Assembly (NCBI GenBank): GCA_903865745.1
Contig: CAIPKV010000028.1
Span: forward strand, 1-64,000
Origin: an uncultured Verrucomicrobia subdivision 3 bacterium
GTDB taxonomy: Bacteria; Verrucomicrobiota; Verrucomicrobiia; Limisphaerales; UBA11358
Reading direction: 5' to 3'
Length of the DNA stretch: 64,000 bases
Below, one piece after another: positions 1-64,000 of the stretch. The stretch's first letter is position 1. Every line of letters begins with the position of its first letter. A model generated the notes under the pieces. That model was not told where the DNA came from, ran no database searches, and was given only the letters and a program-made list of their open reading frames with translations. The position numbers were made by a program, and so were the translations under genes.

Positions 1-727
1 GGTGCCCGTCTAGCAACTCAACAAACTCGGATTGTCCGGCAACGCTGCCTTCCAATTTTAGATAATGCTGAAATGATTCAATGATCCGGGCGGGAACCAC
101 AGCCGGCCGGGCCAGCGTCAGCGCCCAATGCAAATCGAATAAATCCCGGCCCCGCCGACGCTGAAACAAGGCCCGCATTTTTGTTCCCAGCATTTCATGG
201 ATGTCATAGCCGCTGACCTGGGTGCTGACCGCCGCATCCCGGAACGGAAATGCAAACGGGATTTTAATCACGGGGAGATGCGGCGTGCGCTCGGTGACAT
301 TGGCCTCCACCACAATTTCCAGGTTCGTTCCCGGTTCCATCAGGGAGGGAATCGCGTAAGTCATCCGCAGCACCCGCGACGGTTTCACCGTGTTGCGGAT
401 GGCCAGTTTGAGGTCATCCCACACTGACTGTTTCGGAGTTCCCAGCACACCGCTCAAAACGCGATTGAGCGCCCGGCGAATGTGCCCCTCCGGCCGATCA
501 CCGACCACGACCAGATCAATGTCCTCGCTGTAACGCGCGGCCGGCGCGAGCTGAACCTTGTGCAACAACGTGCCGCCGCGCATGGCCATCTGGCCCTGCA
601 AAAATGAATCCTCGAACAACGCAACCATCGTCTGGCACAGCAATAAATCCTGCTCGACCTGACGCTGGCTCGGCCAGGGAACCGCCGCTTAATGAGCCAG
701 GACATCCCGGCGGGTCAGTGAAATCAT
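1..727 (-). pseudogene. AbiEii-type nucleotidyltransferase toxin, interrupted by an early in-frame stop
   Basis: The minus-strand frame opens with ATG at 727, overlapping the AbiEi stop as ATGA, and reads MISLTRRDVLAH before a TAA at 689-691. After the stop the same frame is open to the window edge and encodes a clear AbiEii/AbiGii nucleotidyltransferase: the RGGTLLHK segment and, about 12 residues later, RYSEDIDLVVV, which are the GG and metal-binding Asp motifs of the fold. In the family this enzyme is the toxin half of a type IV toxin-antitoxin and phage-abortive pair and transfers nucleotides to tRNA. The first in-frame ATG after the stop lies near 626-628 and would lose a conserved N-terminal helix, so the copy is probably inactive unless a non-ATG start or readthrough is used. 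The C-terminus lies outside the window. Confidence 0.75.
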
Positions 728-1533
728 AGTTCTCCTGAATTGTTAAGAACCCGCCAGCGCTCGACCACCGGCGCCGTTGTTTTGCCAGCCTTCGCCGGGG
801 CCAGTGGAACCAAAGCCAGTTGCGGCGGCAACCAGTCATGGATGACCGCGGCCAATTTTTTATTGCCAGCCGTCTCGATGATATAACCCAGCCGTTGGGC
901 GGTTGCCGGTTCGTTTTCAGCTTCCAGCATGCGTTTAAGTTCGGAGCCACCCAGCAGCGGCAGCAATGGCGTGAGGGTTTCAACCGCACGCCCAATCCCC
1001 CCGATGCGCGCCGCATACCGGACCAAATCAAACGCCGTGGCTTCGGGCGTGCTTACCCGCGTCGGGGCGAAAGCGTTCGCCAGCGGTTGCGTGGGCGTTT
1101 GTGCAATCCCGCGTTTGACGAAAAACCGAACCCGCAGGCGTCCGACCTCAATCTCGCGCCGGGAACCGTCAGTCATCACCTGCGTCACTTGCAATGCTTG
1201 CGGATTGGAACCGTAGATGCCGGCCGCCGATTGAAGTGCCAGATAATAGGGATGCCCCAGCCAGCTAAAATAGTCGTCGAGCCACCAGGTAACCGGGGGC
1301 GCTCCCATCGAGCGATGCTCCGGGCTGACAATCAGGAAAAATTGCTGCAACCGCGAAACCCTGACCACCAGACTGCCCAGCCGGCGCAACTGATTCTTTG
1401 CCGCCGTGACGGATAATCTTGTTTCCTTGACCAGATCAGCCAAGGGGAAAGCCACATGACCCGCCGCCAGTCGCGCGTCAATAAACGCAGCCGCAGCGCC
1501 ATATTGCCGATTCTTTTTAGCGTTCTCTTCCAT
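724..1533 (-). CDS. AbiEi-like antitoxin / winged-helix transcriptional regulator
   Basis: 269 aa. The N-terminal third (about residues 15-75) looks like the AbiEi winged helix that binds the promoter and represses the pair. The rest, with the segment PVTWWLDDYFSWLGHPYYLA and a later TPEATAFDLVRYA stretch, matches the AbiEi C-terminal domain that neutralises the AbiEii nucleotidyltransferase. The stop overlaps the start of the downstream AbiEii frame by ATGA, the usual translational coupling in this operon. The gene is intact although its toxin partner carries an early stop. It lies inside the tRNA-Ser-associated element, a typical place for abortive-infection modules. Assignment to AbiEi is by motif and gene order. 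Confidence 0.8.
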   Translation of the reverse strand: MEENAKKNRQYGAAAAFIDARLAAGHVAFPLADLVKETRLSVTAAKNQLRRLGSLVVRVSRLQQFFLIVSPEHRSMGAPPVTWWLDDYFSWLGHPYYLALQSAAGIYGSNPQALQVTQVMTDGSRREIEVGRLRVRFFVKRGIAQTPTQPLANAFAPTRVSTPEATAFDLVRYAARIGGIGRAVETLTPLLPLLGGSELKRMLEAENEPATAQRLGYIIETAGNKKLAAVIHDWLPPQLALVPLAPAKAGKTTAPVVERWRVLNNSGEL

Positions 1534-1648
1534 TATTCAGTATGCGCATTGTAGTGTTTTACGCTCCAACCCGCAAATGATTAATTCGTTGGCCAGGTCG
1601 AAAAGCGAACGCCCCGCCTCTGGCTTGGAAGGCCGCTCAAAATAATGG

Positions 1649-1676
1649 TTGACAACTGTATCGCGTGAGATACAAT
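1649..1676 (+). promoter_or_regulatory. Sigma70-type promoter with an overlapping inverted-repeat operator
   Basis: TTGACA at 1649-1654 and TACAAT at 1671-1676 are separated by 16 bp. Between and over the -10 lies a perfect 6+6 inverted repeat, TGTATC (1657-1662) and GATACA (1669-1674), with a 6-bp spacer. This arrangement resembles autoregulated toxin-antitoxin promoters. The first ATG of the next gene (1686) is only about 10 bp past the -10, so the transcript would be nearly leaderless. Confidence 0.6.
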
Positions 1677-1685
1677 GTAAGAAAT

Positions 1686-2408
1686 ATGGGATTCATAGAG
1701 TTTCCATTCATCGAAGTGCCGGAAGATTTACGCAAGATTGTTGGCGCGCCGACGCCCGGCACGCGTGCCTACCGCCGGGAGGGGACACACGCGGAATGCG
1801 GCCAGTGGATTGAAGACCTCGGCTTGCATTACAAGGGAGATGTCGGAATTTCGCCCGCCGGCGTCACCATGTTCGTGCCCGTCCAAAGGGCAGCGGTCCA
1901 TAAACGCATCAAGGAAGGCAAGCTGACCGCCTTCTTCTTTTACATCTCCCACGTTGAAAGCACGTTCTTCGGCACCAAGCGCAAAGTCAAAATGCGTCCC
2001 TACATTCTGTTGTCCCTGAGCGAATGCAAGGCGTGGGTGGCGGAAATGAAACGCCGGATGGGCTATGTGGATGAGTCGGGCGAAAGCCTGATGGAACAGC
2101 GAAAAAAGCTGCAACCGGCGGCGCTGGCAGATGAGCCCAAAACCGCGCAGGAAGCCGTGGCCGCCCTGAACTTTGCCGCCACCGACCCGGAAGACAAGCG
2201 GGATCGGAAGGTGCGATATGCGGACGACGAATTTGACCGCGCGAACCGCCAGCAGGATATGTTTCTCCTGCTGGCGGAAGCGATGGCGGCGATGGCGTCC
2301 GACAAAACAAAGGCTGAATTTTATCGGCAGCGACTGGAACGAGGAATGGAATGGGATAAAAACGAAAAGCGCTGGAAATGGAAGGACGAAGATGAACCCG
2401 CAAAATGA
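1686..2408 (+). CDS. Hypothetical protein of the integrated element
   Basis: About 240 aa from the ATG at 1686; an alternative GTG at 1665 falls inside the promoter region and is less likely. I do not recognise the family. The N-terminal half is globular, with a conserved-looking segment around FFFYISHVESTFFGTKRKVK. The C-terminal half is charged and probably helical, ending in EWDKNEKRWKWKDEDEPAK. It overlaps the following HTH gene by 17 bp, so the two are probably co-translated and may act together in control or excision of the element. No catalytic motif is visible. Confidence 0.65.
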   Translation: MGFIEFPFIEVPEDLRKIVGAPTPGTRAYRREGTHAECGQWIEDLGLHYKGDVGISPAGVTMFVPVQRAAVHKRIKEGKLTAFFFYISHVESTFFGTKRKVKMRPYILLSLSECKAWVAEMKRRMGYVDESGESLMEQRKKLQPAALADEPKTAQEAVAALNFAATDPEDKRDRKVRYADDEFDRANRQQDMFLLLAEAMAAMASDKTKAEFYRQRLERGMEWDKNEKRWKWKDEDEPAK

Positions 2409-2589
2409 ATTTAATGACCGGTTGATCCGGTTTCCGGAATTGGAGAAGATTTTTGGCGTCTGCAAGCGGACGCTGAGACGGCGGGCGGAAACCGGTGAGT
2501 TGCCACCGTTGCGGCGGATTGGCCGCGCGGTGGGAATGCTCGAAAGCCAGGTCAAAGCGTATTTTCAAAAGTTGAGTCAACCAAGTTAA
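2392..2589 (+). CDS. Small HTH DNA-binding protein, excisionase-like
   Basis: 65 aa from the ATG at 2392, overlapping the previous gene. The segment RFPELEKIFGVCKRTLRRR followed by GELPPLRRIGRAVGM is the helix-turn-helix plus wing of AlpA/excisionase (MerR-superfamily) proteins. Its position directly before the integrase (18 bp gap) fits a recombination directionality factor or a regulator of the integrase. Being short and overlapping, it is easily missed. Confidence 0.75.
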   Translation: MNPQNEFNDRLIRFPELEKIFGVCKRTLRRRAETGELPPLRRIGRAVGMLESQVKAYFQKLSQPS

Positions 2590-2607
2590 TCGAAAGGAGC
2601 ATGAACC

Positions 2608-3957
2608 ATGGAAGCGAGAATTTACAAACCCAAACGGCATCGCAACGGCAAGCGGATAACCGGCCGGTTATATCGGGCACGCGTTAAACTCACGGGCGAC
2701 AACAAGGTGCGCGACATTTCCCTCGGCGTTTCCGACAAGCAGGTCGCCCAACAGAAGCTCAACAAACTGATTCAGGAGCTGGAACACGAATCGGCTGGGT
2801 TGATTCCGGCGAAAGCTGAACGAGAGGCGGCGCAGAGTTCGTTGCTTGATTTGGTTTCAGAATACGTCAACGAGCTGACCGTCCTGGGGCGGTCGGCAGA
2901 CCACTTGCGCCATGTGGACAAGCGGCTGCAGCGGCTGGTGCGGGAATGTGGGTGGACGAGATTGGCCGACGTCACGCCCGCCTCATTTCAAACGTGGCGC
3001 AAGGAGCAGGCCCACAAAGCGCCCAAGACCCTGAATGAATATCTTGCGACCCTGTCGGCATTTTGGACGTGGCTCCGCAAGCAAAGCCGCGTCAGCGTGA
3101 ACCCCTTTGAACTGGTGGAACGGACTGACACGCGCGGCAAGGAACGGGTTCAACGGCGGGCGCTGTCGGATGCGCAGGTCGGCCAGTTGTTGCAAGCGGC
3201 GGGCAAAAATCAACTGGCCTATATGCTGCCCCTGTATGTGGGTTTGCGGCGCAATGAAGTCAAGACACTGCGCTGGTCGAATTTGGTGCTCGGCGAATCC
3301 GGCGGATTGCTGCGCATTCATGCCAGCGTGAACAAAAACCGGAAGGAACAGTCATTGCCTTTGCATCGCGAGTTGGCCGAGGCATTGCAAAAACAAAAAC
3401 CAGCAGACAGCAAAACGGACGATTTGGTGGTGTTCAACGGCGTTCCAAAGATGAAGGAATTTCGGCGAGATTTGGCAAAAGCGGGTATTCCGTTTCTGGA
3501 CGAACGCGGACACCGCATGGATTATCATGCGTTGCGGACGACGTTTATCACCCGGCTTTCGACCATGAAGGTGCATCCCCGGCTGGCGATGGAACTGGCG
3601 CGCCACAGCGATATGCGTTTGACGATGAAGACCTACACGGATGCCGGGCAACTGCCATTGCGCGAAGTCATGGACAGTCTGCCGGGCTTTGGTTCTGACT
3701 CCCGAATAGACTCCCGAAATTTAGGCCCGACGGGTCAAACGGTGTCACAGCCTGTCACTGAAACAAGGGAGATGAAAAATAAAAACAGCCTAGCAAACAC
3801 TGGCGAAAGTCATCGTGACTCATCGCTTGTCACCACGAGTCACGAAAAGTCAGAATGGCGGAGAGAGGGGGATTCGAACCCCCGATACCTTTTGGGTATT
3901 CACGCTTTCCAGGCGTGCGCGTTAAACCACTCTGCCACCTCTCCACGCGTTATATGA
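2608..3957 (+). CDS. Tyrosine recombinase / integrase, 3' end running through tRNA-Ser
   Basis: 449 aa, ATG preceded by a good AAAGGAG at 2592-2598. An N-terminal SAM-like core-binding domain (about 80-165) precedes the catalytic domain with the family residues: R214 in YVGLRRNEV, a Lys in NKNRKEQ (about 243-246), H307 and R310 in YHALRTTF, H333 in ARHSD and Y343 in MKTYTD. It would catalyse site-specific integration and excision. From residue about 416 onward (EWRREGDSNPRY...) the codons are antisense to the tRNA-Ser gene, so the last 34 residues come from the attachment-site target. The gene lies at the element's right boundary, next to the tRNA 3' end. Confidence 0.92.
   Translation: MEARIYKPKRHRNGKRITGRLYRARVKLTGDNKVRDISLGVSDKQVAQQKLNKLIQELEHESAGLIPAKAEREAAQSSLLDLVSEYVNELTVLGRSADHLRHVDKRLQRLVRECGWTRLADVTPASFQTWRKEQAHKAPKTLNEYLATLSAFWTWLRKQSRVSVNPFELVERTDTRGKERVQRRALSDAQVGQLLQAAGKNQLAYMLPLYVGLRRNEVKTLRWSNLVLGESGGLLRIHASVNKNRKEQSLPLHRELAEALQKQKPADSKTDDLVVFNGVPKMKEFRRDLAKAGIPFLDERGHRMDYHALRTTFITRLSTMKVHPRLAMELARHSDMRLTMKTYTDAGQLPLREVMDSLPGFGSDSRIDSRNLGPTGQTVSQPVTETREMKNKNSLANTGESHRDSSLVTTSHEKSEWRREGDSNPRYLLGIHAFQACALNHSATSPRVI
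3856..3944 (-). tRNA. tRNA-Ser(GGA)
   Basis: The minus strand starts GGAGAGGTGGCAGAGTGG and ends with the T-arm GGTTCGAATCC, acceptor strand TCTCTCC, discriminator G and an encoded CCA at 3856-3858. The anticodon loop sits in GCCTGGAAAGC, anticodon GGA, and a long variable arm (about GAATACCCAAAAGGTATC) fits serine. Its 3' end faces the integrase, so it is the likely attachment site of the element to the left. Total 89 nt with CCA. Confidence 0.95.
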
Positions 3958-4277
3958 TCCGGCTGCTGACCTTTCGGGCACCCAGCTTCAATCTGACCAT
4001 CTGATGCTGACTATATGATTTTGGTCAATAGCGGGGTCAATGCTTTTTTCTGGCGGAAAACACCAGTGACCAAGCCGCTCCGCCGCGTCCCGAGTAACGA
4101 TTTTAATCTCATGAATACGCGCCCAGGGCAAGCTCATTCGCAGCCTGGAAGAGTCCCAAATGGTGGCCTTAACCTAAAAGTTTAGGCCGGCTAATTATTA
4201 TGACTAGCCAAAAAAAGTCTAGTAATAAGCAAGCGACGGTAAGCCGTCGAATGCGTTTGCGGTCAAGGTAATGGCGT
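3958..4277. other. 320-bp gap without a supported gene
   Basis: Between tRNA-Ser and the multihaem cytochrome gene. I see no credible coding frame, no tandem repeat and no clear terminator. It should hold the promoters of both flanking genes. Confidence 0.6.
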
Positions 4278-6422
4278 ATGGCAACCATCTCGCCGGTGTC
4301 CCATTTGAAAAATCTTATTCTGGCTACCGTCATCCTGCTGACCGCGCCGGTGCTGTTCGCCGCGACCAGTGTCGCGGCCAAGTTCACCAGTGCCGACTGC
4401 TTGGACTGTCACACCGACCCCGCGAACAAGCGCATGGTCAACGGCCATGCTGTGCCCATGGCGCTTTTCCCCACCAACGGTTTTGCCAAGTCCGTCCACA
4501 GCCAGCTGGACTGCATTGATTGTCACGATGGCATCAAGGAACTGCAACACGACCGCAATGTTCCACCGCCGAACTGCACCGGCTGCCATGACAAAGAAGG
4601 TAAGGATTACGCCACCAGCATCCACGGCGTGAGTCATTCCATGGGCGCGTCCGGGGCAGCGGAATGTTGGGACTGCCACGGCAGCCATGAAATCTTGCCG
4701 GCGAAGGATATTCATTCGTCCGTCTACAAAATGAATCTCCCGGCGACCTGCGCCAAGTGTCACAGCAACACCAATCTTACCAAGGAATATCAGATTGAAT
4801 TTCCCGAAGCCGCCAATCAATACATGGACAGCATCCACGGCACTGCATTGCTGAAGATGGGCTTGATCGTCGCGCCCTCGTGCAACGACTGTCACGGTGC
4901 GCACAAGATCAAGCGCAGTGTGGACCGCGATTCGCCGATCAATCACGCCAACGTCGCCAAGACTTGCGGCAAGTGCCATGTCGGCATTGAAGAGACGTAC
5001 AATAAGAGCATTCACGGCCAATTGCTCGCGGTGGGCGACCCGCGCGGGCCGGTGTGTATTGATTGCCACAGTGCGCATCAAATCGTCAATCCGACCGGCA
5101 AGAATTTCAAGGCCCTGAGCGACGAGCGCTGCGGCAAATGTCACGCCGACCGGCTGGAACATTACCGCGAGACCTACCATGGCAAAGCGATGATGCTGGG
5201 CCTGGCAAATTCCGCGCCGGAAGTCGCCGCGTGCTACGACTGCCACGGTTTTCACGACATCCTGCCGGTGTCCAATCCCGCCTCGCACCTGTCTGCCACC
5301 AACATTCTCGCGACCTGTCAAAAATGTCATCCCAGCGCCACGGCCAAATTCACGGAATACAAACCGCACGCGAACCCCCTCGACAAGGCCAATTACCCGC
5401 TGCTCCACGTCATCTTCTTGGCGATGACCGGGCTGCTCATCGGCACGTTCGGCTTCTTCGGTGTGCACACACTGGCGTGGCTGGTACGCGCGGTGTGGCT
5501 CTATTTGCACGACTCGAAAACCTTCCGCGAGGCGAAGATCAGCACGCAGGAAGGCGACGAATGGTTTACCCGCTTCCAGCCGTTCGAGCGGTTCCTGCAC
5601 TTCCTTGTCGTGACCAGTTTCCTCACGCTCGTCGTGACCGGCATGCCGCTGAAATTCTATTACACCGACTGGGCGAAGTTTATCTTCAGCCTTATCGGCG
5701 GGCCGGGCACGGCGCGGATGCTGCACCGCTTCGGCGCCATCATCACCTTCCTGTATTTTACGCTGCACTTGAGCTCGCTCGTCGGCCGTTCTTGGAAAGG
5801 CCGGAGCAAGTTGCGCAATCCTGAGTCTGGCAAACTGGAGTTAAAACGCCTTGGACCCGTAATGTTCGGTCCGGACTCGATGGTGCCGAATCTGCAAGAC
5901 TTGAAAGAACTGATTGCCCACAACAAATGGTTCTTTGGCAAAGGCCCGAAGCCGCAGTTCGATCGCTGGACCTATTGGGAGAAGTTCGATTACTTTGCCG
6001 TGTTCTGGGGCGTGGCCATCATCGGCGCGTCGGGTCTCATCATGTGGTTCCCGGAATTTTTCACGCGCTATCTGCCGGGCTGGGCCATCAATATTGCGCT
6101 CATCCTGCACTCGGACGAGGCGTTGCTGGCCGCCGGGTTCATCTTCTCCATCCACTTTTTCAATACCCATTTCCGCATTGAGAAGTTCCCCATGGACACC
6201 GTTATCTTCTCCGGTCGCGTCTCCAAGGCCGAGCTGCTGCATGAACGCCGGCGCTGGTACGACCGGCTGGTCAAGAGCGGTCAGCTCGATTCCTTCCGCA
6301 TTAAAGACGAATGGTTCCAGTGGAAAAACATCGCCAAGACCTTTGGCTATCTGTTCTTCGGCCTGGGCTTGGTGCTGCTGGCGCTCATCATCTACGCAAT
6401 GGTCTCGCGTCTGGTTCACTAA
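4278..6422 (+). CDS. Eleven-haem cytochrome c fused to a cytochrome b561-like membrane domain
   Basis: 714 aa. A signal-type hydrophobic N-terminus (residues 12-30) is followed by eleven CxxCH haem-c sites between about residues 41 and 350 (CLDCH, CIDCH, CTGCH, CWDCH, CAKCH, CNDCH, CGKCH, CIDCH, CGKCH, CYDCH, CQKCH). The C-terminal half has about six membrane helices with histidines placed as b-haem ligands (RFLHFLVV, ARMLHRFGA, SIHFFNTHF), resembling the b561/formate-dehydrogenase-gamma fold. The natural reading is a quinol-linked electron conduit that passes electrons between the membrane pool and periplasmic multihaem acceptors. It stands alone with no obvious operon partner. Substrate and direction of electron flow cannot be read from sequence. 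Confidence 0.88.
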   Translation: MATISPVSHLKNLILATVILLTAPVLFAATSVAAKFTSADCLDCHTDPANKRMVNGHAVPMALFPTNGFAKSVHSQLDCIDCHDGIKELQHDRNVPPPNCTGCHDKEGKDYATSIHGVSHSMGASGAAECWDCHGSHEILPAKDIHSSVYKMNLPATCAKCHSNTNLTKEYQIEFPEAANQYMDSIHGTALLKMGLIVAPSCNDCHGAHKIKRSVDRDSPINHANVAKTCGKCHVGIEETYNKSIHGQLLAVGDPRGPVCIDCHSAHQIVNPTGKNFKALSDERCGKCHADRLEHYRETYHGKAMMLGLANSAPEVAACYDCHGFHDILPVSNPASHLSATNILATCQKCHPSATAKFTEYKPHANPLDKANYPLLHVIFLAMTGLLIGTFGFFGVHTLAWLVRAVWLYLHDSKTFREAKISTQEGDEWFTRFQPFERFLHFLVVTSFLTLVVTGMPLKFYYTDWAKFIFSLIGGPGTARMLHRFGAIITFLYFTLHLSSLVGRSWKGRSKLRNPESGKLELKRLGPVMFGPDSMVPNLQDLKELIAHNKWFFGKGPKPQFDRWTYWEKFDYFAVFWGVAIIGASGLIMWFPEFFTRYLPGWAINIALILHSDEALLAAGFIFSIHFFNTHFRIEKFPMDTVIFSGRVSKAELLHERRRWYDRLVKSGQLDSFRIKDEWFQWKNIAKTFGYLFFGLGLVLLALIIYAMVSRLVH

Positions 6423-6568
6423 TCCAAAGCAAATCCTGTCAGCCCGCTGAAGTTTGACAGCTCGGACGTCCTTTTTGAGGTTAACCTTCTTGAACTGGTC
6501 AGATTTAATTAGCGCCGTTTGGTTAAAAGATGTGAGCTGCGGACATGGCATTATTCCTTTAAGCGGCT

Positions 6569-7594
6569 TTAGTTCTCGGGCATAAAGTCAGCCACTGGTC
6601 TGATTACTATGTAGGTTGGAATATTCTCGGACGGGTAAACCGACGCGAGCAGGGCAGTGACTGCCCCTTGTTCGTTCACATACACTTGCGGACGCTCCAC
6701 GCCCTTGATTTTAAATTCGCCTCCGCCAGCAAGCGGCACTGGGTCATTTTGTGACCAAACCGGAATTTGAGAATAAAGTTCGTAATCCACCCCGTTTTTA
6801 GATGTGTAATAAATCACTGACTTCTGCACCCCGGTCACCCTGGCTTTCATGTCGGTGCAGATGACATTGTATTGGTGATTGGCCCACCAGATGGTGGGGT
6901 CTTCCAATTCAAAACCATGAGGCAGCCGGTTTAAGTCATCCTTCACCACCTGATACGGCCCCAAGTAATTAGCTGCCTCCAATGCCCGCATGTAGTATTT
7001 GACCTCCCCTTGAACAGTGGGTTTGAATTTTCCCACAGCGTAAGCGCTGCCATCCGGGCGAATCAGCAGCGCGGGGTTGTTTATGCTGATCACGGGCTTG
7101 GGCAGCGGGGTCCACGGTCCTTCGATGGAATGGGCCAAGGCAAATCCAGTTTTCCATTGGGGGATGCCCAGATAATAGAGCAAATACTTGTTCCCCACTT
7201 TCATGACTTTCGGATTATGGGTGCCTACTTTGGCCCATGGATGATTGGTTGGGCTTAAAACCACTTCCTTGAACTGGTAAGGCCCGAAGAGCGAGGCGGA
7301 GGTGGACCGGATAATCTCGCTTTTCTGCCAGCCAGCCATGCCCGCCGAGGCCGGCCAGCGGGAAGAGAACAGGTGATAAGTATTCCCGACCTTAATGACG
7401 GAAGGATCCCAAAGATAATAACCTTCTATTTTAAAGATGGCACTTGCAGGCACCGGCTTGAGCGCATCTTTTAACGGGTTGCTTTTGGGGTAGCTGATTT
7501 TTAAGTCGGCTGGCAACGGTGGCAAGGCTGGGGTTTGACCAAACACAGCGGTGACGCAGGCCAGCATTAAACTAGAAATGATGACTTTAATCAT
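6569..7594 (-). CDS. Secreted five-bladed beta-propeller glycosidase, GH43-like
   Basis: 341 aa from the ATG at 7594, which begins a signal peptide (MIKVIISSLMLACVTAVFG); a longer start at 7627 adds only a poor 11-residue extension. The fold is the GH32/43/62/68 type propeller, with candidate acidic residues in YYLWDPSVIK (blade I Asp), THNPKVMK and FELEDPTIWW (Glu/Asp). Such enzymes act outside the cytoplasm on arabinose-, xylose- or galactose-containing glycans. The exact family and substrate are not determined. It is monocistronic and convergent with the cytochrome gene. Confidence 0.75.
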   Translation of the reverse strand: MIKVIISSLMLACVTAVFGQTPALPPLPADLKISYPKSNPLKDALKPVPASAIFKIEGYYLWDPSVIKVGNTYHLFSSRWPASAGMAGWQKSEIIRSTSASLFGPYQFKEVVLSPTNHPWAKVGTHNPKVMKVGNKYLLYYLGIPQWKTGFALAHSIEGPWTPLPKPVISINNPALLIRPDGSAYAVGKFKPTVQGEVKYYMRALEAANYLGPYQVVKDDLNRLPHGFELEDPTIWWANHQYNVICTDMKARVTGVQKSVIYYTSKNGVDYELYSQIPVWSQNDPVPLAGGGEFKIKGVERPQVYVNEQGAVTALLASVYPSENIPTYIVIRPVADFMPEN

Positions 7595-7731
7595 TTGGTG
7601 GGGCTTTCTGAAATAAGTGCCGTCCACTGGTAATCCAAAATACCTGAAGGGTCAAAACTGTTGCTAATCCGTTAGTCATGGGCCTTCTCGTCATTGTAAT
7701 CTATTACTGCACGAACGGTTGAACGGTTGGC

Positions 7732-7806
7732 TGGAGGCGGAGGTCGGAATCGAACCGACGGATGAGGCTTTTGCAGAGCCCTGCCTTACCACTTGGCTAC
7801 TCCGCC
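7732..7806 (-). tRNA. tRNA-Cys(GCA)
   Basis: The minus strand begins GGCGGAGTAGCCAAGTGG. The anticodon arm GGGCT-CTGCAAA-AGCCT gives anticodon GCA. The T-arm is CGGTTCGATTCCG, the acceptor 3' strand CTCCGCC, discriminator T (usual for Cys) and an encoded CCA at 7732-7734. All stems pair. Confidence 0.95.
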
Positions 7807-7922
7807 GTGAAAGGGGAAGTCACAATAAATTTCTTTTGCCCGCCATGCAAGTTCAATCGCTCAACAATGTAAGCTAGATGGCTTTTGTTGCCCAAACCGA
7901 GTGAGCTAGTGTCATTGGCCAC

Positions 7923-8330
7923 TTATTTTTTGAGCTGCCGGATTTTTTCCTTCAGCTCCTGAAAGGTCGGGTGCGCGCGCAGATTTTTCAGATCGGGATC
8001 CTTGGCCAGCCATTTGAAATCGCGATAGCCCAGCGCAATGGCCTGATTGAGCGCGCCCAGGGCACGGTCGAATTCGCCAGTGAGCGAATAGCTGCACGCC
8101 AGGTTGTAAAATACCAGCGGGTTGCCGGGTTCGAGGCGGGCCAGGCGTTCGTCCACATGCAAGCCTTCGGTGATGCGCCCGCGCTGGGTGTAGTGATCGC
8201 CGAGCAGTTGCAGGGCGTCCACATAATCCGGGTCACGGCGGACCAGCCCCTCGATGAATTGGATTTTCACATCGAGTTCGCGTTGTTCTGCGCTGTTCAA
8301 TTTTTTCTGGGTGCTGCTTTTAGCCGGCAT
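7923..8330 (-). CDS. Small tetratricopeptide-repeat protein
   Basis: 135 aa, no signal peptide, so probably cytoplasmic. Residues about 20-125 form two to three TPR-like helical pairs: DYVDALQLLGDHYTQRG and PLVFYNLACSYSLTGEFDRA are typical repeat sequences, followed by a C-terminal helix HPTFQELKEKIRQLKK. TPR proteins are scaffolds for protein contacts, and no partner is indicated by the neighbours. It is divergent from the epimerase gene at 8439, with a shared 108-bp upstream region. Confidence 0.8.
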   Translation of the reverse strand: MPAKSSTQKKLNSAEQRELDVKIQFIEGLVRRDPDYVDALQLLGDHYTQRGRITEGLHVDERLARLEPGNPLVFYNLACSYSLTGEFDRALGALNQAIALGYRDFKWLAKDPDLKNLRAHPTFQELKEKIRQLKK

Positions 8331-8438
8331 ACGACGGACGGATTTTTTCCAACCGCGCGCGGCAAGTCAAGCGGCGGCTGAATTATTTGTTGGCAGTTTT
8401 TCGGGCAAAGTCCTTAAATTGGGTTGGAAATTCTTTTT

Positions 8439-9449
8439 ATGAAATGCTTTGTCACCGGCGCTTCAGGGTTCATTGGCTCAAACCTCGTCCAGGAATTGCT
8501 CGCGCGCGGGCACCGCGTCAAGGCGCTGTTGCGGCCCGGTGCCGACGAGCGCGGCTTACAAGGGTTGAAGTTTGAGCGGGCGACGGGCGATATTCTTGAC
8601 CGCAACCTCCTGCAGCGCGAAATGGAAGGCTACGATTGGTGTTTTCACGTCGCGGCCAGCTACTCGCTCTGGATGCGCAACTACGCGCCCATGTATGAGA
8701 TCAATGTCGAGGGCACGCGCAACGTGCTCGAAGCGGCGGGCAAGGTCGGTTGTCGCAAAATCGTCTACACCAGCACCGTTGGCTGCATTGGCGTGCCCCA
8801 GCCGGTGAGTGGCAAAATTACCCCCGCGACCGAATCGGAGAAAGTGGCCGACGACCAGATGTCCAATGATTATAAGCGCTCCAAATTCCGGGCCGAAGGC
8901 GTCGCGATTGATCTCTTTCGCAAAGGCGGTTTACCCATCGTCATCGTTAATCCTTCCGCGCCCATCGGGCCGGGCGACGTCAAGCCCACGCCCACCGGCC
9001 AGATCATCGTGGATTTCTTGAACCGCCGGATGCCCGCGTATTTAGAGACCGGCTTGAACTGGGTGCACGTCCGCGATGTGGCCCTCGGCCATATTCTCGC
9101 GGCGGAAAAGGGCCGGCACGGCGATCGCTATATTTTGGGCAACCAGAATGGCAACTGGACCATGCAGGAAACATTTGCCGCGCTCGAAAAAATCACCGGC
9201 ATACCCGCGCCCAAGACCAAGATTCCTTACTGGTTCGCGTTACGCGTGGCCGAGGCCAACGAAATGGTTTCCTTCGTTACCGGCAAACCGCCGCGCGCGC
9301 CGGTGGCGGGCGTGAAGATGGCGAAATACAAGATGTGGTTCAATCCCGGCCGGGCCATCCGCGAACTGGGTTTGCCGCAGACCCCGCCGGAACAAGCCTT
9401 TGCCGACGCGGTCGCCTGGTTTCGCGCCAACGGTTACGCGAAGAAGTAA
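8439..9449 (+). CDS. HpnA-like NAD-dependent sugar epimerase/dehydratase
   Basis: 336 aa from the ATG at 8439, where the Rossmann motif TGASGFIGSNL begins at once. The extended SDR pattern is complete: a VYTSTVG serine, YKRSKF as the YxxxK pair, and a segment close to hopanoid-associated epimerase HpnA (VNPSAPIGPGDVKPTPTG, then NRRMPAYLETGLNWVHV). Family members alter NDP-sugars or related substrates. No squalene-hopene cyclase or other hpn gene is nearby, so a hopanoid role is only suggested by similarity; dihydroflavonol-4-reductase-like is the broader label. Confidence 0.8.
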   Translation: MKCFVTGASGFIGSNLVQELLARGHRVKALLRPGADERGLQGLKFERATGDILDRNLLQREMEGYDWCFHVAASYSLWMRNYAPMYEINVEGTRNVLEAAGKVGCRKIVYTSTVGCIGVPQPVSGKITPATESEKVADDQMSNDYKRSKFRAEGVAIDLFRKGGLPIVIVNPSAPIGPGDVKPTPTGQIIVDFLNRRMPAYLETGLNWVHVRDVALGHILAAEKGRHGDRYILGNQNGNWTMQETFAALEKITGIPAPKTKIPYWFALRVAEANEMVSFVTGKPPRAPVAGVKMAKYKMWFNPGRAIRELGLPQTPPEQAFADAVAWFRANGYAKK

Positions 9450-9824
9450 GTTTCAGTGCGGCTCAACGTGAAGAACTTCTGGCACCACCCGTCGCGCTGA
9501 AATCAGACCCGTAATGCTCAAATCAAATGGAAGCGGATGCCGGCGGAGCGAAGGGGAGGGTATTTAGACACGAATTGTACGAATTAACACGAACTGGGAA
9601 CGGCCCGGGTAAGCCGGAATTGAATTCGTGCCAGTACGTGAAATTAGGGTCGAGTACACCCACACTCGCCCTGCCGCCGGCTGTTTCATCCTTCATCATT
9701 CCTACTCGTGCATTCGCCGCATGCCTGCCGGCTGTTCTGCAAGCGCGCGCTCCGTTGCGTGCCGGGCAAGTGCCTGCTCCTCACCGTCCGGGCGTGAGGG
9801 TGCCTCTTGCGACTGTGCTTATTG

Positions 9825-9960
9825 GGTAGGGAAGGCGCGCTGCGCCGTCCGCTGTCCGGCGCTTTCCCGTCTTCTGCCGGACAGCCTCCCGTTCCGCTGG
9901 CTAAGGCGGGGACGGCGTCAGCGGGGACATTGCAGCGCAAGGTCCCTACCATGCCAGAAT
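9825..9960. repeat. 136-bp nested inverted-repeat element (MITE-like or structured RNA)
   Basis: Outer arms GGTAGGGA (9825-9832) and TCCCTACC (9953-9960) enclose further matching arms GCGCTGC/GCAGCGC, GCCGTCC/GGACGGC and an inner perfect 9-bp stem CTGTCCGGC (9852-9860)/GCCGGACAG (9876-9884). The nesting gives one long foldback. No transposase or gene lies inside. The upstream stretch 9450-9824 has no supported gene. Confidence 0.6.
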
Positions 9961-10106
9961 AACCTCAAGAGCCACCACGGGCGCGACGCGCGCCAACTCC
10001 ACGTTATGTGGAGCTCGATAGCTTGCTTACCGTCAGCGCGACACTCATGCTGCGCCCTGTGATGTTGCTCGCCACCAATCCGATGCCCGCCCCCGCCACT
10101 GGTCAA

Positions 10107-10412
10107 TCCAGTGCCGCCCGGCAGTCATTGCTTGGTAACCACCGGTCATTGGTTGGCGTCAGCCAGTCATTCGCTGGCGTGAGCGAGGGATTGGCTCGTG
10201 CCAGCCAACCATTGGCTGACACCAGCGAGCCATCGGCTAGCGCCAGCCAGCCGTTGGCTGGTGTCAGCGAGTCATCGGCTGGCTCCAGCCAGCGATTGGC
10301 TGGCGCCAAGCATTCATTGGCTGGGGTCAGCCAGCGACTGGTGGTTGTCAGCCAGTCATTGGCTGACGCCAGCGAACAATCGGCTGACGCCAAGCAATCA
10401 TTGGCGGTCGCC
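10107..10412. repeat. Array A: 21-bp tandem array, about 14 units
   Basis: Units begin at 10128, 10149, 10170 and every 21 bp to 10401, with a degenerate unit at 10107. A typical unit is TTGGCTGGCGTCAGCCAGTC plus one A. It contains a small hairpin, GGCTG-(4 nt)-CAGCC. Phase is exact throughout although the units differ at many positions. Both strands lack stops in some frames, giving heptads such as SLAGVSQ, but no start or RBS supports translation. It lies upstream of the 235-aa gene. Confidence 0.92.
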
Positions 10413-10472
10413 TTTCAATTTACCGTTCACCACCCCCAAAACCTCCTATAACTAACCAAAGATAAACTATTT

Positions 10473-11180
10473 ATGCCCTATCATGATTATATCAACAGCA
10501 CTGACATCGGTCTCGCGTCCCAAATGATCACCTTCCGCGACAATATCGCGGGGGAACTCGCTGCGCTAGGCATTCTGGCCACGGATGAAGACATCCTCCA
10601 ACAGGCGTTGGATGCCACCCGCTTCCGGGCAGTCGTGGATTTCAACGGCACCATGCAGCAAGCCGCCATGGGCTGGACGGCCGAGAAGAACTTTGAACGC
10701 GATGGCGGCAGCCTCGCTGCCGCCAGTCAAAATGTGCCCGTCTTGCCCAAGGATTTCCCGCCCGCCGTGCCGCCGGGCATCCTGTCACGTTTCCGCTATC
10801 TGGCGCAGCGCATCAAGGCGCTGAAGACTTACACCATCGCCATCGGTCAGGCGCTCGGTTTGGAAGGCATCAGCGCCGTGGCCAATGCCACCATCGCGGG
10901 CACCGCCCAACCCATCGCCCGGGGCCGGGCCTTGGTCAGCGGTGGTGCGGAAATCGGCTCCAACAAGGCAGATGCCGAAGCGGTGGATATTTACGGTCAA
11001 CGCGATGGCGACCTTGCGCCTCTACGGCTCGCGCGCGTCATGCATCTGCCCTTCATTGACGCCCGCCCGTTGCTGGTGCCCGGCAAGCCGGAGACGCGGG
11101 AATACTACACCGTCTTCGTCCGCAACGATCAGGAATACGGCCAGCCCAGCGCCACCATCAAAGTCGTCGTCACCGCCTGA
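10473..11180 (+). CDS. Conserved hypothetical protein (MPYHDYI family)
   Basis: 235 aa, no signal peptide or membrane helix. I recall proteins with the same MPYHDYI opening as uncharacterised sequences in environmental bacteria, but no function is known to me. The N-terminal part is helical (TDIGLASQMITFRDNIAGEL). The C-terminal part (about 185-235) resembles a beta-rich domain ending TREYYTVFVRNDQEYGQPS, and an internal PPAVPPGILSRFRYLAQRIK segment links them. It sits between array A and the inverted-repeat element at 11244, and is convergent with the efflux operon. Confidence 0.7.
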   Translation: MPYHDYINSTDIGLASQMITFRDNIAGELAALGILATDEDILQQALDATRFRAVVDFNGTMQQAAMGWTAEKNFERDGGSLAAASQNVPVLPKDFPPAVPPGILSRFRYLAQRIKALKTYTIAIGQALGLEGISAVANATIAGTAQPIARGRALVSGGAEIGSNKADAEAVDIYGQRDGDLAPLRLARVMHLPFIDARPLLVPGKPETREYYTVFVRNDQEYGQPSATIKVVVTA

Positions 11181-11243
11181 ACGGAGGGTGCGGGCATGGC
11201 CTAGTCCCGCCCGCGTTCACACTAGGGTGTAGCTTCAAAATGC

Positions 11244-11351
11244 TGCGGACGTGAAACGGCTGGCTTGGGCTGGTGGAACCGGTCGCGCTGCGACTGGTTT
11301 TGCCCGCGCAGCGGGCACCGGTGGCAGGGCGGTTCACGGGTGGCGTCCGCA
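11244..11351. repeat. 108-bp structured inverted repeat between convergent genes
   Basis: TGCGGACG (11244-11251) pairs with CGTCCGCA (11344-11351). Inside are two further hairpins, GTCGC-GCT-GCGAC and TGCCCGC-GCA-GCGGGCA. The rest of 11181-11507 has no supported gene, though 11368-11394 contains another stem (CGTCGCC/GGCGACG). It could serve as a bidirectional terminator or be a small non-autonomous element. Confidence 0.5.
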
Positions 11352-11507
11352 AGATTCCGTCGCCTGACGCTGCGCTCGGCGACGGCCATGGCCGCAGCGC
11401 GGCCATCGCCACCTCCCGCAATAACCCCGCTCCCTGATTTTGAAGACACGTCCAAGGGCGGTTAAACTCAACCTTGGCACCTACGCCAACCGCCCGTTCA
11501 TTAAGCC

Positions 11508-14500
11508 TCACACTTCCAGCCGGTCGTCGGGTCGCGCCACGAGGGTGTAGAGCGCGGGCATGAGGAAGATGCTGATCAGCAGCCGTGTGAACAGGCCGCT
11601 GACGATGACGAGGGCGAACGGGCGCTGCGTGTCGGTGCCGACGCCGGTGGCCAGTGCCGCCGGCAACAAGCCTAACGCGGCCACGAGCGCGGTCATCATG
11701 ATGGGGCGCAGCCGCAGGATGGCCCCTTCGCGAATGGCTTCGGCCAGCTTGGTCCCGCCGAGGCGCAGTTCGTTGACGTAGGAAATATAGACGACGGCGG
11801 TTTGCACGGAGACGCCGAACAGGGCAAGGAACCCGATGCCGGACGAAACCGAGAACGGCGTGCCGGTGAGCCAAAGGGCGACGAGGCCGCCGACCGGGGC
11901 GGAGAGCACGACGCCGAGCACGGTGATGAAGGGGAATTTCAAATTGCTGTAGAGCGCGAACAGCAGCAGGAAGATTAACGCCAAGGTCAGGGGCAGGATG
12001 ACGTTCAGTTGCGCGCGCGACTTAGTGTATTCCGTGTATTCGCCGCCCCAATCGGAATGGTAACCTTCGGGCAGGCTGACCTGCTGCTTCACCTGTTGGA
12101 TGGCGTCCTCAACCGCGCCGGCGAGATCGCGGCCGGCTACGGAAAATTGCACGCCGATGTAGCGCGAATTGTCCTGGCGATAAATGAACGACGGTCCGTT
12201 CATGACGCGGATGTCGGCAAATTCCTTCAGCGGCAACTGCTGGCCACCGGGCGTGGGCACGAGGATGTTGGCAATCTCCTCGGGGTTGTCGCGGTACTGG
12301 CGTTCGAGCCGGACGACGAGGTCGAACTGCTTTTCGCCCTGCTGCACTTGCGTCGCCACGTCGCCGCCGATGGCGGTGGTGATGAGGGCGTTGATGTCGG
12401 CCACGTTTACGCCGTAGCGCGCGATGGTGGCGCGATTGATTTTAATGTCGAGGCTGGGCTGGCCGAGTTCCTTCACGAGGGTCACGTCTTTGATGCCGCG
12501 CACCCGCTCGAGAATCTTCTTGATGGCCTTGCCTTTTTCTTCCAGCACGTTCAAATCGGAGCCGAAGACTTTGACGGCGAGGGCGCTCTTCAAGCCGGAC
12601 TCGGCTTCATCCACGGCGTCTTCGGCGGGCTGGGTGTAATTGAAGATGATGCCGGGAAATTGTTGAAGTTTCGCGTTGATGGCTTCAATCAATTTGGCCT
12701 TGGTGCGATAGGCGCCGGTCCATTCTGAATACGGCTTTAAGCCGACGAAGAATTCGACGTTGAAGAAGCCGGTGGGGTCCGTGCCGTCGTCGGGCCGCGC
12801 GAGTTCGGAGGCGACGGTGGTGACTTCGGGGAAGGATTTTAGAACCGCCCGGATCTGCGGCGTGAGCTTGGCGGATTCGTCGTAGGAAATGGTGTAGGGC
12901 ATCGTGGCGCGGACCCAAAGCGCGCCTTCATCCAAGGTCGGCATAAACTCCGCGCCGATGTGCGGGATGAGCAGCAGCGAACCGGCGAGCAGCAGGGCGG
13001 AAGCCAGCGTGGTCGCCCACGGCCGCGCGAGACAGAAATCGAGGCCCCGGGTGTAAACGGACTTGATGGCTTCGAACGCGGCGTTACGGCGCTCGCGCAC
13101 GCCGGACTGCATGAACCACGAACACAGCACCGGCAGCAGTGTGAGCGTAACGATCAAGGAGCCGATGAGCGCAAAGACCATGGTATCGGCCATCGGCTTG
13201 AACAGGGTGCCGGACGGCCCGGCCAAAACGTAGATGGGCAGGAAGCTGGCGACGATGACGGCGACCGCGTAGAACAACGGACGATCCACTTCGGCAGCGG
13301 CGTCTTTGATGATTGCGAGGACGTTGGGGCGGGTGCCTTTGCGCAGGGCAATCTGCCGGAAAATGTTTTCCACCATCACGACCGCACCATCCACGAGGAT
13401 ACCGAAATCAACGGCGCCGATGGAGAGTAGGTTGGCCGAGGCCTTTTGTATATCCAGACAGATAAATGCAAAGATCAGCGCCAGGGGAATAGTGACTGCG
13501 ACGATCAAACCCGCGCGAAAATCGTAGAGGAAAAAGATGAGAATCACGACGACGAGCACCATGCCGCGCACCAGATTCTGCTCCACGACCTTCGTCGTCA
13601 GGTGGATTAAATCCGTGCGGTCGTAGAAGGGAACGATTTTGACATCCTTGGGGAGGACCTGTTCGTTGAGCTGTTTGGTCTTGGCCTCGACGCGCTTCAG
13701 CACGTCTTGCTCTTTATCGCCGGTGCGCAGGAGGATGACGCCCTCCACGCAATCGTCCTGCTGCTCGAAGCCGAATTCACCGAGGCGTGGCGCGATGCCG
13801 ATGACGACGCGGCCGACGTTCTTGAGCAAGACCGGCGTGCCATTGTTTACCGCCAGAACGACGTTGCCGATGTCTTCCAAAGTTTCCAAACGGCCGAGGC
13901 CGCGCACGTAATAGAACTGGCCGCCTTGCGAATAGAAACCGCCGCCGGAATTGCCGTTGTTGGCCGCCAGCGCGGCTTCGACTTGCAACACCGACAGGCC
14001 GACACCGGCAATTTTCGCCGGATCGAGCAGCACTTGATATTGCATGGTGCCACCGCCAAAGCCGGAATCGTCCGCCACACCGGCAAGGGCTTTGTAAGCC
14101 GGCTCAATGACCCAGTCCTCGAAGGTCTTGAGTTCCATCGGCGAGCGGTCGGAACTTTTCAGCACGTAGCGATAGATCAAACCGGAAGGGGAGGACAAGG
14201 GCGAAACCGATGGCGTCACCCCCGGCGGCAAGCTGAGGCTGGCCAGGCGGTTGAAAACTTCCTGACGGGCGAAGTTATTGTCCGTGCCATCGTGGTAAGT
14301 GAGGATGACATCCGACAAGCCGTAGAGCGTGATGGAACGCTGCGTGGTCATCTGCGGAATGCCGTTCATCCCGACCTCGACTGACTCGGTGATGAGGCGC
14401 TCCACTTCCTCGGCCGCGTGACCGGGCCATTGGGTGATAATTTCGACGATGGGCGGCGACAAATCAGGGTAGGCATCGACCGGCAGACGTTCGAGCGAGC

Positions 14501-14633
14501 GCGTGCCCGCACCGATTAGCACAAGCGTGAGGAGGACGACGAGGAAGCGTTGCCGCAACGATGACGCGACAACGCGATGCATCAGCGAAGCGCTTCGCGG
14601 GGCGGCAGCTACGGGTGGTAATGGCTCGCTCAT
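11508..14633 (-). CDS. czcA: CzcA/CusA-family heavy-metal efflux RND permease
   Basis: 1041 aa, full length for the family. It is the inner-membrane proton-driven pump of a tripartite metal exporter. An N-terminal helix (RFLVVLLTLVLIGAG) is followed by the periplasmic segment YPDLSPPIVEIITQWPG, then a central membrane block containing DFGILVDGAVVMVEN, the conserved D...D...E motif of transmembrane helix IV used for proton relay in CzcA-type pumps, and a second half with the duplicated periplasmic and membrane regions. The start overlaps the stop of the adaptor gene by ATGA. The metal cannot be fixed from sequence; Co/Zn/Cd and Cu/Ag are the options. Confidence 0.92.
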   Translation of the reverse strand: MSEPLPPVAAAPRSASLMHRVVASSLRQRFLVVLLTLVLIGAGTRSLERLPVDAYPDLSPPIVEIITQWPGHAAEEVERLITESVEVGMNGIPQMTTQRSITLYGLSDVILTYHDGTDNNFARQEVFNRLASLSLPPGVTPSVSPLSSPSGLIYRYVLKSSDRSPMELKTFEDWVIEPAYKALAGVADDSGFGGGTMQYQVLLDPAKIAGVGLSVLQVEAALAANNGNSGGGFYSQGGQFYYVRGLGRLETLEDIGNVVLAVNNGTPVLLKNVGRVVIGIAPRLGEFGFEQQDDCVEGVILLRTGDKEQDVLKRVEAKTKQLNEQVLPKDVKIVPFYDRTDLIHLTTKVVEQNLVRGMVLVVVILIFFLYDFRAGLIVAVTIPLALIFAFICLDIQKASANLLSIGAVDFGILVDGAVVMVENIFRQIALRKGTRPNVLAIIKDAAAEVDRPLFYAVAVIVASFLPIYVLAGPSGTLFKPMADTMVFALIGSLIVTLTLLPVLCSWFMQSGVRERRNAAFEAIKSVYTRGLDFCLARPWATTLASALLLAGSLLLIPHIGAEFMPTLDEGALWVRATMPYTISYDESAKLTPQIRAVLKSFPEVTTVASELARPDDGTDPTGFFNVEFFVGLKPYSEWTGAYRTKAKLIEAINAKLQQFPGIIFNYTQPAEDAVDEAESGLKSALAVKVFGSDLNVLEEKGKAIKKILERVRGIKDVTLVKELGQPSLDIKINRATIARYGVNVADINALITTAIGGDVATQVQQGEKQFDLVVRLERQYRDNPEEIANILVPTPGGQQLPLKEFADIRVMNGPSFIYRQDNSRYIGVQFSVAGRDLAGAVEDAIQQVKQQVSLPEGYHSDWGGEYTEYTKSRAQLNVILPLTLALIFLLLFALYSNLKFPFITVLGVVLSAPVGGLVALWLTGTPFSVSSGIGFLALFGVSVQTAVVYISYVNELRLGGTKLAEAIREGAILRLRPIMMTALVAALGLLPAALATGVGTDTQRPFALVIVSGLFTRLLISIFLMPALYTLVARPDDRLEV

Positions 14634-15820
14634 TGGTTTTGGAGGAATTGAACAAAGATGGCACCGTCCACGACAATCTGGTCGCCGGCTTGCAAGCCTT
14701 CGGGGATGTCGTATTGGTCGCCGGTGCGGTAACCCAGCGTCACGTGCCGCCGCGCGAAGCTGCCGTCGGGTTGGACCACGTAGACGAACGGCAGATTCAC
14801 GTCGTCGCGTAAGATTGCCGAGACGGGAATCAGCAGGCCGGTGCTTTCCTGATGGGCCCGAATCTTTACGCGGACATACATCTGCTTCTTCAAAAGGTCG
14901 CCCGGGTTTTCAACGACCACGCGCACCATTACGGAGCGCGTGTTGGGATCGACCAAGGCGGAGATGTTGTCCACGGTTCCGGAGAAACTATTTGTGGTGA
15001 TGCCCGACTCAATCTCGGCGGCGTCGCCGACACTGACGGAAGCGAGGTCGGCGCCGAAAATCTGTGTCATGACCCAGACGCGCGAAAGGTCGGCGACGGT
15101 GAAACAAGGCGTGGTGCCAGCGGTCAGCAGTTCGCCGGGCGAGATAAGTTTTTCCACCACGGTGCCCGCGATGGGCGAATTAATCCGACCGCCGGGATGC
15201 GACATGGGCCGGCCCGCCTGGAGGTCATTGATGACCTGCGGATCCAGGTTCAGCGACACGAGCGTTTGCAAGGCGGCGTCACGGTCCGCCTCAGCGTTGG
15301 CGGCGTCGGTTTGAGCCTGTTCCTCCTCGCGCTGGGCCACGCCATTGTGCTGGATCAAATCCTTGTCCATGTCCGCCACGCGCCGGAGCGTCTGGGCGGT
15401 GGCGAGCGCCTTGCGATACGCGCTGATGGCCGCTGCAAAATCGGGTGAAGCCACTTCGGCCAGCGCCTCACCGGCCTTGACCTTGTCGCCCGGATTAACC
15501 AGCAGTTTCGACACCGGCCCGCCGAACGGCGCGAGCACGCTGGTCGCTTGGTCGTTGTCGAAGTCCACCGTGCCGGTCGTCTCCGTCACCTTGTGAAACT
15601 GCGAGGGGGCGACGGTGTAAAACTGGATCTTCTGCCGCTTCTCCGCCGTCAGCGTCACGTTGCTGACGGTGATGGCGGAGGGCAGGGTGCCGCTGTCAAC
15701 TTTGGGCGCACAGCCAGCGAATGACAGCAGGGCCGCGAGCGCCGCCCCGATTTGGAAGGTGAAGCGTCCGGCAATTTGCCGTGAGTTGTTGGTCCACATA
15801 AAGCTTAATTTATTTTTCAT
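14630..15820 (-). CDS. czcB: HlyD/CzcB-type periplasmic adaptor lipoprotein
   Basis: 396 aa. An N-terminal hydrophobic stretch ends in the lipobox-like FAGC, so the protein is probably lipid-anchored in the periplasm. It then shows the adaptor order: beta-barrel start, lipoyl half-motifs (FGGPVSKLLVNPGDKVKAGE and SPIAGTVVEKLISPGELL) around a helical hairpin (about 125-185), and a C-terminal barrel domain. It links the RND pump to the outer-membrane channel. The 11-bp overlap with the upstream outer-membrane gene and the ATGA overlap with czcA support one translationally coupled operon and the start at 15820. Confidence 0.9.
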   Translation of the reverse strand: MKNKLSFMWTNNSRQIAGRFTFQIGAALAALLSFAGCAPKVDSGTLPSAITVSNVTLTAEKRQKIQFYTVAPSQFHKVTETTGTVDFDNDQATSVLAPFGGPVSKLLVNPGDKVKAGEALAEVASPDFAAAISAYRKALATAQTLRRVADMDKDLIQHNGVAQREEEQAQTDAANAEADRDAALQTLVSLNLDPQVINDLQAGRPMSHPGGRINSPIAGTVVEKLISPGELLTAGTTPCFTVADLSRVWVMTQIFGADLASVSVGDAAEIESGITTNSFSGTVDNISALVDPNTRSVMVRVVVENPGDLLKKQMYVRVKIRAHQESTGLLIPVSAILRDDVNLPFVYVVQPDGSFARRHVTLGYRTGDQYDIPEGLQAGDQIVVDGAIFVQFLQNQ

Positions 15821-17363
15821 TTTTATCCTTGGTTAAATCCGCACGCTGCCACCAGCCACCCCCCAGCGCCTGAAACAATGCCGCCGTGTCGGCGTAACGA
15901 TTGGCCTGCGCTTGAACCAGATTGATGCGCGCCTGCTGATCGGCTTGCTCGGCACTGAGCAACGCGAGATAGCTGATATAGCCGTCCTGCCATTGGTGCT
16001 GGGACAAAGCCAACGTTTCCCGGGCATCATCCGCCGCGGTGGCAGCGGCCTTCAAACCCTCGGCGTCCTGCTCCAGGGCGGTCAAGGTATCAGCGACATT
16101 TTCAAAAGCCGTCAGCACGGTGCTGCGATATTGTTCCGCCGCTTGAATGTAGGCGGCCTTGGCGGCGCGCTCCTGATGCAGCAAGGTTCCGCCTTGGAAC
16201 AGCGGGGCGGTCGCGGCGGCCCCTATGCCCCAGAAACCCGTGCCGGACGAAAATAATTTATCAAAGGAAAGCGCCGTGCTGCCGGCATTGGCGGTGAGCG
16301 TAATGTTCGGAAGCCGATTGGCGATGGCGATACCAATCTGCGCGCTGGCGGCATGCAAGTTCGCCTCAGCTTGCAGCACATCCGGTCGCTGCGCCACGAG
16401 TTGCGACGGCAGGCTTACCGGAATCTCCACGGGCAATTGCAAGCTCGCCAGGTCGAACTGCTCCATCGGCGTCTGATTCGGAAACCTTCCCACCAAGACT
16501 GCCAGCAGGTCGCGGAGCTGCGCCGCTTGTTTGATTAATGGTGGCAGCAGGGCGTTGACCTGGGCGAGCTGTGATTCTTGTGCGACCACGTCCAGTCGGG
16601 CGGCATAACCCTTCGAGTATTGATAGCGCAGGATTACTACCATATTGGAATTGAGGTCCACAAGCTGGTGCGTTGCGTCAATCTGCGCCGACACGGCAGC
16701 GATCTGGATGGCCGTGACCACTACATTCGCCGTCAGCGTGGTATAGGCCGCAATCATTTGGAATCGGACGCTCTGTGCCTGCGCCTTCAGAGACTCCATG
16801 GACCGGCGGTTCGCGCCGAAAACATCCGGCGAATAGGAAACGCTGACCTGCGGGGTGAACAGGTTGTATTGGAACTCCTGCGGCGTGGTGGGGTAGTTAG
16901 GCACGGGCGCGAGCACTTCCGACGCTTTGGCGCGGCTGGCTGAGAAACCCGCCGTCACACTGGGGAAATAAACGCCGCGCTGCGACAAAACATTTTCCCG
17001 GGCCACAGCCAAGGCCGCCTGCGCCGCCTTGAGGTCAGGATTGTTGGTGAGCGCAAGTTCGATCAAATCGTTCAGCGATTTGGAATGGAACAAGGTCCAC
17101 CAGTCGCCGGCGATGTTACCACCTTTGTTAATTTGCTGGGCTTCTCCGCCAGCCAAATTCGTGGCCGTGCCCATGGCAACGGTATTCGTGAGCGGCGGCT
17201 CGGTATAATCACCGACCGCCGGGGCGGCCGGTCGCTTAAAGTCCGGCCCCACCGCGCAACCCGCGATGAACCCGCCAGCCAGGACTGCGAGCAGCGCTGC
17301 CTGGCCGACGGCACGCCTACGGCCAAAGGCAAACATTGCGCCCCAAAAGTAATTCAATTTCAT
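15810..17363 (-). CDS. NodT/CzcC-type outer-membrane efflux lipoprotein
   Basis: 517 aa from the ATG at 17363, chosen because a GGAGG lies about 11 nt upstream and the signal sequence starts there. The lipobox and NodT signature GCAVGPDFKRP are followed by two OEP repeats of long helices and strands. This is the TolC-like trimeric channel that opens the pump to the outside. First of the three czc genes in transcription order; the small protein gene at 17459-17806 lies about 95 bp upstream on the same strand. Confidence 0.9.
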   Translation of the reverse strand: MKLNYFWGAMFAFGRRRAVGQAALLAVLAGGFIAGCAVGPDFKRPAAPAVGDYTEPPLTNTVAMGTATNLAGGEAQQINKGGNIAGDWWTLFHSKSLNDLIELALTNNPDLKAAQAALAVARENVLSQRGVYFPSVTAGFSASRAKASEVLAPVPNYPTTPQEFQYNLFTPQVSVSYSPDVFGANRRSMESLKAQAQSVRFQMIAAYTTLTANVVVTAIQIAAVSAQIDATHQLVDLNSNMVVILRYQYSKGYAARLDVVAQESQLAQVNALLPPLIKQAAQLRDLLAVLVGRFPNQTPMEQFDLASLQLPVEIPVSLPSQLVAQRPDVLQAEANLHAASAQIGIAIANRLPNITLTANAGSTALSFDKLFSSGTGFWGIGAAATAPLFQGGTLLHQERAAKAAYIQAAEQYRSTVLTAFENVADTLTALEQDAEGLKAAATAADDARETLALSQHQWQDGYISYLALLSAEQADQQARINLVQAQANRYADTAALFQALGGGWWQRADLTKDKNEK

Positions 17364-17458
17364 ATTGTTGCGGACCTCCGCCGTGCCGGCCAAGCCGACA
17401 CCATGGTTCAAACGGATATAACAGACGAGAATCCGGTCAGCACAGGCTGACCAGCCAA

Positions 17459-17806
17459 TTAGACGAGGACAGCGGCAGCCAGTGGCGGAGCGCGACCAGG
17501 CGGAAGCAGTTCAATGGAGGTGGAAAAAACGGAAAAAATTATTTGTGGCGTCGTCTCGAAGGATGCAAATGGCAGCGCGGCGCTGACGGCCACTGAGGAA
17601 GAGTCCACCTGGCCGTGTGCGAACAGCGTAACGGCACATTCGTGACCGGGGGCATCCGCGTCGTGGTGAATCAGTTCATGAAGATTTGGGCATGCAGCCA
17701 GAGCGTCTAACAGCAAAACAAGAACGACCAGCAGCGCGGCGAGAACTGCCTGACCAGGTCGCGGAGAATGTCGTATTGCTGATTGCAAGCGATTTGCTTT
17801 TAGCAA
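17459..17806 (-). CDS. Small membrane/periplasmic protein leading the efflux operon
   Basis: 115 aa with one strong hydrophobic helix (about 19-38), then a short His/Cys segment, CPNLHELIHHDADAPGHEC. Proteins of this shape are often found in front of metal efflux operons and may bind metal in the periplasm, but I do not recognise a named family with certainty (DUF2946-like is possible). Same strand and close spacing put it in the operon. Confidence 0.65.
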   Translation of the reverse strand: MLKANRLQSAIRHSPRPGQAVLAALLVVLVLLLDALAACPNLHELIHHDADAPGHECAVTLFAHGQVDSSSVAVSAALPFASFETTPQIIFSVFSTSIELLPPGRAPPLAAAVLV

Positions 17807-18030
17807 AGTGCATACCTAATGCAAGTTGTTTTCAAGACATTATGCTAGAAACTCCCCACCTCCGGCCCGTCAAATTTCATTATATCACGCACTGGGTAAG
17901 CTAATCCATGAGCAGCTTCCTCGCCCGGATTGACTTCAACGCTTACGGGAAGAATTAAGTCTCCATTTTGTTTTGTTGGTAAAGATTTCTTGCCATTTGC
18001 TGTCGCTTGTGAAAAATTTCACGAACATTT

Positions 18031-19119
18031 ATGGCACACGTCAAACTCCACATCCCCGGCCCCGTCGAAGTCAGCGAGAAAACCTTTAAGGCGTTTTGTT
18101 CGCCGATGATTGGCCATCGCGGTCAGGGTTTCAAAGACCTTTACGCTAAAATCCAGCCGCAGTTGCAACAACTGCTTTATACCAAGCAACTGGTTTATCT
18201 GTCCACGTCGTCCGCATGGGGCGTGATGGAAGGGGCCGTGCGCAATCTGGTTCAGAAGAAAGTCCTGAACTGCATGTGTGGCGCGTTCTCGGACAAATGG
18301 TTTGATGTCGCGAAGAAATGCGGCAAGTCAGCGGAAGCGTTGCAAGTCGAATGGGGTTCCCCAATACGGGCCGAGGCGATTGATAAGAAGCTCGCCACCG
18401 GCGAATTCGACGCCCTCACGCTCATTCACAATGAAACCTCCACCGGCGTCATGTCGCCGCTCGCGGAGATTGCCGCGCTTAAGAAAAAATATCCGGACGT
18501 CATGTTCATCGTCGATGCCGTCAGCTCGCTGACCGCGCTGCCCATCAAGTTCGATGAGCTGGGTATTGATGTTTTGCTTGCAGGCACGCAGAAGGCGTTC
18601 GCGCTCCCGCCGGGACTCGCCGTGTTTGCCGCGTCGCCCGCTGCGCTCGCCAAGGCGGCGACGGCCAAGGATCGCGGTTATTACTTCGACTTTGTCGAAT
18701 TCCAAAAGAATGCCGAGCAGAGTATGACGCCCAGCACGCCGAGCATCGGCCACGTCTATGCATTGAGTTCCAAGCTCGATGATTTCTTTACTGAAGGTTT
18801 GGAAAACCGTTTTGCCCGTCATCAGAAGACCAACCAGCTCACGCGCGACTGGGCGGCGAAGCATGGGTTTCTTTTGTTCCCGGAAAAAGGTTTTGAATCC
18901 GTCACGCTCACCTGCGTCAGCAACGGTGCACGGCCCGGCGGCCGCACGGTGGACGTGGCAAAATTGCAGAAGCTCGTCAAAGATCAGGGTTTCCTCATCG
19001 ACGGCGGCTACGGTAAGATCAAAGGCACGACGTTCCGCCTCTCTAACATGGGCGACGAGACCGAGGCCACGATGAATCAGCTTTACGCGGCGCTCGATAA
19101 GGCCATTGCGCAGCTCTGA
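18031..19119 (+). CDS. Class V aminotransferase (alanine/serine-glyoxylate or phosphoserine type)
   Basis: 362 aa, fold type I PLP enzyme of the small class V group. The PLP-binding Asp is D162 in FIVDAVSSL and the Schiff-base Lys is K188 in LAGTQKAFALPPG. The start HIPGPVEVSEKTF and the SPMIGHRG segment match the alanine-glyoxylate/serine-pyruvate aminotransferase family. In this lineage such enzymes may also make phosphoserine for serine synthesis. Cytoplasmic and monocistronic, with a strong terminator 33 bp after the stop. Confidence 0.88.
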   Translation: MAHVKLHIPGPVEVSEKTFKAFCSPMIGHRGQGFKDLYAKIQPQLQQLLYTKQLVYLSTSSAWGVMEGAVRNLVQKKVLNCMCGAFSDKWFDVAKKCGKSAEALQVEWGSPIRAEAIDKKLATGEFDALTLIHNETSTGVMSPLAEIAALKKKYPDVMFIVDAVSSLTALPIKFDELGIDVLLAGTQKAFALPPGLAVFAASPAALAKAATAKDRGYYFDFVEFQKNAEQSMTPSTPSIGHVYALSSKLDDFFTEGLENRFARHQKTNQLTRDWAAKHGFLLFPEKGFESVTLTCVSNGARPGGRTVDVAKLQKLVKDQGFLIDGGYGKIKGTTFRLSNMGDETEATMNQLYAALDKAIAQL

Positions 19120-19152
19120 GACCTTGCGGCTGGCTATCGTTTAGACATTCTT

Positions 19153-19187
19153 CCGGCGGTTGCCCACGCAGCCGCCGGTTTTTATTT
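19153..19187 (+). terminator. Rho-independent terminator after the aminotransferase
   Basis: A perfect 7-bp stem CCGGCGG (19153-19159)/CCGCCGG (19172-19178) with a 12-nt loop is followed by a T-rich run TTTTTATTTT. It sits just beyond the aminotransferase stop. Confidence 0.85.
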
Positions 19188-19225
19188 TCGTGTCATTCGT
19201 GGGTTTCGCGTTTAATCAATACCTC

Positions 19226-20119
19226 ATGTCCGGCGATTACCAGCTTGTCCAGCTCGCCAACGGCGAGAAAACTTTGTTTTCGGCTGGCTATGGCGAGAAG
19301 CTACATCCCGGTCTGGGCCCGCAGGCGGAAGCGGATTTGCTTTACGTCCGCCAGCTACAGATTCGCGACCGGCTGGCCAGCGGGGTGGGGGAGTTTGTCA
19401 TTTGGGACATTGGGCTCGGAGCCGCCGCGAATGCCTTAGCCGCCCTGCGCGCCACGCGCGATATTCCCGGTCAGCTACGGCTGGTAAGTTTTGATAACAC
19501 GGCCGAGCCGCTGGAGTTTGCACGGCAAAATTCCGCTGCACTGTGTTATCTGGACGGCTACGAGGAGCAGATTGCCAGCCTGCTACGTGACCGGCGCGTG
19601 GTATTCCAAAATGGCAAGCTTGCCGTGATCTGGGAATTTCATCTGGGCGATTTTCCAGCTTTACTCCCCAATTTAAAGTTTAAAACTCAAAATTCAAAAC
19701 TGCCACCGGCGCCGCACGCAATTTTTTATGACGCCTTCTCGCCTGCGAAGAATCCGGCCATGTGGACTTTGCCGGTGTTTGAAAATCTTTTCCGCGCGCT
19801 CGACCCGGCGCGACCGTGCGCGCTAACGACTTATTCGCGAAGCACCCTGTTACGGGCATCCCTGCTGCTCGCTGGTTTTTATGTCGGGGTCGGTCACGCC
19901 ACAGGAATGAAAGAGGAGACGACTGTGGCGGCGAACACTCCAGCCTTACTGGCCGAGCCGTTGAACGCCCGCTGGCTGGAACGCGCGTTGCGTTCGGATA
20001 GCGCTGAGCCGTTGCGCGAACCGGTTTACCGTCGTGAGAAGCTTTCGGCTACGGCACTGGAAAAATTGCGCGCTCATCCGCAATTCAACCATATTCGCCC
20101 TGAAACGGCTGGCATTTGA
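19226..20119 (+). CDS. MnmD-like tRNA methyltransferase domain protein
   Basis: 297 aa from the ATG at 19226 (MSGDYQLVQL), preferred to 19160 because the earlier frame overlaps the terminator. It resembles the methyltransferase half of MnmC (DUF752): the glycine-rich SAM loop VIWDIGLGAAANALAAL, a ligand-binding SFDNTAEPLEFAR strand and the diagnostic YDAFSPAKNPAMWT. The family methylates 5-aminomethyl(2-thio)uridine at the tRNA wobble position. The FAD oxidase half of MnmC is absent, as in stand-alone MnmD proteins. Confidence 0.82.
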   Translation: MSGDYQLVQLANGEKTLFSAGYGEKLHPGLGPQAEADLLYVRQLQIRDRLASGVGEFVIWDIGLGAAANALAALRATRDIPGQLRLVSFDNTAEPLEFARQNSAALCYLDGYEEQIASLLRDRRVVFQNGKLAVIWEFHLGDFPALLPNLKFKTQNSKLPPAPHAIFYDAFSPAKNPAMWTLPVFENLFRALDPARPCALTTYSRSTLLRASLLLAGFYVGVGHATGMKEETTVAANTPALLAEPLNARWLERALRSDSAEPLREPVYRREKLSATALEKLRAHPQFNHIRPETAGI

Positions 20120-20226
20120 CGTTTGACATCCCGGGAGGCTTTCACTAGTTTCCGTTCAACGTCGTGGCTGCTTGGTTAGCGGTTGCTGTTCAAGTTGGCC
20201 CGCATACCCCCCCCCAAAAAAAAACT

Positions 20227-20574
20227 ATGAGAGTACTAATCGCACTCCTATTCTTCGCCTTTGAATTAGCCCTAATTGTCGCCATCATCGCTGGCTTCTG
20301 GAAAGTGTTTGTCAAGGCCGGCAAGCCGGGTTGGGCCGCCATCATTCCTATTTATAACGCCATCGTCCTACTCGAGATTGCCGGCAAGCCGCTCTGGTGG
20401 ATCATCCTTTTCTTCATTCCCATCGTAAACATTATTGTCGGAATCATCGCCTGCATCGCGCTCGCGAAGAAATTCGGGAAGAGCGATGCCTTTGGCGTGG
20501 GTTTGGCGTTGTTGGGCTTCATTTTCTTCCCCATCCTTGGTTTCGGCGACGCACAGTATCAGGCCTCGAAATAA
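20227..20574 (+). CDS. Small membrane protein, DUF5684-like
   Basis: 115 aa with about three to four hydrophobic helices. The signature KAGKPGWAAIIPIYNAIVLL followed by a second helix pair and FGLGLALL-type sequence is typical of DUF5684 membrane proteins of unknown function. The ATG at 20227 follows a run of nine A residues that serves as a weak RBS region. It is followed by a clear terminator, so it is monocistronic. Confidence 0.75.
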   Translation: MRVLIALLFFAFELALIVAIIAGFWKVFVKAGKPGWAAIIPIYNAIVLLEIAGKPLWWIILFFIPIVNIIVGIIACIALAKKFGKSDAFGVGLALLGFIFFPILGFGDAQYQASK

Positions 20575-20591
20575 TCGCGCTGCTGTTTTTT

Positions 20592-20632
20592 GGCCGTCGT
20601 GACGTTTTCCAATGCGTGACGGCCTTTTTTTT
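20592..20632 (+). terminator. Rho-independent terminator after the DUF5684-like gene
   Basis: GGCCGTC (20592-20598) pairs with GACGGCC (20618-20624), followed by eight T residues (20625-20632). Confidence 0.85.
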
Positions 20633-20670
20633 GAACTTTCGCCAGCGCGAAAATTTTATAGCATCACCCC

Positions 20671-21642
20671 ATGAACGTCTTTGTCACCGGCGGCGCCGGA
20701 TATATCGGTTCCGTCTGCACGGAGGAACTCCTCAACGCCGGCCATCAGGTCACGGTTTATGACAATCTTACGGAAGGCCACCGCTCGGCCGTGGATCCGC
20801 GTGCGAACTTCATTTTTGCCAAGCCGGAAGAGGAAGGAAATATTCTCACCGCCGTCAAGTCGGTGCAGCCCGATGCCATCCTGCATTTCGCCGCGTTCGC
20901 GCTGGTCGGCGAGTCCATGACGAATCCGAAGAAGTATTTCCATAACAATTTCGTCAACGCGCTCAAGCTCGCCGACGCCGCTGTGGAATGTGGCGTGAAG
21001 AAGTTAGTCTTCAGCTCGACGTGTGCTACGTACGGCCCGCCCGACCGCGTGCCGATGACGGAAGATTTGCCGCAGCGCCCGATTAATCCCTACGGCGAAT
21101 CCAAGCTGATGTTTGAGAAGGCGCTGCTGTGGTATCGGCAGATTTACGGCTTAGACTTCATTGCCTTCCGCTATTTCAACGCGGCGGGCGCGAGCGAAAA
21201 GTTTGGTGAACATCATCGCATCGAGACGCATCTGATTCCGAATGTGTTGTTCGTGGCGCTCGGCCAGAAGCCGCAGGTTGAAATTTACGGCACGGATTAT
21301 CCGACGCCGGACGGCACCTGCATCCGCGATTACATTCACATCAAGGATTTGGCGCAGGCGCATATCCTCGGCCTGCAACCGGGTAAGAGCGGATTCTTCA
21401 ATCTCGGCAACGGCGATGGTTATTCCGTCAAGGAAGTCATTTCCATGTGCGAGAAGATTACGGGCAAGAAAATCCCGGCGATTGAAAAGCCGCGCCGCCC
21501 GGGCGACCCGCCGCGCCTCGTCGCCGCCGCTAATAAGGCGATTACCGAGCTCGGCTGGAAGCCGCAGTATCCCAAGCTCGAAGATATCGTGAAGACGGCG
21601 TGGGCGTGGCACCTGAAACATCCCACCGGCTACGCGGATTAA
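20671..21642 (+). CDS. galE: UDP-glucose 4-epimerase
   Basis: 323 aa extended SDR. The NAD motif is TGGAGYIGS at residues 7-15. The catalytic Ser/Thr lies in FSSTCATYG and the YxxxK pair in NPYGESK. The FRYFNAAGA segment is the GalE signature for the sugar-nucleotide site. It interconverts UDP-glucose and UDP-galactose in the cytoplasm, feeding exopolysaccharide, LPS and galactose use. The next gene, a response regulator, begins 22 bp later and could share its transcript. Confidence 0.93.
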   Translation: MNVFVTGGAGYIGSVCTEELLNAGHQVTVYDNLTEGHRSAVDPRANFIFAKPEEEGNILTAVKSVQPDAILHFAAFALVGESMTNPKKYFHNNFVNALKLADAAVECGVKKLVFSSTCATYGPPDRVPMTEDLPQRPINPYGESKLMFEKALLWYRQIYGLDFIAFRYFNAAGASEKFGEHHRIETHLIPNVLFVALGQKPQVEIYGTDYPTPDGTCIRDYIHIKDLAQAHILGLQPGKSGFFNLGNGDGYSVKEVISMCEKITGKKIPAIEKPRRPGDPPRLVAAANKAITELGWKPQYPKLEDIVKTAWAWHLKHPTGYAD

Positions 21643-21663
21643 CCAGCTTACCCGTCATCGACT

Positions 21664-22041
21664 ATGAAAACCATTCTCCATGTCGAAGACGATCCGCTGG
21701 TTTTGCATATCTATCAGCCGGCCTTGGCGGGCGCGGGCTTTCAGGTGCTGGTGGCGGAGGATGGTTTGAATGCTTCGAGGCTATTGCACCGCACGCGGCC
21801 GGATGCCGTGGTGCTGGATCTTCTGATGCCCAAGCTTGGGGGGACGGATGTGATTAAATATATTCGCACCACGCCAGCCTTGAAGTCTCTACTGGTGATT
21901 GTGCTCTCGCAGGCCAGCATTGCCGATCAAGGCGTGACGGCCGCGTCCTTGGGTGCGGACTGTCTCCTTTACAAATCCCAATGCACGCCCGCCATCTTGA
22001 TTGATACCATCAATGATCTGCTCCTCGCTAGAGGGAGCTGA
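21664..22041 (+). CDS. Stand-alone response regulator receiver (CheY-like)
   Basis: 125 aa, receiver domain only. Acidic pocket HVEDDPLV, phospho-acceptor Asp in AVVLDLLMPKLGG (near residue 52), switch region VIVLSQ (Ser in place of the more usual Thr context) and the invariant Lys in CLLYKSQ. No output domain is present, so it acts by protein contact. No kinase is encoded nearby. Confidence 0.88.
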   Translation: MKTILHVEDDPLVLHIYQPALAGAGFQVLVAEDGLNASRLLHRTRPDAVVLDLLMPKLGGTDVIKYIRTTPALKSLLVIVLSQASIADQGVTAASLGADCLLYKSQCTPAILIDTINDLLLARGS

Positions 22042-22077
22042 CGTTTTACCGGCGTAATTTCCCTCAGTTGCAATCCG

Positions 22078-22506
22078 CTACGACGGCAAATCTTTTCCCG
22101 TGGTAGTCACCGTGAGCTTGCCGTGCTTCACGCCTTTCGCCGCAATCAGTTCGTCCGCAATCTTCCGGATGACGCTGGCCTTACCGCGCACAATCAAAAC
22201 CTCCAAGCAATTGTGATGATCCAAATGGACATGCACGGTCGATAAAATGGCATCGTGATGATCGTGCTGGATGTCCGTGAGGCTCGCCTGCAGATGCGGC
22301 TTGTGATGGTCATAGACCAGCGTGATGGTGCCGGCAATCTCGCCGGTATCATGCTTCTGGCGATGGTCAATGAGCTGCGCGCGGATCATGTCCGCGATGG
22401 CGAGCGACCGGTTGTCGTAACCCTTTTCGTGCGTCATCTCGTCCAGTTGATCGAGCAGGGCGGGTGGCAGCGAGACGCTGAAGCGGGTGGCGATGGCTCT
22501 TTTCAT
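22078..22506 (-). CDS. nikR: NikR nickel-responsive transcriptional regulator
   Basis: 142 aa from the ATG at 22506, whose MKRAIATRFSVSLP is the canonical NikR ribbon-helix-helix start. The C-terminal ACT-like domain keeps the nickel site: HVHLDH (about H92, H94), C100 in HHNCLEVL, and a histidine of the QHDHH segment for the cross-dimer ligand. With nickel bound the tetramer represses nickel uptake genes. A nickel/cobalt transporter lies about 1.2 kb away (23677), with a prepilin gene in between. Confidence 0.92.
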   Translation of the reverse strand: MKRAIATRFSVSLPPALLDQLDEMTHEKGYDNRSLAIADMIRAQLIDHRQKHDTGEIAGTITLVYDHHKPHLQASLTDIQHDHHDAILSTVHVHLDHHNCLEVLIVRGKASVIRKIADELIAAKGVKHGKLTVTTTGKDLPS

Positions 22507-22558
22507 GCGCAAATTATTTGCCAGCGGCTCGGTCTCCGCAAGCAGGCAATTTGCATCC

Positions 22559-23491
22559 TTACTGCGGCGGATTAGTCAACGGGAAGCGAACGACATGGTC
22601 GGGAAATTGGTCAAGCCGGGCGTCGCGCCAGCACATCCACTGGACATGAGCATCGTTGTAAACATAATTTCCGCCTTGACCATGGCGGTTGTAACGAATC
22701 CAGCCTTGGCTGCCGTAGTTTCCGCTGCCCCATTGCACCAATTGAGCCTCACCGCCCCATGTGTCGTAATCATCCTGACCGACATCGCCATAATCTTGAT
22801 TGTCGGCGGCGTCCAGCGCCTCGGAATTACGCTCAGAAAACATGATGATGTTAGGATTGCTCAAATGACCGATGGCAGTGTCGGTGGCAAAGCCGTTCAA
22901 CACGCCTTCCAGTGCATAGCGGGCACTTTTGTGAGTGTAAATGGAATCCAGCGCATAGCTTTCAATCGTCAAACTTTCGTCCTCAGCGATAGCTTGTTCT
23001 GAACCGGGCACAGGCGTTTGACTCGCACTGGTGATGCCGCCGTTATAGCTCATCAAATCGGTTGCGAGGTGAGTTGAACGCGGCGTCGGATCGCCCGGAC
23101 AGAAACAAGCCGTCCGAGTTTTCAAATAAGGCTGAAAAAATATGACCCATGGTTTTTCCGCCTGACTGTTACCCTGACCACCACCGGTAACGCCGGCCAA
23201 ACTGGCGGGCAACTGATCCGCCATTGTCCCGTCGTCCAAAACCCATTGCTCGTGGTGGTGAAACAGGCAGCCGTTGTAATCGTCCTTGTAAAGTGTCGCC
23301 GCCACCGCGATTTGATGCAGATTGCCAAAACAGGCGACGCGTTGGCCCTTGGCTTTGGCCGCGCTCAATGCTGGTAACAGCAGCGCCGCCAGGATTCCGA
23401 TGATGGCGATGACTACCAGCAGTTCAATCAAAGTGAAGGCAGTCCGCGAAGCCGGTGTCTGCCCTGGCGCATATCCAAGTGTTACATTCAT
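22559..23491 (-). CDS. Prepilin-type N-terminal cleavage protein (pseudopilin-like)
   Basis: 310 aa from the ATG at 23491. A short leader precedes the type IV pilin/pseudopilin signal [18 protein letters not shown], with the cleavage Gly position replaced by Ala and Glu at +5, and a hydrophobic helix of about 20 residues. The C-terminal domain ends [10 protein letters not shown], the histidine motif seen in the large family of such secreted proteins in Verrucomicrobia and Planctomycetes. It is probably exported through a type II-like machine to the envelope or surface. It has no pilus operon around it. Confidence 0.85.
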
Positions 23492-23676
23492 CTGCAATCG
23501 TGTTACTTGAAAATATGGTGTTACGCAATAATAAAAAAATATTACCGTGGATTGCAGCCAGCTCGGCGTATTCATTGGCACCAACCCGGCGACTGGGCAA
23601 AATCCGTGTTACGAAAACCAATGGAAGTATGAAGAATTAAGTTGCGCGAACGCCGCCGTCGCGGGAAAATCAACTC

Positions 23677-24726
23677 ATGCACATTCCCTTTGTTCCGCCC
23701 GGTGTGCGGGGCCGGGTCATCGCCATGTATGCGCTGCTCATCGGCGTGAATGTGGGGGCGTGGCTGTGGGCGCTGGTGGCGTTTCACGGCTACCCGGTGC
23801 TGCTCGGCACGGCGCTGCTCGCCTATACTTTCGGCCTGCGCCATGCGGTGGATGCGGATCACATTGCGGCCATCGACAATGTCACGCGCAAGCTCATGCA
23901 GCAGGGCAAGCGCCCCGTGGGGGTCGGCTTCTTTTTCTCGCTGGGCCATTCGACCATTGTGTTCGGTCTGTCCGTGCTCATCGCGCTGACCTCCGTCGCC
24001 ATCAAGGACCGGTTCACTTCCTTTCAAGCCGTCGGCGGCATCATTGGCACGGGCGTGTCCGCCTTCTTTCTCCTGGCCATCGCGGCGGCGAATCTCATCA
24101 TCCTCATTTCAGTTTATCAAACCTTTCAGCACGTTAAACGCGGCGGCCAGTTCGATGACGAAGACTTGAACCTCACCCTCGCCAAGCGCGGCTTCTTTGG
24201 GCGCATTTTCCGCAATCTGTTTCGGCTCATTGAACATAGCTGGCAGATGTATCCGGTCGGTTTCCTGTTCGGGCTCGGTTTTGATACGGCCACCGAGGTG
24301 GGCCTGCTCGGCATCTCGGCGACCGAAGCCACGCGCGGGCTGCCGGTCTGGTCCATCCTCGTTTTTCCGACGCTGTTCATGGCCGGCATGGCGCTCGTGG
24401 ACACCACCGACAGCATCCTCATGCTCGGCGCTTACGGCTGGGCCTTTGTCAAACCCATTCGCAAGCTGTATTACAACCTCACCATCACGCTCGTCTCCGT
24501 ACTCGTGGCGCTGCTCGTCGGCGGCATCGAGGTGCTCGGTCTTATTGGTGATCAACTAAAGATTCACGGCGCGGTCTGGGATTTAATCGGCTCGCTCAAC
24601 AATAACTTCGGCCTGGTCGGCTTCGCCATCATCGCGGTGTTCGCGCTCAGTTGGATTGTGTCGTTCCTCATCTACCGGCTGAACGGCTACGACGCGATTG
24701 AGGTCAATACCCGGCTGGCGGATTAA
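23677..24726 (+). CDS. Nickel/cobalt transporter, HoxN/NixA family
   Basis: 349 aa with about eight membrane helices. The NiCoT signature HAVDADHIAAIDNVTR (helix II, metal-binding His and Asp) is complete, followed by FFFSLGHSTIVFGLS, LGFDTATEVGLL and GMALVDTTDSILM, all diagnostic for the family. It imports Ni2+ or Co2+ through the inner membrane with high affinity. With NikR nearby and larBCE further along, nickel is the more likely substrate. A single GTATGA at 23626-23631 upstream resembles one NikR half-site, but its partner is missing. Confidence 0.92.
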   Translation: MHIPFVPPGVRGRVIAMYALLIGVNVGAWLWALVAFHGYPVLLGTALLAYTFGLRHAVDADHIAAIDNVTRKLMQQGKRPVGVGFFFSLGHSTIVFGLSVLIALTSVAIKDRFTSFQAVGGIIGTGVSAFFLLAIAAANLIILISVYQTFQHVKRGGQFDDEDLNLTLAKRGFFGRIFRNLFRLIEHSWQMYPVGFLFGLGFDTATEVGLLGISATEATRGLPVWSILVFPTLFMAGMALVDTTDSILMLGAYGWAFVKPIRKLYYNLTITLVSVLVALLVGGIEVLGLIGDQLKIHGAVWDLIGSLNNNFGLVGFAIIAVFALSWIVSFLIYRLNGYDAIEVNTRLAD

Positions 24727-24777
24727 CGCTGCGGAATTTTTCTTGCCAAAGCCGGCGTGTCACAGGCATTTTCTGAC

Positions 24778-26343
24778 ATGGCAGCGACACGCAATTCCTC
24801 TACCGACGACACCTTCTATCAGGCGGCGGATTCGTTCTTTACCGCGAACAGCAAGGTCGGCCTCACGTTCGACGACATCACGCTGGCGACGCTTTACTCC
24901 GACATCCTCCCGCGCAACACCCAGCTCGACACCACGCTCGCCGATGGCCTGCACCTGAACATCCCCGCCATCTCCGCCGACATGGACACCGTCACGGAAT
25001 CGCGCATGGCCATCGCCATGGCGCTGAACGGCGGGCTGGGCCTCATCCATTACAACATGCCGGAGAAACAGCAGCTCTCCGAAGTCAGTCGCGTCAAGTA
25101 TCACGTCCAGGGCCTCATTCAAGATCCCATCAAGATCGCGCCCGACCAGCTCATCGGCGATGTGCTCGCGTTGATTGAGGAAAAGAAATTCGGCTTCAGC
25201 ACGTTTCCCGTGGTGGATGCCAAAGGCATTCTCGTCGGGCTCCTGTCGGGTCACGTCGTGAAGCCGCGTTACGCTGCCAAGAAGGTGATTGAAGCGCTCA
25301 CGCCCCGTAAACAAGTTCACACCATCACCCGGAAAGAGCTCGGCAAAGATCCCATCGCGCGCGCCGACAAGTTTTTCACCGAGCACCTCGGCATCCACAA
25401 GCTCCTCGTCGTGGATGACGACGACCATCTGCATGGCCTCATCACCCTCAGCGATGTCGAGCGCATCACGCTTGAGCGCAAGGCGCAGTTCAAGCCCGCG
25501 CGCGACGCCCAGTTCCGGCTCATCTGCGGCGCGGCCGTGAGCGCCACGCGCAATGCCTTTGGCGAACTCGACCGCGAACGCATTCTCACCCACGTCGGCG
25601 GCCTCGTCGAACGCGGGGTGGATGTCGTCGCCGTCTCCACCGCGCACGGCCACAGTCAGGGTGTGGGCGACACCGTGCGCGTTCTGCGCGACGCCTTTCC
25701 CAAGCTGCCCATCATCGCCGGCAACGTCACGAGCGCGGCGGGCGTGGAATATCTGGCCGATTGCGGTGCGAACGCCATCAAAGTGGGGCAGGGGCCCGGC
25801 TCCATTTGCACCACGCGCATCGTCGCCGGCGTGGGCATCCCGCAAATGACGGCGCTCTACGTCTGTTCGCTGGCGGCTAAGAAGAAGAAGGTGTCCATTC
25901 TCGCGGATGGCGGCATTACCAAGTCCGGCGACATCGTGAAGGCGCTCACGCTCGCGCAGGCGGTCATCTGCGGCGGCATCTTTGCCGGCTGCACCGAGGC
26001 GCCCGGCGACGTCGTGGAGATCAGCGGCAAGATGTACAAACATTATCGCGGCATGGGCAGTCTGGCGGCGATGAAGTCCGGCAGTGCCGCGCGCTACGGC
26101 CACGAGAAGGCCGACGCCACGCGCAAGGTGGCGGCCGAAGGCATTGAAGCGCTCAAAGAAGTGAGCGGTTCCGTGGACCGCGTCCTCGCGCAACTCATCG
26201 GCGGCATCCAGAGCGGCATGGGTTATCTGGGGGCAAAAGATTTGGAAGAACTGCGGGAAAAGGCGCGCTACATCCGGGTGAGCCCCGCTGGCCAGCGCGA
26301 AGCCGCCCCGCACGACGTGGTGGAATTAAAGACGGGGAATTGA
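24778..26343 (+). CDS. guaB: Inosine-5'-monophosphate dehydrogenase
   Basis: About 521 aa from the ATG at 24778; a GTG at 24757 is possible. Catalytic TIM barrel with an inserted CBS pair (about residues 115-240: [15 protein letters not shown] and [18 protein letters not shown]). The active-site loop [13 protein letters not shown] contains the nucleophilic Cys (about 344), and GMGSLAAM the flap. It converts IMP to XMP with NAD, the committed step of GMP synthesis. The last codons, from [15 protein letters not shown] to the stop, are duplicated downstream at 27019-27076, with a toxin module in between. Confidence 0.95.
26284..26341. repeat. Direct repeat, copy 1 (guaB 3' end)
   Basis: 58 bp covering the last codons of guaB. 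It matches 27019-27076 with a single mismatch (57/58). The two copies bracket the zeta-toxin module, so they look like an attachment site or target duplication. Confidence 0.93.
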
Positions 26344-26346
26344 TGA

Positions 26347-26862
26347 ATGAGTGCGCCCCGCTGCATCATCATTGCCGGGCCAAACGGAGCGGGTAAGACC
26401 ACGTTTGCCCGCGAGTTCCTGCCGAAAGAAGGCGGCGTGGTTCACTTCGTAAATGCCGACCTGCTTGCCGCCGGCCTTTCGCCGTTAAAACCCCAGCTCG
26501 CCGCGTTAAATGCGGGCCGCTTGTTCCTTGGCGAATTAGATCGTCTGGCCAAGGCGCGTCATGACTTCGCCTTTGAAAGCACCTTGAGCGGCCTCACGTA
26601 TGTGAGCCGGATTAAACGCTGGAAGACCGCGGGCTATCGGATTGAGATTGTGTTTCTGCGGATTTCCTCGGTGCCGCTGCTGTTGCGCCGGATAACCGCC
26701 CGCGTCAAGCAGGGTGGCCATGACGTGCCGCGCGCCGATGTCTTGCGCCGGTTTGCGCGCGGCTGGGAGAATTTTGAGAACGCTTACAAACCGCTGGCGG
26801 ATGCGTGGGAGGTGTATGATAATACTGGTGAACGTCCGCTGCTATTGGAGAAAAGCAAATGA
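26347..26862 (+). CDS. Zeta-toxin-family P-loop kinase
   Basis: 171 aa. Walker A is GPNGAGKTTFA at residues about 10-20. The FVNADLLAAGLSPL and FESTLSGLTYV segments match the substrate-binding parts of zeta toxins and related small kinases. Canonical zeta toxins phosphorylate UDP-N-acetylglucosamine or its precursors and block wall synthesis; chromosomal homologues of this short type are less studied. The gene begins 3 bp after the guaB stop and its own stop overlaps the next small gene as ATGA, so the two form a pair. Confidence 0.82.
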   Translation: MSAPRCIIIAGPNGAGKTTFAREFLPKEGGVVHFVNADLLAAGLSPLKPQLAALNAGRLFLGELDRLAKARHDFAFESTLSGLTYVSRIKRWKTAGYRIEIVFLRISSVPLLLRRITARVKQGGHDVPRADVLRRFARGWENFENAYKPLADAWEVYDNTGERPLLLEKSK

Positions 26863-27017
26863 AAGCAAAGAATAATAAAAGCCATGCCCGGGAGCTTCCG
26901 ACTGCCGTTGGGCGTGCGTTGCGCCGCGCCGGCTTGGCTGCCCGCAAAACCGCCCGGATGTATGGCACCCCCATCTATATTCTGCGCGATGGCAAAGTGG
27001 TGGCGGAGAAACCTTGA
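26859..27017 (+). CDS. Small basic partner protein of the zeta toxin
   Basis: 52 aa (MKAKNNKSHARELPTAVG...), ending GTPIYILRDGKVVAEKP. It overlaps the toxin stop by ATGA. Small proteins with the GRALRRA-ARKTARM-GTPIY pattern commonly follow zeta-like kinases and are good antitoxin candidates, although canonical epsilon is unrelated. It ends just before copy 2 of the direct repeat, so the whole cassette is contained between the repeats. Confidence 0.75.
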   Translation: MKAKNNKSHARELPTAVGRALRRAGLAARKTARMYGTPIYILRDGKVVAEKP

Positions 27018-27018
27018 A

Positions 27019-27076
27019 CCCGCTGGCAAGCGCGAAGCCGCCCCGCACGACGTGGTGGAATTAAAGACGGGGAATT
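27019..27076. repeat. Direct repeat, copy 2 (guaB 3'-end remnant)
   Basis: 58 bp, 57 identical to 26284-26341. It re-encodes the end of guaB ([10 protein letters not shown]) in a now untranslated position and is followed by TAG, probably the ancestral guaB stop. Confidence 0.93.
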
Positions 27077-27127
27077 AGCCGCGGAATCCTTGATTGTTGC
27101 GGTTTAACCGCTTCCTTCTACTTAAAT

Positions 27128-27663
27128 AGCGCCCGTTTCAACCAAAACTGCCGTCTCCCCATTGAAAACCGCCGGCGTGGGAATGAAAAAGTCAGGCGTT
27201 TATTTGAATTCACCGCCTTCCGGGACGAAATAAGTGGGCGGTGAAATGAAATCATCGCGCCCGGAAACCATTTCACCGCGCGGTGAAACCAAAACACCGC
27301 GCGGTGAAACGAAAACACCGCGCGGTGAAACGAAAACACCGCCTGCTGGAATGAAATCGCCGCCCCCTGAAATGAAAACAGCGCGCGGTGAAACCATTTC
27401 GCCGCCCGCCGGACTCATTTCACCGCCCGCCGGAACCAAATCGCCGCCTGCCGGAATGAGTTTACCGCCTGCCCGGATGGAATATGCAGGCGTACGAACG
27501 GTCAGAACGCCTGCCGGAACCACCCGAACGCCTGTCGGAATCAATGGAACGCCTGCCTGAATGAATCGAAGGCCTGCCGAAATCAGTGGAACGCCAGCCA
27601 TTTTCATCCGTACGCCTGCTTGAACGGGTGGAACGCCTGCCGGAATGAGAGAGTTGCCCGCCT
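27128..27663. repeat. Array B: 21-bp tandem array, about 25 units
   Basis: Units begin at 27128 and every 21 bp to 27653, with exact phase. Typical units are ACCGCGCGGTGAAACGAAAA+C (27275, 27296, 27317) and ACGCCTGCCGGAATCAATGG+A. The first type carries the palindrome ACCGCGCGGT. The unit sequence drifts from the GAAAC type to the CCTGCCGG type along the array. It ends exactly against the stop codon of the minus-strand zinc-ribbon gene at 27664. Both strands stay open over long stretches, but no RBS supports a gene. Confidence 0.95.
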
Positions 27664-27888
27664 TTAATACACCACCGGCAGGTTGAGTTTGCCGCATTGG
27701 GTGCAGCGCGAGCGGTCCACGTCGGCATCGTCCGTATACACGAAGCCGCACTTGGCGCAACGGAACACGCGGTCTTCCGGATGCGCGGGGCCGAAATGGC
27801 GCCGGTGCAGTTCGGAGAAAATTCCCACCACGCAGATGGCTCCCAGCGTGAGCGCCACATAAATAACCATGAGGGCGGCGGGACTCAT
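27664..27888 (-). CDS. Small membrane protein with a C-terminal zinc ribbon
   Basis: 74 aa from the ATG at 27888. One N-terminal membrane helix (MVIYVALTLGAICVVGIF) is followed by two CxxC knuckles, CAKC and CTQC, separated by about 14 residues, a rubredoxin-like or zinc-ribbon arrangement facing the cytoplasm or periplasm. It overlaps the TonB-like gene and is the last gene of the ExbB/ExbD operon. Its role there is unknown. Confidence 0.75.
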   Translation of the reverse strand: MSPAALMVIYVALTLGAICVVGIFSELHRRHFGPAHPEDRVFRCAKCGFVYTDDADVDRSRCTQCGKLNLPVVY

Positions 27889-28643
27889 GGCGCGGCCGTC
27901 GGCACGGTGTGCCAGTAGAAGTTGATTTGCCCGAACATGGCCGCCGGCGCCGGTGCAAACTGCAAGTTGCGGGCGAGGTTCAGCGCCGTCTGGTCGGCGG
28001 CATCGGACCCGCAGGTTTCCAGCACGATGGCGGAGAGCACATGGCCGCCCGCATCCACAAGCAATTGCAATCGGCTGGGCGCGAGGACATCGTTCCACGC
28101 GATGTCCGGCGCGGTGATGGTGCGGTGAAGCTTGCGCTCGGCCAGCGGACCGGCGAGTTGCCAGGAGGAACTTTGCGGCAAGGCGGATTCAATCGTGATG
28201 GCGGGGGCGGCGAGTTGCGGTGACGGTTTTAAATCAGTTCGCGTTTGTGCAAAACGGTTGGTGCGCATGAAGGCACTGAAGGCGCTGCCTAAATCGGCGG
28301 GGTTGAGCCCGAGGAAAGCGGGCGGTTCGTCGTAGCCACCCACGGCGGCGGGGACGGCGGGCGGTTGCACCCAGACGCCGGGCGGGAAATCGCTGGCGTG
28401 CGGCAGCGCGAAGAGCGTCGGGTCGGTGAACTGGGCGAGGGCGTTGTCTGCGGCGGCGATATGAAAGACGGGGACGTTGGTGACCGCGCGCGGCGGCACG
28501 GTTTTGGGGGTGCCCAATAAGAAAACCATTGCCAGATGCGCGGCGTAAGCGAGCGCGATGATGACAATGGTCTTGCGCCAGCTCCAGTTCGTGACCGGTG
28601 GTACTTCGGGAAACGAATGCGGTGTGGCGTCGCCGTCGTTCAT
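27885..28643 (-). CDS. TonB-like energy-transducer protein
   Basis: 252 aa. A single N-terminal membrane anchor (about 23-45, TIVIIALAYAAHLAMVFLLG) is followed by a proline-rich periplasmic linker and a C-terminal region (LLVDAGGHVLSAIVLETCGS...ALNLARNLQFAP) that follows the TonB C-terminal pattern. With ExbB and ExbD directly upstream it would carry proton-motive energy to outer-membrane transporters. The linker is short and lacks EP/KP repeats, so the similarity is structural and positional. Confidence 0.7.
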   Translation of the reverse strand: MNDGDATPHSFPEVPPVTNWSWRKTIVIIALAYAAHLAMVFLLGTPKTVPPRAVTNVPVFHIAAADNALAQFTDPTLFALPHASDFPPGVWVQPPAVPAAVGGYDEPPAFLGLNPADLGSAFSAFMRTNRFAQTRTDLKPSPQLAAPAITIESALPQSSSWQLAGPLAERKLHRTITAPDIAWNDVLAPSRLQLLVDAGGHVLSAIVLETCGSDAADQTALNLARNLQFAPAPAAMFGQINFYWHTVPTAAP

Positions 28644-29077
28644 GGCTGACCGGGAACGTTCACGAGCCGCGGCAGCGTGGCGAGGAGGAGATTGGAGATG
28701 CCGATGTCCGGCGCGCGCGCGATTAAAGCGAGATGCGCGAGTTCATCGTAGGTCACCGCCTTGTCGGCGTGGATGATTAGTGTGAGGGGGTCGTGCACAC
28801 TGCGCGCGGCGGCGGCGAGCGAGGTTTTTAATACCGCTTCGCTGACAAGTTGGTTGTCATAATAAAGGCGGTTCTGGGAATCGACGGCGATGGCGACGAC
28901 CGGCCGGTTAACGCCCGGCAAATCCGCAGCGGAGGGAGGAGTGAGATTCATGCGGAGACCGGACACCGGCAGCAGCGCGGCCAGCAGCAGGAAAATGAGT
29001 AGCGCAAAAAAGACGGAGGCGAACGGCGCGACGTCGAACCGGCTGGTGAGAATCTTGGCGGTGCGCGGAAATTTCAT
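28640..29077 (-). CDS. exbD: ExbD/TolR-family protein
   Basis: 145 aa from the ATG at 29077 (MKFPRTAKILTSRFDVAPFA), where the N-terminal charged segment and the single membrane helix with its conserved Asp in FDVAPFASVFFALLIFLLL appear. The periplasmic part (DKAVTYDELAHLALIARAPD) is the usual ExbD C-terminal domain. It partners ExbB in the proton channel. It overlaps both neighbours by 4 bp. A longer upstream frame to 29236 only shadows exbB. Confidence 0.85.
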   Translation of the reverse strand: MKFPRTAKILTSRFDVAPFASVFFALLIFLLLAALLPVSGLRMNLTPPSAADLPGVNRPVVAIAVDSQNRLYYDNQLVSEAVLKTSLAAAARSVHDPLTLIIHADKAVTYDELAHLALIARAPDIGISNLLLATLPRLVNVPGQP

Positions 29078-29694
29078 TTGCCAGTGCCGCTTTCGCTGAC
29101 GACATTCACAATCTCGGCGGCAGCGCGCTCCATATCGAGGACAATCTTGTTCACGCGGCTGACGAGATAGTTGTAGCCCGCATGTGCCGGGATGGCGACG
29201 CCAATACCGCCCGCCGCGCAGACGAGCGCCTTCCACACGCCGTGCGATAGCATCTCAATGTGCGCGTAAAGCCCGGCCTGCTCGATTTGCGAAAAGACAT
29301 CGATGAAGCCAACGAGCGTCCCGAACAAGCCGAGCAGCGGCGCGATTTGGGCGATGGTCGCGAGAAGATTTAGTTTCTCCTCGAGGCGCGGCACTTCGGT
29401 GAGGCCGGCTTCTTCGACGGCTTCGCGCACGCGTTCGCGGCCATGTTCGCGCGCGAGAATGGCGGCCTTGACGAGGCGCGCCACCGGCCCGGCCGTGGCG
29501 TCGCAAATGGCGATGGCTTCCACGATATTGCCGCGCTTGATGACAGTGCGCACGCCGTTGAGAAACTCGGCGGAGTTGATCTGCGAACGGTGGCAGTACA
29601 AGGCGCGTTCGATGAATACGGCGGCGGCGGCGGCGGCGGCGAGGATAATCACCCAGATGACCGGCCCGCCATTACCTAAAAGTGTCGGCAGCAT
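29074..29694 (-). CDS. exbB: MotA/TolQ/ExbB proton-channel protein
   Basis: 206 aa with three membrane helices: WVIILAAAAAAAVFIERAL near the N-terminus, IAPLLGLFGTLVGFIDVF and CAAGGIGVAIPAHAGYNYLV. The order and the GLFGTLVG turn are diagnostic. It forms the pentameric stator with ExbD. First gene of the operon exbB-exbD-tonB-like-zinc ribbon. Confidence 0.9.
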   Translation of the reverse strand: MLPTLLGNGGPVIWVIILAAAAAAAVFIERALYCHRSQINSAEFLNGVRTVIKRGNIVEAIAICDATAGPVARLVKAAILAREHGRERVREAVEEAGLTEVPRLEEKLNLLATIAQIAPLLGLFGTLVGFIDVFSQIEQAGLYAHIEMLSHGVWKALVCAAGGIGVAIPAHAGYNYLVSRVNKIVLDMERAAAEIVNVVSESGTGK

Positions 29695-29838
29695 CGTGTT
29701 TGTATAGGGGTTCGCGCGCCAACTTCAAAGCGCAAAATTGCTGGCAGCGGCCGGCGGGCGATGGACGGAAGCGGGGGGAATGCTTTCTCCAGCTAAATTC
29801 TGGCTTCCCGATTTTGTCTCCGGTATTCTCCGGCAGAT

Positions 29839-30459
29839 ATGGCTATTGCAAACGAAAATGTCCTCGTCTTCCCGCGTTCACTGTTCGAGCAGCTCGGCAG
29901 CTTCCAAGGTTTTAGCGCCGAGGTGCAGCGCTACTTGCCCGCCATCCTGGACCCTAAGAATAATAGCTTTCTCGCCCGCGCCAGCGCGGAGACGAATCCG
30001 GCTTTCAAGCAGGTCATCCCGTATGTGGTGATCACGGATGGCAAAAGTATTCTGCATTATGTGCGCGGTAAGAAGGCCGGCGAACAGCGCCTGGTTGCCA
30101 AAGGCTCCGTCGGCATCGGCGGCCACATCAACGACGAGGATCACACGCTCTTTGCGTTTGGTGTGCAGGCGTTTCAGGATGCCGTGAAGCGCGAGGTCTG
30201 CGAGGAACTGTCGGTGCAGGGCGACTTCGACGCGCACCCGGTGGGTTTGATCAACGACGATTCGACGGAAGTCGGTCAGGTGCATTTCGGGGTGGTACAC
30301 GTGCTGTTCCGCACGGCGGAGCAAGTGAAGAAGAATGAGCAGGTCATCACGCAGATGGAATTTATCCCTATCGAAGAGCTCAAGGCGAAGCGCGAACACA
30401 TGGAGACATGGTCGCAAATCTGCCTCGACCATCTCGACGCGATTCTCAAGCAACCATAA
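29839..30459 (+). CDS. NUDIX-fold hydrolase
   Basis: 206 aa, cytoplasmic. The region GSVGIGGHINDEDH...FQDAVKREVCEELSV is a Nudix box with the REVCEEL metal-binding core, but the spacing between the GG and the RE part is longer than in the standard 23-residue motif, so the substrate class is not clear. The C-terminal region (ITQMEFIPIEELKAKRE) is typical of NUDIX proteins. Divergent from exbB and 10 bp upstream of the next gene, so likely co-transcribed with it. Confidence 0.72.
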   Translation: MAIANENVLVFPRSLFEQLGSFQGFSAEVQRYLPAILDPKNNSFLARASAETNPAFKQVIPYVVITDGKSILHYVRGKKAGEQRLVAKGSVGIGGHINDEDHTLFAFGVQAFQDAVKREVCEELSVQGDFDAHPVGLINDDSTEVGQVHFGVVHVLFRTAEQVKKNEQVITQMEFIPIEELKAKREHMETWSQICLDHLDAILKQP

Positions 30460-30469
30460 ACGACTCGGC

Positions 30470-31951
30470 ATGGAATTTAGTTTTGGCGACAACCCGAACC
30501 CGCCGAAGAAAGTCGGCGGTGTTGGGGCGACTATCTTCCTGATTCTGTTCAGCCTGCCATTCGCCGGGTTCGGAATCTTCGCCTTGGTTGGGGGCGTAAA
30601 GAAACTTTCTGCGGGCGACACCAAGAATGGCTTTGGCCTCTGTGCCTTCGGGTTTGTTTTCGCTCTCATCGGGTTCGGCCTGATGTTCGCGGCCATCTGG
30701 GGTGGCAAAAAAGTCCGGCAAGCCGAGGCGTTGAAGCAACGCTACACCGACCAACTCTGGCTGGTGCGCCCGGATTGGGCCGCCGGCAAAATCAAATCCA
30801 CCGCCGACGCCCAGCGCTGGGTGTATCTGGTGATCGGGCTGGCATTCGGCGGCTTGGGGACAATGTTCACCTGCGCCATGCTGCCGAAAGAGTTGGCTAA
30901 TCATAACTATCCGGCCTTGCTCATATTATTGTTTCCCACCATTGGAGCCGCCTTTCTCATTGGCTTCGTACGCGCCCGGCTGGCGCATCAGCGCTATGGC
31001 GATTGTTATTTTGAACTCGCTCAGATTCCCGCGCCGCTCGGCGGCACGCTCGACGGCATGATCCAAACCGGCACGCGGCTACAGCTTGAACACGGACTCC
31101 ACCTGCGCCTCACCTGCCTTCGCCGTTATACCACCAACTCGGGTAAAGATTCCCACACCGAGGAACAAATCCTTTGGCAGGATGAAAAAGTTTATCGGCC
31201 GCAAGCCAGTCTACCTGAGACCGAACCCGGCCATACCGGCATCCCGGTCTTTTTTAAAATCCCCGCTGACCAGCCCGAAGCCACGCCTGACCCGGGCGAC
31301 GGCATCCATTGGCGGCTCGAAGCCAAAGCCAAGATGTCCGGTCCCGGATTTTCCGCCGTGTTCGAAATACCCGTCTTCCGAGTTGCTGGTGCCGTTGCTT
31401 CCGCAAACGATGACGCCGTCACCGATCCCACCGCCGCGTTGCAGGAATCCGTGGAAGAGCTGCGCCGCGACGAAAATTCCCGCATCACCGTCACCGACGG
31501 TCCGGAAGGGCGCGAGTTCTACTTCCCCGCCGCGCGCAACCTCGGCATGGCGGTCTTTCTCACTATTTTCTTCATCATCTGGACCGGTGTCATTTGGTTG
31601 ATGACCGTGAAGAAAGCGCCGCTGCTCTTTCCCATCGTCTTTAGTCTCTTCGACATTTTCATCCTGTTCGGCTTGATTAATGCGTGGTTCAAGTCCAGCC
31701 GCGTGACGATTAACCGCGACGGTCTGCGCGCCGTCACGCAAGTCGCTATGCTACGTTTCATCCGCACCGATGATGCCGCCGACGTGGAGCGCTTCACCAC
31801 CAAAGTGGGGATGACCAGCAATAATAAGGCTTACCATGATCTGCAACTCATCACGCGCGCCGGCAAGAAAGTTACCCTTGCCAGCAGTCTCGCCAGCAAA
31901 CCCGAAGCCGACTGGCTCGTGCTGGAAATGACCAAAGCGCTCGGGCGCTAG
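30470..31951 (+). CDS. Multi-pass membrane protein of unknown function (DUF3592-like)
   Basis: 493 aa from the ATG at 30470. Two membrane helices at the N-terminus (ATIFLILFSLPFAGFGIFAL, then FAFV-type), a further pair around 120-165, a soluble beta-rich domain (about 180-330) and another helix pair near 370-410 (MAVFLTIFFIIWTGVIWLM). The beta-rich loop resembles the soluble domain of DUF3592 proteins; no enzymatic motif is visible. It starts 10 bp after the NUDIX gene. Confidence 0.7.
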   Translation: MEFSFGDNPNPPKKVGGVGATIFLILFSLPFAGFGIFALVGGVKKLSAGDTKNGFGLCAFGFVFALIGFGLMFAAIWGGKKVRQAEALKQRYTDQLWLVRPDWAAGKIKSTADAQRWVYLVIGLAFGGLGTMFTCAMLPKELANHNYPALLILLFPTIGAAFLIGFVRARLAHQRYGDCYFELAQIPAPLGGTLDGMIQTGTRLQLEHGLHLRLTCLRRYTTNSGKDSHTEEQILWQDEKVYRPQASLPETEPGHTGIPVFFKIPADQPEATPDPGDGIHWRLEAKAKMSGPGFSAVFEIPVFRVAGAVASANDDAVTDPTAALQESVEELRRDENSRITVTDGPEGREFYFPAARNLGMAVFLTIFFIIWTGVIWLMTVKKAPLLFPIVFSLFDIFILFGLINAWFKSSRVTINRDGLRAVTQVAMLRFIRTDDAADVERFTTKVGMTSNNKAYHDLQLITRAGKKVTLASSLASKPEADWLVLEMTKALGR

Positions 31952-31963
31952 CCATAAACCATT

Positions 31964-32590
31964 GTGAGCGCCCCACTCAAAGTCATTCATTCCGAACTCC
32001 AGCCTGCGGTACCGAACCGAATGCGCAAGGAGGTCGAGCGCATCCTCATCACCGACGACCAGATTGCCCGTCGACTCAAAACGCTGGCGCGCGCCATCGA
32101 ACGCGACTTCCGCGGACGCGAATTAGTCGTGGTGTCGCTGCTCAACGGCACGGTCATCTTTCTGGCCGACCTTATCCGGCATCTAAACCTCCCGCTGCAC
32201 TTGGATTTCATCGGTGTGTCTAGCTACGGCGCGGGCACGGAATCCGGCGACCTCATTTTCACCAAGGAGTTGCGGCTCGATGTGCGCGGCCGCGATGTGC
32301 TGTTGGTGGACGACATTCTCGACACGGGCAAAACCTTGAGCCGGGTGCTGACTAAGCTGCGGGCACTCAAGCCGCGCCGGATAAAGATCTGCGTGTTGCT
32401 AGACAAGCCCGCGCGCCGCGTGGAGAAAATCAAAGCGGACTACGTCGGCTTCGAGATACCGGATCTCTTCGTTGTTGGCTACGGCCTTGACTATGCCGAG
32501 CGCTATCGCAATCTCCCTTATGTCGGCGTGCTGCATCCGCACGTTTATCAGCCACCGGCCAAAACGCCCGTCCGCCATGAACGAACTTAA
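31964..32590 (+). CDS. hpt: Hypoxanthine(-guanine) phosphoribosyltransferase
   Basis: 208 aa with a GTG start at 31964. The PRPP-binding signature VLLVDDILDTGKTL and the upstream SLLNGTVIFLADL hood/loop are complete, and FVVGYGLDYAERYRNLPYVG is the C-terminal purine-site segment of HPRTs. It salvages hypoxanthine and guanine to IMP/GMP. The stop overlaps the start of the nucleoside transporter gene, linking uptake to salvage. Confidence 0.92.
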   Translation: MSAPLKVIHSELQPAVPNRMRKEVERILITDDQIARRLKTLARAIERDFRGRELVVVSLLNGTVIFLADLIRHLNLPLHLDFIGVSSYGAGTESGDLIFTKELRLDVRGRDVLLVDDILDTGKTLSRVLTKLRALKPRRIKICVLLDKPARRVEKIKADYVGFEIPDLFVVGYGLDYAERYRNLPYVGVLHPHVYQPPAKTPVRHERT

Positions 32591-33848
32591 ATTCATCAGC
32601 CTGCTCGGCTGGCCTGCGATGGTCCTGCTCGCGTGGGCGGTCTCTCTCAATCGCAAACAGTTTCCGTGGCGCACCGTCATCTGGGGGCTGGGCCTGCAAT
32701 TGACGCTGGCCGTCCTCATCCTCGATACGCCGTGGGGCGGCAAACTGTTTGAGTTTGCCGGCAAAGTCATTCAGAAGCTTATCCAGTTTTCCACCGAAGG
32801 CACCCAGTTCGTATTTGGCCCGCTAGGGAATGCCAGTCTGCTCAGCGATAAGTTTGGGCCCGGCAACTCCGTCGTCTTCGCTATTCTCATCACCGGCACC
32901 GTTGTCATCGTGGCATCGCTGTCGTCACTATTTTATCACTGGGGAATTTTGCAACGCGTTGTGCGCGCCGTGGCGTTTGTCATGCGCAAGGTTTTAGGTA
33001 CCAGCGGCAGCGAGACCCTCTCCGCCGCCGCGAATATCTTTATGGGCCAGACCGAAGCGCCGCTCGTCATTCGGCCTTACGTTCCGCGCATGACGCGCAG
33101 CGAGTTGATGACCATCATGGTCTGCGGTATGGCGCACATCGCCGGCGGCGTCGCGGCCGTCTATGCCGCGATGGGGATGCGCGCCGGCTATCCCAACACC
33201 GCCGGTCATCTGCTTACTGCTTCCGTTTTGAATTGTCCCGCCGCACTGCTCATCGCCAAGGTCATGCTGCCTGAGACCGAGCGTAGCGAGACGGCGGCCG
33301 GTGCCCCCGCGATGACGCCGCGCACCACCGCCAATTCCATCGACGCCATCTGTCGCGGGGCGGCGGACGGCTTCCAGCTCTCGCTGAACATCTGCGCCAT
33401 GCTCATCGCCTTCATCGCCATCATCTCGCTGGCGAACTACGTGGTTGGCTATCCGCAAACCTACTTCGGCGTGACGCGACCGGTGACCTTGCAAATCGTC
33501 TTGGGCTGGGTGAATGCGCCGTTCGCGTGGCTCATGGGCGTGCCGGCGGCGGATTGCTTAAGTATCGGCCAGATTTTAGGCGAACGCATCGTGCTCAATG
33601 AATTTGTCGGCTATCTCGACCTGACCAGTCACGCCGCGCAACTGAACCTGACCCCGCGCAGTTTTACGATTGCGACGTATGCGCTGTGCGGCTTCGCGAA
33701 TTTTGCCAGCATCGCCATTCAAGTGGGCGGCATCGGCTCACTCGCACCGGAGCGCCGCAGCGAAATGGCAAAACTGGGTTTCCGTGCGATGATCGGCGGG
33801 CTGCTCGCCGCCTACATGACCGCGTGCCTCGCGGGCTTACTGCTGTAA
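32577..33848 (+). CDS. Concentrative nucleoside transporter (NupC/CNT family)
   Basis: 423 aa from the ATG at 32577, overlapping hpt by 14 bp. About ten hydrophobic segments. Diagnostic CNT motifs are SAAANIFMGQTEAPLVIRPY (helix with the QTE nucleoside-binding motif), GMAHIAGGVAAVYAAMG, ILGERIVLNEFVGY (the ExxxNEF motif) and ALCGFANFASIAIQVGG. It imports nucleosides coupled to protons or sodium. Overlap with hpt supports a purine-salvage operon. Confidence 0.93.
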   Translation: MNELKFISLLGWPAMVLLAWAVSLNRKQFPWRTVIWGLGLQLTLAVLILDTPWGGKLFEFAGKVIQKLIQFSTEGTQFVFGPLGNASLLSDKFGPGNSVVFAILITGTVVIVASLSSLFYHWGILQRVVRAVAFVMRKVLGTSGSETLSAAANIFMGQTEAPLVIRPYVPRMTRSELMTIMVCGMAHIAGGVAAVYAAMGMRAGYPNTAGHLLTASVLNCPAALLIAKVMLPETERSETAAGAPAMTPRTTANSIDAICRGAADGFQLSLNICAMLIAFIAIISLANYVVGYPQTYFGVTRPVTLQIVLGWVNAPFAWLMGVPAADCLSIGQILGERIVLNEFVGYLDLTSHAAQLNLTPRSFTIATYALCGFANFASIAIQVGGIGSLAPERRSEMAKLGFRAMIGGLLAAYMTACLAGLLL

Positions 33849-33962
33849 AGTACATCTCCTCCCCGGCGACACACTAAGCGGCACGGCGTTCGATGAGTCC
33901 ATCCGCTCTCCAAGCAGCTGTCACTTCGACGTTACCAACCTGATTTCTTCGCCACAACCACG

Positions 33963-34397
33963 TGCAACGGCTTTTCCGGCCTAAAATGCTCCCTTAGAAC
34001 GGGCTGCGAGCGTTGCAGGGCATTATTTAGGACCCAAATACTGCGTTGCAACCGTTGCAGACCGATTTCAAAGCGTCTCGGGGCTGGTAACGACCGTTGC
34101 AATGACTTCAAAAACTCCTTTTTACTGCCTTGCAACGGTTGCAACGCTACTTTAAGGAGCCGTGGGGCTTGTTACGACCGTTGCAAGGCACTCTAAAAGA
34201 CCTTTTGGGTGGACTGCAACGGTTGCAATGAGTTCCCAAGGTCCCTTTGACTCGTCTGCGACGGTTGCAGCGCTATTTCAAAGCGTCTCGGGGCTTGTTA
34301 CGACGGTTGCAAGGTATTCAAAAAGAGTTTTTTAGTGGGCTGCAACGGTTGCAACGACTCCAAAAAGTCTTTTTTAGAGGACTGTAACGGGCGTGGC
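33963..34397. repeat. Array C: 42-bp (2 x 21) tandem array, about 10-11 units
   Basis: The word GTTGCA recurs at 34012, 34054, 34096, 34138, 34180, 34222, 34264, 34306 and 34348, an exact 42-bp step, with weaker members at 33970 and 34390. The core of each unit is the inverted repeat TGCAACGGTTGCA. The intervening half (e.g. AAAGCGTCTCGGGGCT at two places, AAAAGTCTTTTTTAG at another) alternates, so the basic step is again 21 bp. It lies between two convergent genes; flanks 33849-33962 and 34398-34657 hold no supported gene. Confidence 0.93.
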
Positions 34398-34657
34398 TGA
34401 CCCGATTTGACAGAAGTGAACGAAGGTAACGGAGGTTGGGATTGTAAAAAGAGAAATCCCTTGGTTCGCTTCGCTAGCTTCTGTTCCGGTGGGAATCAAA
34501 ACCTGGCCCGTCACCGTCGTTGCCAATTTGAAGCCGGCATTGGTCGCGCGAAGTACGCGAAGAGGGCGAAGGCGGGCAGGATTTTTTACCTTCGCGGTCT
34601 TCGTGGTCTTCGCGCGACATCCAATTCCTTCAGGCTACTCCATTACTTACCTTTGTT

Positions 34658-35839
34658 TCAGCTCTTGCTCAGGCGCTCCACCGGTTTCTCGAAGAAGAGT
34701 TTATGCGCTTCGGCGAGGATACCCGGGATGCGGTCGGCAAAGGGGCTGTTTTTCAGCGTGGCCCGCAAATCCACTTCACCCAGCTTGGCGGCGTTCTCGC
34801 CCGGGAACCAGTGGTCGGCCTGACCCAGCAGATTGTAACGCATCTTACCCCACGGTATCAGGTCGAGTGGCTGGCCATAGGTCCAGAGCCGGAGGATTTC
34901 CGTGATATTGATTTGGCCGGGCACATCCACGTAGTTCGGCAGACCTTCGGACCAGCGCGCACACCAGTCGGCACCGAGCGCGGTTTCCATCTCGGCGCGC
35001 CAGCGTTTTTCGATGGGCGCAATGGTCGCCGGTATGTGGTCGTAAAATTTCAGGGCGGCAACGTGTTCATCAAAATCCGTCGGCTTGGCCGCGCCGCAGC
35101 TCAAGGTGTGGACCTCCGGTCGGGTGAGACAGTAAAGATCGTTGAACTGCATCGGCGTGAGCGGCGCGCTGAGGGATTTTATTTTATTGCCTGGCTCCTG
35201 CAACTTGCCGCCCTTGTCGTTGGGGCTGATGATGAAGACGCCCATGTCGTGCCGGCGCGCGGCGAGGACGGCGGACCAGTTCAGGTCGTTGACGAAATAC
35301 CAGTGGAGGTTGACGTAATCAAATTCGCCGGTGTTAATGGCTTCGGTCATGATGTCCGGCGTGGCGTGCGTGGAGAAGCCGATGAATTTGCAGCGACCCG
35401 CCTTCTGCAACTTGCGCGCGGCTTCGAGGCAGCCGCCCTTTTGCAGTGACCAGTCGAGGGTCTGCCGATGGTTGATGCCGTGGAGCGACAACAAATCCAC
35501 GTGATCGAGTTTCAGGTAAGCCATCGAGGTCTCGAAGGTCTTAAGAAATTCGGCGGCGGAGGCGTGAGGCGCGACCTTGGTCTGGATAATCATTTTATCG
35601 CGCGGCAATTTGGGCAGCAATTCGCCGAGCTGCATTTCGGAAGTGCCATAGCCGCGTGCGGTCTCGATGTGATTGATGCCGAGGTCAAGCGCGCGATGGA
35701 TGCAGGCTTCGAGGTTTTCCTGATTAGCGCGCGGGATGTCCGCAGGCGCGACGTCCTGCCACTTGTGCTGGTAGCGCATCCCGCCGCAGGAGATGACGGG
35801 CATATTGATTTCGGTCCGGCCAAAGCGACGATACTTCAT
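34658..35839 (-). CDS. Aldo/keto reductase family protein
   Basis: 393 aa from the ATG at 35839 ([20 protein letters not shown]). TIM-barrel AKR with the catalytic motif region [12 protein letters not shown] (Asp of the usual DTA is replaced by Glu-Thr-Ala) and IIQTKV for the Lys strand, then [12 protein letters not shown] with the catalytic His position. A C-terminal extension (about 290-390) with cysteines resembles the predicted AKR/4Fe-4S subfamily, but a full CxxCxxC motif is not seen. No signal peptide, so cytoplasmic. It is divergent from dapL. Confidence 0.8.
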
Positions 35840-35942
35840 GGCGCGGAAAATAGTCCGTGTACGCGCCCAGCGCAAGCGGGCGCGAGGATTAAATCAAATT
35901 GCGCAGCGAAGCGGATTTGTTATCGTCTCGCCCTTCGATTTT

Positions 35943-37181
35943 ATGGCATACCTCAACGACAATTATCTCAAACTCAAAGCGGGTTACCTCTTTCCTGAAA
36001 TTGGCCGGCGCGTCAAAGCGTTCTGCGACGCAAACCCCGAAGCCGCCAAGCGCCTCATCCGTTGCGGCATCGGCGATGTGACCGAACCGCTGCCGGCTGC
36101 CGTCATTACCGCCCTCCACAAGGCGGTGGATGAAATGGCCGCGCGCGAGACGTTCAAGGGCTACGGCCCGGAGCAGGGCTATGACTGGTTGCGCCACGCC
36201 ATCGCGCAAAATGATTTTCGCGACAAGGGCTTGGACGTGGCCGATGACGAAATCTTCATCAGCGACGGCTCGAAGTGCGATTGTGGCAACATCCTCGACA
36301 TCCTCGGCAGCAAAAACAAAATTGCCATCAGCGATCCGGTCTATCCGGTCTACGTGGATACGAATGTCATGGCCGGCCACACGGGCGAGGCCAACGAGGC
36401 GGGCGCTTACGCCAAGCTGGTCTACCTGCCGTGCAAGCTGGCGAATGGTTTTATCCCGGTCCCGCCGAAGAAGCACGTGGATGTAATCTATCTGTGCTCG
36501 CCGAATAATCCGACCGGGGCAGCCGCCACGCGCGAACAACTCGAGGCGTGGGTGAAGTATGCGCTGGAACACAAGTCGGTCATCTTGTTTGACGCGGCCT
36601 ATGAGGCTTATATCACGGAGCCGGGCGTGCCGCATTCCATCTATGAGATTCCCGGTGCGCGCGACTGCGCCATCGAGTTCCGCAGTTGCTCGAAGAACGG
36701 CGGATTCACCGGTGTGCGCTGTGCCTACACGGTTGTGCCCAAGTCGCTCAATGCCCAGACGAAGACCGGTGAGGTCAAGCCGCTGCATCCGCTATGGAAC
36801 CGCCGCTCGACGACGAAGTTCAACGGCGTGAGCTACATTGTGCAGCGCGCGGCGGAGGCGTTGTATTCGGCCGAAGGCAAGGCGCAGGTGGATGCGCTCA
36901 TCAAACATTATCTTGGCAATGCGGAAGTGTTGCGCAAAGGTGCGAAGAAGGCCGGTCTCAAAGTATTTGGCGGCGTCAATGCGCCCTACATCTGGGTCCG
37001 CACGCCAAAGGGCATCACGAGTTGGTCGGCGTTCGATAAGATTTTGAATGACGCGAACGTGGTCATCACGCCCGGCTCCGGCTTCGGCTCGAAGGGCGAA
37101 GGCTATTTCCGCATCAGCGCCTTCAACAGCCGTGCGAACGCGGAAGAAGTGGCGCGCCGGTTGCAGGAATTGAAGTGGTAA
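35943..37181 (+). CDS. dapL: LL-diaminopimelate aminotransferase
   Basis: 412 aa, the family's length. The ATG at 35943 gives [20 protein letters not shown], a typical DapL start. PLP lysine lies in [15 protein letters not shown], substrate and PLP contacts in [12 protein letters not shown] and [10 protein letters not shown]. It converts tetrahydrodipicolinate and glutamate directly to LL-diaminopimelate for lysine and peptidoglycan. This one-step route is common in PVC bacteria, Chlamydiae and plants, which supports the taxonomic guess. Confidence 0.93.
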
Positions 37182-38101
37182 CGCGACCCGTCATCGCCGG
37201 GCTGCTGTTACTGGTGGCGCCGCTGTTGTTTGCGGCTGAACCGGATGGCAACGCGCAAATCCGCGCGCAGGCTGGCGATTCGGAGATTGTCATCACCACC
37301 ACGCGACGGCTGGCGGGAGCGATAGGTTCGCTGACGTGGCATGGTCAGGAGTTCATCAACGTCACTGACCATGGCCGGGAGTTGCAATCGGCCAGCGCCT
37401 TCGATCTATCGCCGACCGCTAACTCGGAAGTTTTTAATCCTACTGAAGCGGGCTCTCGCGATGACGGCGCGGGCACGAATACCACCAGTCGATTGCTGGC
37501 AATCAGTGCCGAAGGCAACCGATTGCGGACTAAAACGCAGATGGCGTTCTGGCTGAAGTCGGTCGAACGGTCGGGTGGTCTGCTCGCTCGCAATACGAAT
37601 GTGCTTTCCAACCATGTGCTCACGAAGGATGTCCGCATTGGCTATGAGCGCTGGCCGCAGGCGCTGGATTATCATGTGACGTTTTCCGTGCCGGCGAATG
37701 AGGCGCATGTCATGGCACAATTTGAGGCGTTGACCGCTTATATGCCGCCGGAGTTTAACACCTTTTACGAATTCTATCCACAGACCGGCCGATTGCAGTC
37801 CTTGAGCCAGGGCCCCGGTGAAATAAAACATCCGGTGGTACTAGCCACGTCGGACGGTAAGTTCGCCATGGGAATCTTTGCACCATCACAACCGCAACCG
37901 GATACGATTGGGCCCAGCTATGGTCGCTGGTTCTTTGATGGAGCGCATGTCGCCAAATGGAATTGTGTGTTCCGGGTGCGCAATCAGCAGGGCATCCGCA
38001 GCGGGGATTACAGCTACCACCTCTTAGTGCCGATCGGGACGCTCGCGCAGGTGGAGGGGATGATGCGTGATTGGACGACGGCGGGAACCCTCGTTAAGTA
38101 G
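37175..38101 (+). CDS. Secreted protein of unknown function
   Basis: 308 aa with a GTG start overlapping the dapL stop. A signal peptide ([16 protein letters not shown], cleavage near residue 21) precedes a beta-rich domain containing [26 protein letters not shown]-type sequence. I do not recognise a named family; the fold might be a galactose-mutarotase-like or carbohydrate-binding beta-sandwich, which I infer only from its strand pattern. Its position between dapL and larB gives no functional clue. Confidence 0.7.
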
Positions 38102-38194
38102 AACGCTAGCAGCGTCAATTGAAGTGGTAAGGGCAGGGGATGGCCCGCGGTTTTCCCGCGTGACAGTTGGCGATACGTGAGGCATTGTGCCGCG

Positions 38195-38959
38195 ATGACA
38201 ACGACTGAAGCTGCCCAATTGCTCGAGCAATTTCGGGCTGGGAAAATCCCGGTGGACAAGGTGCTGCACGCATTTCAAGCTGCGCCTGTCGCCGACCTCG
38301 GCTTCGCGCAGGTGGACACGCACCGCGCGCTCCGCAAGAATTTTCCGGAAGTCATCTTCGGTGCGGGCAAGACGCCCGAGCAAGTCGTCAAGATTGCGGC
38401 CAAACTGCTTGAGCATGACCAGCCGGTGCTCGTCACGCGCATTACAGACGAGCATGCCCGCGTGCTACGGAAGAAATTCAAGCTCGCCGTCCACCATGCC
38501 GCCGCCCGCTGCGTGACCATCGAGAAGAAACCTTTGCCAAAACGCGCTGGCTTCATCGCGGTGGTCTGTGCAGGTACGAGCGATTTACCAGTAGCCGAGG
38601 AAGCCGCCGTCACAGCTGAAATCATGGGCAACCGCGTGGAGCGTGTGCACGATATCGGCGTGGCTGGCTTGCACCGGATGCTGGCGCAGATGGAATTGTT
38701 GCAGAGCGCGAATGTGATTGTGGCGGTCGCCGGTATGGAAGGTGCGCTTCCGAGCGTGCTGGCAGGGTTGGTTTCAAAGCCGGTCATCGCGGTGCCGACG
38801 AGCATTGGCTATGGCGCGAGCTTTGGTGGTATTGCCGCGCTGCTCGCGATGTTGAACAGTTGCGCGAGCGGGGTCACGGTGGTGAACATCGACAACGGCT
38901 TCGGTGCCGGCTATGCGGCCAGCCAGATCAATGCCTTAGCCGCAGATGGACACCGATGA
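38195..38959 (+). CDS. larB: Nickel-pincer cofactor carboxylase LarB
   Basis: 254 aa from the ATG at 38195. It has the N-terminal LarB segment ([19 protein letters not shown]...[19 protein letters not shown]) and the PurE-like C-terminal domain: [20 protein letters not shown] and [18 protein letters not shown]. In the known pathway LarB carboxylates nicotinic acid adenine dinucleotide, the first step of nickel-pincer nucleotide synthesis. larC and larE follow on the same strand. Confidence 0.92.
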
Positions 38960-39038
38960 AACACAGATGCTTTCTGGCTCTGTAACTTTTCCCCATCTGT
39001 GCTAACCTGTGGGCATCTGTGGCTGAAATGAATTTTGA

Positions 39039-40361
39039 ATGAAGACCCTTTACCTCGATATATTTAGTGGCATTGCCGGCGACATGTTTATTGCCGCACT
39101 GCTCGACCTCGGCGTGGATGCCGTCAAACTCGAACGCGAACTGAAGAAACTCAAGCTCGATGGATATCATCTGCACATTTCGCGTGGGCAAAAGTCTGCC
39201 ATCGCGGGCGTGAAGTTCGATGTCCACCTCGCTCATGCGCACGACCACGCGCACGCGCATGACGGACATGAACATGCCCACGAAAACGGCCACCATCACG
39301 GGCATCAGCATCACGACCACCCGCATGACCATGGCCATGAACATCATCACGAGGCGCAAAGGAACTTCGCCGAGATCAAGCAGCTCATCACGCGCAGCAA
39401 GCTATCGGCTTGGGTGAAGGAGAAATCTATTGCCGTGTTCCAGCGCATCGCGGTGGCCGAAGGGAAGATTCACGGTGTGCCACCGAATGAAGTTCATTTC
39501 CATGAGGTCGGCGCGGTGGACTCCATCGTAGACATCGTCGGCGCGGCGATTGCTTTAGAATTTCTCGGTAAGCCGCGCGTGTTTGCCTCGCCGGTGGTCG
39601 AGGGCACCGGCTGGATTAATTGTGCGCATGGCCGCTTTCCCGTACCTGCGCCGGCTACACTGGCAATTCTGGGTGCGCGTAAGATTCCCGTTTCGCAGTG
39701 CGACGAGCCGCATGAGTTGGTCACGCCCACCGGTGCGGCGTTGCTCGCGGAATTTGTTAAGAGCTTCGGTGCGATGGACAATCTTGTTGCAGAAAAGATT
39801 GGTTTCGGCCTCGGTACGCGGGATAACCAGACGCGACCGAATGTGTTGCGCGCGGTATTGGGGACGCGGTCTATAGGCCAAGGTCCAAAGTCCAAAGTCG
39901 CGGGCGGCTTGGATTGGGAGACGGATCGAGTGGCGGTGCTGGAAACCAATTTGGACGATTGCACCGGCGAAATGCTCGGCGCTTTTGTCGACACTGCCTT
40001 GGCTGCTGGCGCGCTGGATGTCTTTCATACGCCGATTCAAATGAAGAAGAACCGTCCGGGCATCTTGCTCACGGTGTTGTGTGTCGAAAGCGATGCGGAC
40101 AAGTTCAGCGAATTGATTTTGCGGGACACGACGGCTTTCGGCGTGCGCCGGACCATTGCCGAACGGCGCAAGTTACGTCGCGAATTCGTGGAAACGGCCA
40201 CACCTTTCGGCAAGGTGACGGTGAAAATCGGGCGACTTGGTGGTAAGGTAGTGCAAGCGGCACCGGAATATGAATCGGCCAAAAAGCTGGCAACGAAAGC
40301 CGGCGTGCCGCTGAAGCAGGTCTATGATGCAGCTGCAAAGAGTGCGAAGTTGTTGAAGTGA
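39039..40361 (+). CDS. larC: Nickel-pincer cofactor nickel insertase LarC, with a histidine-rich loop
   Basis: 440 aa. MKTLYLDIFSGIAGDMFIAALLDLG is the LarC1 start, and the CTP-dependent nickel insertion domain follows in the second half (LETNLDDCTGEMLGAFVD). Residues 63-104 are exceptionally His-rich (22 His in 42 residues), a probable nickel-storage or delivery loop. In some lactobacilli the gene is split into larC1 and larC2 by a frameshift; here it is a single open frame. Stop overlaps larE by one base. Confidence 0.93.
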   Translation: MKTLYLDIFSGIAGDMFIAALLDLGVDAVKLERELKKLKLDGYHLHISRGQKSAIAGVKFDVHLAHAHDHAHAHDGHEHAHENGHHHGHQHHDHPHDHGHEHHHEAQRNFAEIKQLITRSKLSAWVKEKSIAVFQRIAVAEGKIHGVPPNEVHFHEVGAVDSIVDIVGAAIALEFLGKPRVFASPVVEGTGWINCAHGRFPVPAPATLAILGARKIPVSQCDEPHELVTPTGAALLAEFVKSFGAMDNLVAEKIGFGLGTRDNQTRPNVLRAVLGTRSIGQGPKSKVAGGLDWETDRVAVLETNLDDCTGEMLGAFVDTALAAGALDVFHTPIQMKKNRPGILLTVLCVESDADKFSELILRDTTAFGVRRTIAERRKLRREFVETATPFGKVTVKIGRLGGKVVQAAPEYESAKKLATKAGVPLKQVYDAAAKSAKLLK

Positions 40362-41272
40362 TGAGTGAAGCCAATCTCAAGCTGGAGAAGTTGCGGACGT
40401 TGCTGAAAGGCTACGGTTCGTGTCTGGTGGCGTATTCCGGTGGGGTGGACTCTGTGTTCCTCGCGCGCGTCGCCCACGAGGTGCTGGGCGACCGTGCCCT
40501 GGCGGCCATTGCCGACTCACCAAGTTTACCACGTCGGGAGCTGGCCGAGGCGCTCGATCTTGCAACGCAATTCGCCTTTCCCGTGCGTGTGTTGCACACC
40601 CAGGAATTTGCCAATGACAATTACACGGCGAATCCCGCCAATCGCTGCTACTTCTGCAAGCATGAGCTTTTCGAGGAACTAACGCCTCTAGCGAAGGCGG
40701 AAAACTTTGCGGTCATCGCATACGGTGAGAACGCCAGTGACGTGGGCGATTATCGTCCGGGCGCGCAGGCAGCGGCGGAGTTTCAGGTGCGCGCACCGCT
40801 CAAGGAAGCCGGTTTGACCAAGGCGGAAATTCGCGAGCTATCCGCACAACTCGGTTTGCCCACGGCGGACAAGCCGCAGATGGCGTGCCTCAGTTCGCGC
40901 GTGCCTTACGGCGAAACCGTGACGCCGGAAAAACTGCACATGATTGAACAGGCAGAGTATGTTTTGCGCGATCTCGGCTTCCATGATGTCCGGGTAAGGC
41001 ATCATGAGATGAAGGGCGTTGAATCTTTAAAAAGTTCAATCGTTAAATCGGGAATTGTTCCCGCCGCTTCAACGATTCAACCATCTAATATTTTAACCAG
41101 TCTCGCTCGCATCGAGCTAGCGCCAGCGGAAATCCCATCACTGCTGGCGAATGGCAAGCTGACGACGGTAGCAGAGGAATTAAAGAAGATTGGCTACGCG
41201 CACGTCACGCTAGACTTGCAAGGTTACCGGCGCGGCAGCACGAACGAGGCTTTAGGCAAGCAGTCGGCATAA
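40361..41272 (+). CDS. larE: Nickel-pincer cofactor sulfur transferase LarE
   Basis: 303 aa. The PP-loop ATP-pyrophosphatase motif VAYSGGVDSVFLARV opens the protein. The RCYFCKHELFEEL and MACLSSRVPYG segments are conserved in the family; the cysteine in the latter aligns in position with the sacrificial sulfur donor described for Lactobacillus LarE (assignment by memory of the motif). It adenylates and sulfurises the carboxylated pyridine ring. Third gene of larB-larC-larE; the nickel enzyme (LarA or other) is not in the window. Confidence 0.92.
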   Translation: MSEANLKLEKLRTLLKGYGSCLVAYSGGVDSVFLARVAHEVLGDRALAAIADSPSLPRRELAEALDLATQFAFPVRVLHTQEFANDNYTANPANRCYFCKHELFEELTPLAKAENFAVIAYGENASDVGDYRPGAQAAAEFQVRAPLKEAGLTKAEIRELSAQLGLPTADKPQMACLSSRVPYGETVTPEKLHMIEQAEYVLRDLGFHDVRVRHHEMKGVESLKSSIVKSGIVPAASTIQPSNILTSLARIELAPAEIPSLLANGKLTTVAEELKKIGYAHVTLDLQGYRRGSTNEALGKQSA

Positions 41273-41295
41273 TTGCCAAGCCTTCAAGTCCGTCA

Positions 41296-44229
41296 TTACT
41301 TCTTGTTGACGGCAAATTGGTAAGTTCCTGAACCAACCTCAAACACAGTTTGGTCGTTTTCCTGACGAAGGAATTTAACACCTTCCGCCGCTGCCACCGG
41401 CTGACCGCTCTCGGTGATGCTCGAAATGTCTTTCGCCGGAATCGAGACGGTGGCGGTCGTATTGACCGGCACGGTGACTTCCAAGGTCAGCCGGTCACCA
41501 TCGCTTTTCCACGTACTGGCAATCTTGCCGTGAATGGAATTGTAGCTGGTGTTTGCCCAGGTCAGGCCATTTCGGATGACTGGTTCAATCAGGATGGTTT
41601 TGTAACCGGGACTGGCGTGATGAATTCCCCCAATGCCACCGAAAAGGTATTCGCCACAGGATCCGAGTGAATAATGGTTGAACGAGTTCATGCTCGGACT
41701 TTGGAACCCTTTTTCCGGCGTCCACCCATCCCACCGCTCCCAAATCGTGGTGGCTCCGTGTTTCACTGAGAACAGCCACGATGGAAAGGTATCCTGAAAC
41801 AGCAGTCCGTAGGCGGTATCCGCCTTACCCGCCTGGGTCAGCACCGGCAGCAGGTAGCTCACGCCAACAAAACCGGTGGAGAGATGGTTGCCCTTTGCGT
41901 TGATATCATCTTCCAGATATTGCGCCGCCTTGGTCTGGAGTTCTATCGGCAGCAATTCAAATTTCAGGGCCATCGCATAAGCGCATTGCGTATTGCCAGT
42001 GATGCGGCCGTCGGCGGCGACATAGCGCTGGTTGAACGCACCTTTGATATTGGTAAACAACTGGTCATATTTATTCGCTTCCTCCACGCGTCCCAGCTCG
42101 CGATAGGACTTGGCCAGCAGATGGGTGGAATACGCAAAGAAGGCTGTCCCGATCAAATCCTTCGGGGTATTCGCTCCAATGGACAACCAATCGCCGTAGT
42201 CATTGCCGCGATCTCGGTCACGAATCAGTCCGTCGCTGTGCTCACGCAGATACTCGACCCAGCGGGTCATCGCCGGCAGATGCTGTGCCAATATCCGTTT
42301 GTCGCCATACACTTCGTAGATAGTCCACGGGCAGATGACGCCCGCATCGCCCCAGGCAGGAACCCCATTACAACCCATCGTATTAGGGCTCACGTCGCTA
42401 AAGGAACCTTCCGCGGTCTGGCCATCATCCACGTCCACCAGCCATTTGGTGAAGAACGCCGCCACATCCGCGTTATAAGTCGCGGTGCGGATGAATACCT
42501 CCGCGTCGCCCATCCAACCCAGCCGCTCATCCCGCTGCGGACAATCCGTGGGCACGCTGATATAGTTGCCGCGCTGCCCCCATTGAATGTTCGACTGAAG
42601 CTGGTTGATGCGCGCATCGGAACAGGCAAACTCGCCCGCCGGCGGATTATCCGAGCCAATCACAATACCTGTGACCGCATCCATCGCTGGTGGATTAGTC
42701 AGGCCGCTGATTTCCACATAGCGGAAGCCGTGAAAGGTGAAGCGTGGCTGCCAGGTTTCCACGCCGTCGCCGGTACACACATAATGATCGATTGACGGCG
42801 CCCCGCGAAGATTAGTGGTGTAGATCGTGCCATCGGGATTCAGCATCTCCGCATGGCGTAGGGTAATCTTAGTGCCCGCCGGAGCGGACACAGTCAACCG
42901 GACCACGCCCACCATATTCTGACCCAGATCATAAACCCAATGGCCGGGACTCGTTTCCTTCAGGGTTTTCGGCTTCAGTTCAATCACCTGCCGCACGGGT
43001 TCCATTACTTGCGCCTCCAGTTTACGCGCCGACTCATCCCGCACTCCGACCGGTCCCCAAACGCTATCGTCCAGACCTGGTTGATCCCAACCGCTCACTT
43101 CCAGCCGCGCATCATAGTTTTCACCCAGCATGAAATCTGCGGACTGAATGGGACTGGCGTGCCATTTCCAAGTGTCATCGGTCTCCACCTGTTCCGTGTG
43201 CCCATCCGCGTAAGTCACTTCCAGTTGAGCCAGCAACGCCGGTTCCTTACCAAAAAACTCAAAGCCGTGATTGCCAATGTGTCCGCTAAACCACCCGTTG
43301 GCCAACAATGCACCCAGTGCATTGCTGCCGGGTTTCAATAGCGCCGTCACATCGTAGGCTTGATAGCGCACCCGTTTGCGATAGTCCGTCCAATCCGGCG
43401 CGAGCACGTGATCGCCCACGCGCTGGCCGTTGAGATGTATCTCATACAAACCCAGCGCGGTAACATAGAGCATCGCCTTTTGCACCGGCGCTTTCACTTC
43501 GAACGCTTTCCGCAGATAAGGCACAGCCGATGAGGTTCCCGGCAAGGAAAGCGTTTGGTCTTCCTTTACGGTTTTAGTAAACGTCTGTCCGCCGAATTCG
43601 TATTCCACCCGCAATTGCTTCACCACTTTGTAGGCCGGATCAACGCCCATGGTCGTGTTGTTGACCACTAAATTCAGGCGGCCCTGATCAATCTTCTGCC
43701 TCAAGACGGCGGTCACATCCGCCGCCGCCCCGCCGGCAACCGCTTCATAGGTTGCGTGATGAATAATCAGCGGCGTCGTGGCCGGCGCTTCGGGTGCAAT
43801 CCACTTGGCGCCCCAATCAGACGGCTGCAGCAGGCCCATCTGCCATTGGGCGATGGAACTCCATGCGCCGGCGTGGCCAGCGCGATCCCAGGCGCGCACT
43901 TTCCAATAGCAGTTCTCCCGCGAAACCAGCGGCTTGCCCGCATAAGCAATCTGAGCGCTTTCATCCGACGCCACCTTGCCGCTGTCCCACAGGTCACCGG
44001 TGTCTGCATCGAGCAGCGCGCGCGATGAGGCCACCAGAACCTGATACGCGGACTGTACCTCGCCACGCTTTTCAGCCGTAAGAATCCAACTAAAGCGCGG
44101 ACTGCTCGCATCAATCCCCAGCGGGTTGACCAGATATTCGCATCGCAAGTTTTGCGTCGTCACGGCGGCTGAACAGATACCGGACAGCAGGACGGTTCCC
44201 CAGAGAATGATGTGCTTTGAAAGGTTCAT
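41296..44229 (-). CDS. Secreted alpha-L-rhamnosidase, GH78
   Basis: 977 aa with an N-terminal signal peptide (HIILWGTVLLSGICSAA). Domain order fits GH78: fibronectin-like and beta-sandwich modules at the N-terminus (YLVNPLGIDASSPRFSWIL), carbohydrate-binding beta domains (about 230-420), the (alpha/alpha)6 barrel with acidic residues in CPQRDERLGWMGDAEVF and WGDAGVICPWTIYEVYGD, and a C-terminal beta-sandwich. It releases terminal rhamnose from pectin or other plant polysaccharides and glycosides. Convergent with larE. Confidence 0.93.
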   Translation of the reverse strand: MNLSKHIILWGTVLLSGICSAAVTTQNLRCEYLVNPLGIDASSPRFSWILTAEKRGEVQSAYQVLVASSRALLDADTGDLWDSGKVASDESAQIAYAGKPLVSRENCYWKVRAWDRAGHAGAWSSIAQWQMGLLQPSDWGAKWIAPEAPATTPLIIHHATYEAVAGGAAADVTAVLRQKIDQGRLNLVVNNTTMGVDPAYKVVKQLRVEYEFGGQTFTKTVKEDQTLSLPGTSSAVPYLRKAFEVKAPVQKAMLYVTALGLYEIHLNGQRVGDHVLAPDWTDYRKRVRYQAYDVTALLKPGSNALGALLANGWFSGHIGNHGFEFFGKEPALLAQLEVTYADGHTEQVETDDTWKWHASPIQSADFMLGENYDARLEVSGWDQPGLDDSVWGPVGVRDESARKLEAQVMEPVRQVIELKPKTLKETSPGHWVYDLGQNMVGVVRLTVSAPAGTKITLRHAEMLNPDGTIYTTNLRGAPSIDHYVCTGDGVETWQPRFTFHGFRYVEISGLTNPPAMDAVTGIVIGSDNPPAGEFACSDARINQLQSNIQWGQRGNYISVPTDCPQRDERLGWMGDAEVFIRTATYNADVAAFFTKWLVDVDDGQTAEGSFSDVSPNTMGCNGVPAWGDAGVICPWTIYEVYGDKRILAQHLPAMTRWVEYLREHSDGLIRDRDRGNDYGDWLSIGANTPKDLIGTAFFAYSTHLLAKSYRELGRVEEANKYDQLFTNIKGAFNQRYVAADGRITGNTQCAYAMALKFELLPIELQTKAAQYLEDDINAKGNHLSTGFVGVSYLLPVLTQAGKADTAYGLLFQDTFPSWLFSVKHGATTIWERWDGWTPEKGFQSPSMNSFNHYSLGSCGEYLFGGIGGIHHASPGYKTILIEPVIRNGLTWANTSYNSIHGKIASTWKSDGDRLTLEVTVPVNTTATVSIPAKDISSITESGQPVAAAEGVKFLRQENDQTVFEVGSGTYQFAVNKK

Positions 44230-44300
44230 TGAGTGAAAGATTAATGGGTCCGCATAAAAGTGGACAGCCGTTTGTGTCTAGTCAGCCGGAATTCTTCTAG

Positions 44301-45341
44301 TCAACCTTCCGCCCTAGCCCAAGCGGGCAGGGGAGCCGTAAACTCGACCGGGGTCAGTGTCTGCGGATGAATAAACTTTATATGCCCTGCGTGTAGACAC
44401 AGCGGCGGCTCGCCCACGGCCAGCGTCTGTGTGCGGCCGAGCTGGTGGCCGGGCAGATACAGCGCATCGCCACACACCGGCAACCCCAGTTGCCAGAGAT
44501 GCACGCGAATCTGATTCGTGCGCCCCGTTAGTGGCTTTACTTCAATCAAATTCGTGCCGTCGGCGAAGCGCTGGAGCACGTGAAACTCCGTCCGCGCCGC
44601 CAGACCGTTCTCAAAATCAATCGTCCGCGAACAACGCTTGCCGGATTCTGCGCTAATGGGGGCGTCGCAAAAGAAATCATCCGCTGGCAACGGGCCTGGC
44701 ACGCGTACCAGATAAGTCTTTGTAACCTTGCCCTGCGCGAACTGGGCCTGTAGGTGGGCGGCGAAAAGCCGCGAGCGCGCCACCAGCACCAGACCCGTTG
44801 TGTTGGCATCCAGCCGATGCGCCGGATAGGGCGTCTGCGGCTGATAAACCGTATTCAATATATGCTGGAGTGTGTTGCGATAGAACCGGCCACCGGCATG
44901 CATCGGCAGTGGGGCGGGTTTATTGATTACAATCAGCGCGTCGTCCTCGTGCAGCAACTCCACCGCGCCGTTCACGGCTGGCTCGGTGATATTCGGAAAG
45001 AGATGCTGATAACGCTCACCGGCCCGCACGATTTGCGTGGCCGCAACTGCTAACTGGTCCAAATTCACGATTCGGCCCAGCGCGAATTCCGCCTCCCACT
45101 CAGTTACCGAAACATTCCCAACCATCCGACCCAGCGCGGCCAGCAGGGGCAGGCCATCGCAAGCGCCGGGAATGTTCAGCGGTTTGAAGTGGTCCTGCGG
45201 CTGACTCCCCGGCAAGGGGGTGACCGCCAGGCGAAAGGCCGCATGCCGAAGAGTAATCAAAGTGTGGCCAGTGTGCGCGGGAAATTTATCAGGGTCAATT
45301 CGGCTCTGGCCATTCGGTAGGCTGGCCTCGACTAACCGCAA
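44301..45341 (-). CDS. RluA-family pseudouridine synthase
   Basis: 346 aa. Catalytic Asp D178 lies in AHRLDANTTGLVLVARS, the HRLDxxTSG motif. ALIVINKPAPLPMHAGG and PLTGRTNQIRVHLWQLG are the other family blocks. The N-terminal 120 residues do not look like an S4 domain. It isomerises uridine in rRNA or tRNA; which position is not decidable. It starts in the gap after the methyltransferase gene on the same strand. Confidence 0.88.
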   Translation of the reverse strand: MRLVEASLPNGQSRIDPDKFPAHTGHTLITLRHAAFRLAVTPLPGSQPQDHFKPLNIPGACDGLPLLAALGRMVGNVSVTEWEAEFALGRIVNLDQLAVAATQIVRAGERYQHLFPNITEPAVNGAVELLHEDDALIVINKPAPLPMHAGGRFYRNTLQHILNTVYQPQTPYPAHRLDANTTGLVLVARSRLFAAHLQAQFAQGKVTKTYLVRVPGPLPADDFFCDAPISAESGKRCSRTIDFENGLAARTEFHVLQRFADGTNLIEVKPLTGRTNQIRVHLWQLGLPVCGDALYLPGHQLGRTQTLAVGEPPLCLHAGHIKFIHPQTLTPVEFTAPLPAWARAEG

Positions 45342-45368
45342 GTTTCGTTAAAGCGAAAGCCGTGTAAG

Positions 45369-46013
45369 TTAAACCGGCGTAGCTTTGCGGCCCACGAATA
45401 AGAGGTAGCGCCAGACACCACCGTAGGCGTTCCGCTGTTGATCGGTGCGCGCTGCAAATTGTGCCGAGAGCAGCGGTCGCAACTGGCCGTTCATCCGCAC
45501 ATGGTTCACGCCCATCCAGCGTTCGAACAATGGTAGCCGCGTGTCATGAAAATCCACTACCGCTATGTGTCCGCCCGCTGCCAAATCGCGGTGGGCGGCA
45601 GCGATGGCATCCGCAAAGCCGGGATTGAACATCGAGAGCGCGTAGGAGAACAAAATCAGGTCAAACGGGTGTTTGCTTTGAAACTCCGGACCATAGGCGG
45701 CGTGCAATAGATGAACCCGCGACCCGAGCGACGTGGTCTTGCGGCGCGCGACGTTTAACATCGTTTCCGACAGATCCACGCCGGTGACCTCCGCTTGCGG
45801 AAAGAGGCGGCACAGGTTCACGATGTTTTTACCGGTACCACAGCCGACTTCAAGAATGCGTGACGGTGAACAAACCTTCGCCGCCTCGTTCAAAATGGCG
45901 TTGCGCCCGAACAAAAAACTCCACCGGGTGGCGTCGTAAATCTGCGAGTGCAGCCGGTAATAACGCTGAATAGCAGCAGCGTCACCGACTTCAGTTGGCG
46001 GCAGACTGGCCAT
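45369..46013 (-). CDS. btaB: BtaB-like N-methyltransferase for betaine lipids
   Basis: 214 aa class I SAM methyltransferase: the loop RILEVGCGTGKNIVNL, then VTGVDLSETMLNVA and the acidic DLILFSYALSMFNPG. The N-terminal YYRLHSQIYDATRWSFLFGRN is the diagnostic BtaB opening. BtaB methylates diacylglyceryl-homoserine three times to give DGTS. It begins 3 bp after the stop of btaA on the same strand, the classical btaA-btaB order. Confidence 0.88.
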   Translation of the reverse strand: MASLPPTEVGDAAAIQRYYRLHSQIYDATRWSFLFGRNAILNEAAKVCSPSRILEVGCGTGKNIVNLCRLFPQAEVTGVDLSETMLNVARRKTTSLGSRVHLLHAAYGPEFQSKHPFDLILFSYALSMFNPGFADAIAAAHRDLAAGGHIAVVDFHDTRLPLFERWMGVNHVRMNGQLRPLLSAQFAARTDQQRNAYGGVWRYLLFVGRKATPV

Positions 46014-46016
46014 GCT

Positions 46017-47219
46017 TTACAGGACTTCCGCAAAACTAAGACTGCCGTAGGTGCCCACGCGGTCAAGTTGATGCAGCGGCTCGGTTAGTTTCGGGAAGAA
46101 GCGGAGTCGTGCGCGGATGTCCGCCGGAACGAAATCCAGATCCAACCCAGCCGAGCGCATCAGGATTTTTGTACCGGGCCGGCTGTTGGCAAAGATCAAA
46201 TCCCATTCCTCGCGCAGCGCCACGGGATCGTGCCACGCGAGCCAGTCCTGATGATCGAGCAAAACATAGTGCGTGTAGATGCCGGGATTTTTCTGGAGGA
46301 AACCCGTGATGGTGGTGGTGTGGGTGCGGATGCGCGGGGAGAGTTCCGCGAGCGTAGCCTGATTTTGCTGGCGAAGATAATTCGGACAGCACGACATGGT
46401 GTAGGAGCCGGTGAGATAAACTCGCCAGAAATAATTCTCCGTCGCCGGCAGTTCGCTCATCACATGGCGCAGTTTATCTTTGATGTAGCTGCCTAGGCCG
46501 CCGGGGTAATGATCGTCAATGAGTTTCACCTGTGGGCGCGGCACGCCGAGCAAAGTCATCACCAGCCGCTGGCGGATCAGCCAGTTGCTGAGGTCGCCCC
46601 AGATCTTCGGTTCCAGCATGGCATAAACCTGCTTCTGCTGCTCAACGGAATCTGCGTCCAACAGACACAGCGCAAAGTTCTTGATATTTGGCTTCGACTT
46701 GAACAAGGCCACGCCGAGCATCCACGCGGCTGAACCGGATGTGCCATGATAATAAAATGATTTCTTCAAACCGCCCGGATTGAAGAAGTCGATTTTGTCG
46801 TCCCAAAACTTCCGCGCGAAGTCGGGCAGCTCCCGCTGCAACGAGCGATAGATCTTCTTATAATCCGTGTGCGAGCCGATGCCGAACATTTCGAACAAAT
46901 CCCCGAACTCACCGCGACGGATCATCGCCATTTTCAGCTCCAACAGGGCGTTCTGGCGGAAGTTCACATCCACGGCATGGATTTCCGCCGGCCCGTCGAG
47001 GAGATAATCGAGCACATTGCAGCCCGCGCTGGTGATCATCACCACGCGACTGTCGCCATCGAGTTTCATCAACTGGCGGTCGATGCGCGGATCTTCCCAT
47101 GAAGTGTTATAAATGAGGTTGCTGCCGTGCACATGATGGAAGACGAGATCTTCCGTGGCCTTGAAGAAACGGCTGGCAGGATTATTGTGACGCGGCTGAC
47201 CGCTATCCTTGTATTTCAT
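46017..47219 (-). CDS. btaA: BtaA, 3-amino-3-carboxypropyl transferase (DUF3419)
   Basis: 400 aa. The DUF3419 signature NLIYNTSWEDPRIDRQLMKL and the SAM-binding VVMITSAGCNVLDYLL...IHAVDVNFRQNALLELK match BtaA. The enzyme moves the aminocarboxypropyl group of SAM to diacylglycerol, the first step to the phosphorus-free betaine lipid DGTS. It is followed immediately by btaB. Array D lies about 190 bp upstream, so the repeats are close to the promoter of this operon. Confidence 0.9.
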   Translation of the reverse strand: MKYKDSGQPRHNNPASRFFKATEDLVFHHVHGSNLIYNTSWEDPRIDRQLMKLDGDSRVVMITSAGCNVLDYLLDGPAEIHAVDVNFRQNALLELKMAMIRRGEFGDLFEMFGIGSHTDYKKIYRSLQRELPDFARKFWDDKIDFFNPGGLKKSFYYHGTSGSAAWMLGVALFKSKPNIKNFALCLLDADSVEQQKQVYAMLEPKIWGDLSNWLIRQRLVMTLLGVPRPQVKLIDDHYPGGLGSYIKDKLRHVMSELPATENYFWRVYLTGSYTMSCCPNYLRQQNQATLAELSPRIRTHTTTITGFLQKNPGIYTHYVLLDHQDWLAWHDPVALREEWDLIFANSRPGTKILMRSAGLDLDFVPADIRARLRFFPKLTEPLHQLDRVGTYGSLSFAEVL

Positions 47220-47411
47220 TATTGCGGCAAAGGGTAAACTTCCGTCCCCTTCAGCACAATTTATTTGATAACCGCTTGGCGGTTCACCGAGTTGTCGCTA
47301 AGGTTCAAGTTGAAAACCGATAGGAAAGAAGATTTCAACCATTTTATCCCTGTCCGGACCTCTAATTAACGGAAAACTGCCAAAATCAGCTCTAACTGTC
47401 CATTTCCTGAC

Positions 47412-47705
47412 CATCCGAAGCGCCGTCGGATACTTCCGAAGGACGTTTTCATACATCCAGCGCCGCTTCGGATACATCCGACGGACTTTTTCAAACATCC
47501 GAAGCCGCATTTCAAACATCCGAAACGCCTTCGGAACCATCCGAAGACAATTTTCATACATCCGAAGCGCCGTCGGAACCATCCGAAGGGCTTTTTCAAA
47601 CATCCAACGCCGCTTCGGAAACATCCGACAGACTTTTTCATACATCCGAAGGCGCGTCGGATACATCCGGCGACCGCTCGGAAACATCCAAAGCCGCGTC
47701 TTAAG
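47412..47705. repeat. Array D: 21-bp tandem array, 14 units
   Basis: CATCC (or CTTCC) starts at 47412, 47433, 47454 and every 21 bp to 47685. Units alternate roughly between a hairpin type, ATCCGA-(7 nt)-TCGGAT, and a T-rich type such as CATCCGACGGACTTTTTCA, giving a 42-bp over-period in parts. On the minus strand the frame reads heptads like MFPKRRW and MYENVLR without stops. The rest of 47220-47811 shows no supported gene. Confidence 0.95.
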
Positions 47706-47811
47706 CTTGATAAATCTATTCCCAAGCTGCTTGCTGACTTTGGCGGGAATGAAGCTGGGGGAAGAATCACCGCTTTCCTGCCTGCCGGCTTTACTTATTA
47801 AAAGCTGGGGC

Positions 47812-48027
47812 TTATGCGGTTGGTGCGGCGGGCTTTTCCTGGAGGCGGCGAAGCTGATTTTCGAGCTGGGTCACCCGGCTGCTGAGGCGTTCCAGGACTT
47901 TGCGGGTCTCGGCTGGGACGGCGACGCAATCTTCGCAATGATGCCGCGTGGCAGCGCTACCTTTGATGGGATATTCAAACTTCTTGCCGCAGGCGCGGCA
48001 GGTACGGGGACGTTCTCCAGAAGGCAT
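47812..48027 (-). CDS. Small zinc-ribbon protein with coiled-coil tail
   Basis: 71 aa from the ATG at 48027 (MPSGERPRTC); an earlier in-frame ATG at 48069 would overlap the polyferredoxin stop by more. Four cysteines form a zinc ribbon, CRACGKKFEYPI...HHCEDC, followed by a heptad-like helix RKVLERLSSRVTQLENQLRRL. It closes the polyferredoxin operon and may act as a small assembly or regulatory factor, which is a guess. Confidence 0.7.
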   Translation of the reverse strand: MPSGERPRTCRACGKKFEYPIKGSAATRHHCEDCVAVPAETRKVLERLSSRVTQLENQLRRLQEKPAAPTA

Positions 48028-48043
48028 GTTCGTAAAAGGTTGA

Positions 48044-49633
48044 TTAACGCTGCCGCTTTTCCAATTCATTCACGGCGCTGGTCACTCCGCCGTCCATGAG
48101 CAGGCGACGGTCGCGCGAACGGGTTTCGCCAATGGCGGTGACGCGGATGGCGGCCTCGTCGGTCACGGGGCATTCGTGCTCGCAGATGCCGCAGCCGATG
48201 CAAAGCGCCGGGTCCATGTAGGGCTGGCGCAAGGTAATGGGGTTGCCGTCGCGCTTGATGATGGTGACTTCGCGCGAGAAAATGGCTTTGGGCGACACGG
48301 GGCAAACTTCTTCGCACACGACGCACGGGGTTTCCATGGCCCACGGCAGACAACGGCCCCGGTCGAAGAAGGCGGTGCCGAGTTTGATGGGGCCTTCCTT
48401 GGCAAACGGGCCGGTGCCGGTCTTTTCCTCGATGCTCACGCGCTGAATCGCTCCGGTCGGGCAGACTTCGCCGCAGAGCGTGCAGTTCACCTCGCAGAAG
48501 CCGATCTTCATGTTGAGGATGGGCGTCCAGATGCCTTCGAGACCGGATTCCATCAGCGCGGGCTGGAGTACATTCGTCGGGCAGACGCGGATGCATTGGT
48601 CGCACTTGATGCAACGGTCGAGGAAGTCGATTTCTTCCACGGAACCGGGCGGGCGGATGACTTTCTTATCGTAGTTGCGCGCACTCGCACCGGACGTGCG
48701 GCCAAAGGCGTAGAAGCCGAGACCAATCAACGTGCCGAGAAAGGCGCGGCGACCGGGCACGACGGGCGCGGTGACTTCGCGCTTGAGCGGCGGCATGAAC
48801 TTGAACGAGAGCGCGTCTTCCGGACAGTCTTCGATGCAATTGAAGCACACGAAACATTCGCTCTTGCGAAGCTGGGTCTGCGGGTCGGACGCGCCTTCGC
48901 AGCTTTTCAAACAGAGATCGCAGTCCACACATTTGGTGGTGTCCCGGTCAATGCGCCAGAGCGCCACCGAAGACAGCGTGCCGAGAAACGCGCCGAGCGG
49001 GCACAACACGCGGCAGAAGAAACGTGGGATGAGGACATTCATGCCCACGAGGAACAGCAGCAAAAAACCAATGACCCACGCGCCGACATGAAAGTATTGG
49101 CGGACGTAGATGCTGGAAGGCACGAAGAGATTGATCATCGGCAGAATTACCGTGCTCATGGAGCGATGAAACAGGCAGATGGGGTCGAGCCAGCCGATTT
49201 GCAAGGTGCCGCCAATGGCGGCGGCAATCATGGCGATGAGGATGACGTATTTCAGCGAATACAATTTCTTGTAACGATTGGCCTCGATGCGCTCGCGCTC
49301 TTCGGCGCGACGTTTACCCAGCAGCCAGCCCGTGAAATGATGCAGGATGCCGTAGGGACAAATCCAATTGCAGAAGATGCGCCCGAACAGCAGGGTTGGC
49401 AGAATCAGCAGCAGGCTCCACATCAAGCCCATATATACCGTATGCGTGGTGATGGCGGTGGCGAAGGCAACCAGCGGGTCGAGTTCGAGATACAGCGAGA
49501 CGGGATAACCCTTGAGATAGCGCAGGTCGGTGACGAAGACGAAGAACAGGAACAGCGTAAAGAAGAACACCTGCGCCACGCGGCGGACATTGCGGAGCTT
49601 GAGGAGGTCTTGGGGATTGAACTTCAACTTCAC
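48044..49633 (-). CDS. Membrane polyferredoxin, NapH-like domain fused to a NapG-like ferredoxin
   Basis: 529 aa. The N-terminal half has four to five helices and the NapH/NosR motifs CNWICPYG and CRVLCPLG. Then come at least six Cys clusters: [57 protein letters not shown] and [13 protein letters not shown] second hydrophobic stretch ([17 protein letters not shown]) after an RR resembles a Tat/anchor segment and marks the fusion point. It should move electrons from quinol or cytoplasmic donors across or along the membrane. Start overlaps the DUF362 stop by ATGA. Confidence 0.88.
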
Positions 49634-50649
49634 GCCTGAACCTCTTTGTAGAGCGTATCTTTCCAGTTGATATTGCCCAGACCGCGGTCGTTCGCCTTAT
49701 GCAGATAAGTCAGTTCGGCAATATCGCGTTCGAGCAGATGTTCGTAGCCGTAGGCGTCCACGGCAATCATGTCGGTGCCGGCGACGATGGTGTTCATCGG
49801 CTTCACGTCCGAGAGGCGGCCGCCGGTCGGACCGTTGCTCATCAAGACATTCATGCCGTCGAGGATGACGAGCGTCGGCTTCATCATCAGTGCGAAATCA
49901 GAGACGATGCTGTGGATGTGCTGATGAAACTGGTTGCGCCGGCCACCGAGCAGGCCATACCAATTCTTCGTGGTCATCGAGGCGTGACAAAGATTGTGGT
50001 CTTTGCACGGCGCAAGGCCGATGACCTTGTTCGCCTTTTTAAAGGGCGTGTTGAAGAAGGTCCATTCCTTCAAGATTTCGCCATCGAGTGAGAGCGGTGC
50101 GAAGGAATTAGTTTCCGGATACATCAAATCCAAATTCATCTCCGCCGCGACGGTTGTCAGGCCGCTTTTGAGAAAACAGCCGGTGGGCGAATTGATGGGG
50201 TTATCCGCAATAATCACTTTATGCGCCCCGGCCTCGAAGCAAAGTTTCGCCACCGCGCGCAACGCATCGGGATGGGTCGTGGCGGCAAGGGCAGGGGGGC
50301 GGTCGAAGGCAACGTTCGGCTTGATCATCACGACGTCGCCGTTTTGGATGAAGCGGTCCATGCCGCCGAGGGCCGTCATCGCGGCGCGAATGGTCGCTTC
50401 GTGTGCCGTGCCATGCGCGATGGCGAGCGACGGCAGCACTTTGCTGACCGCGGGGGCGTAACTGCGGAGTTGGGCGCCTTTGACCTTTTCAAAGCCAGGC
50501 ACAAAATGTTTCGGCTGCCAGAGGGCGCGGGCAGCCAGACCCGAACCGGCAATCAGCGCGCCGGTAACGCCGAGTCGAAGGAGGAACTCGCGGCGGCTGA
50601 CGGAATCGCCCGGCAGCGGCGCAGCGTCATTCTGGTTTGAGGCACTCAT
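49630..50649 (-). CDS. Tat-exported DUF362-domain protein
   Basis: 339 aa. Twin-arginine signal [18 protein letters not shown] near residues 18-35. The DUF362 core includes [21 protein letters not shown] and VLKSGLT-like and [21 protein letters not shown] segments. DUF362 proteins often sit with ferredoxins, and here the polyferredoxin gene overlaps directly. No ferredoxin-type Cys cluster is present in this protein itself. Function unknown, probably a periplasmic redox or maturation partner. Confidence 0.83.
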
Positions 50650-50670
50650 TTTAACTGTTACTTAACCTAC

Positions 50671-51840
50671 TCACTTAATCTCACCGCGCAAATACTTTCC
50701 GATGAAGGCCTCGGCTTTGGCTTCGTCGGTCGCGTCGAACACGCCGCCCAGTTCGCCGTCGCGCTGATAGACGACTTTCCATTTATCGAAAACCTGCGCG
50801 CTGAATATCTTGCCACCATTAACGTCCGGCAAATTGGTCACGGTGCCGAACTTGCCGCAGAAATCCGCAAACGACTGCCACGCCTTCGCCGCGTCGGCCG
50901 GCGCGGCGACCATGATGAAGTACGGCAGTACCGCGCCATCATAATTATATTTCGCCTGGAACACGTCTTTGAAATCCGACTGTCCCTGCGCGTTATCCGG
51001 CACATACGCCACGCTATCGGCAATCATGCCGGTGGCGGGCAGCTTGCGGCGACCGGCCAGGCCGGTGTCATCGGCTGGCAATACTTTCGCGCGGTTTTGG
51101 GCAATGGCCTTGGCCAGCGCCATCGTTTCCGGTTTCACATCCGACGCGATGATTTGCACATAGACGGCCCCTTGCCGGAAGAAGTAACCCATCTCACCGG
51201 AATAGCCGTCGGGCGCAAAGTCGAGCGCCGCACCTTTCGGGTCGCGTTCCAGGGCGAACATGCCAAAAGCGTCCACCGGCGTATCAAAACGATATTCGTA
51301 AACGTCCACGTAGCTGCCGGTCACGCCGACCACATTGAATGAGCGGCAACGGAGCGCCTGCACATTAAAACCTTGGTAGGCGGGCGAGCGGCCATCAATC
51401 TTTTCGTAAAGGGTATCCGAGTTATAAAACTCGGTATCGCCCATTGGCGTGAGGCCGGGCAGGGCAATCTCCAGCGGCTCACCTTTCGCGGCCGGTTTGG
51501 GCGTGTCAGACGAACCTTCCGCACCGCTGTCGGCAGCGGGTTCGGCGGTCGCCGCCGGTTTATCGGCAACGGCGGTGGTCGCGGGGGTTTCCGGTTTGGT
51601 TACTGGCGCGGATAGGGCGGTGCCAGCCTTGCCTTCGACGGCGGCGGTGGTGCTTTGCAGTGAGTCAGTGCGAACGGCGAACAGGTCCGGATTGAAATGT
51701 TTGCCTTTGATAGCAATGGCAATTCCGATAGCCGCCATCAGCAGCAGGATGATGACACTGGCTACCCGCTCAGCCGCTGAAACCTGGGTGCGGACAAACT
51801 CTTTGCGGTTGCCAGCGGCTGGTTTTTTAACGTTCGCCAT
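50671..51840 (-). CDS. Membrane-anchored DUF6599-like protein
   Basis: 389 aa. One N-terminal membrane helix (RVASVIILLLMAAIGIAIAI) is followed by an Ala/Thr/Pro-rich linker (about 60-120) and a periplasmic domain. The block TLYEKIDGRSPAYQGFNVQ and DVYEYRFDTPVDAFGMFALE match my memory of DUF6599, an uncharacterised family common in Planctomycetes and Verrucomicrobia. It lies 21 bp upstream of the DUF362 gene in the same operon. Confidence 0.72.
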   Translation of the reverse strand: MANVKKPAAGNRKEFVRTQVSAAERVASVIILLLMAAIGIAIAIKGKHFNPDLFAVRTDSLQSTTAAVEGKAGTALSAPVTKPETPATTAVADKPAATAEPAADSGAEGSSDTPKPAAKGEPLEIALPGLTPMGDTEFYNSDTLYEKIDGRSPAYQGFNVQALRCRSFNVVGVTGSYVDVYEYRFDTPVDAFGMFALERDPKGAALDFAPDGYSGEMGYFFRQGAVYVQIIASDVKPETMALAKAIAQNRAKVLPADDTGLAGRRKLPATGMIADSVAYVPDNAQGQSDFKDVFQAKYNYDGAVLPYFIMVAAPADAAKAWQSFADFCGKFGTVTNLPDVNGGKIFSAQVFDKWKVVYQRDGELGGVFDATDEAKAEAFIGKYLRGEIK

Positions 51841-51921
51841 GAATTTAAGATTGAGACCTGCAAAATGAGACGGACGGAAACCGCGCAGGTTTCAATTCAT
51901 CCCGCCCTTGCGGCTTCGCAA

Positions 51922-53145
51922 TCAGGCGAAGTAACGTTCCGCGCGGCGGATGATTTCCGGATAGTCGGTCTTGAAATGGCAACCGTCGCGCAGCGCGGCG
52001 AGATCCACCTTGGCCGTGTCGCGGACGGTCGTCGGCAGGGCGTGATAATAGTTGCGCGCGTCGGTGTTGCCGTCCTGTTCGTAGTACGTCACGAAACGGG
52101 CGATGTCGTGGAAGGCGAAATCCGTCTGCTTCGCAAAGGCCTCGCAGGACGGGCAACCGGTGCACATCGTGCGGCGACCGGCAATGATGGTTTCCTTGAG
52201 CAGTTCGAGGTGCGCGAATTTGAGCGGCGTCTTATAGCTGCGCGCCGCGCTGGTGCTGCTCTGCATCTGGTCCACATTGTCAATCATGTTGACGATGGCG
52301 GTAATGCGCGGGTCGCTCCAGACGGAATGCAGCACGGCCTGATGGGTGGTGAGGCCGAGCTTGTCAAATTCCGGCAGGCGCTTCGGGACGTCCTTGGTGG
52401 TGCGCATGGTTTTCATCGCGATGAGGCCAATGCCCGCCTGATGCGCCGCGTCGAACGCCTGATCAAACTTCCCGCCCTTTTCATAAAACGGATTGAACGC
52501 GAGCATGATGATGTCCAGAAATCCGCCCGCCGCCGCCGCGTTCAGATAATCCGGCAGCCGCCCGTCATGACAGGAGAAGCCCACCAGCTTAACCTTGCCG
52601 GAACTCTTCAAGGTCTCGGCCGTTTTCTTGAAGGCATCGCTCTTCGGCCAGTTCAGCGAATCTTCACCGTATTCGCGCGGGCCGATGCCGTGGATATAAA
52701 ATGCGTCGAGATAGGTGGTGCCCAGCGCGGCGAGCCGCTTGTCAATCATCGTGAGCAATTGCTCCGGGCCTTTGTGCGGATGATCTTTGGAGACGAGAAA
52801 AATCTCTTTCCGGCGCTCCGGATATTTGGCCAGCCATTGCCCGAAGATTTTTTCCGACTGGCCATGGAGATAGCAATCCGCCGTATCGAAGTAACGGATG
52901 CCCATGGACCAGGCGATATCAATGTAATCCGGGCTTAAGGCGCCCATCATGCCGCCCATGCCGAGCAGCGTGACCGGCGGTCCGTTCTTTCCGAGCTGTC
53001 GGCGCGGCAAGCTGGCGGATGCGGGCGCCTCAGCCGCCGTGGCGGCCTGCGTGAACAGGGAAGGCGCGGCGGCGAGCGCGACCGGCAGGGTCAGCGTGGA
53101 TTTGAGAAAGCTGCGGCGGGAGGTGGCTGAATGGTTATCTTTCAT
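51922..53145 (-). CDS. Tat-exported aldo/keto reductase
   Basis: 407 aa. Tat signal TSRRSFLKSTLTLPVALAAA. The AKR barrel has FDTADCYLHGQSE with catalytic Asp/Tyr, LVSKDHPHKG for the Lys strand and DAFYIHGIG for the His. A Cys cluster CTGCPSCEAFAKQ near residue 325 suggests an iron-sulfur or structural metal site in the C-terminal extension, as in the AKR/4Fe-4S subfamily. First gene of the operon leading to DUF6599, DUF362 and polyferredoxin. Export of an NAD(P)-type enzyme is odd, so the true cofactor may differ. Confidence 0.83.
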   Translation of the reverse strand: MKDNHSATSRRSFLKSTLTLPVALAAAPSLFTQAATAAEAPASASLPRRQLGKNGPPVTLLGMGGMMGALSPDYIDIAWSMGIRYFDTADCYLHGQSEKIFGQWLAKYPERRKEIFLVSKDHPHKGPEQLLTMIDKRLAALGTTYLDAFYIHGIGPREYGEDSLNWPKSDAFKKTAETLKSSGKVKLVGFSCHDGRLPDYLNAAAAGGFLDIIMLAFNPFYEKGGKFDQAFDAAHQAGIGLIAMKTMRTTKDVPKRLPEFDKLGLTTHQAVLHSVWSDPRITAIVNMIDNVDQMQSSTSAARSYKTPLKFAHLELLKETIIAGRRTMCTGCPSCEAFAKQTDFAFHDIARFVTYYEQDGNTDARNYYHALPTTVRDTAKVDLAALRDGCHFKTDYPEIIRRAERYFA

Positions 53146-53367
53146 GGTTGGTATGCTGAAAAACTAGCACTGGAGTTGACTGACGGCAACGGGAATTGAA
53201 CTTTAAGTGACCTGCTGCAGTCCGCAAACCCGGTCTTGGTTTTATCCGCAGATAACGCCGATTCCGCAGATTAAAAAAGTGAAACCTGTGTCTATTGTGG
53301 AGTTGGCCGGTAGCGGGTGGTATTAATAGGTCAACGAACAGCCCGGACTTACTCCCTTGCGGCCATT

Positions 53368-53556
53368 AAGCGGGAGCTTGGGTCGCCAAAGCGGGAGCTT
53401 GGCTGATTAAAGCGGGAGCTTGAACGTCACAAGCGGGAGCTTGCGTGAGCCAAGCGGGAGCTTTTGTAACACAAGCGGGAGCTTGGACGACCGAAGCGGG
53501 AGCTTTTGTCATGCAAGCGGGAGCTTTTGTCACGTAAGCGGGAGCTTACGTGTATA
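53368..53556. repeat. Array E: 21-bp tandem array, 9 units
   Basis: The 12-mer AAGCGGGAGCTT begins at 53368, 53389, 53410, 53431, 53452, 53473, 53494, 53515 and 53536. The core is invariant or nearly so (an AAGC-GGGA-GCTT hairpin) while the following 9 nt differ in most units. The rest of the gap has no supported gene: 53146-53367 and 53557-53751 show only degenerate words, including an inverted repeat CACCAATTAG/CTAATTGGTG around 53656-53706. Confidence 0.96.
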
Positions 53557-53751
53557 GAAAACAACAGTTGGCGGACGGTAAATGTGGTTAAGCCGTTGAC
53601 AGCGGCGCGCTTGGGCCGAATCTGCGGTTTTTGGGTCAGGGCAGACGCGAATTTCACCAATTAGCAGGAATCCAATTCCGGCATCTACGTGCAGCTCCTA
53701 ATTGGTGTTAATTAGTGGAATTCGTGTCTAACCCTTCACCCCCGCAGGCTT

Positions 53752-54966
53752 TCACCGCACCTTTTCAAATGCGAAGCCCTTGAGATATTCCGTCTCGGGA
53801 ATCATCGGGATGATGGGGTGATCTGGTGATTGCGCGTAGCTCCCTACGCGGCGCAGGACGTGGCGCGTGTCGTACGCGGCCGAGAGCAGCGTATCCTGAA
53901 ACAGTTCGGTGCTGACATGGTGCGAACAACAGAAGGTCGCCAGTGTGCCGCCCGGTTTGAGCAGTTTCAAGGCGCGCAGATGAATCTCCTTGTAGCCGCG
54001 CAGGGCGTCCGGCACCGAGGCGCGGTTGCGGGTGAATGACGGCGGATCGAGGATGATGAGATCGAAGCGCGGGATGACGCGTTCGTGCGGCTTGACGGCG
54101 GTATTCAGCTTGAGCCAGTCGAAGACGTTCACGGTCTCGAAGGAGCATTTGTCCGCGAGCTTATTGGTCTGGGCGTTGCGTTCGGAAGCGGCGATGGCGT
54201 CGGCGCTCTGGTCGAGCAGGTGGACGTGGGCCGCACCCGTGCGCGCGGCGTGCAGGCCGAACCCGCCGAGAAAGCTGAAGCAATCCAGGACTTGCCCGCC
54301 TTTGGCGAATTGGGAGACGGCCTGATAATTCGCCTGTTGGTCGAGGTACATGCCGGTTTTGTGGCCGCCAATCAAATCGGTTTCAAACTTTAAGCCGTTC
54401 AGGCTCACGGCTACGGGGCCATTTTGTTCACCGAACAACATGCCGTTGGATTCCGCCAATCCTTCGAACTTGCGCGAGGCGACGTCGCTGCGTTCGGCGA
54501 TGGCGCGGGGCGAGAAGATGGTTTGCAGGGCGGCGAGGATGTGCGCCTTGCGCAATTCCATGCCGAGCGCAGAAATCTGCACGACGAGGACGTCCTCGTA
54601 TTTGTCCACGATGAGGCCGCTCAAGAAATCGCTCTCGGCATTGACCACGCGAAAGGAGGTTGCCCCGGGCAGATGCCGCTGGCGCACGGCGAGCGCGGCG
54701 CGGATGCGTTCCTCGAAGAAGGCTTCGTTGGGAATGATGCGGTCGGGGGCGAGCAGACGGACGTTGATCTTGGATTTGGAATTGTAAAAGCCCGTGCCGA
54801 GCAGCCGTTGGCGGTGATCCTTGACTTGCACGAGGTCGCCATCGGCGGCGGGGGTGGCGAGCCGGAGCACCTCGTTATTGTAAATCCAGGGATGACCGGC
54901 GACGATGCGGTCGGCCTCGCCGGGCCGGAGCAGGACAGTGGGGAGCGTATCAATGATTGTAGACAT
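53752..54966 (-). CDS. RlmI-like class I SAM-dependent RNA methyltransferase
   Basis: 404 aa from the ATG at 54966. A PUA-like N-terminus (LRPGEADRIVAGHPWIYNNEV) precedes the methyltransferase: VLDCFSFLGGFGLHAARTGA as SAM loop and DLIILDPPSFTR as catalytic motif, typical of RlmI (23S rRNA m5C1962). FCCSHHVSTE follows. Cytoplasmic. It lies downstream of array E on the minus strand and is divergent from the CBS gene. Confidence 0.9.
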   Translation of the reverse strand: MSTIIDTLPTVLLRPGEADRIVAGHPWIYNNEVLRLATPAADGDLVQVKDHRQRLLGTGFYNSKSKINVRLLAPDRIIPNEAFFEERIRAALAVRQRHLPGATSFRVVNAESDFLSGLIVDKYEDVLVVQISALGMELRKAHILAALQTIFSPRAIAERSDVASRKFEGLAESNGMLFGEQNGPVAVSLNGLKFETDLIGGHKTGMYLDQQANYQAVSQFAKGGQVLDCFSFLGGFGLHAARTGAAHVHLLDQSADAIAASERNAQTNKLADKCSFETVNVFDWLKLNTAVKPHERVIPRFDLIILDPPSFTRNRASVPDALRGYKEIHLRALKLLKPGGTLATFCCSHHVSTELFQDTLLSAAYDTRHVLRRVGSYAQSPDHPIIPMIPETEYLKGFAFEKVR

Positions 54967-55074
54967 AAGGGAGTTTCGCAAGGCGGGGCAGGGCGGGGAA
55001 GCAAATTTATCCCAAGGAGTTGAATTATTTGCTTGAGTTGCCGGGCAAACGGGCCGATAAAAGTCCATAAGCCT

Positions 55075-55524
55075 ATGACCACCTCATTCCCCATCAGTTC
55101 CATGCTGCACAAAAAGGGCACTGCGCTCTGGAGCGTTACGCCGGAAACCACGGTCTTCGATGCCATCCGCTTGATGGCCGAAAAAAACATCGGCGCGCTG
55201 CCTGTGCTGGGGAGCGGGCAACTGGTGGGAGTCTTTACGGAACGCGATTACACGCGGAAGGTGGCGTTGATGGGCAAGTCTTCCAAGGAGACGCGCGTCC
55301 GCGAAGTGATTGCGCGCGAAATCACCACCGTGACGCCGGATGACTCGGTGGAAGATTGCATGCGGCTGATGACGGAGAAACGCGTGCGTCATCTACCGGT
55401 GGTTGAAGGGCAAAACCTCGTCGGCATCATCTCCATTGGCGACCTCGTGAACTGGATTATCTCCACGCAAAGCGCGGCGATTGAGCAGATGGAACAATAC
55501 ATCGCCGGCAGTCCGGCGTTGTGA
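55075..55524 (+). CDS. Two-CBS-domain protein
   Basis: 149 aa from the ATG at 55075. A tandem CBS pair fills the protein: FDAIRLMAEKNIGALPVLG...VGVFTERDYTRK and EDCMRLMTEKRVRHLPVVEG...VGIISIGDLVNW. Such free-standing pairs bind adenosyl nucleotides and regulate partner enzymes. No partner is adjacent; guaB, 29 kb away, carries its own pair. Confidence 0.9.
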   Translation: MTTSFPISSMLHKKGTALWSVTPETTVFDAIRLMAEKNIGALPVLGSGQLVGVFTERDYTRKVALMGKSSKETRVREVIAREITTVTPDDSVEDCMRLMTEKRVRHLPVVEGQNLVGIISIGDLVNWIISTQSAAIEQMEQYIAGSPAL

Positions 55525-55533
55525 GGGGACAGC

Positions 55534-55887
55534 TTACTTGGCGATGGAATCGATGATGGCGTCGCGCGTCGCGGCATTTTGCTGCGCGGCTTTTAACACG
55601 TTCGCCGTCTGACCTTGCGGGGTATTTGGTGCGGCGGCGACACCGTTGGTGCCATCCGTGCTGGTAATGGAGAATAAAGCGGTCGGCTTCGGCAGAATCA
55701 TGGTGGTCAATGCGTCGCGATAATTGTAAGTCACCACCAACATGCTCGCGATAGTCAGAAAAACCACCACCGCCCGGACTTGTTCGAATAAGCGCGAGCG
55801 TTTCTCGGCACGCAATTCCTCCTGTTGTTCAGCCTCATGCTGACCAACAATCTGGTTCATCGCTTTTTCGAACGACTTGTCCTTCAT
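55534..55887 (-). CDS. Small single-pass membrane protein, unknown
   Basis: 117 aa. A charged N-terminal helix (about 1-38, rich in E/K/R) is followed by one membrane helix (RAVVVFLTIASMLVVTYNY) and a Thr/Ala-rich tail. No family recognised. Convergent with the CBS gene; its upstream neighbour on the same strand (56012-56344) has a similar build, so they may be related in role. Confidence 0.6.
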   Translation of the reverse strand: MKDKSFEKAMNQIVGQHEAEQQEELRAEKRSRLFEQVRAVVVFLTIASMLVVTYNYRDALTTMILPKPTALFSITSTDGTNGVAAAPNTPQGQTANVLKAAQQNAATRDAIIDSIAK

Positions 55888-56011
55888 AAGAAACCGGAAA
55901 TAATATACTACGAGCGCGGTTCATATGCCAGCGGGGTTGGGTGAAGTCAATGGATTATTGCCGCGGCTGGTTTGACTGGCAATTCGATGAGGTCGAGCCG
56001 CCACCGGCGAT

Positions 56012-56344
56012 TTACTGGACCGCGTCGTCGACTTCTTTTTGATGCTCCAAGGCGCTTTGCCGGAAAGAATCCGCGTTGTCGGACTTGGTCTGGATCCGCG
56101 TGACCAGTTTATTGACTTTCTGAGAGGTCAGGAAGGTAATTTGGTTCCGGTGATTGACGATGAAGGTAATAATCGTCAGTAGCAGTAATAAAATAAAGAC
56201 GCGCCGCACGGCTTTGAAAATCATCCCGCAGCCGCGCCGCAAAATCCCAGTGTGCCGGTTCCCGCCAGGGAGCTGGTACAAGTCACCCGCGCGCTGCGTT
56301 TCCGCGTCGCTGATCAAGGGCACCATGTCCATCGACAATTTCAC
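56012..56344 (-). CDS. Small single-pass membrane protein, unknown
   Basis: 110 aa at most; the real start may be the internal ATG of MIFKAVRRVFILLLLL, which begins just before the membrane helix (FKAVRRVFILLLLLTIITFIV). The C-terminal 45 residues are polar and helical. No family recognised. Same strand as the gene at 55534. Confidence 0.5.
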   Translation of the reverse strand: MKLSMDMVPLISDAETQRAGDLYQLPGGNRHTGILRRGCGMIFKAVRRVFILLLLLTIITFIVNHRNQITFLTSQKVNKLVTRIQTKSDNADSFRQSALEHQKEVDDAVQ

Positions 56345-56468
56345 CCTTTATAGTAAGCGCCTTTCGTGCCATCCATTGAGAGAGAGGGCTTGGGTGGAAA
56401 TGACCAAATTTCAGGCAACGCCATCCAAGTTTTAGCCACTTGGGCGGCAGGTGCCGACGGACGGCCGA

Positions 56469-57038
56469 TTACTTCTTAGCCAGCGACTTCTTCGTAGCCG
56501 CCTGCAATTCGTCCAGCTCCGGCTGCAATTCTTCCTTCGTCTTCTTATCCATCCGGTCGATAAACAATATCCCGTTCAGATGATCCGTCTCATGCTGGAT
56601 GGCGCGCGCCAGCAGACCGCCGCAGCGGAACGCAATCGGCTTGCCCTTCGCGTCGAGCGCCTTCACATCCACCGTGACCGGTCGCGTAATCTCCGCATAC
56701 ATTTCCGGAAAGCTCAAACACCCCTCGCCCGCCGTCGCCGGCGCGCCAACCGGCGTGACCACCGGGTTAATCAACACCAGCGGCATGATGCTCGCCACGT
56801 CTGCCGGCTGGCCGTCCAGTTCCAGCGTCGAGGGCCGGTCCGTAATCTCGCGCACATCAATTACCGTCAGCTGCTTCGCCACGCCGACCTGTTGCGCCGC
56901 GAGGCCGACCCCGTGATTTTCCTTCATCGTCGCGAACATCGACTCGATGAGCTGCTTGATTTCCGGCGTGATGCTCTCAATCTTAGCGCCTTTTTGGCGG
57001 AGTGCCGGATGGCCGTATTTAACAATATCCAAAATCAT
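56469..57038 (-). CDS. def: Peptide deformylase
   Basis: 189 aa. All three PDF motifs are present: GVGLAAQQVG (43-52), EGCLSFP (105-111, metal ligand C107) and QHETDHLNG (148-156, ligands H149 and H153, catalytic E150). It removes the formyl group from nascent proteins. It follows parB by 24 bp on the same strand, suggesting co-transcription. Confidence 0.95.
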   Translation of the reverse strand: MILDIVKYGHPALRQKGAKIESITPEIKQLIESMFATMKENHGVGLAAQQVGVAKQLTVIDVREITDRPSTLELDGQPADVASIMPLVLINPVVTPVGAPATAGEGCLSFPEMYAEITRPVTVDVKALDAKGKPIAFRCGGLLARAIQHETDHLNGILFIDRMDKKTKEELQPELDELQAATKKSLAKK

Positions 57039-57062
57039 TTTAATAAACCTTCTCGCTAACCT

Positions 57063-57980
57063 CTAATCCGCATTAACCCCCAGAATCTCTAAAATATTCT
57101 GGAGCTCATTATCGCTGAAGAACGAGATCTCCACCGCGCCTTTCCCCTTCGCATATTTAATCTGCACCTTCGCCCCAAACTTCTCGCGCAGGTTCGCCTC
57201 CAGCCGTCCAATGTTCGCGTCCACTGGCACGATGGCCGGCGTCTTCGCGTTCTCCGGCGTATGTTTCGCCGCGCGCGACTGCAGCTTTGCAATGAGTCCT
57301 TCCGTCTGCCGCACGTTCAATCCGTCTTTAATCACGCGTTCCGCCGCGTGCAATTGGATCTTCTCATCGGCCAACCCCAGAATCACCTTCGCATGGCCCA
57401 CCGAGATTCGGCCCGTGCGCAAAAAGCTTTGGACCATCGTGGGCAATTTCAGCAGCCGCGTCGCATTCGCCACCGCCGCGCGACTCTTACCCACCTTCAC
57501 CGCGATTTCCTCCTGCGTCAGTTGGAATTGTTCCGCGAGCTGCGCGTAACCCAGCGCTTCTTCCAGCGCATTCAAATTCTCGCGCTGCAAATTTTCGATG
57601 AGCGCCAGCTCCAACACCGCGCGGTCGTCGGCCACGCGCACAATCACCGGCACCTCCGCCAGATTCAAGAGCTGCGAGGCGCGCCACCGCCGTTCCCCTG
57701 CGATCAACTCGTAAAAACCCTGGTTCTCCCGCACGATCAGCGGCTGCACAATCCCCTGGGACCGGATCGAATCCGCGAGTTCCTTCAGCGCCTCCTCCGA
57801 AAATTCCTTGCGCGGTTGCAGCGGCGACGGGCGCACCCGGTTCAGCGGCACGCGCTCCACCCGTTCGCGATTATCCAGCGGCGCTGGTGCGGGGGCGACT
57901 GGCGCAGTCGAAGTTTGCGGGGACGGCGGCTGACTGCTCAACAGCGCGCCCAGCCCGCGTCCCAATGCAGGTTTAGACAT
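57063..57980 (-). CDS. parB: ParB/Spo0J chromosome-partition protein
   Basis: 305 aa. N-terminal Pro-rich start, then the ParB/Srx domain with RPSPLQPRKEFSEEALKELA, the CTP-binding AGERRWRASQLL and ENLQRENLNALEEALGY, the central HTH (QEEIAVKVGKSRAAVANATRLLKLP) and a C-terminal dimer domain. It loads on parS sites near the origin for segregation. No parA lies in the window on either side, and I see no canonical parS palindrome. Confidence 0.93.
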   Translation of the reverse strand: MSKPALGRGLGALLSSQPPSPQTSTAPVAPAPAPLDNRERVERVPLNRVRPSPLQPRKEFSEEALKELADSIRSQGIVQPLIVRENQGFYELIAGERRWRASQLLNLAEVPVIVRVADDRAVLELALIENLQRENLNALEEALGYAQLAEQFQLTQEEIAVKVGKSRAAVANATRLLKLPTMVQSFLRTGRISVGHAKVILGLADEKIQLHAAERVIKDGLNVRQTEGLIAKLQSRAAKHTPENAKTPAIVPVDANIGRLEANLREKFGAKVQIKYAKGKGAVEISFFSDNELQNILEILGVNAD

Positions 57981-58092
57981 TACTCAAGGTTGTCGCAGGG
58001 CAACCAAATTGTCAACGCGCCGCCGCTGCCACCGCACATTGCCCACCGTTTTTACTACCGCAAATCGCCGCCCCCCCTTACGCTGTCGTCAC

Positions 58093-58974
58093 ATGGCAAT
58101 CCTCGGTCAACGCAATTTACTTTCCGTCGTCCGCGCGTCCGCGCCCGGCCTCTACCTCGATGGCGGCGCGCTCGGCGAAATCCTGTTACCCGGCCGCTAC
58201 ATCCCCGCCGACCTCGCGCCCAAGCAGAAAATCGACGTCTTTGTCTATCGCGATTCCGAAGATCGCCTCGTCGCCACCACCGAAAAGCCGCGCGCCATGG
58301 TGGGCGAATTCGGCTACATGCAGGTCAAGAACGTCAACGCCCAGATTGGCGCCTTCCTCGACTGGGGCCTCGCCAAAGACCTCCTCGTACCCTTCCGCGA
58401 ACAGGAAGTTCCCTTGCGCGTCGGCGACTGGGCCGTCGTTTATGTCGCGCTCGATGCCCAGACCAATCGCATCCTCGCCAGCACCCGGCTCAACCGCCAT
58501 CTCAACCGCGAGACCCCCGCCTATCGCGACGGCCAACCTGTCAACCTCCTCGTCACCGGCAAAGCGGCGCTCGGCTATGGGGCCATTATTAACAACGCCC
58601 ATCTCGGTTTACTCCACAAAAGCCAGCTCGCCTACGCCCTCAGGATTGGGGCCCGGCTCAAAGGCTTTGTCCGCACCGTGCGCCCCAATGGCAAGATTGA
58701 TCTGGGCCTGGATGCCGTCGGCTACAAGCGCGTGGCCCCCCTGACCGACCTCATCGTCACCGCGCTGAAGATGAGCGGCGGCAAGCTGCCTTATGATGAT
58801 GACAGCACGCCCGTCGTCATCCGGCAGAATTTCAATGTGAGCAAGAAAGCGTTCAAGCAGGCGCTCGGCAAACTCTACAAGACCCGGCGCATCGCCTTCA
58901 CGAAGCCCGGCATCGAACTGCTGGAAAACGACACGTGGATGCCTGGGAGGGCGAAAGTTTTGAGTCGTGAGTGA
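58093..58974 (+). CDS. S1-type RNA-binding protein, CvfB-like
   Basis: 293 aa from the ATG at 58093 (MAILGQRNLLSVV). OB/S1 modules in tandem (LLPGRYIPADLAPKQKIDVFVYRDSEDRLVATT and the FGYMQVKNVNAQIGAFLDWG block) and a C-terminal winged helix match the CvfB/YitL family of RNA-binding regulators. It is divergent from parB with about 110 bp between them. Confidence 0.85.
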   Translation: MAILGQRNLLSVVRASAPGLYLDGGALGEILLPGRYIPADLAPKQKIDVFVYRDSEDRLVATTEKPRAMVGEFGYMQVKNVNAQIGAFLDWGLAKDLLVPFREQEVPLRVGDWAVVYVALDAQTNRILASTRLNRHLNRETPAYRDGQPVNLLVTGKAALGYGAIINNAHLGLLHKSQLAYALRIGARLKGFVRTVRPNGKIDLGLDAVGYKRVAPLTDLIVTALKMSGGKLPYDDDSTPVVIRQNFNVSKKAFKQALGKLYKTRRIAFTKPGIELLENDTWMPGRAKVLSRE

Positions 58975-59046
58975 TTAGTTTTTAGTGGGAGGGAAGGTTA
59001 AGACGGGAAGGGGTAATTAACTATTTAATCTGTCTCAATGTTTGCT

Positions 59047-59292
59047 TCAGGCTTGTTTCTTCAAAATCCATAAACCTAGAAACGCAAAAGCAAATACTCC
59101 AATAATATAGGCGGTCAATGGTATGAACAACTGCCAACCGGTGAACTGCATACCGGCAACTATCAATGTTGTGTGCGTGGTCTCTGGAGCTTTGCGCCAA
59201 GGCAATATACACTGAAAGATTATTGTGTATGAAGTCCACGTCATTAAAAGTGCGACTAGCAAACTCAACGAACCAAGTAATGCTTTAATCAT
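59047..59292 (-). CDS. Small two-helix membrane protein, hypothetical
   Basis: 81 aa with two or three hydrophobic helices (ALLGSLSLLVALLMTWTSY and LFIPLTAYIIGVFAFAFLGL). An AGGGA lies 12-13 nt before the ATG. No family recognised and base composition is less GC-rich than the core genes around it, fitting an accessory origin. Confidence 0.5.
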   Translation of the reverse strand: MIKALLGSLSLLVALLMTWTSYTIIFQCILPWRKAPETTHTTLIVAGMQFTGWQLFIPLTAYIIGVFAFAFLGLWILKKQA

Positions 59293-59484
59293 AATTGTGG
59301 CGTTCCCTTGATTTTTACTAATAGGTTATCGTCGGTTGGCATTGTAACCCATCCGATTTCATGGGTTCGAGAGTGCGCGGGGTCGGGCCGGTTGTCCACC
59401 CATTTTTGCAGTTCCTCCCATGCCGCGCGCCCCTGAAGACTTGAAAAAAGCCGGTGCAAATGTTTTAAGACCTCCCTCACCCCA

Positions 59485-59605
59485 CCCTCTCCCTAAGGAG
59501 AGGGCTTTGACGTTCCCTACGTCCTTGGTAAAACCCGCGACGGGATTGAAAAGAAGGTCAACCAAATCACCAAAACCTGTCGCAGCCTTTTCCCTCTCCT
59601 CGGGG
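59485..59605. repeat. REP-like element with paired palindromes
   Basis: A perfect hairpin CCCTCTCC-CTAA-GGAGAGGG at 59485-59504 is matched by a second, CTCTCC-TCGG-GGAGAG near 59594-59609. The inner arms are also inverse copies of each other, so the roughly 120-bp segment can fold as one unit. It lies upstream of the first XRE gene. Confidence 0.6.
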
Positions 59606-59645
59606 GAGAGTAGCCCTGTTGGGTATTGCACAACGGCAGGTTCAT

Positions 59646-59924
59646 GTGAATTACCCTGCAAATTCAGGAAATCAGAAACGGGCTAACGCGTTGAAATTGA
59701 ACATAAAGACGGCAGGCGATTGGCTCAAAGTCAAACGTTTAGAGAAAAATCTCACGCCCGGCCAAGTGGCAGCGAAAATGGGTATTGCAACATCCTTGGT
59801 TTGCTCATGGGAAAGCAGTAGTTGGCAGCCTGACAGTCAGCAGTTGAAGTCGCTGGCGCAAATTTTAGGATTCGATGCCGAGGATTTTGAAACGCCCACT
59901 AACAGACCCCGGAATTCATCATAG
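59646..59924 (+). CDS. Small XRE-family HTH protein, copy 1
   Basis: 92 aa from a GTG at 59646; the frame also opens upstream from TTG 59619 inside the repeated leader. HTH residues lie in KRLEKNLTPGQVAAKMGIATSLVCSWESSSWQP. It has the same length and architecture as the next gene, and both are preceded by TGTTGGGTATTGCACA (59618 and 59964), so they arose by tandem duplication with strong divergence. Probably an autoregulator or orphan DNA-binding protein. Confidence 0.7.
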   Translation: MNYPANSGNQKRANALKLNIKTAGDWLKVKRLEKNLTPGQVAAKMGIATSLVCSWESSSWQPDSQQLKSLAQILGFDAEDFETPTNRPRNSS

Positions 59925-59982
59925 CTTCTTGTGACTTTTAACCAGACTGCTGAGGGGTCAGCTGTTGGGTATTGCACAGAGA

Positions 59983-60261
59983 ATGACGGTGGTTCCATTT
60001 GATAATTCCAAGCAGAAATATAGCGTCCGAAAGGTGATTCCAGTCAATCCAAAAACATTGGGCGATCATCTGCTGTTGAAACGCATTGAAGCAAACCTGA
60101 CCCAGCCAGAAGTGGCGCAAATGGCAGGGGTTTCAACGAGGATTGTCCGAAAATGGGAACACGGCCACGCCTGCCCCACCGAACCTCATTGGCAGACTCT
60201 GGTGCAACTTCTGGGCTTGAATTCCCAATTTATCAATGGGTCAAACCCAACGCCAGAGTAG
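59983..60261 (+). CDS. Small XRE-family HTH protein, copy 2
   Basis: 92 aa from the ATG at 59983. HTH in KRIEANLTQPEVAQMAGVSTRIVRKWEHGHACP. The NPKTLGDHLLLKR start is typical of a widespread group of orphan XRE proteins. The leader word recurs after the gene in altered form (near 60261-60278), as if a third unit had been lost. Confidence 0.75.
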   Translation: MTVVPFDNSKQKYSVRKVIPVNPKTLGDHLLLKRIEANLTQPEVAQMAGVSTRIVRKWEHGHACPTEPHWQTLVQLLGLNSQFINGSNPTPE

Positions 60262-60293
60262 CCTGTTGGGATTTACACGCTTTTTTATGAAAC

Positions 60294-60318
60294 GAGGGTT
60301 CGATTCCCTTCACCCGCT
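60294..60318 (+). other. tRNA 3'-end remnant (T-arm and acceptor strand), probable att scar
   Basis: GAGGG-TTCGATT-CCCTT forms a complete T-arm, followed by CACCCGC, an acceptor 3' strand, and a T in the discriminator position; GCC stands where CCA would be. No 5' half or anticodon arm precedes it. The acceptor and U73 fit tRNA-Gly. The other parts of 60262-60576 hold no supported gene. Confidence 0.65.
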
Positions 60319-60576
60319 GCCTTTTGATTATAGTCAATAGAATCAATTGTTTTGTGAGTTTCTGAAAAGTTTTTGTGGTCAACTTACTACGAAAACTTAC
60401 TACAATCGCAAGACGTTTTAACGTGGTCAGGACGGTCAGGATGGAAGGTGAATCAACCCCAGACACCACAAAAAAATTGCCAGCACAACAGCCTTACCCC
60501 TACGCCTACCCAAACATTTTCCAAGCTGGAATTAAATTGAGATAAATTAACACCCCGCATTTGACCGCAGAGTCGT

Positions 60577-60798
60577 TTAACTTTGGGCGGGCACCCGCGC
60601 AATGAACTCCGGGCCGTTGTCGCTCCGAATGTATTCTGGCATGCCGTGTTGCTCAATGGCTGGCGCCGCATCGTAGGTGCCCACGAAACTGACGCCCGCT
60701 GGACTGCCGTCCGGGATCGCGCCGATCGGATAGAGCGATGCCTGAACCCTAGCCACCGCCGCTAATGATGCAATCAATATTAAACAGATGATTTTCAT
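60577..60798 (-). pseudogene. Secreted-protein 5' end fused to an IS3-family transposase fragment
   Basis: The 73-aa frame starts with a signal peptide (MKIICLILIASLAAVARVQA) and the secreted-protein opening PIGAIPDGSPAGVSFVGTYD, then changes to EQHGMPEYIRSDNGPEFIAR, the core of the IS3-type rve integrase domain (the Asp of SDNGPEF is catalytic). The junction is near 60665. Neither part is complete, so a gene was cut by an insertion element that has since been almost wholly deleted. It lies just downstream of the MBG-repeat gene. Confidence 0.7.
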
Positions 60799-60825
60799 AT
60801 TATGGTTTCTTGATTAACGCGCTGA

Positions 60826-63800
60826 TTACGGCTGCCACTTGATGCGGTAATAAGCCGAACTCGGCGGAGTGCCGCCCAAATCGCTGAATGAATCGCTCAC
60901 GGAAATCACGCCGTTGGTGCTGACGGTGTTCGTGGCAATGGACGCCCAATCGGTGAGATTGGTGGACCGCTCGGTGATGTAGCTGAAGCCGATGACACCA
61001 TAAGCCTTGAGCGTGGTGGGATTGCCGGTCGTGATGTTGACGATGGAGTTGGTGCCGGTGACATAGGCGTTGACCGCGATGTTGATGACGCCGGCAACGG
61101 TATCTCCATAGCTGTCGCTGGCGGTATAGTTGATTTGGTCGGCTACATTCGGGGCGGTGGACGGATAGCCAATGAGCGTTGCATTGGTGATTAGGGACAC
61201 GCTGTTGGTGGTGGACAGGTTGAAGGTAGTGAGAGTAACGGCATCACCGTCCACGTCGCTCCATTGGTTGGTGAGTTGTGACCACGGGAAATGCAACCCC
61301 AAGCCCGCCGTCCGTGTCAGGCTCAGCGGTGCCAACATGGGCGGGTGGTTGGTGACGATTTGATCAAGGTTGGTGGTGCTGCCCAGATAATTACCATCAC
61401 CCAGATAGTCCACGGTGATGACGTTCGTTCCGCGCGGCAGGTTGGTGATGCTAAAGCTGGTGGCGCTGCCGCTGCTCACGGCGTTCGTGCTGAACGCGCC
61501 GTTGGTGGAAGAGAAAACCACGCTGCCCGTGGCGTCAGCCGGGAGCGTGGCGGTGTAGGAGACGGTGTCCTTGAATCCGGACGGATTTTCGCTGGAGGAC
61601 GCCCCGACGAAAGTGTTCGCCTGACTGATGGTCAGTGTGCCGTTGGTCGCGCTCACATTGTAATTCGGGTTGCCGCCCAAGGTCACCATGATGTTCGACA
61701 CGCCCACCGCCGAATATTGCCCCGCATCCGTGTTCAGGCTGTAATTGATCGTATCCCCACCGATAACTTGACCCACCACCGTTGCCGTCAACGGCGGGTT
61801 CCCCGTCCCATAGGGCTTGGTCTTCGCATCCGCCGTCACCGAGGCCGGTGCCGGGCTGATGTTGAAGGCGGTCGGGCTGGAGGTGGCGCTGTTGTAATTG
61901 GAATCTGCCGCCAAGGTTGCCGTCACGGTGTAGCTGCCGGCGTTGGTCGGCGTGTTTGCGCTCGGACCAAAGCCAGTGCCGCTGTAGTTGAAACTCAACG
62001 CGCCACTTGATCCGGTGAAGCTGGCACTAGCCGGTCCCTGGCCTGCGCCTTCATAGGTGAAGCTGGTCGTCCCGGTCACGGTGACAGAACTGTTCGCCTT
62101 GTTGACCGTCACACTCACGGTATTGGAGGCGGTGGTGTAATTGGTCGTGTCCGTCGGCAGGAAGATGACCCACACATTCGTCACGCCCGCATTCGGAATA
62201 ATCGTGTTGTCGGCGAAGGCAAAGCTGCCCGCGACGGCTTCATCTCCGTCCGCATCCAGGTCATAGCCGTTCGTTGCCACGCTGCCGGTCAAACTTGAGC
62301 TGGTCAACGTCTGGCCGTAGGTGATGGCGCTGGCGGTCAAGGTCAGCGTCGGCGTGGTTTGCAACACGGTCTGCGTCACGGTGACGCTGCTGCCCAGATA
62401 ATTATTGTCGCCAAGATATTGCGCCGTGAAGTTGGTCACGCCAACGGTCAGGTCGTCATTGGTATAATAAGCGACACCACCCACCACTACATTCGTCCAC
62501 ACCGGCGTGCTACCCAGTGAGAACACCACATTGCTGCTGGCATTAGCTGCCGTCACATTATTGGTTTCCACCACGGCGGTGAAGATCAGTGTCTGGCCGT
62601 AGTAGTTCGTCTCGCCAATGCTGTTGGTCAGCAACAGACTCGTCGTCGCTTGGGCGGAATTGATTACGCCGGTTGTGTCATTGAGTGGGGTGATGGCGTA
62701 ATTAGCGGTAACATCAGTTGTGGCTGAATTCGTGATGGTCGCCGTTGGAATCAGCGTCTTGCCCGTGCCCACAGCGGCATCCAAATAATGTTCCGCCAGC
62801 GTCGCGAACCCATCTCCGCTGGCCAGAGTGCCGGCTGTGAGCGTCGGCACGTTGGTCGCGGTGGTGTCGCCATCGTGAATTTTTGTGTTCGGTTGCGCCG
62901 TGATGCTAATGGGCCGGGTCGTGATGGCAAAGTTCGCGCTCACAAACGCGATGCTGTAGTTGGCGTTCGTCAAAGTGTTCAGCGCTATCGCATACGGACT
63001 GCCCGCCACGGTTTCACCCGCCACACGGCTCAAGCTGCCGGTGAGCGTGTCACTGCCAACCAGCGCCGGTGAGACGGTGTAAGTGAACGTCGGATCCACC
63101 GCGCCATAAACTTTTGTTTGCCCGCTGGTCGCCGTCACTGTGATCGGCTTCTGCGTGATGGCAAAGTTCGCCGGAGTAAACGCGATGCTGTAGTTGGCGT
63201 TCGTCAAATTGTTCAGCGCAATCGCATAGCTGCTGCCGACATTCTCGCCGGCGGCACGGCTCAACGCGCCGCTGAAACTGTCGCCGGTGATCAACGCCGG
63301 CGAAACGCCATAAGTCAGCGTCGGATCGCTCGCGCCATACACCTTGGTCTGCCCGCTGGTGGCCGTAACTGTGATAGGTTTCTGGGTGATGCCAAAGTTG
63401 GCGCTGTTGAAGGTGATGCTGTAATAATTCCCGGCGGTCAGGGTGTTTTGCAAAATCGCATAGTTGCCGACATTCTCGCCAGTCGCGCGGCTCAAAACGC
63501 CGCTGAAATTATCACCCGTCACCAAGCTGCCCGACGCCAGCGTATAGGTGAGGGTCGGGTCGGTTGCGCCATAAACCTTGGACTGACCGCTGTTGGCTGA
63601 CACTGTGAGCGCAATCGGCGTATAATGCAACTTCACTTGATTGGCAGTGGTCACGATGCTGTATTGTCCGGAGTATTTCGGCGTGGTGCCGGTGAACACG
63701 GGTGTCGTATTAAAGGCACCCGAAACTGTCCCGCTTCCGGCATTAATGAGCACATAGTCATTGTAATCCAGCGTCCCCGCCGAATTAATGGTGATTTGGG

Positions 63801-64000
63801 GAGTGCCGGTGATGGTGACGTTTTGGTTTGCCAGTGCCACCTTGTCGTTCGCGCCGGTGGCGCTGCTGCTCAAGTCAAATTTGACGCCGGAACTGGTGCC
63901 GCTGAAAGTGAGAGTTTGTGACAGGTTAAGCGTGGCGCTACCGTGGGGGTAAAGAACCGCAGTCGCATTATTTGCCACCGTCACAGCTCCACCAATGGTG
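60826..64000 (-). CDS. Giant MBG/YDG-repeat surface protein, 5' end outside the window
   Basis: More than 1050 aa, open to the window edge. The visible N-terminal part (SATLNLSQTLTFSG...TLDYNDYVLINAGSG) resembles passenger-associated strand repeats. Three MBG modules of about 85 residues follow, each with SGQ(S/T)KVYGA-DPT-TY and NYSI-F--ANF-IT. Then come Ig-like repeats (ATTSLLLTNS..., YLGDNNYLGSS, YLGDGNYLGST) and a C-terminal module ending SSAYYRIKWQP, common in Verrucomicrobia secreted proteins. Thr/Asn/Ser content is very high. It is probably exported and surface-attached or released; no anchor is visible at the C-terminus. Confidence 0.85.
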   Translation of the reverse strand, partial: TIGGAVTVANNATAVLYPHGSATLNLSQTLTFSGTSSGVKFDLSSSATGANDKVALANQNVTITGTPQITINSAGTLDYNDYVLINAGSGTVSGAFNTTPVFTGTTPKYSGQYSIVTTANQVKLHYTPIALTVSANSGQSKVYGATDPTLTYTLASGSLVTGDNFSGVLSRATGENVGNYAILQNTLTAGNYYSITFNSANFGITQKPITVTATSGQTKVYGASDPTLTYGVSPALITGDSFSGALSRAAGENVGSSYAIALNNLTNANYSIAFTPANFAITQKPITVTATSGQTKVYGAVDPTFTYTVSPALVGSDTLTGSLSRVAGETVAGSPYAIALNTLTNANYSIAFVSANFAITTRPISITAQPNTKIHDGDTTATNVPTLTAGTLASGDGFATLAEHYLDAAVGTGKTLIPTATITNSATTDVTANYAITPLNDTTGVINSAQATTSLLLTNSIGETNYYGQTLIFTAVVETNNVTAANASSNVVFSLGSTPVWTNVVVGGVAYYTNDDLTVGVTNFTAQYLGDNNYLGSSVTVTQTVLQTTPTLTLTASAITYGQTLTSSSLTGSVATNGYDLDADGDEAVAGSFAFADNTIIPNAGVTNVWVIFLPTDTTNYTTASNTVSVTVNKANSSVTVTGTTSFTYEGAGQGPASASFTGSSGALSFNYSGTGFGPSANTPTNAGSYTVTATLAADSNYNSATSSPTAFNISPAPASVTADAKTKPYGTGNPPLTATVVGQVIGGDTINYSLNTDAGQYSAVGVSNIMVTLGGNPNYNVSATNGTLTISQANTFVGASSSENPSGFKDTVSYTATLPADATGSVVFSSTNGAFSTNAVSSGSATSFSITNLPRGTNVITVDYLGDGNYLGSTTNLDQIVTNHPPMLAPLSLTRTAGLGLHFPWSQLTNQWSDVDGDAVTLTTFNLSTTNSVSLITNATLIGYPSTAPNVADQINYTASDSYGDTVAGVINIAVNAYVTGTNSIVNITTGNPTTLKAYGVIGFSYITERSTNLTDWASIATNTVSTNGVISVSDSFSDLGGTPPSSAYYRIKWQP

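Follow-up and report, generated by a model that had tools for sequence, protein, structure and literature searches.

A short sequence that stands between two genes in nine identical copies, separated by 9-nt segments that vary, raises the question of what holds the repeated part constant and whether the remainder is free to change. This array, termed array E, occupies positions 53368–53547 of the window, i.e., the whole stretch of 64,000 nt that was analysed, and belongs to the 3.63-Mb genome of an uncultured bacterium that its nearest relatives place in Limisphaerales / Verrucomicrobia subdivision 3. It consists of nine exact copies of the 12-nt core AAGCGGGAGCTT, starting at 53368, 53389, and so on to 53536, which alternate with the 9-nt segments (9-mers) at a strict period of 21 bp, and TRF independently reports the same interval. 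In 100 dinucleotide shuffles, matches to AAGCGGGAGCTT with at most one mismatch averaged 0.47 and never exceeded 3. A first-pass annotation had recognized the nine-fold core and its 21-bp spacing, but it considered the copies almost unchanged, when no change whatsoever is found among them, and extended the array over 53368–53556. The last 9 nt of that interval (53548–53556, ACGTGTATA) already belong to a conserved right flank common to four other arrays. When the core was sought elsewhere in the genome, as the same annotation had proposed, it never occurred singly: besides array E, it is found only in an array of ten copies on the minus strand at C85:62662–62862. Moreover, no other genome of a 388-genome sample of the phylum contains two AAGCGGGAGCTT cores in register.

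Array E is intergenic, and both neighbouring genes lie on the minus strand. An aldo/keto reductase gene (51922–53145) begins 222 bp away with the array on its upstream side, while the array is downstream of a gene for a SAM-dependent methyltransferase with a PUA-like domain (53752–55068); this adjacency of reductase and methyltransferase was found in no relative examined. The left flank (53297–53367) matches that of the C85 array, its last ~20 bp being nearly identical. The right flank (53548–53670, ~123 bp), which runs from ACGTGTATARAAAACAACAGTTRGCGGA... to ...CGAATTTCACCAATT, also occurs at C85, C79, and C52:75316, and its first ~52 bp at C52:10722; the four longer copies lose the match at about the same point. 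Two further short interspersed repeats surround the array, one at 53240–53285, which recurs at several loci of the genome and once in another genome (G013), and one at 53644–53731, which recurs at 9564–9651 of the window.

Array E has a paralogue in the C85 array, which lies on the opposite strand and is alignable over ~123 bp of right flank and ~71 bp of left flank, and the sole indel between the two is one whole 21-bp unit. The nine pairs of cores show no difference in 108 positions, whereas the eight pairs of 9-mers differ at 7 of 72 and the outer flanks at 27 of 127. The contrast between cores and 9-mers (Fisher p=0.0014) argues for sequence-specific constraint on the core, also in array E, which lacks the gene that accompanies its twin (see below). 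When the 9-mer rate is taken as neutral and divided between both lineages, that of array E alone should have accumulated about five core changes and none is observed, an estimate that makes it unlikely that array E is a dead repeat. Gene conversion between the twins may also account for the unchanged cores. The view of the first-pass annotation that core and spacing are kept is supported by the unchanged cores and the unit-sized indel. On its other side, the C85 twin adjoins a BglII-type restriction endonuclease gene (PF09195, L129:9497–10108).

The 9-mers are not free. The column information of the 12 distinct 9-mers of both twins is 5.55 bits, as compared with 1.92 ± 0.48 bits in sets with shuffled letters (p=0.0002), and their weak consensus is roughly G-N-G-Y-S-A-C-N-N, with a pyrimidine throughout at position 4. 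The divergence of the 9-mers stays below that of the outer flanks (7/72 vs 27/127, p=0.049). Related arrays with a GACGTC-centred core show the same column preferences, and a comparison of their 9-mers with those of the AAGCGGGAGCTT arrays unit by unit yielded nothing significant beyond these common preferences (p=0.25). The earlier statements that the 9-nt parts are largely unrelated and that everything outside the core can vary at will are therefore not borne out. The annotation had regarded conservation of the 9-mers unit by unit as evidence against free variation, and units 1–4 of the paralogous twin do carry the 9-mers of array E, identical and in the same order. It had also likened the layout to repeats and spacers. 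Array E resembles CRISPR in combining a perfect, array-specific short repeat with variable segments of constant length; however, CRISPR repeats measure ~23–50 nt and their spacers are unique and similar in length, whereas array E has a 12-nt core and 9-nt segments that share a consensus among themselves and with related arrays. This consensus and the units shared between twins fit poorly with captured unique spacers, and the change between twins shows no polarity, so that CRISPR-like spacer capture was rejected. No cas genes adjoin array E, and the annotation itself had judged the layout too short for CRISPR.

Array E is one member of a genome-wide class. A lag scan revealed 67 tandem arrays in 1.30 Mb of the genome and none in shuffled sequence, with base periods of 21 bp in 56 arrays, 22 bp in four, and 41 bp (2 x 20.5) in two; these periods follow two helix turns rather than codons. 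About 63 of them are two-turn arrays (20.5–22 bp), which in this Limisphaerales (Verrucomicrobiota) genome extrapolates to ~175 per genome, or about one per 19–20 kb. In all, ~1.7 of 3.6 Mb was scanned directly, a part of it selected for known matches, and genes were called by simple ORF rules. The window itself contains array A (10092–10447, 21 bp, unit of the TGGCTGGCGCCAGCCAG type), located upstream of a linked gene, and two gene-less arrays of the two-turn class, namely array B (27163–27663, 21 bp) and array D (47395–47731, 21/42 bp). Strict 22-bp arrays occur at L155:17857, L163:9656, L184:15314, and L141:11895 and strict 41-bp arrays at L146:13941 and L156:10691, and a 42-bp array of GCAACGGTTGCAACG units at 34126–34409 of the window is less regular than the others. 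Coding of a heptapeptide repeat was rejected, as five of the six frames of array E have stops within or between units and the minus-strand frame that is open through array E is interrupted, by visual inspection, in the C85 twin.

The unit differs from one array family to the next, and grouping by similarity divides 84 arrays into 41 sets. Of these arrays, 79% exhibit significant dyad symmetry against column shuffles (mean z 3.1), about one fifth being without it, and the two arms of the dyads do not covary (4268 complementary pairs observed vs 4272 expected in 128 dyads). Symmetry of the consensus combined with the absence of covariation points to half-sites for a DNA-binding dimer and away from hairpins. 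The constraint on cores is not peculiar to array E. Across 17 paralogous array pairs, differences amount to 9.3% in conserved columns and 21.9% in variable columns, the latter figure being somewhat inflated by misaligned units, and three pairs of low divergence show the same tendency (0/110 vs 7/113, 3/115 vs 10/120, and 2/117 vs 13/127); a very close pair (L155/L163, four differences) has no such trend. Gene-less arrays lie in 34 codirectional, 21 divergent, and 13 convergent gaps against a baseline of 542, 173, and 177. Neither they nor the arrays as a whole have a promoter-type gap preference, which speaks against simple promoter control by the gene-less arrays. Arrays are not enriched between convergent genes, so that a role as terminators was also discarded.

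Many arrays are linked to one family of genes. ORFs that recur beside arrays formed two groups without adequate Pfam matches, and an array lies upstream within 700 bp in 7/7 copies of the first group and 6/8 of the second, although stretches this close to an array make up only 7.6% of the DNA sampled. A joint profile of both groups retrieved 26 members from 1.69 Mb. An array precedes 21 of them, no member is accompanied by an array solely on its downstream side, and since three of the remaining five have no upstream sequence, the linkage holds for 21 of 23 usable members. In the whole genome, 38 family members were found, and all 30 loci that were cut out, a set overlapping the previous one, have an array upstream. 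Family members are present in 29 of 49 genomes of the same genus, where 18 of 21 usable loci from other genomes are preceded by an array that looks different in nearly each genome. As a control, 10.4% of 800 ORFs of the same genome have an upstream array, a set that includes family members and their neighbours and thus overestimates the true background. Among 200 upstream sequences that were shuffled, no array was found.

The proteins of this family (~200–235 aa) combine a helical N-terminal half with a C-terminal fn3 beta-sandwich, as indicated by AlphaFold models (mean pLDDT 94 and 89.5), Foldseek matches to fn3, and profile matches to titin and fibronectin down to E=1e-16. Pfam returned only weak fn3 or DUF matches and PHROGs only weak matches to tail proteins, mostly over the fn3 part, while NCBIfam and PADLOC gave no meaningful match. 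The only family gene found in the window (10473–11180, plus strand, 235 aa) has array A 26 bp upstream, and a gene 95% identical to it, with a different array core, is located at C52:93068. A phage or plasmid origin of the family was tried with one member and set aside, as neither viral contigs nor plasmids or phages contained a relative. The family also extends, patchily, to further orders and classes of the phylum (G051, G274, G105, G052, G283, and G308), according to a search that scored only a few candidates per genome.

Array E itself has no such gene. Its C85 twin lies upstream of the family gene C85:63314–63913 (within L129:11302–11916), whose place in the window, on the side of the left flank, is occupied by the aldo/keto reductase gene. 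When a cassette is defined as a family gene immediately preceded by a two-turn array, C85 is one and array E is not. Having the core and inner flanks of C85 but no gene, array E represents a dispersed copy of a cassette's upstream module from which the gene is missing. Among gene-less arrays in general, 23 of 59 resemble, in core or flank, one of 30 gene-linked arrays of the same genome, and five of the 59 resemble one of 20 gene-linked arrays of other genomes. Elsewhere, an insertion is visible at the junction of an oxidoreductase gene with lpxB: an array-bearing stretch of ~590 bp stands in place of 3–18 bp in four relatives. The same junction (L165:11774–12361; relatives L284–L310) holds different insertions in other relatives, in a hot-spot-like manner. 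In G018, an array whose core is not the same immediately precedes lpxB.

These copies also reveal how cores change. Five elements possess the right flank of array E, namely E, C85, C79:90520, C52:10722, and C52:75316, and almost every unit of the last three has a core centred on GACGTC (ACAGACGTCTGT type). Likewise, the left flanks of L147 and L159 are 95–99% identical over 145–158 bp, and their cores differ. Since common flanks accompany different cores in two families, the core can be replaced across a whole array, with the flanks and the weak spacer consensus being retained.

With a confidence only a little above even, array E is interpreted here as a row of dyad sites for a cooperative, probably dimeric DNA-binding protein, in a gene-less copy of a cassette composed of an array and an fn3-type gene. 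Sites spaced by two helix turns would all lie on one face of the DNA, where a putative sequence-specific protein, probably a dimer, could occupy the array cooperatively. Because cores differ between array families, reader specificity presumably does as well, and E and C85 share one core. The bound complex might serve to control the cassette gene or its neighbours, it might help a recombinase to act on or move the cassette, or it might organize the DNA. What is shown are the exact cores and spacing, the dyads, the constraint, and the linkage to a gene family; such a protein, its dimeric state, its cooperativity, and the role of the complex are inferred. Several points weigh against this interpretation: dozens of cores need many readers or one reader that switches specificity, the reader protein is only putative, a preference for promoter gaps is missing, and the fifth of arrays devoid of a dyad does not conform.

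The obvious candidate for the reader would be the linked fn3-type protein, each recognizing its own cognate array, and both the near-constant linkage and the divergence of the protein sequences accord with this idea. However, the L351 and L357 proteins are 95% identical and have different array cores, arrays of protein pairs with 80–83% identity share few 8-mers, and a helical N-terminus joined to fn3 includes no known DNA-binding domain. The linked protein is thus probably not the reader, and its action as such is judged improbable. Neutral minisatellites, generated by slippage and homogenized via unequal exchange, would explain the unit-wise indels, e.g., the 21-bp unit between E and C85, as well as the L200 and L201 arrays, in which each of the 21 columns is almost invariant. 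Yet homogenization would not spare 9 of 21 columns, and it leaves unexplained the two-turn period at unrelated sequences, the dyads, and the linkage to one gene family, so that this origin seems very improbable. Even less credit can be given to a structural RNA or cruciform in which the unit folds as a hairpin (AAGC-GGGA-GCTT, with a GNRA-type loop). The units are palindromic and a GNRA-like loop can be read from the plus strand of array E, but complementarity within units is not in excess over the 128 dyads, some cores are too tight for a loop, and no Rfam family applies, the best match falling far below the gathering score and outside the array. Wrapping around archaeal-type (HMf-type) histones was rejected, given that the genome has no match to PF00808.

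More weight is due to the possibility, unlikely as it remains in our assessment, that the array is the cis part of a MITE-like mobile element, with sites on which a trans-acting transposase or recombinase would work and gene-less copies as non-autonomous offspring. Dispersed copies with common flanks, among them four copies of the family of array E whose right ends fall at nearly one point, are expected of such an element, as are the ~590-bp stretch by lpxB, the patchiness of the gene family among the 49 genomes of the genus, and the kinship of gene-less with gene-linked arrays. On the other hand, neither inverted-repeat ends nor a target site duplication was seen by eye at the ends of the array E family and at the oxidoreductase–lpxB site, in a comparison that had no near-identical empty site. 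Furthermore, no common transposase was found beside the arrays, with two Y1_Tnp genes in the whole genome, and the constraint on the core persists in a gene-less copy, which would be needless for a dead one. Array E has in common with MITEs that a longer unit recurs at dispersed places without its gene, and it differs from them in its constrained core; of its ends, the right one coincides in four copies and the left one is ill-defined.

Two other known systems show partial likeness. REP/BIME elements and their RAYT proteins also involve intergenic palindromic repeats in many copies, with families within one genome; in contrast, the present arrays have strict two-turn tandem spacing and a core for each array, AAGCGGGAGCTT has no GTAG tag, and neither Y1_Tnp gene is beside array E, so that this affiliation was rejected. 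Plasmid iterons are direct repeats of ~17–22 bp, spaced by two helix turns and bound by an initiator, and the 21-bp direct repeats of array E match this spacing. Nevertheless, iterons differ from dyad-symmetric units in chromosomal intergenic regions at an extrapolated ~175 per genome, and no replication initiator gene lies beside array E, its neighbours being of metabolic and RNA-modification type. A search of open-access papers found no earlier description of a module of array plus gene. As nothing in the searched sources matches and no known kind fits, it is tentatively proposed, at rather less than even confidence, that the arrays belong to a new bacterial system of fn3-gene cassettes with a block-exchangeable core, in which gene, flanks, and weak spacer consensus stay and gene-less arrays are under selection. 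It would be as though either a family of readers that switch specificity or a process that renews the cores of an array all at once operated on dozens of sites per genome.

If the array were an ordinary row of operators or of transposase sites, its kind would already be known. Otherwise, about one array per 19–20 kb would belong to a nameless system, in which a rapidly diverging protein family is coupled to array-specific, strictly phased sites that change in concert, and this system would be a test bed for specificity switching in multi-site DNA recognition. The E/C85 pair, with one 12-bp core in 19 copies and nowhere else in the genome, provides a ready probe. A distinct 7/14-bp repeat, CTTTGGACTTTAGA, was observed at contig ends (L133:6000–6231 and L191:1–215), which are probably assembly break points.
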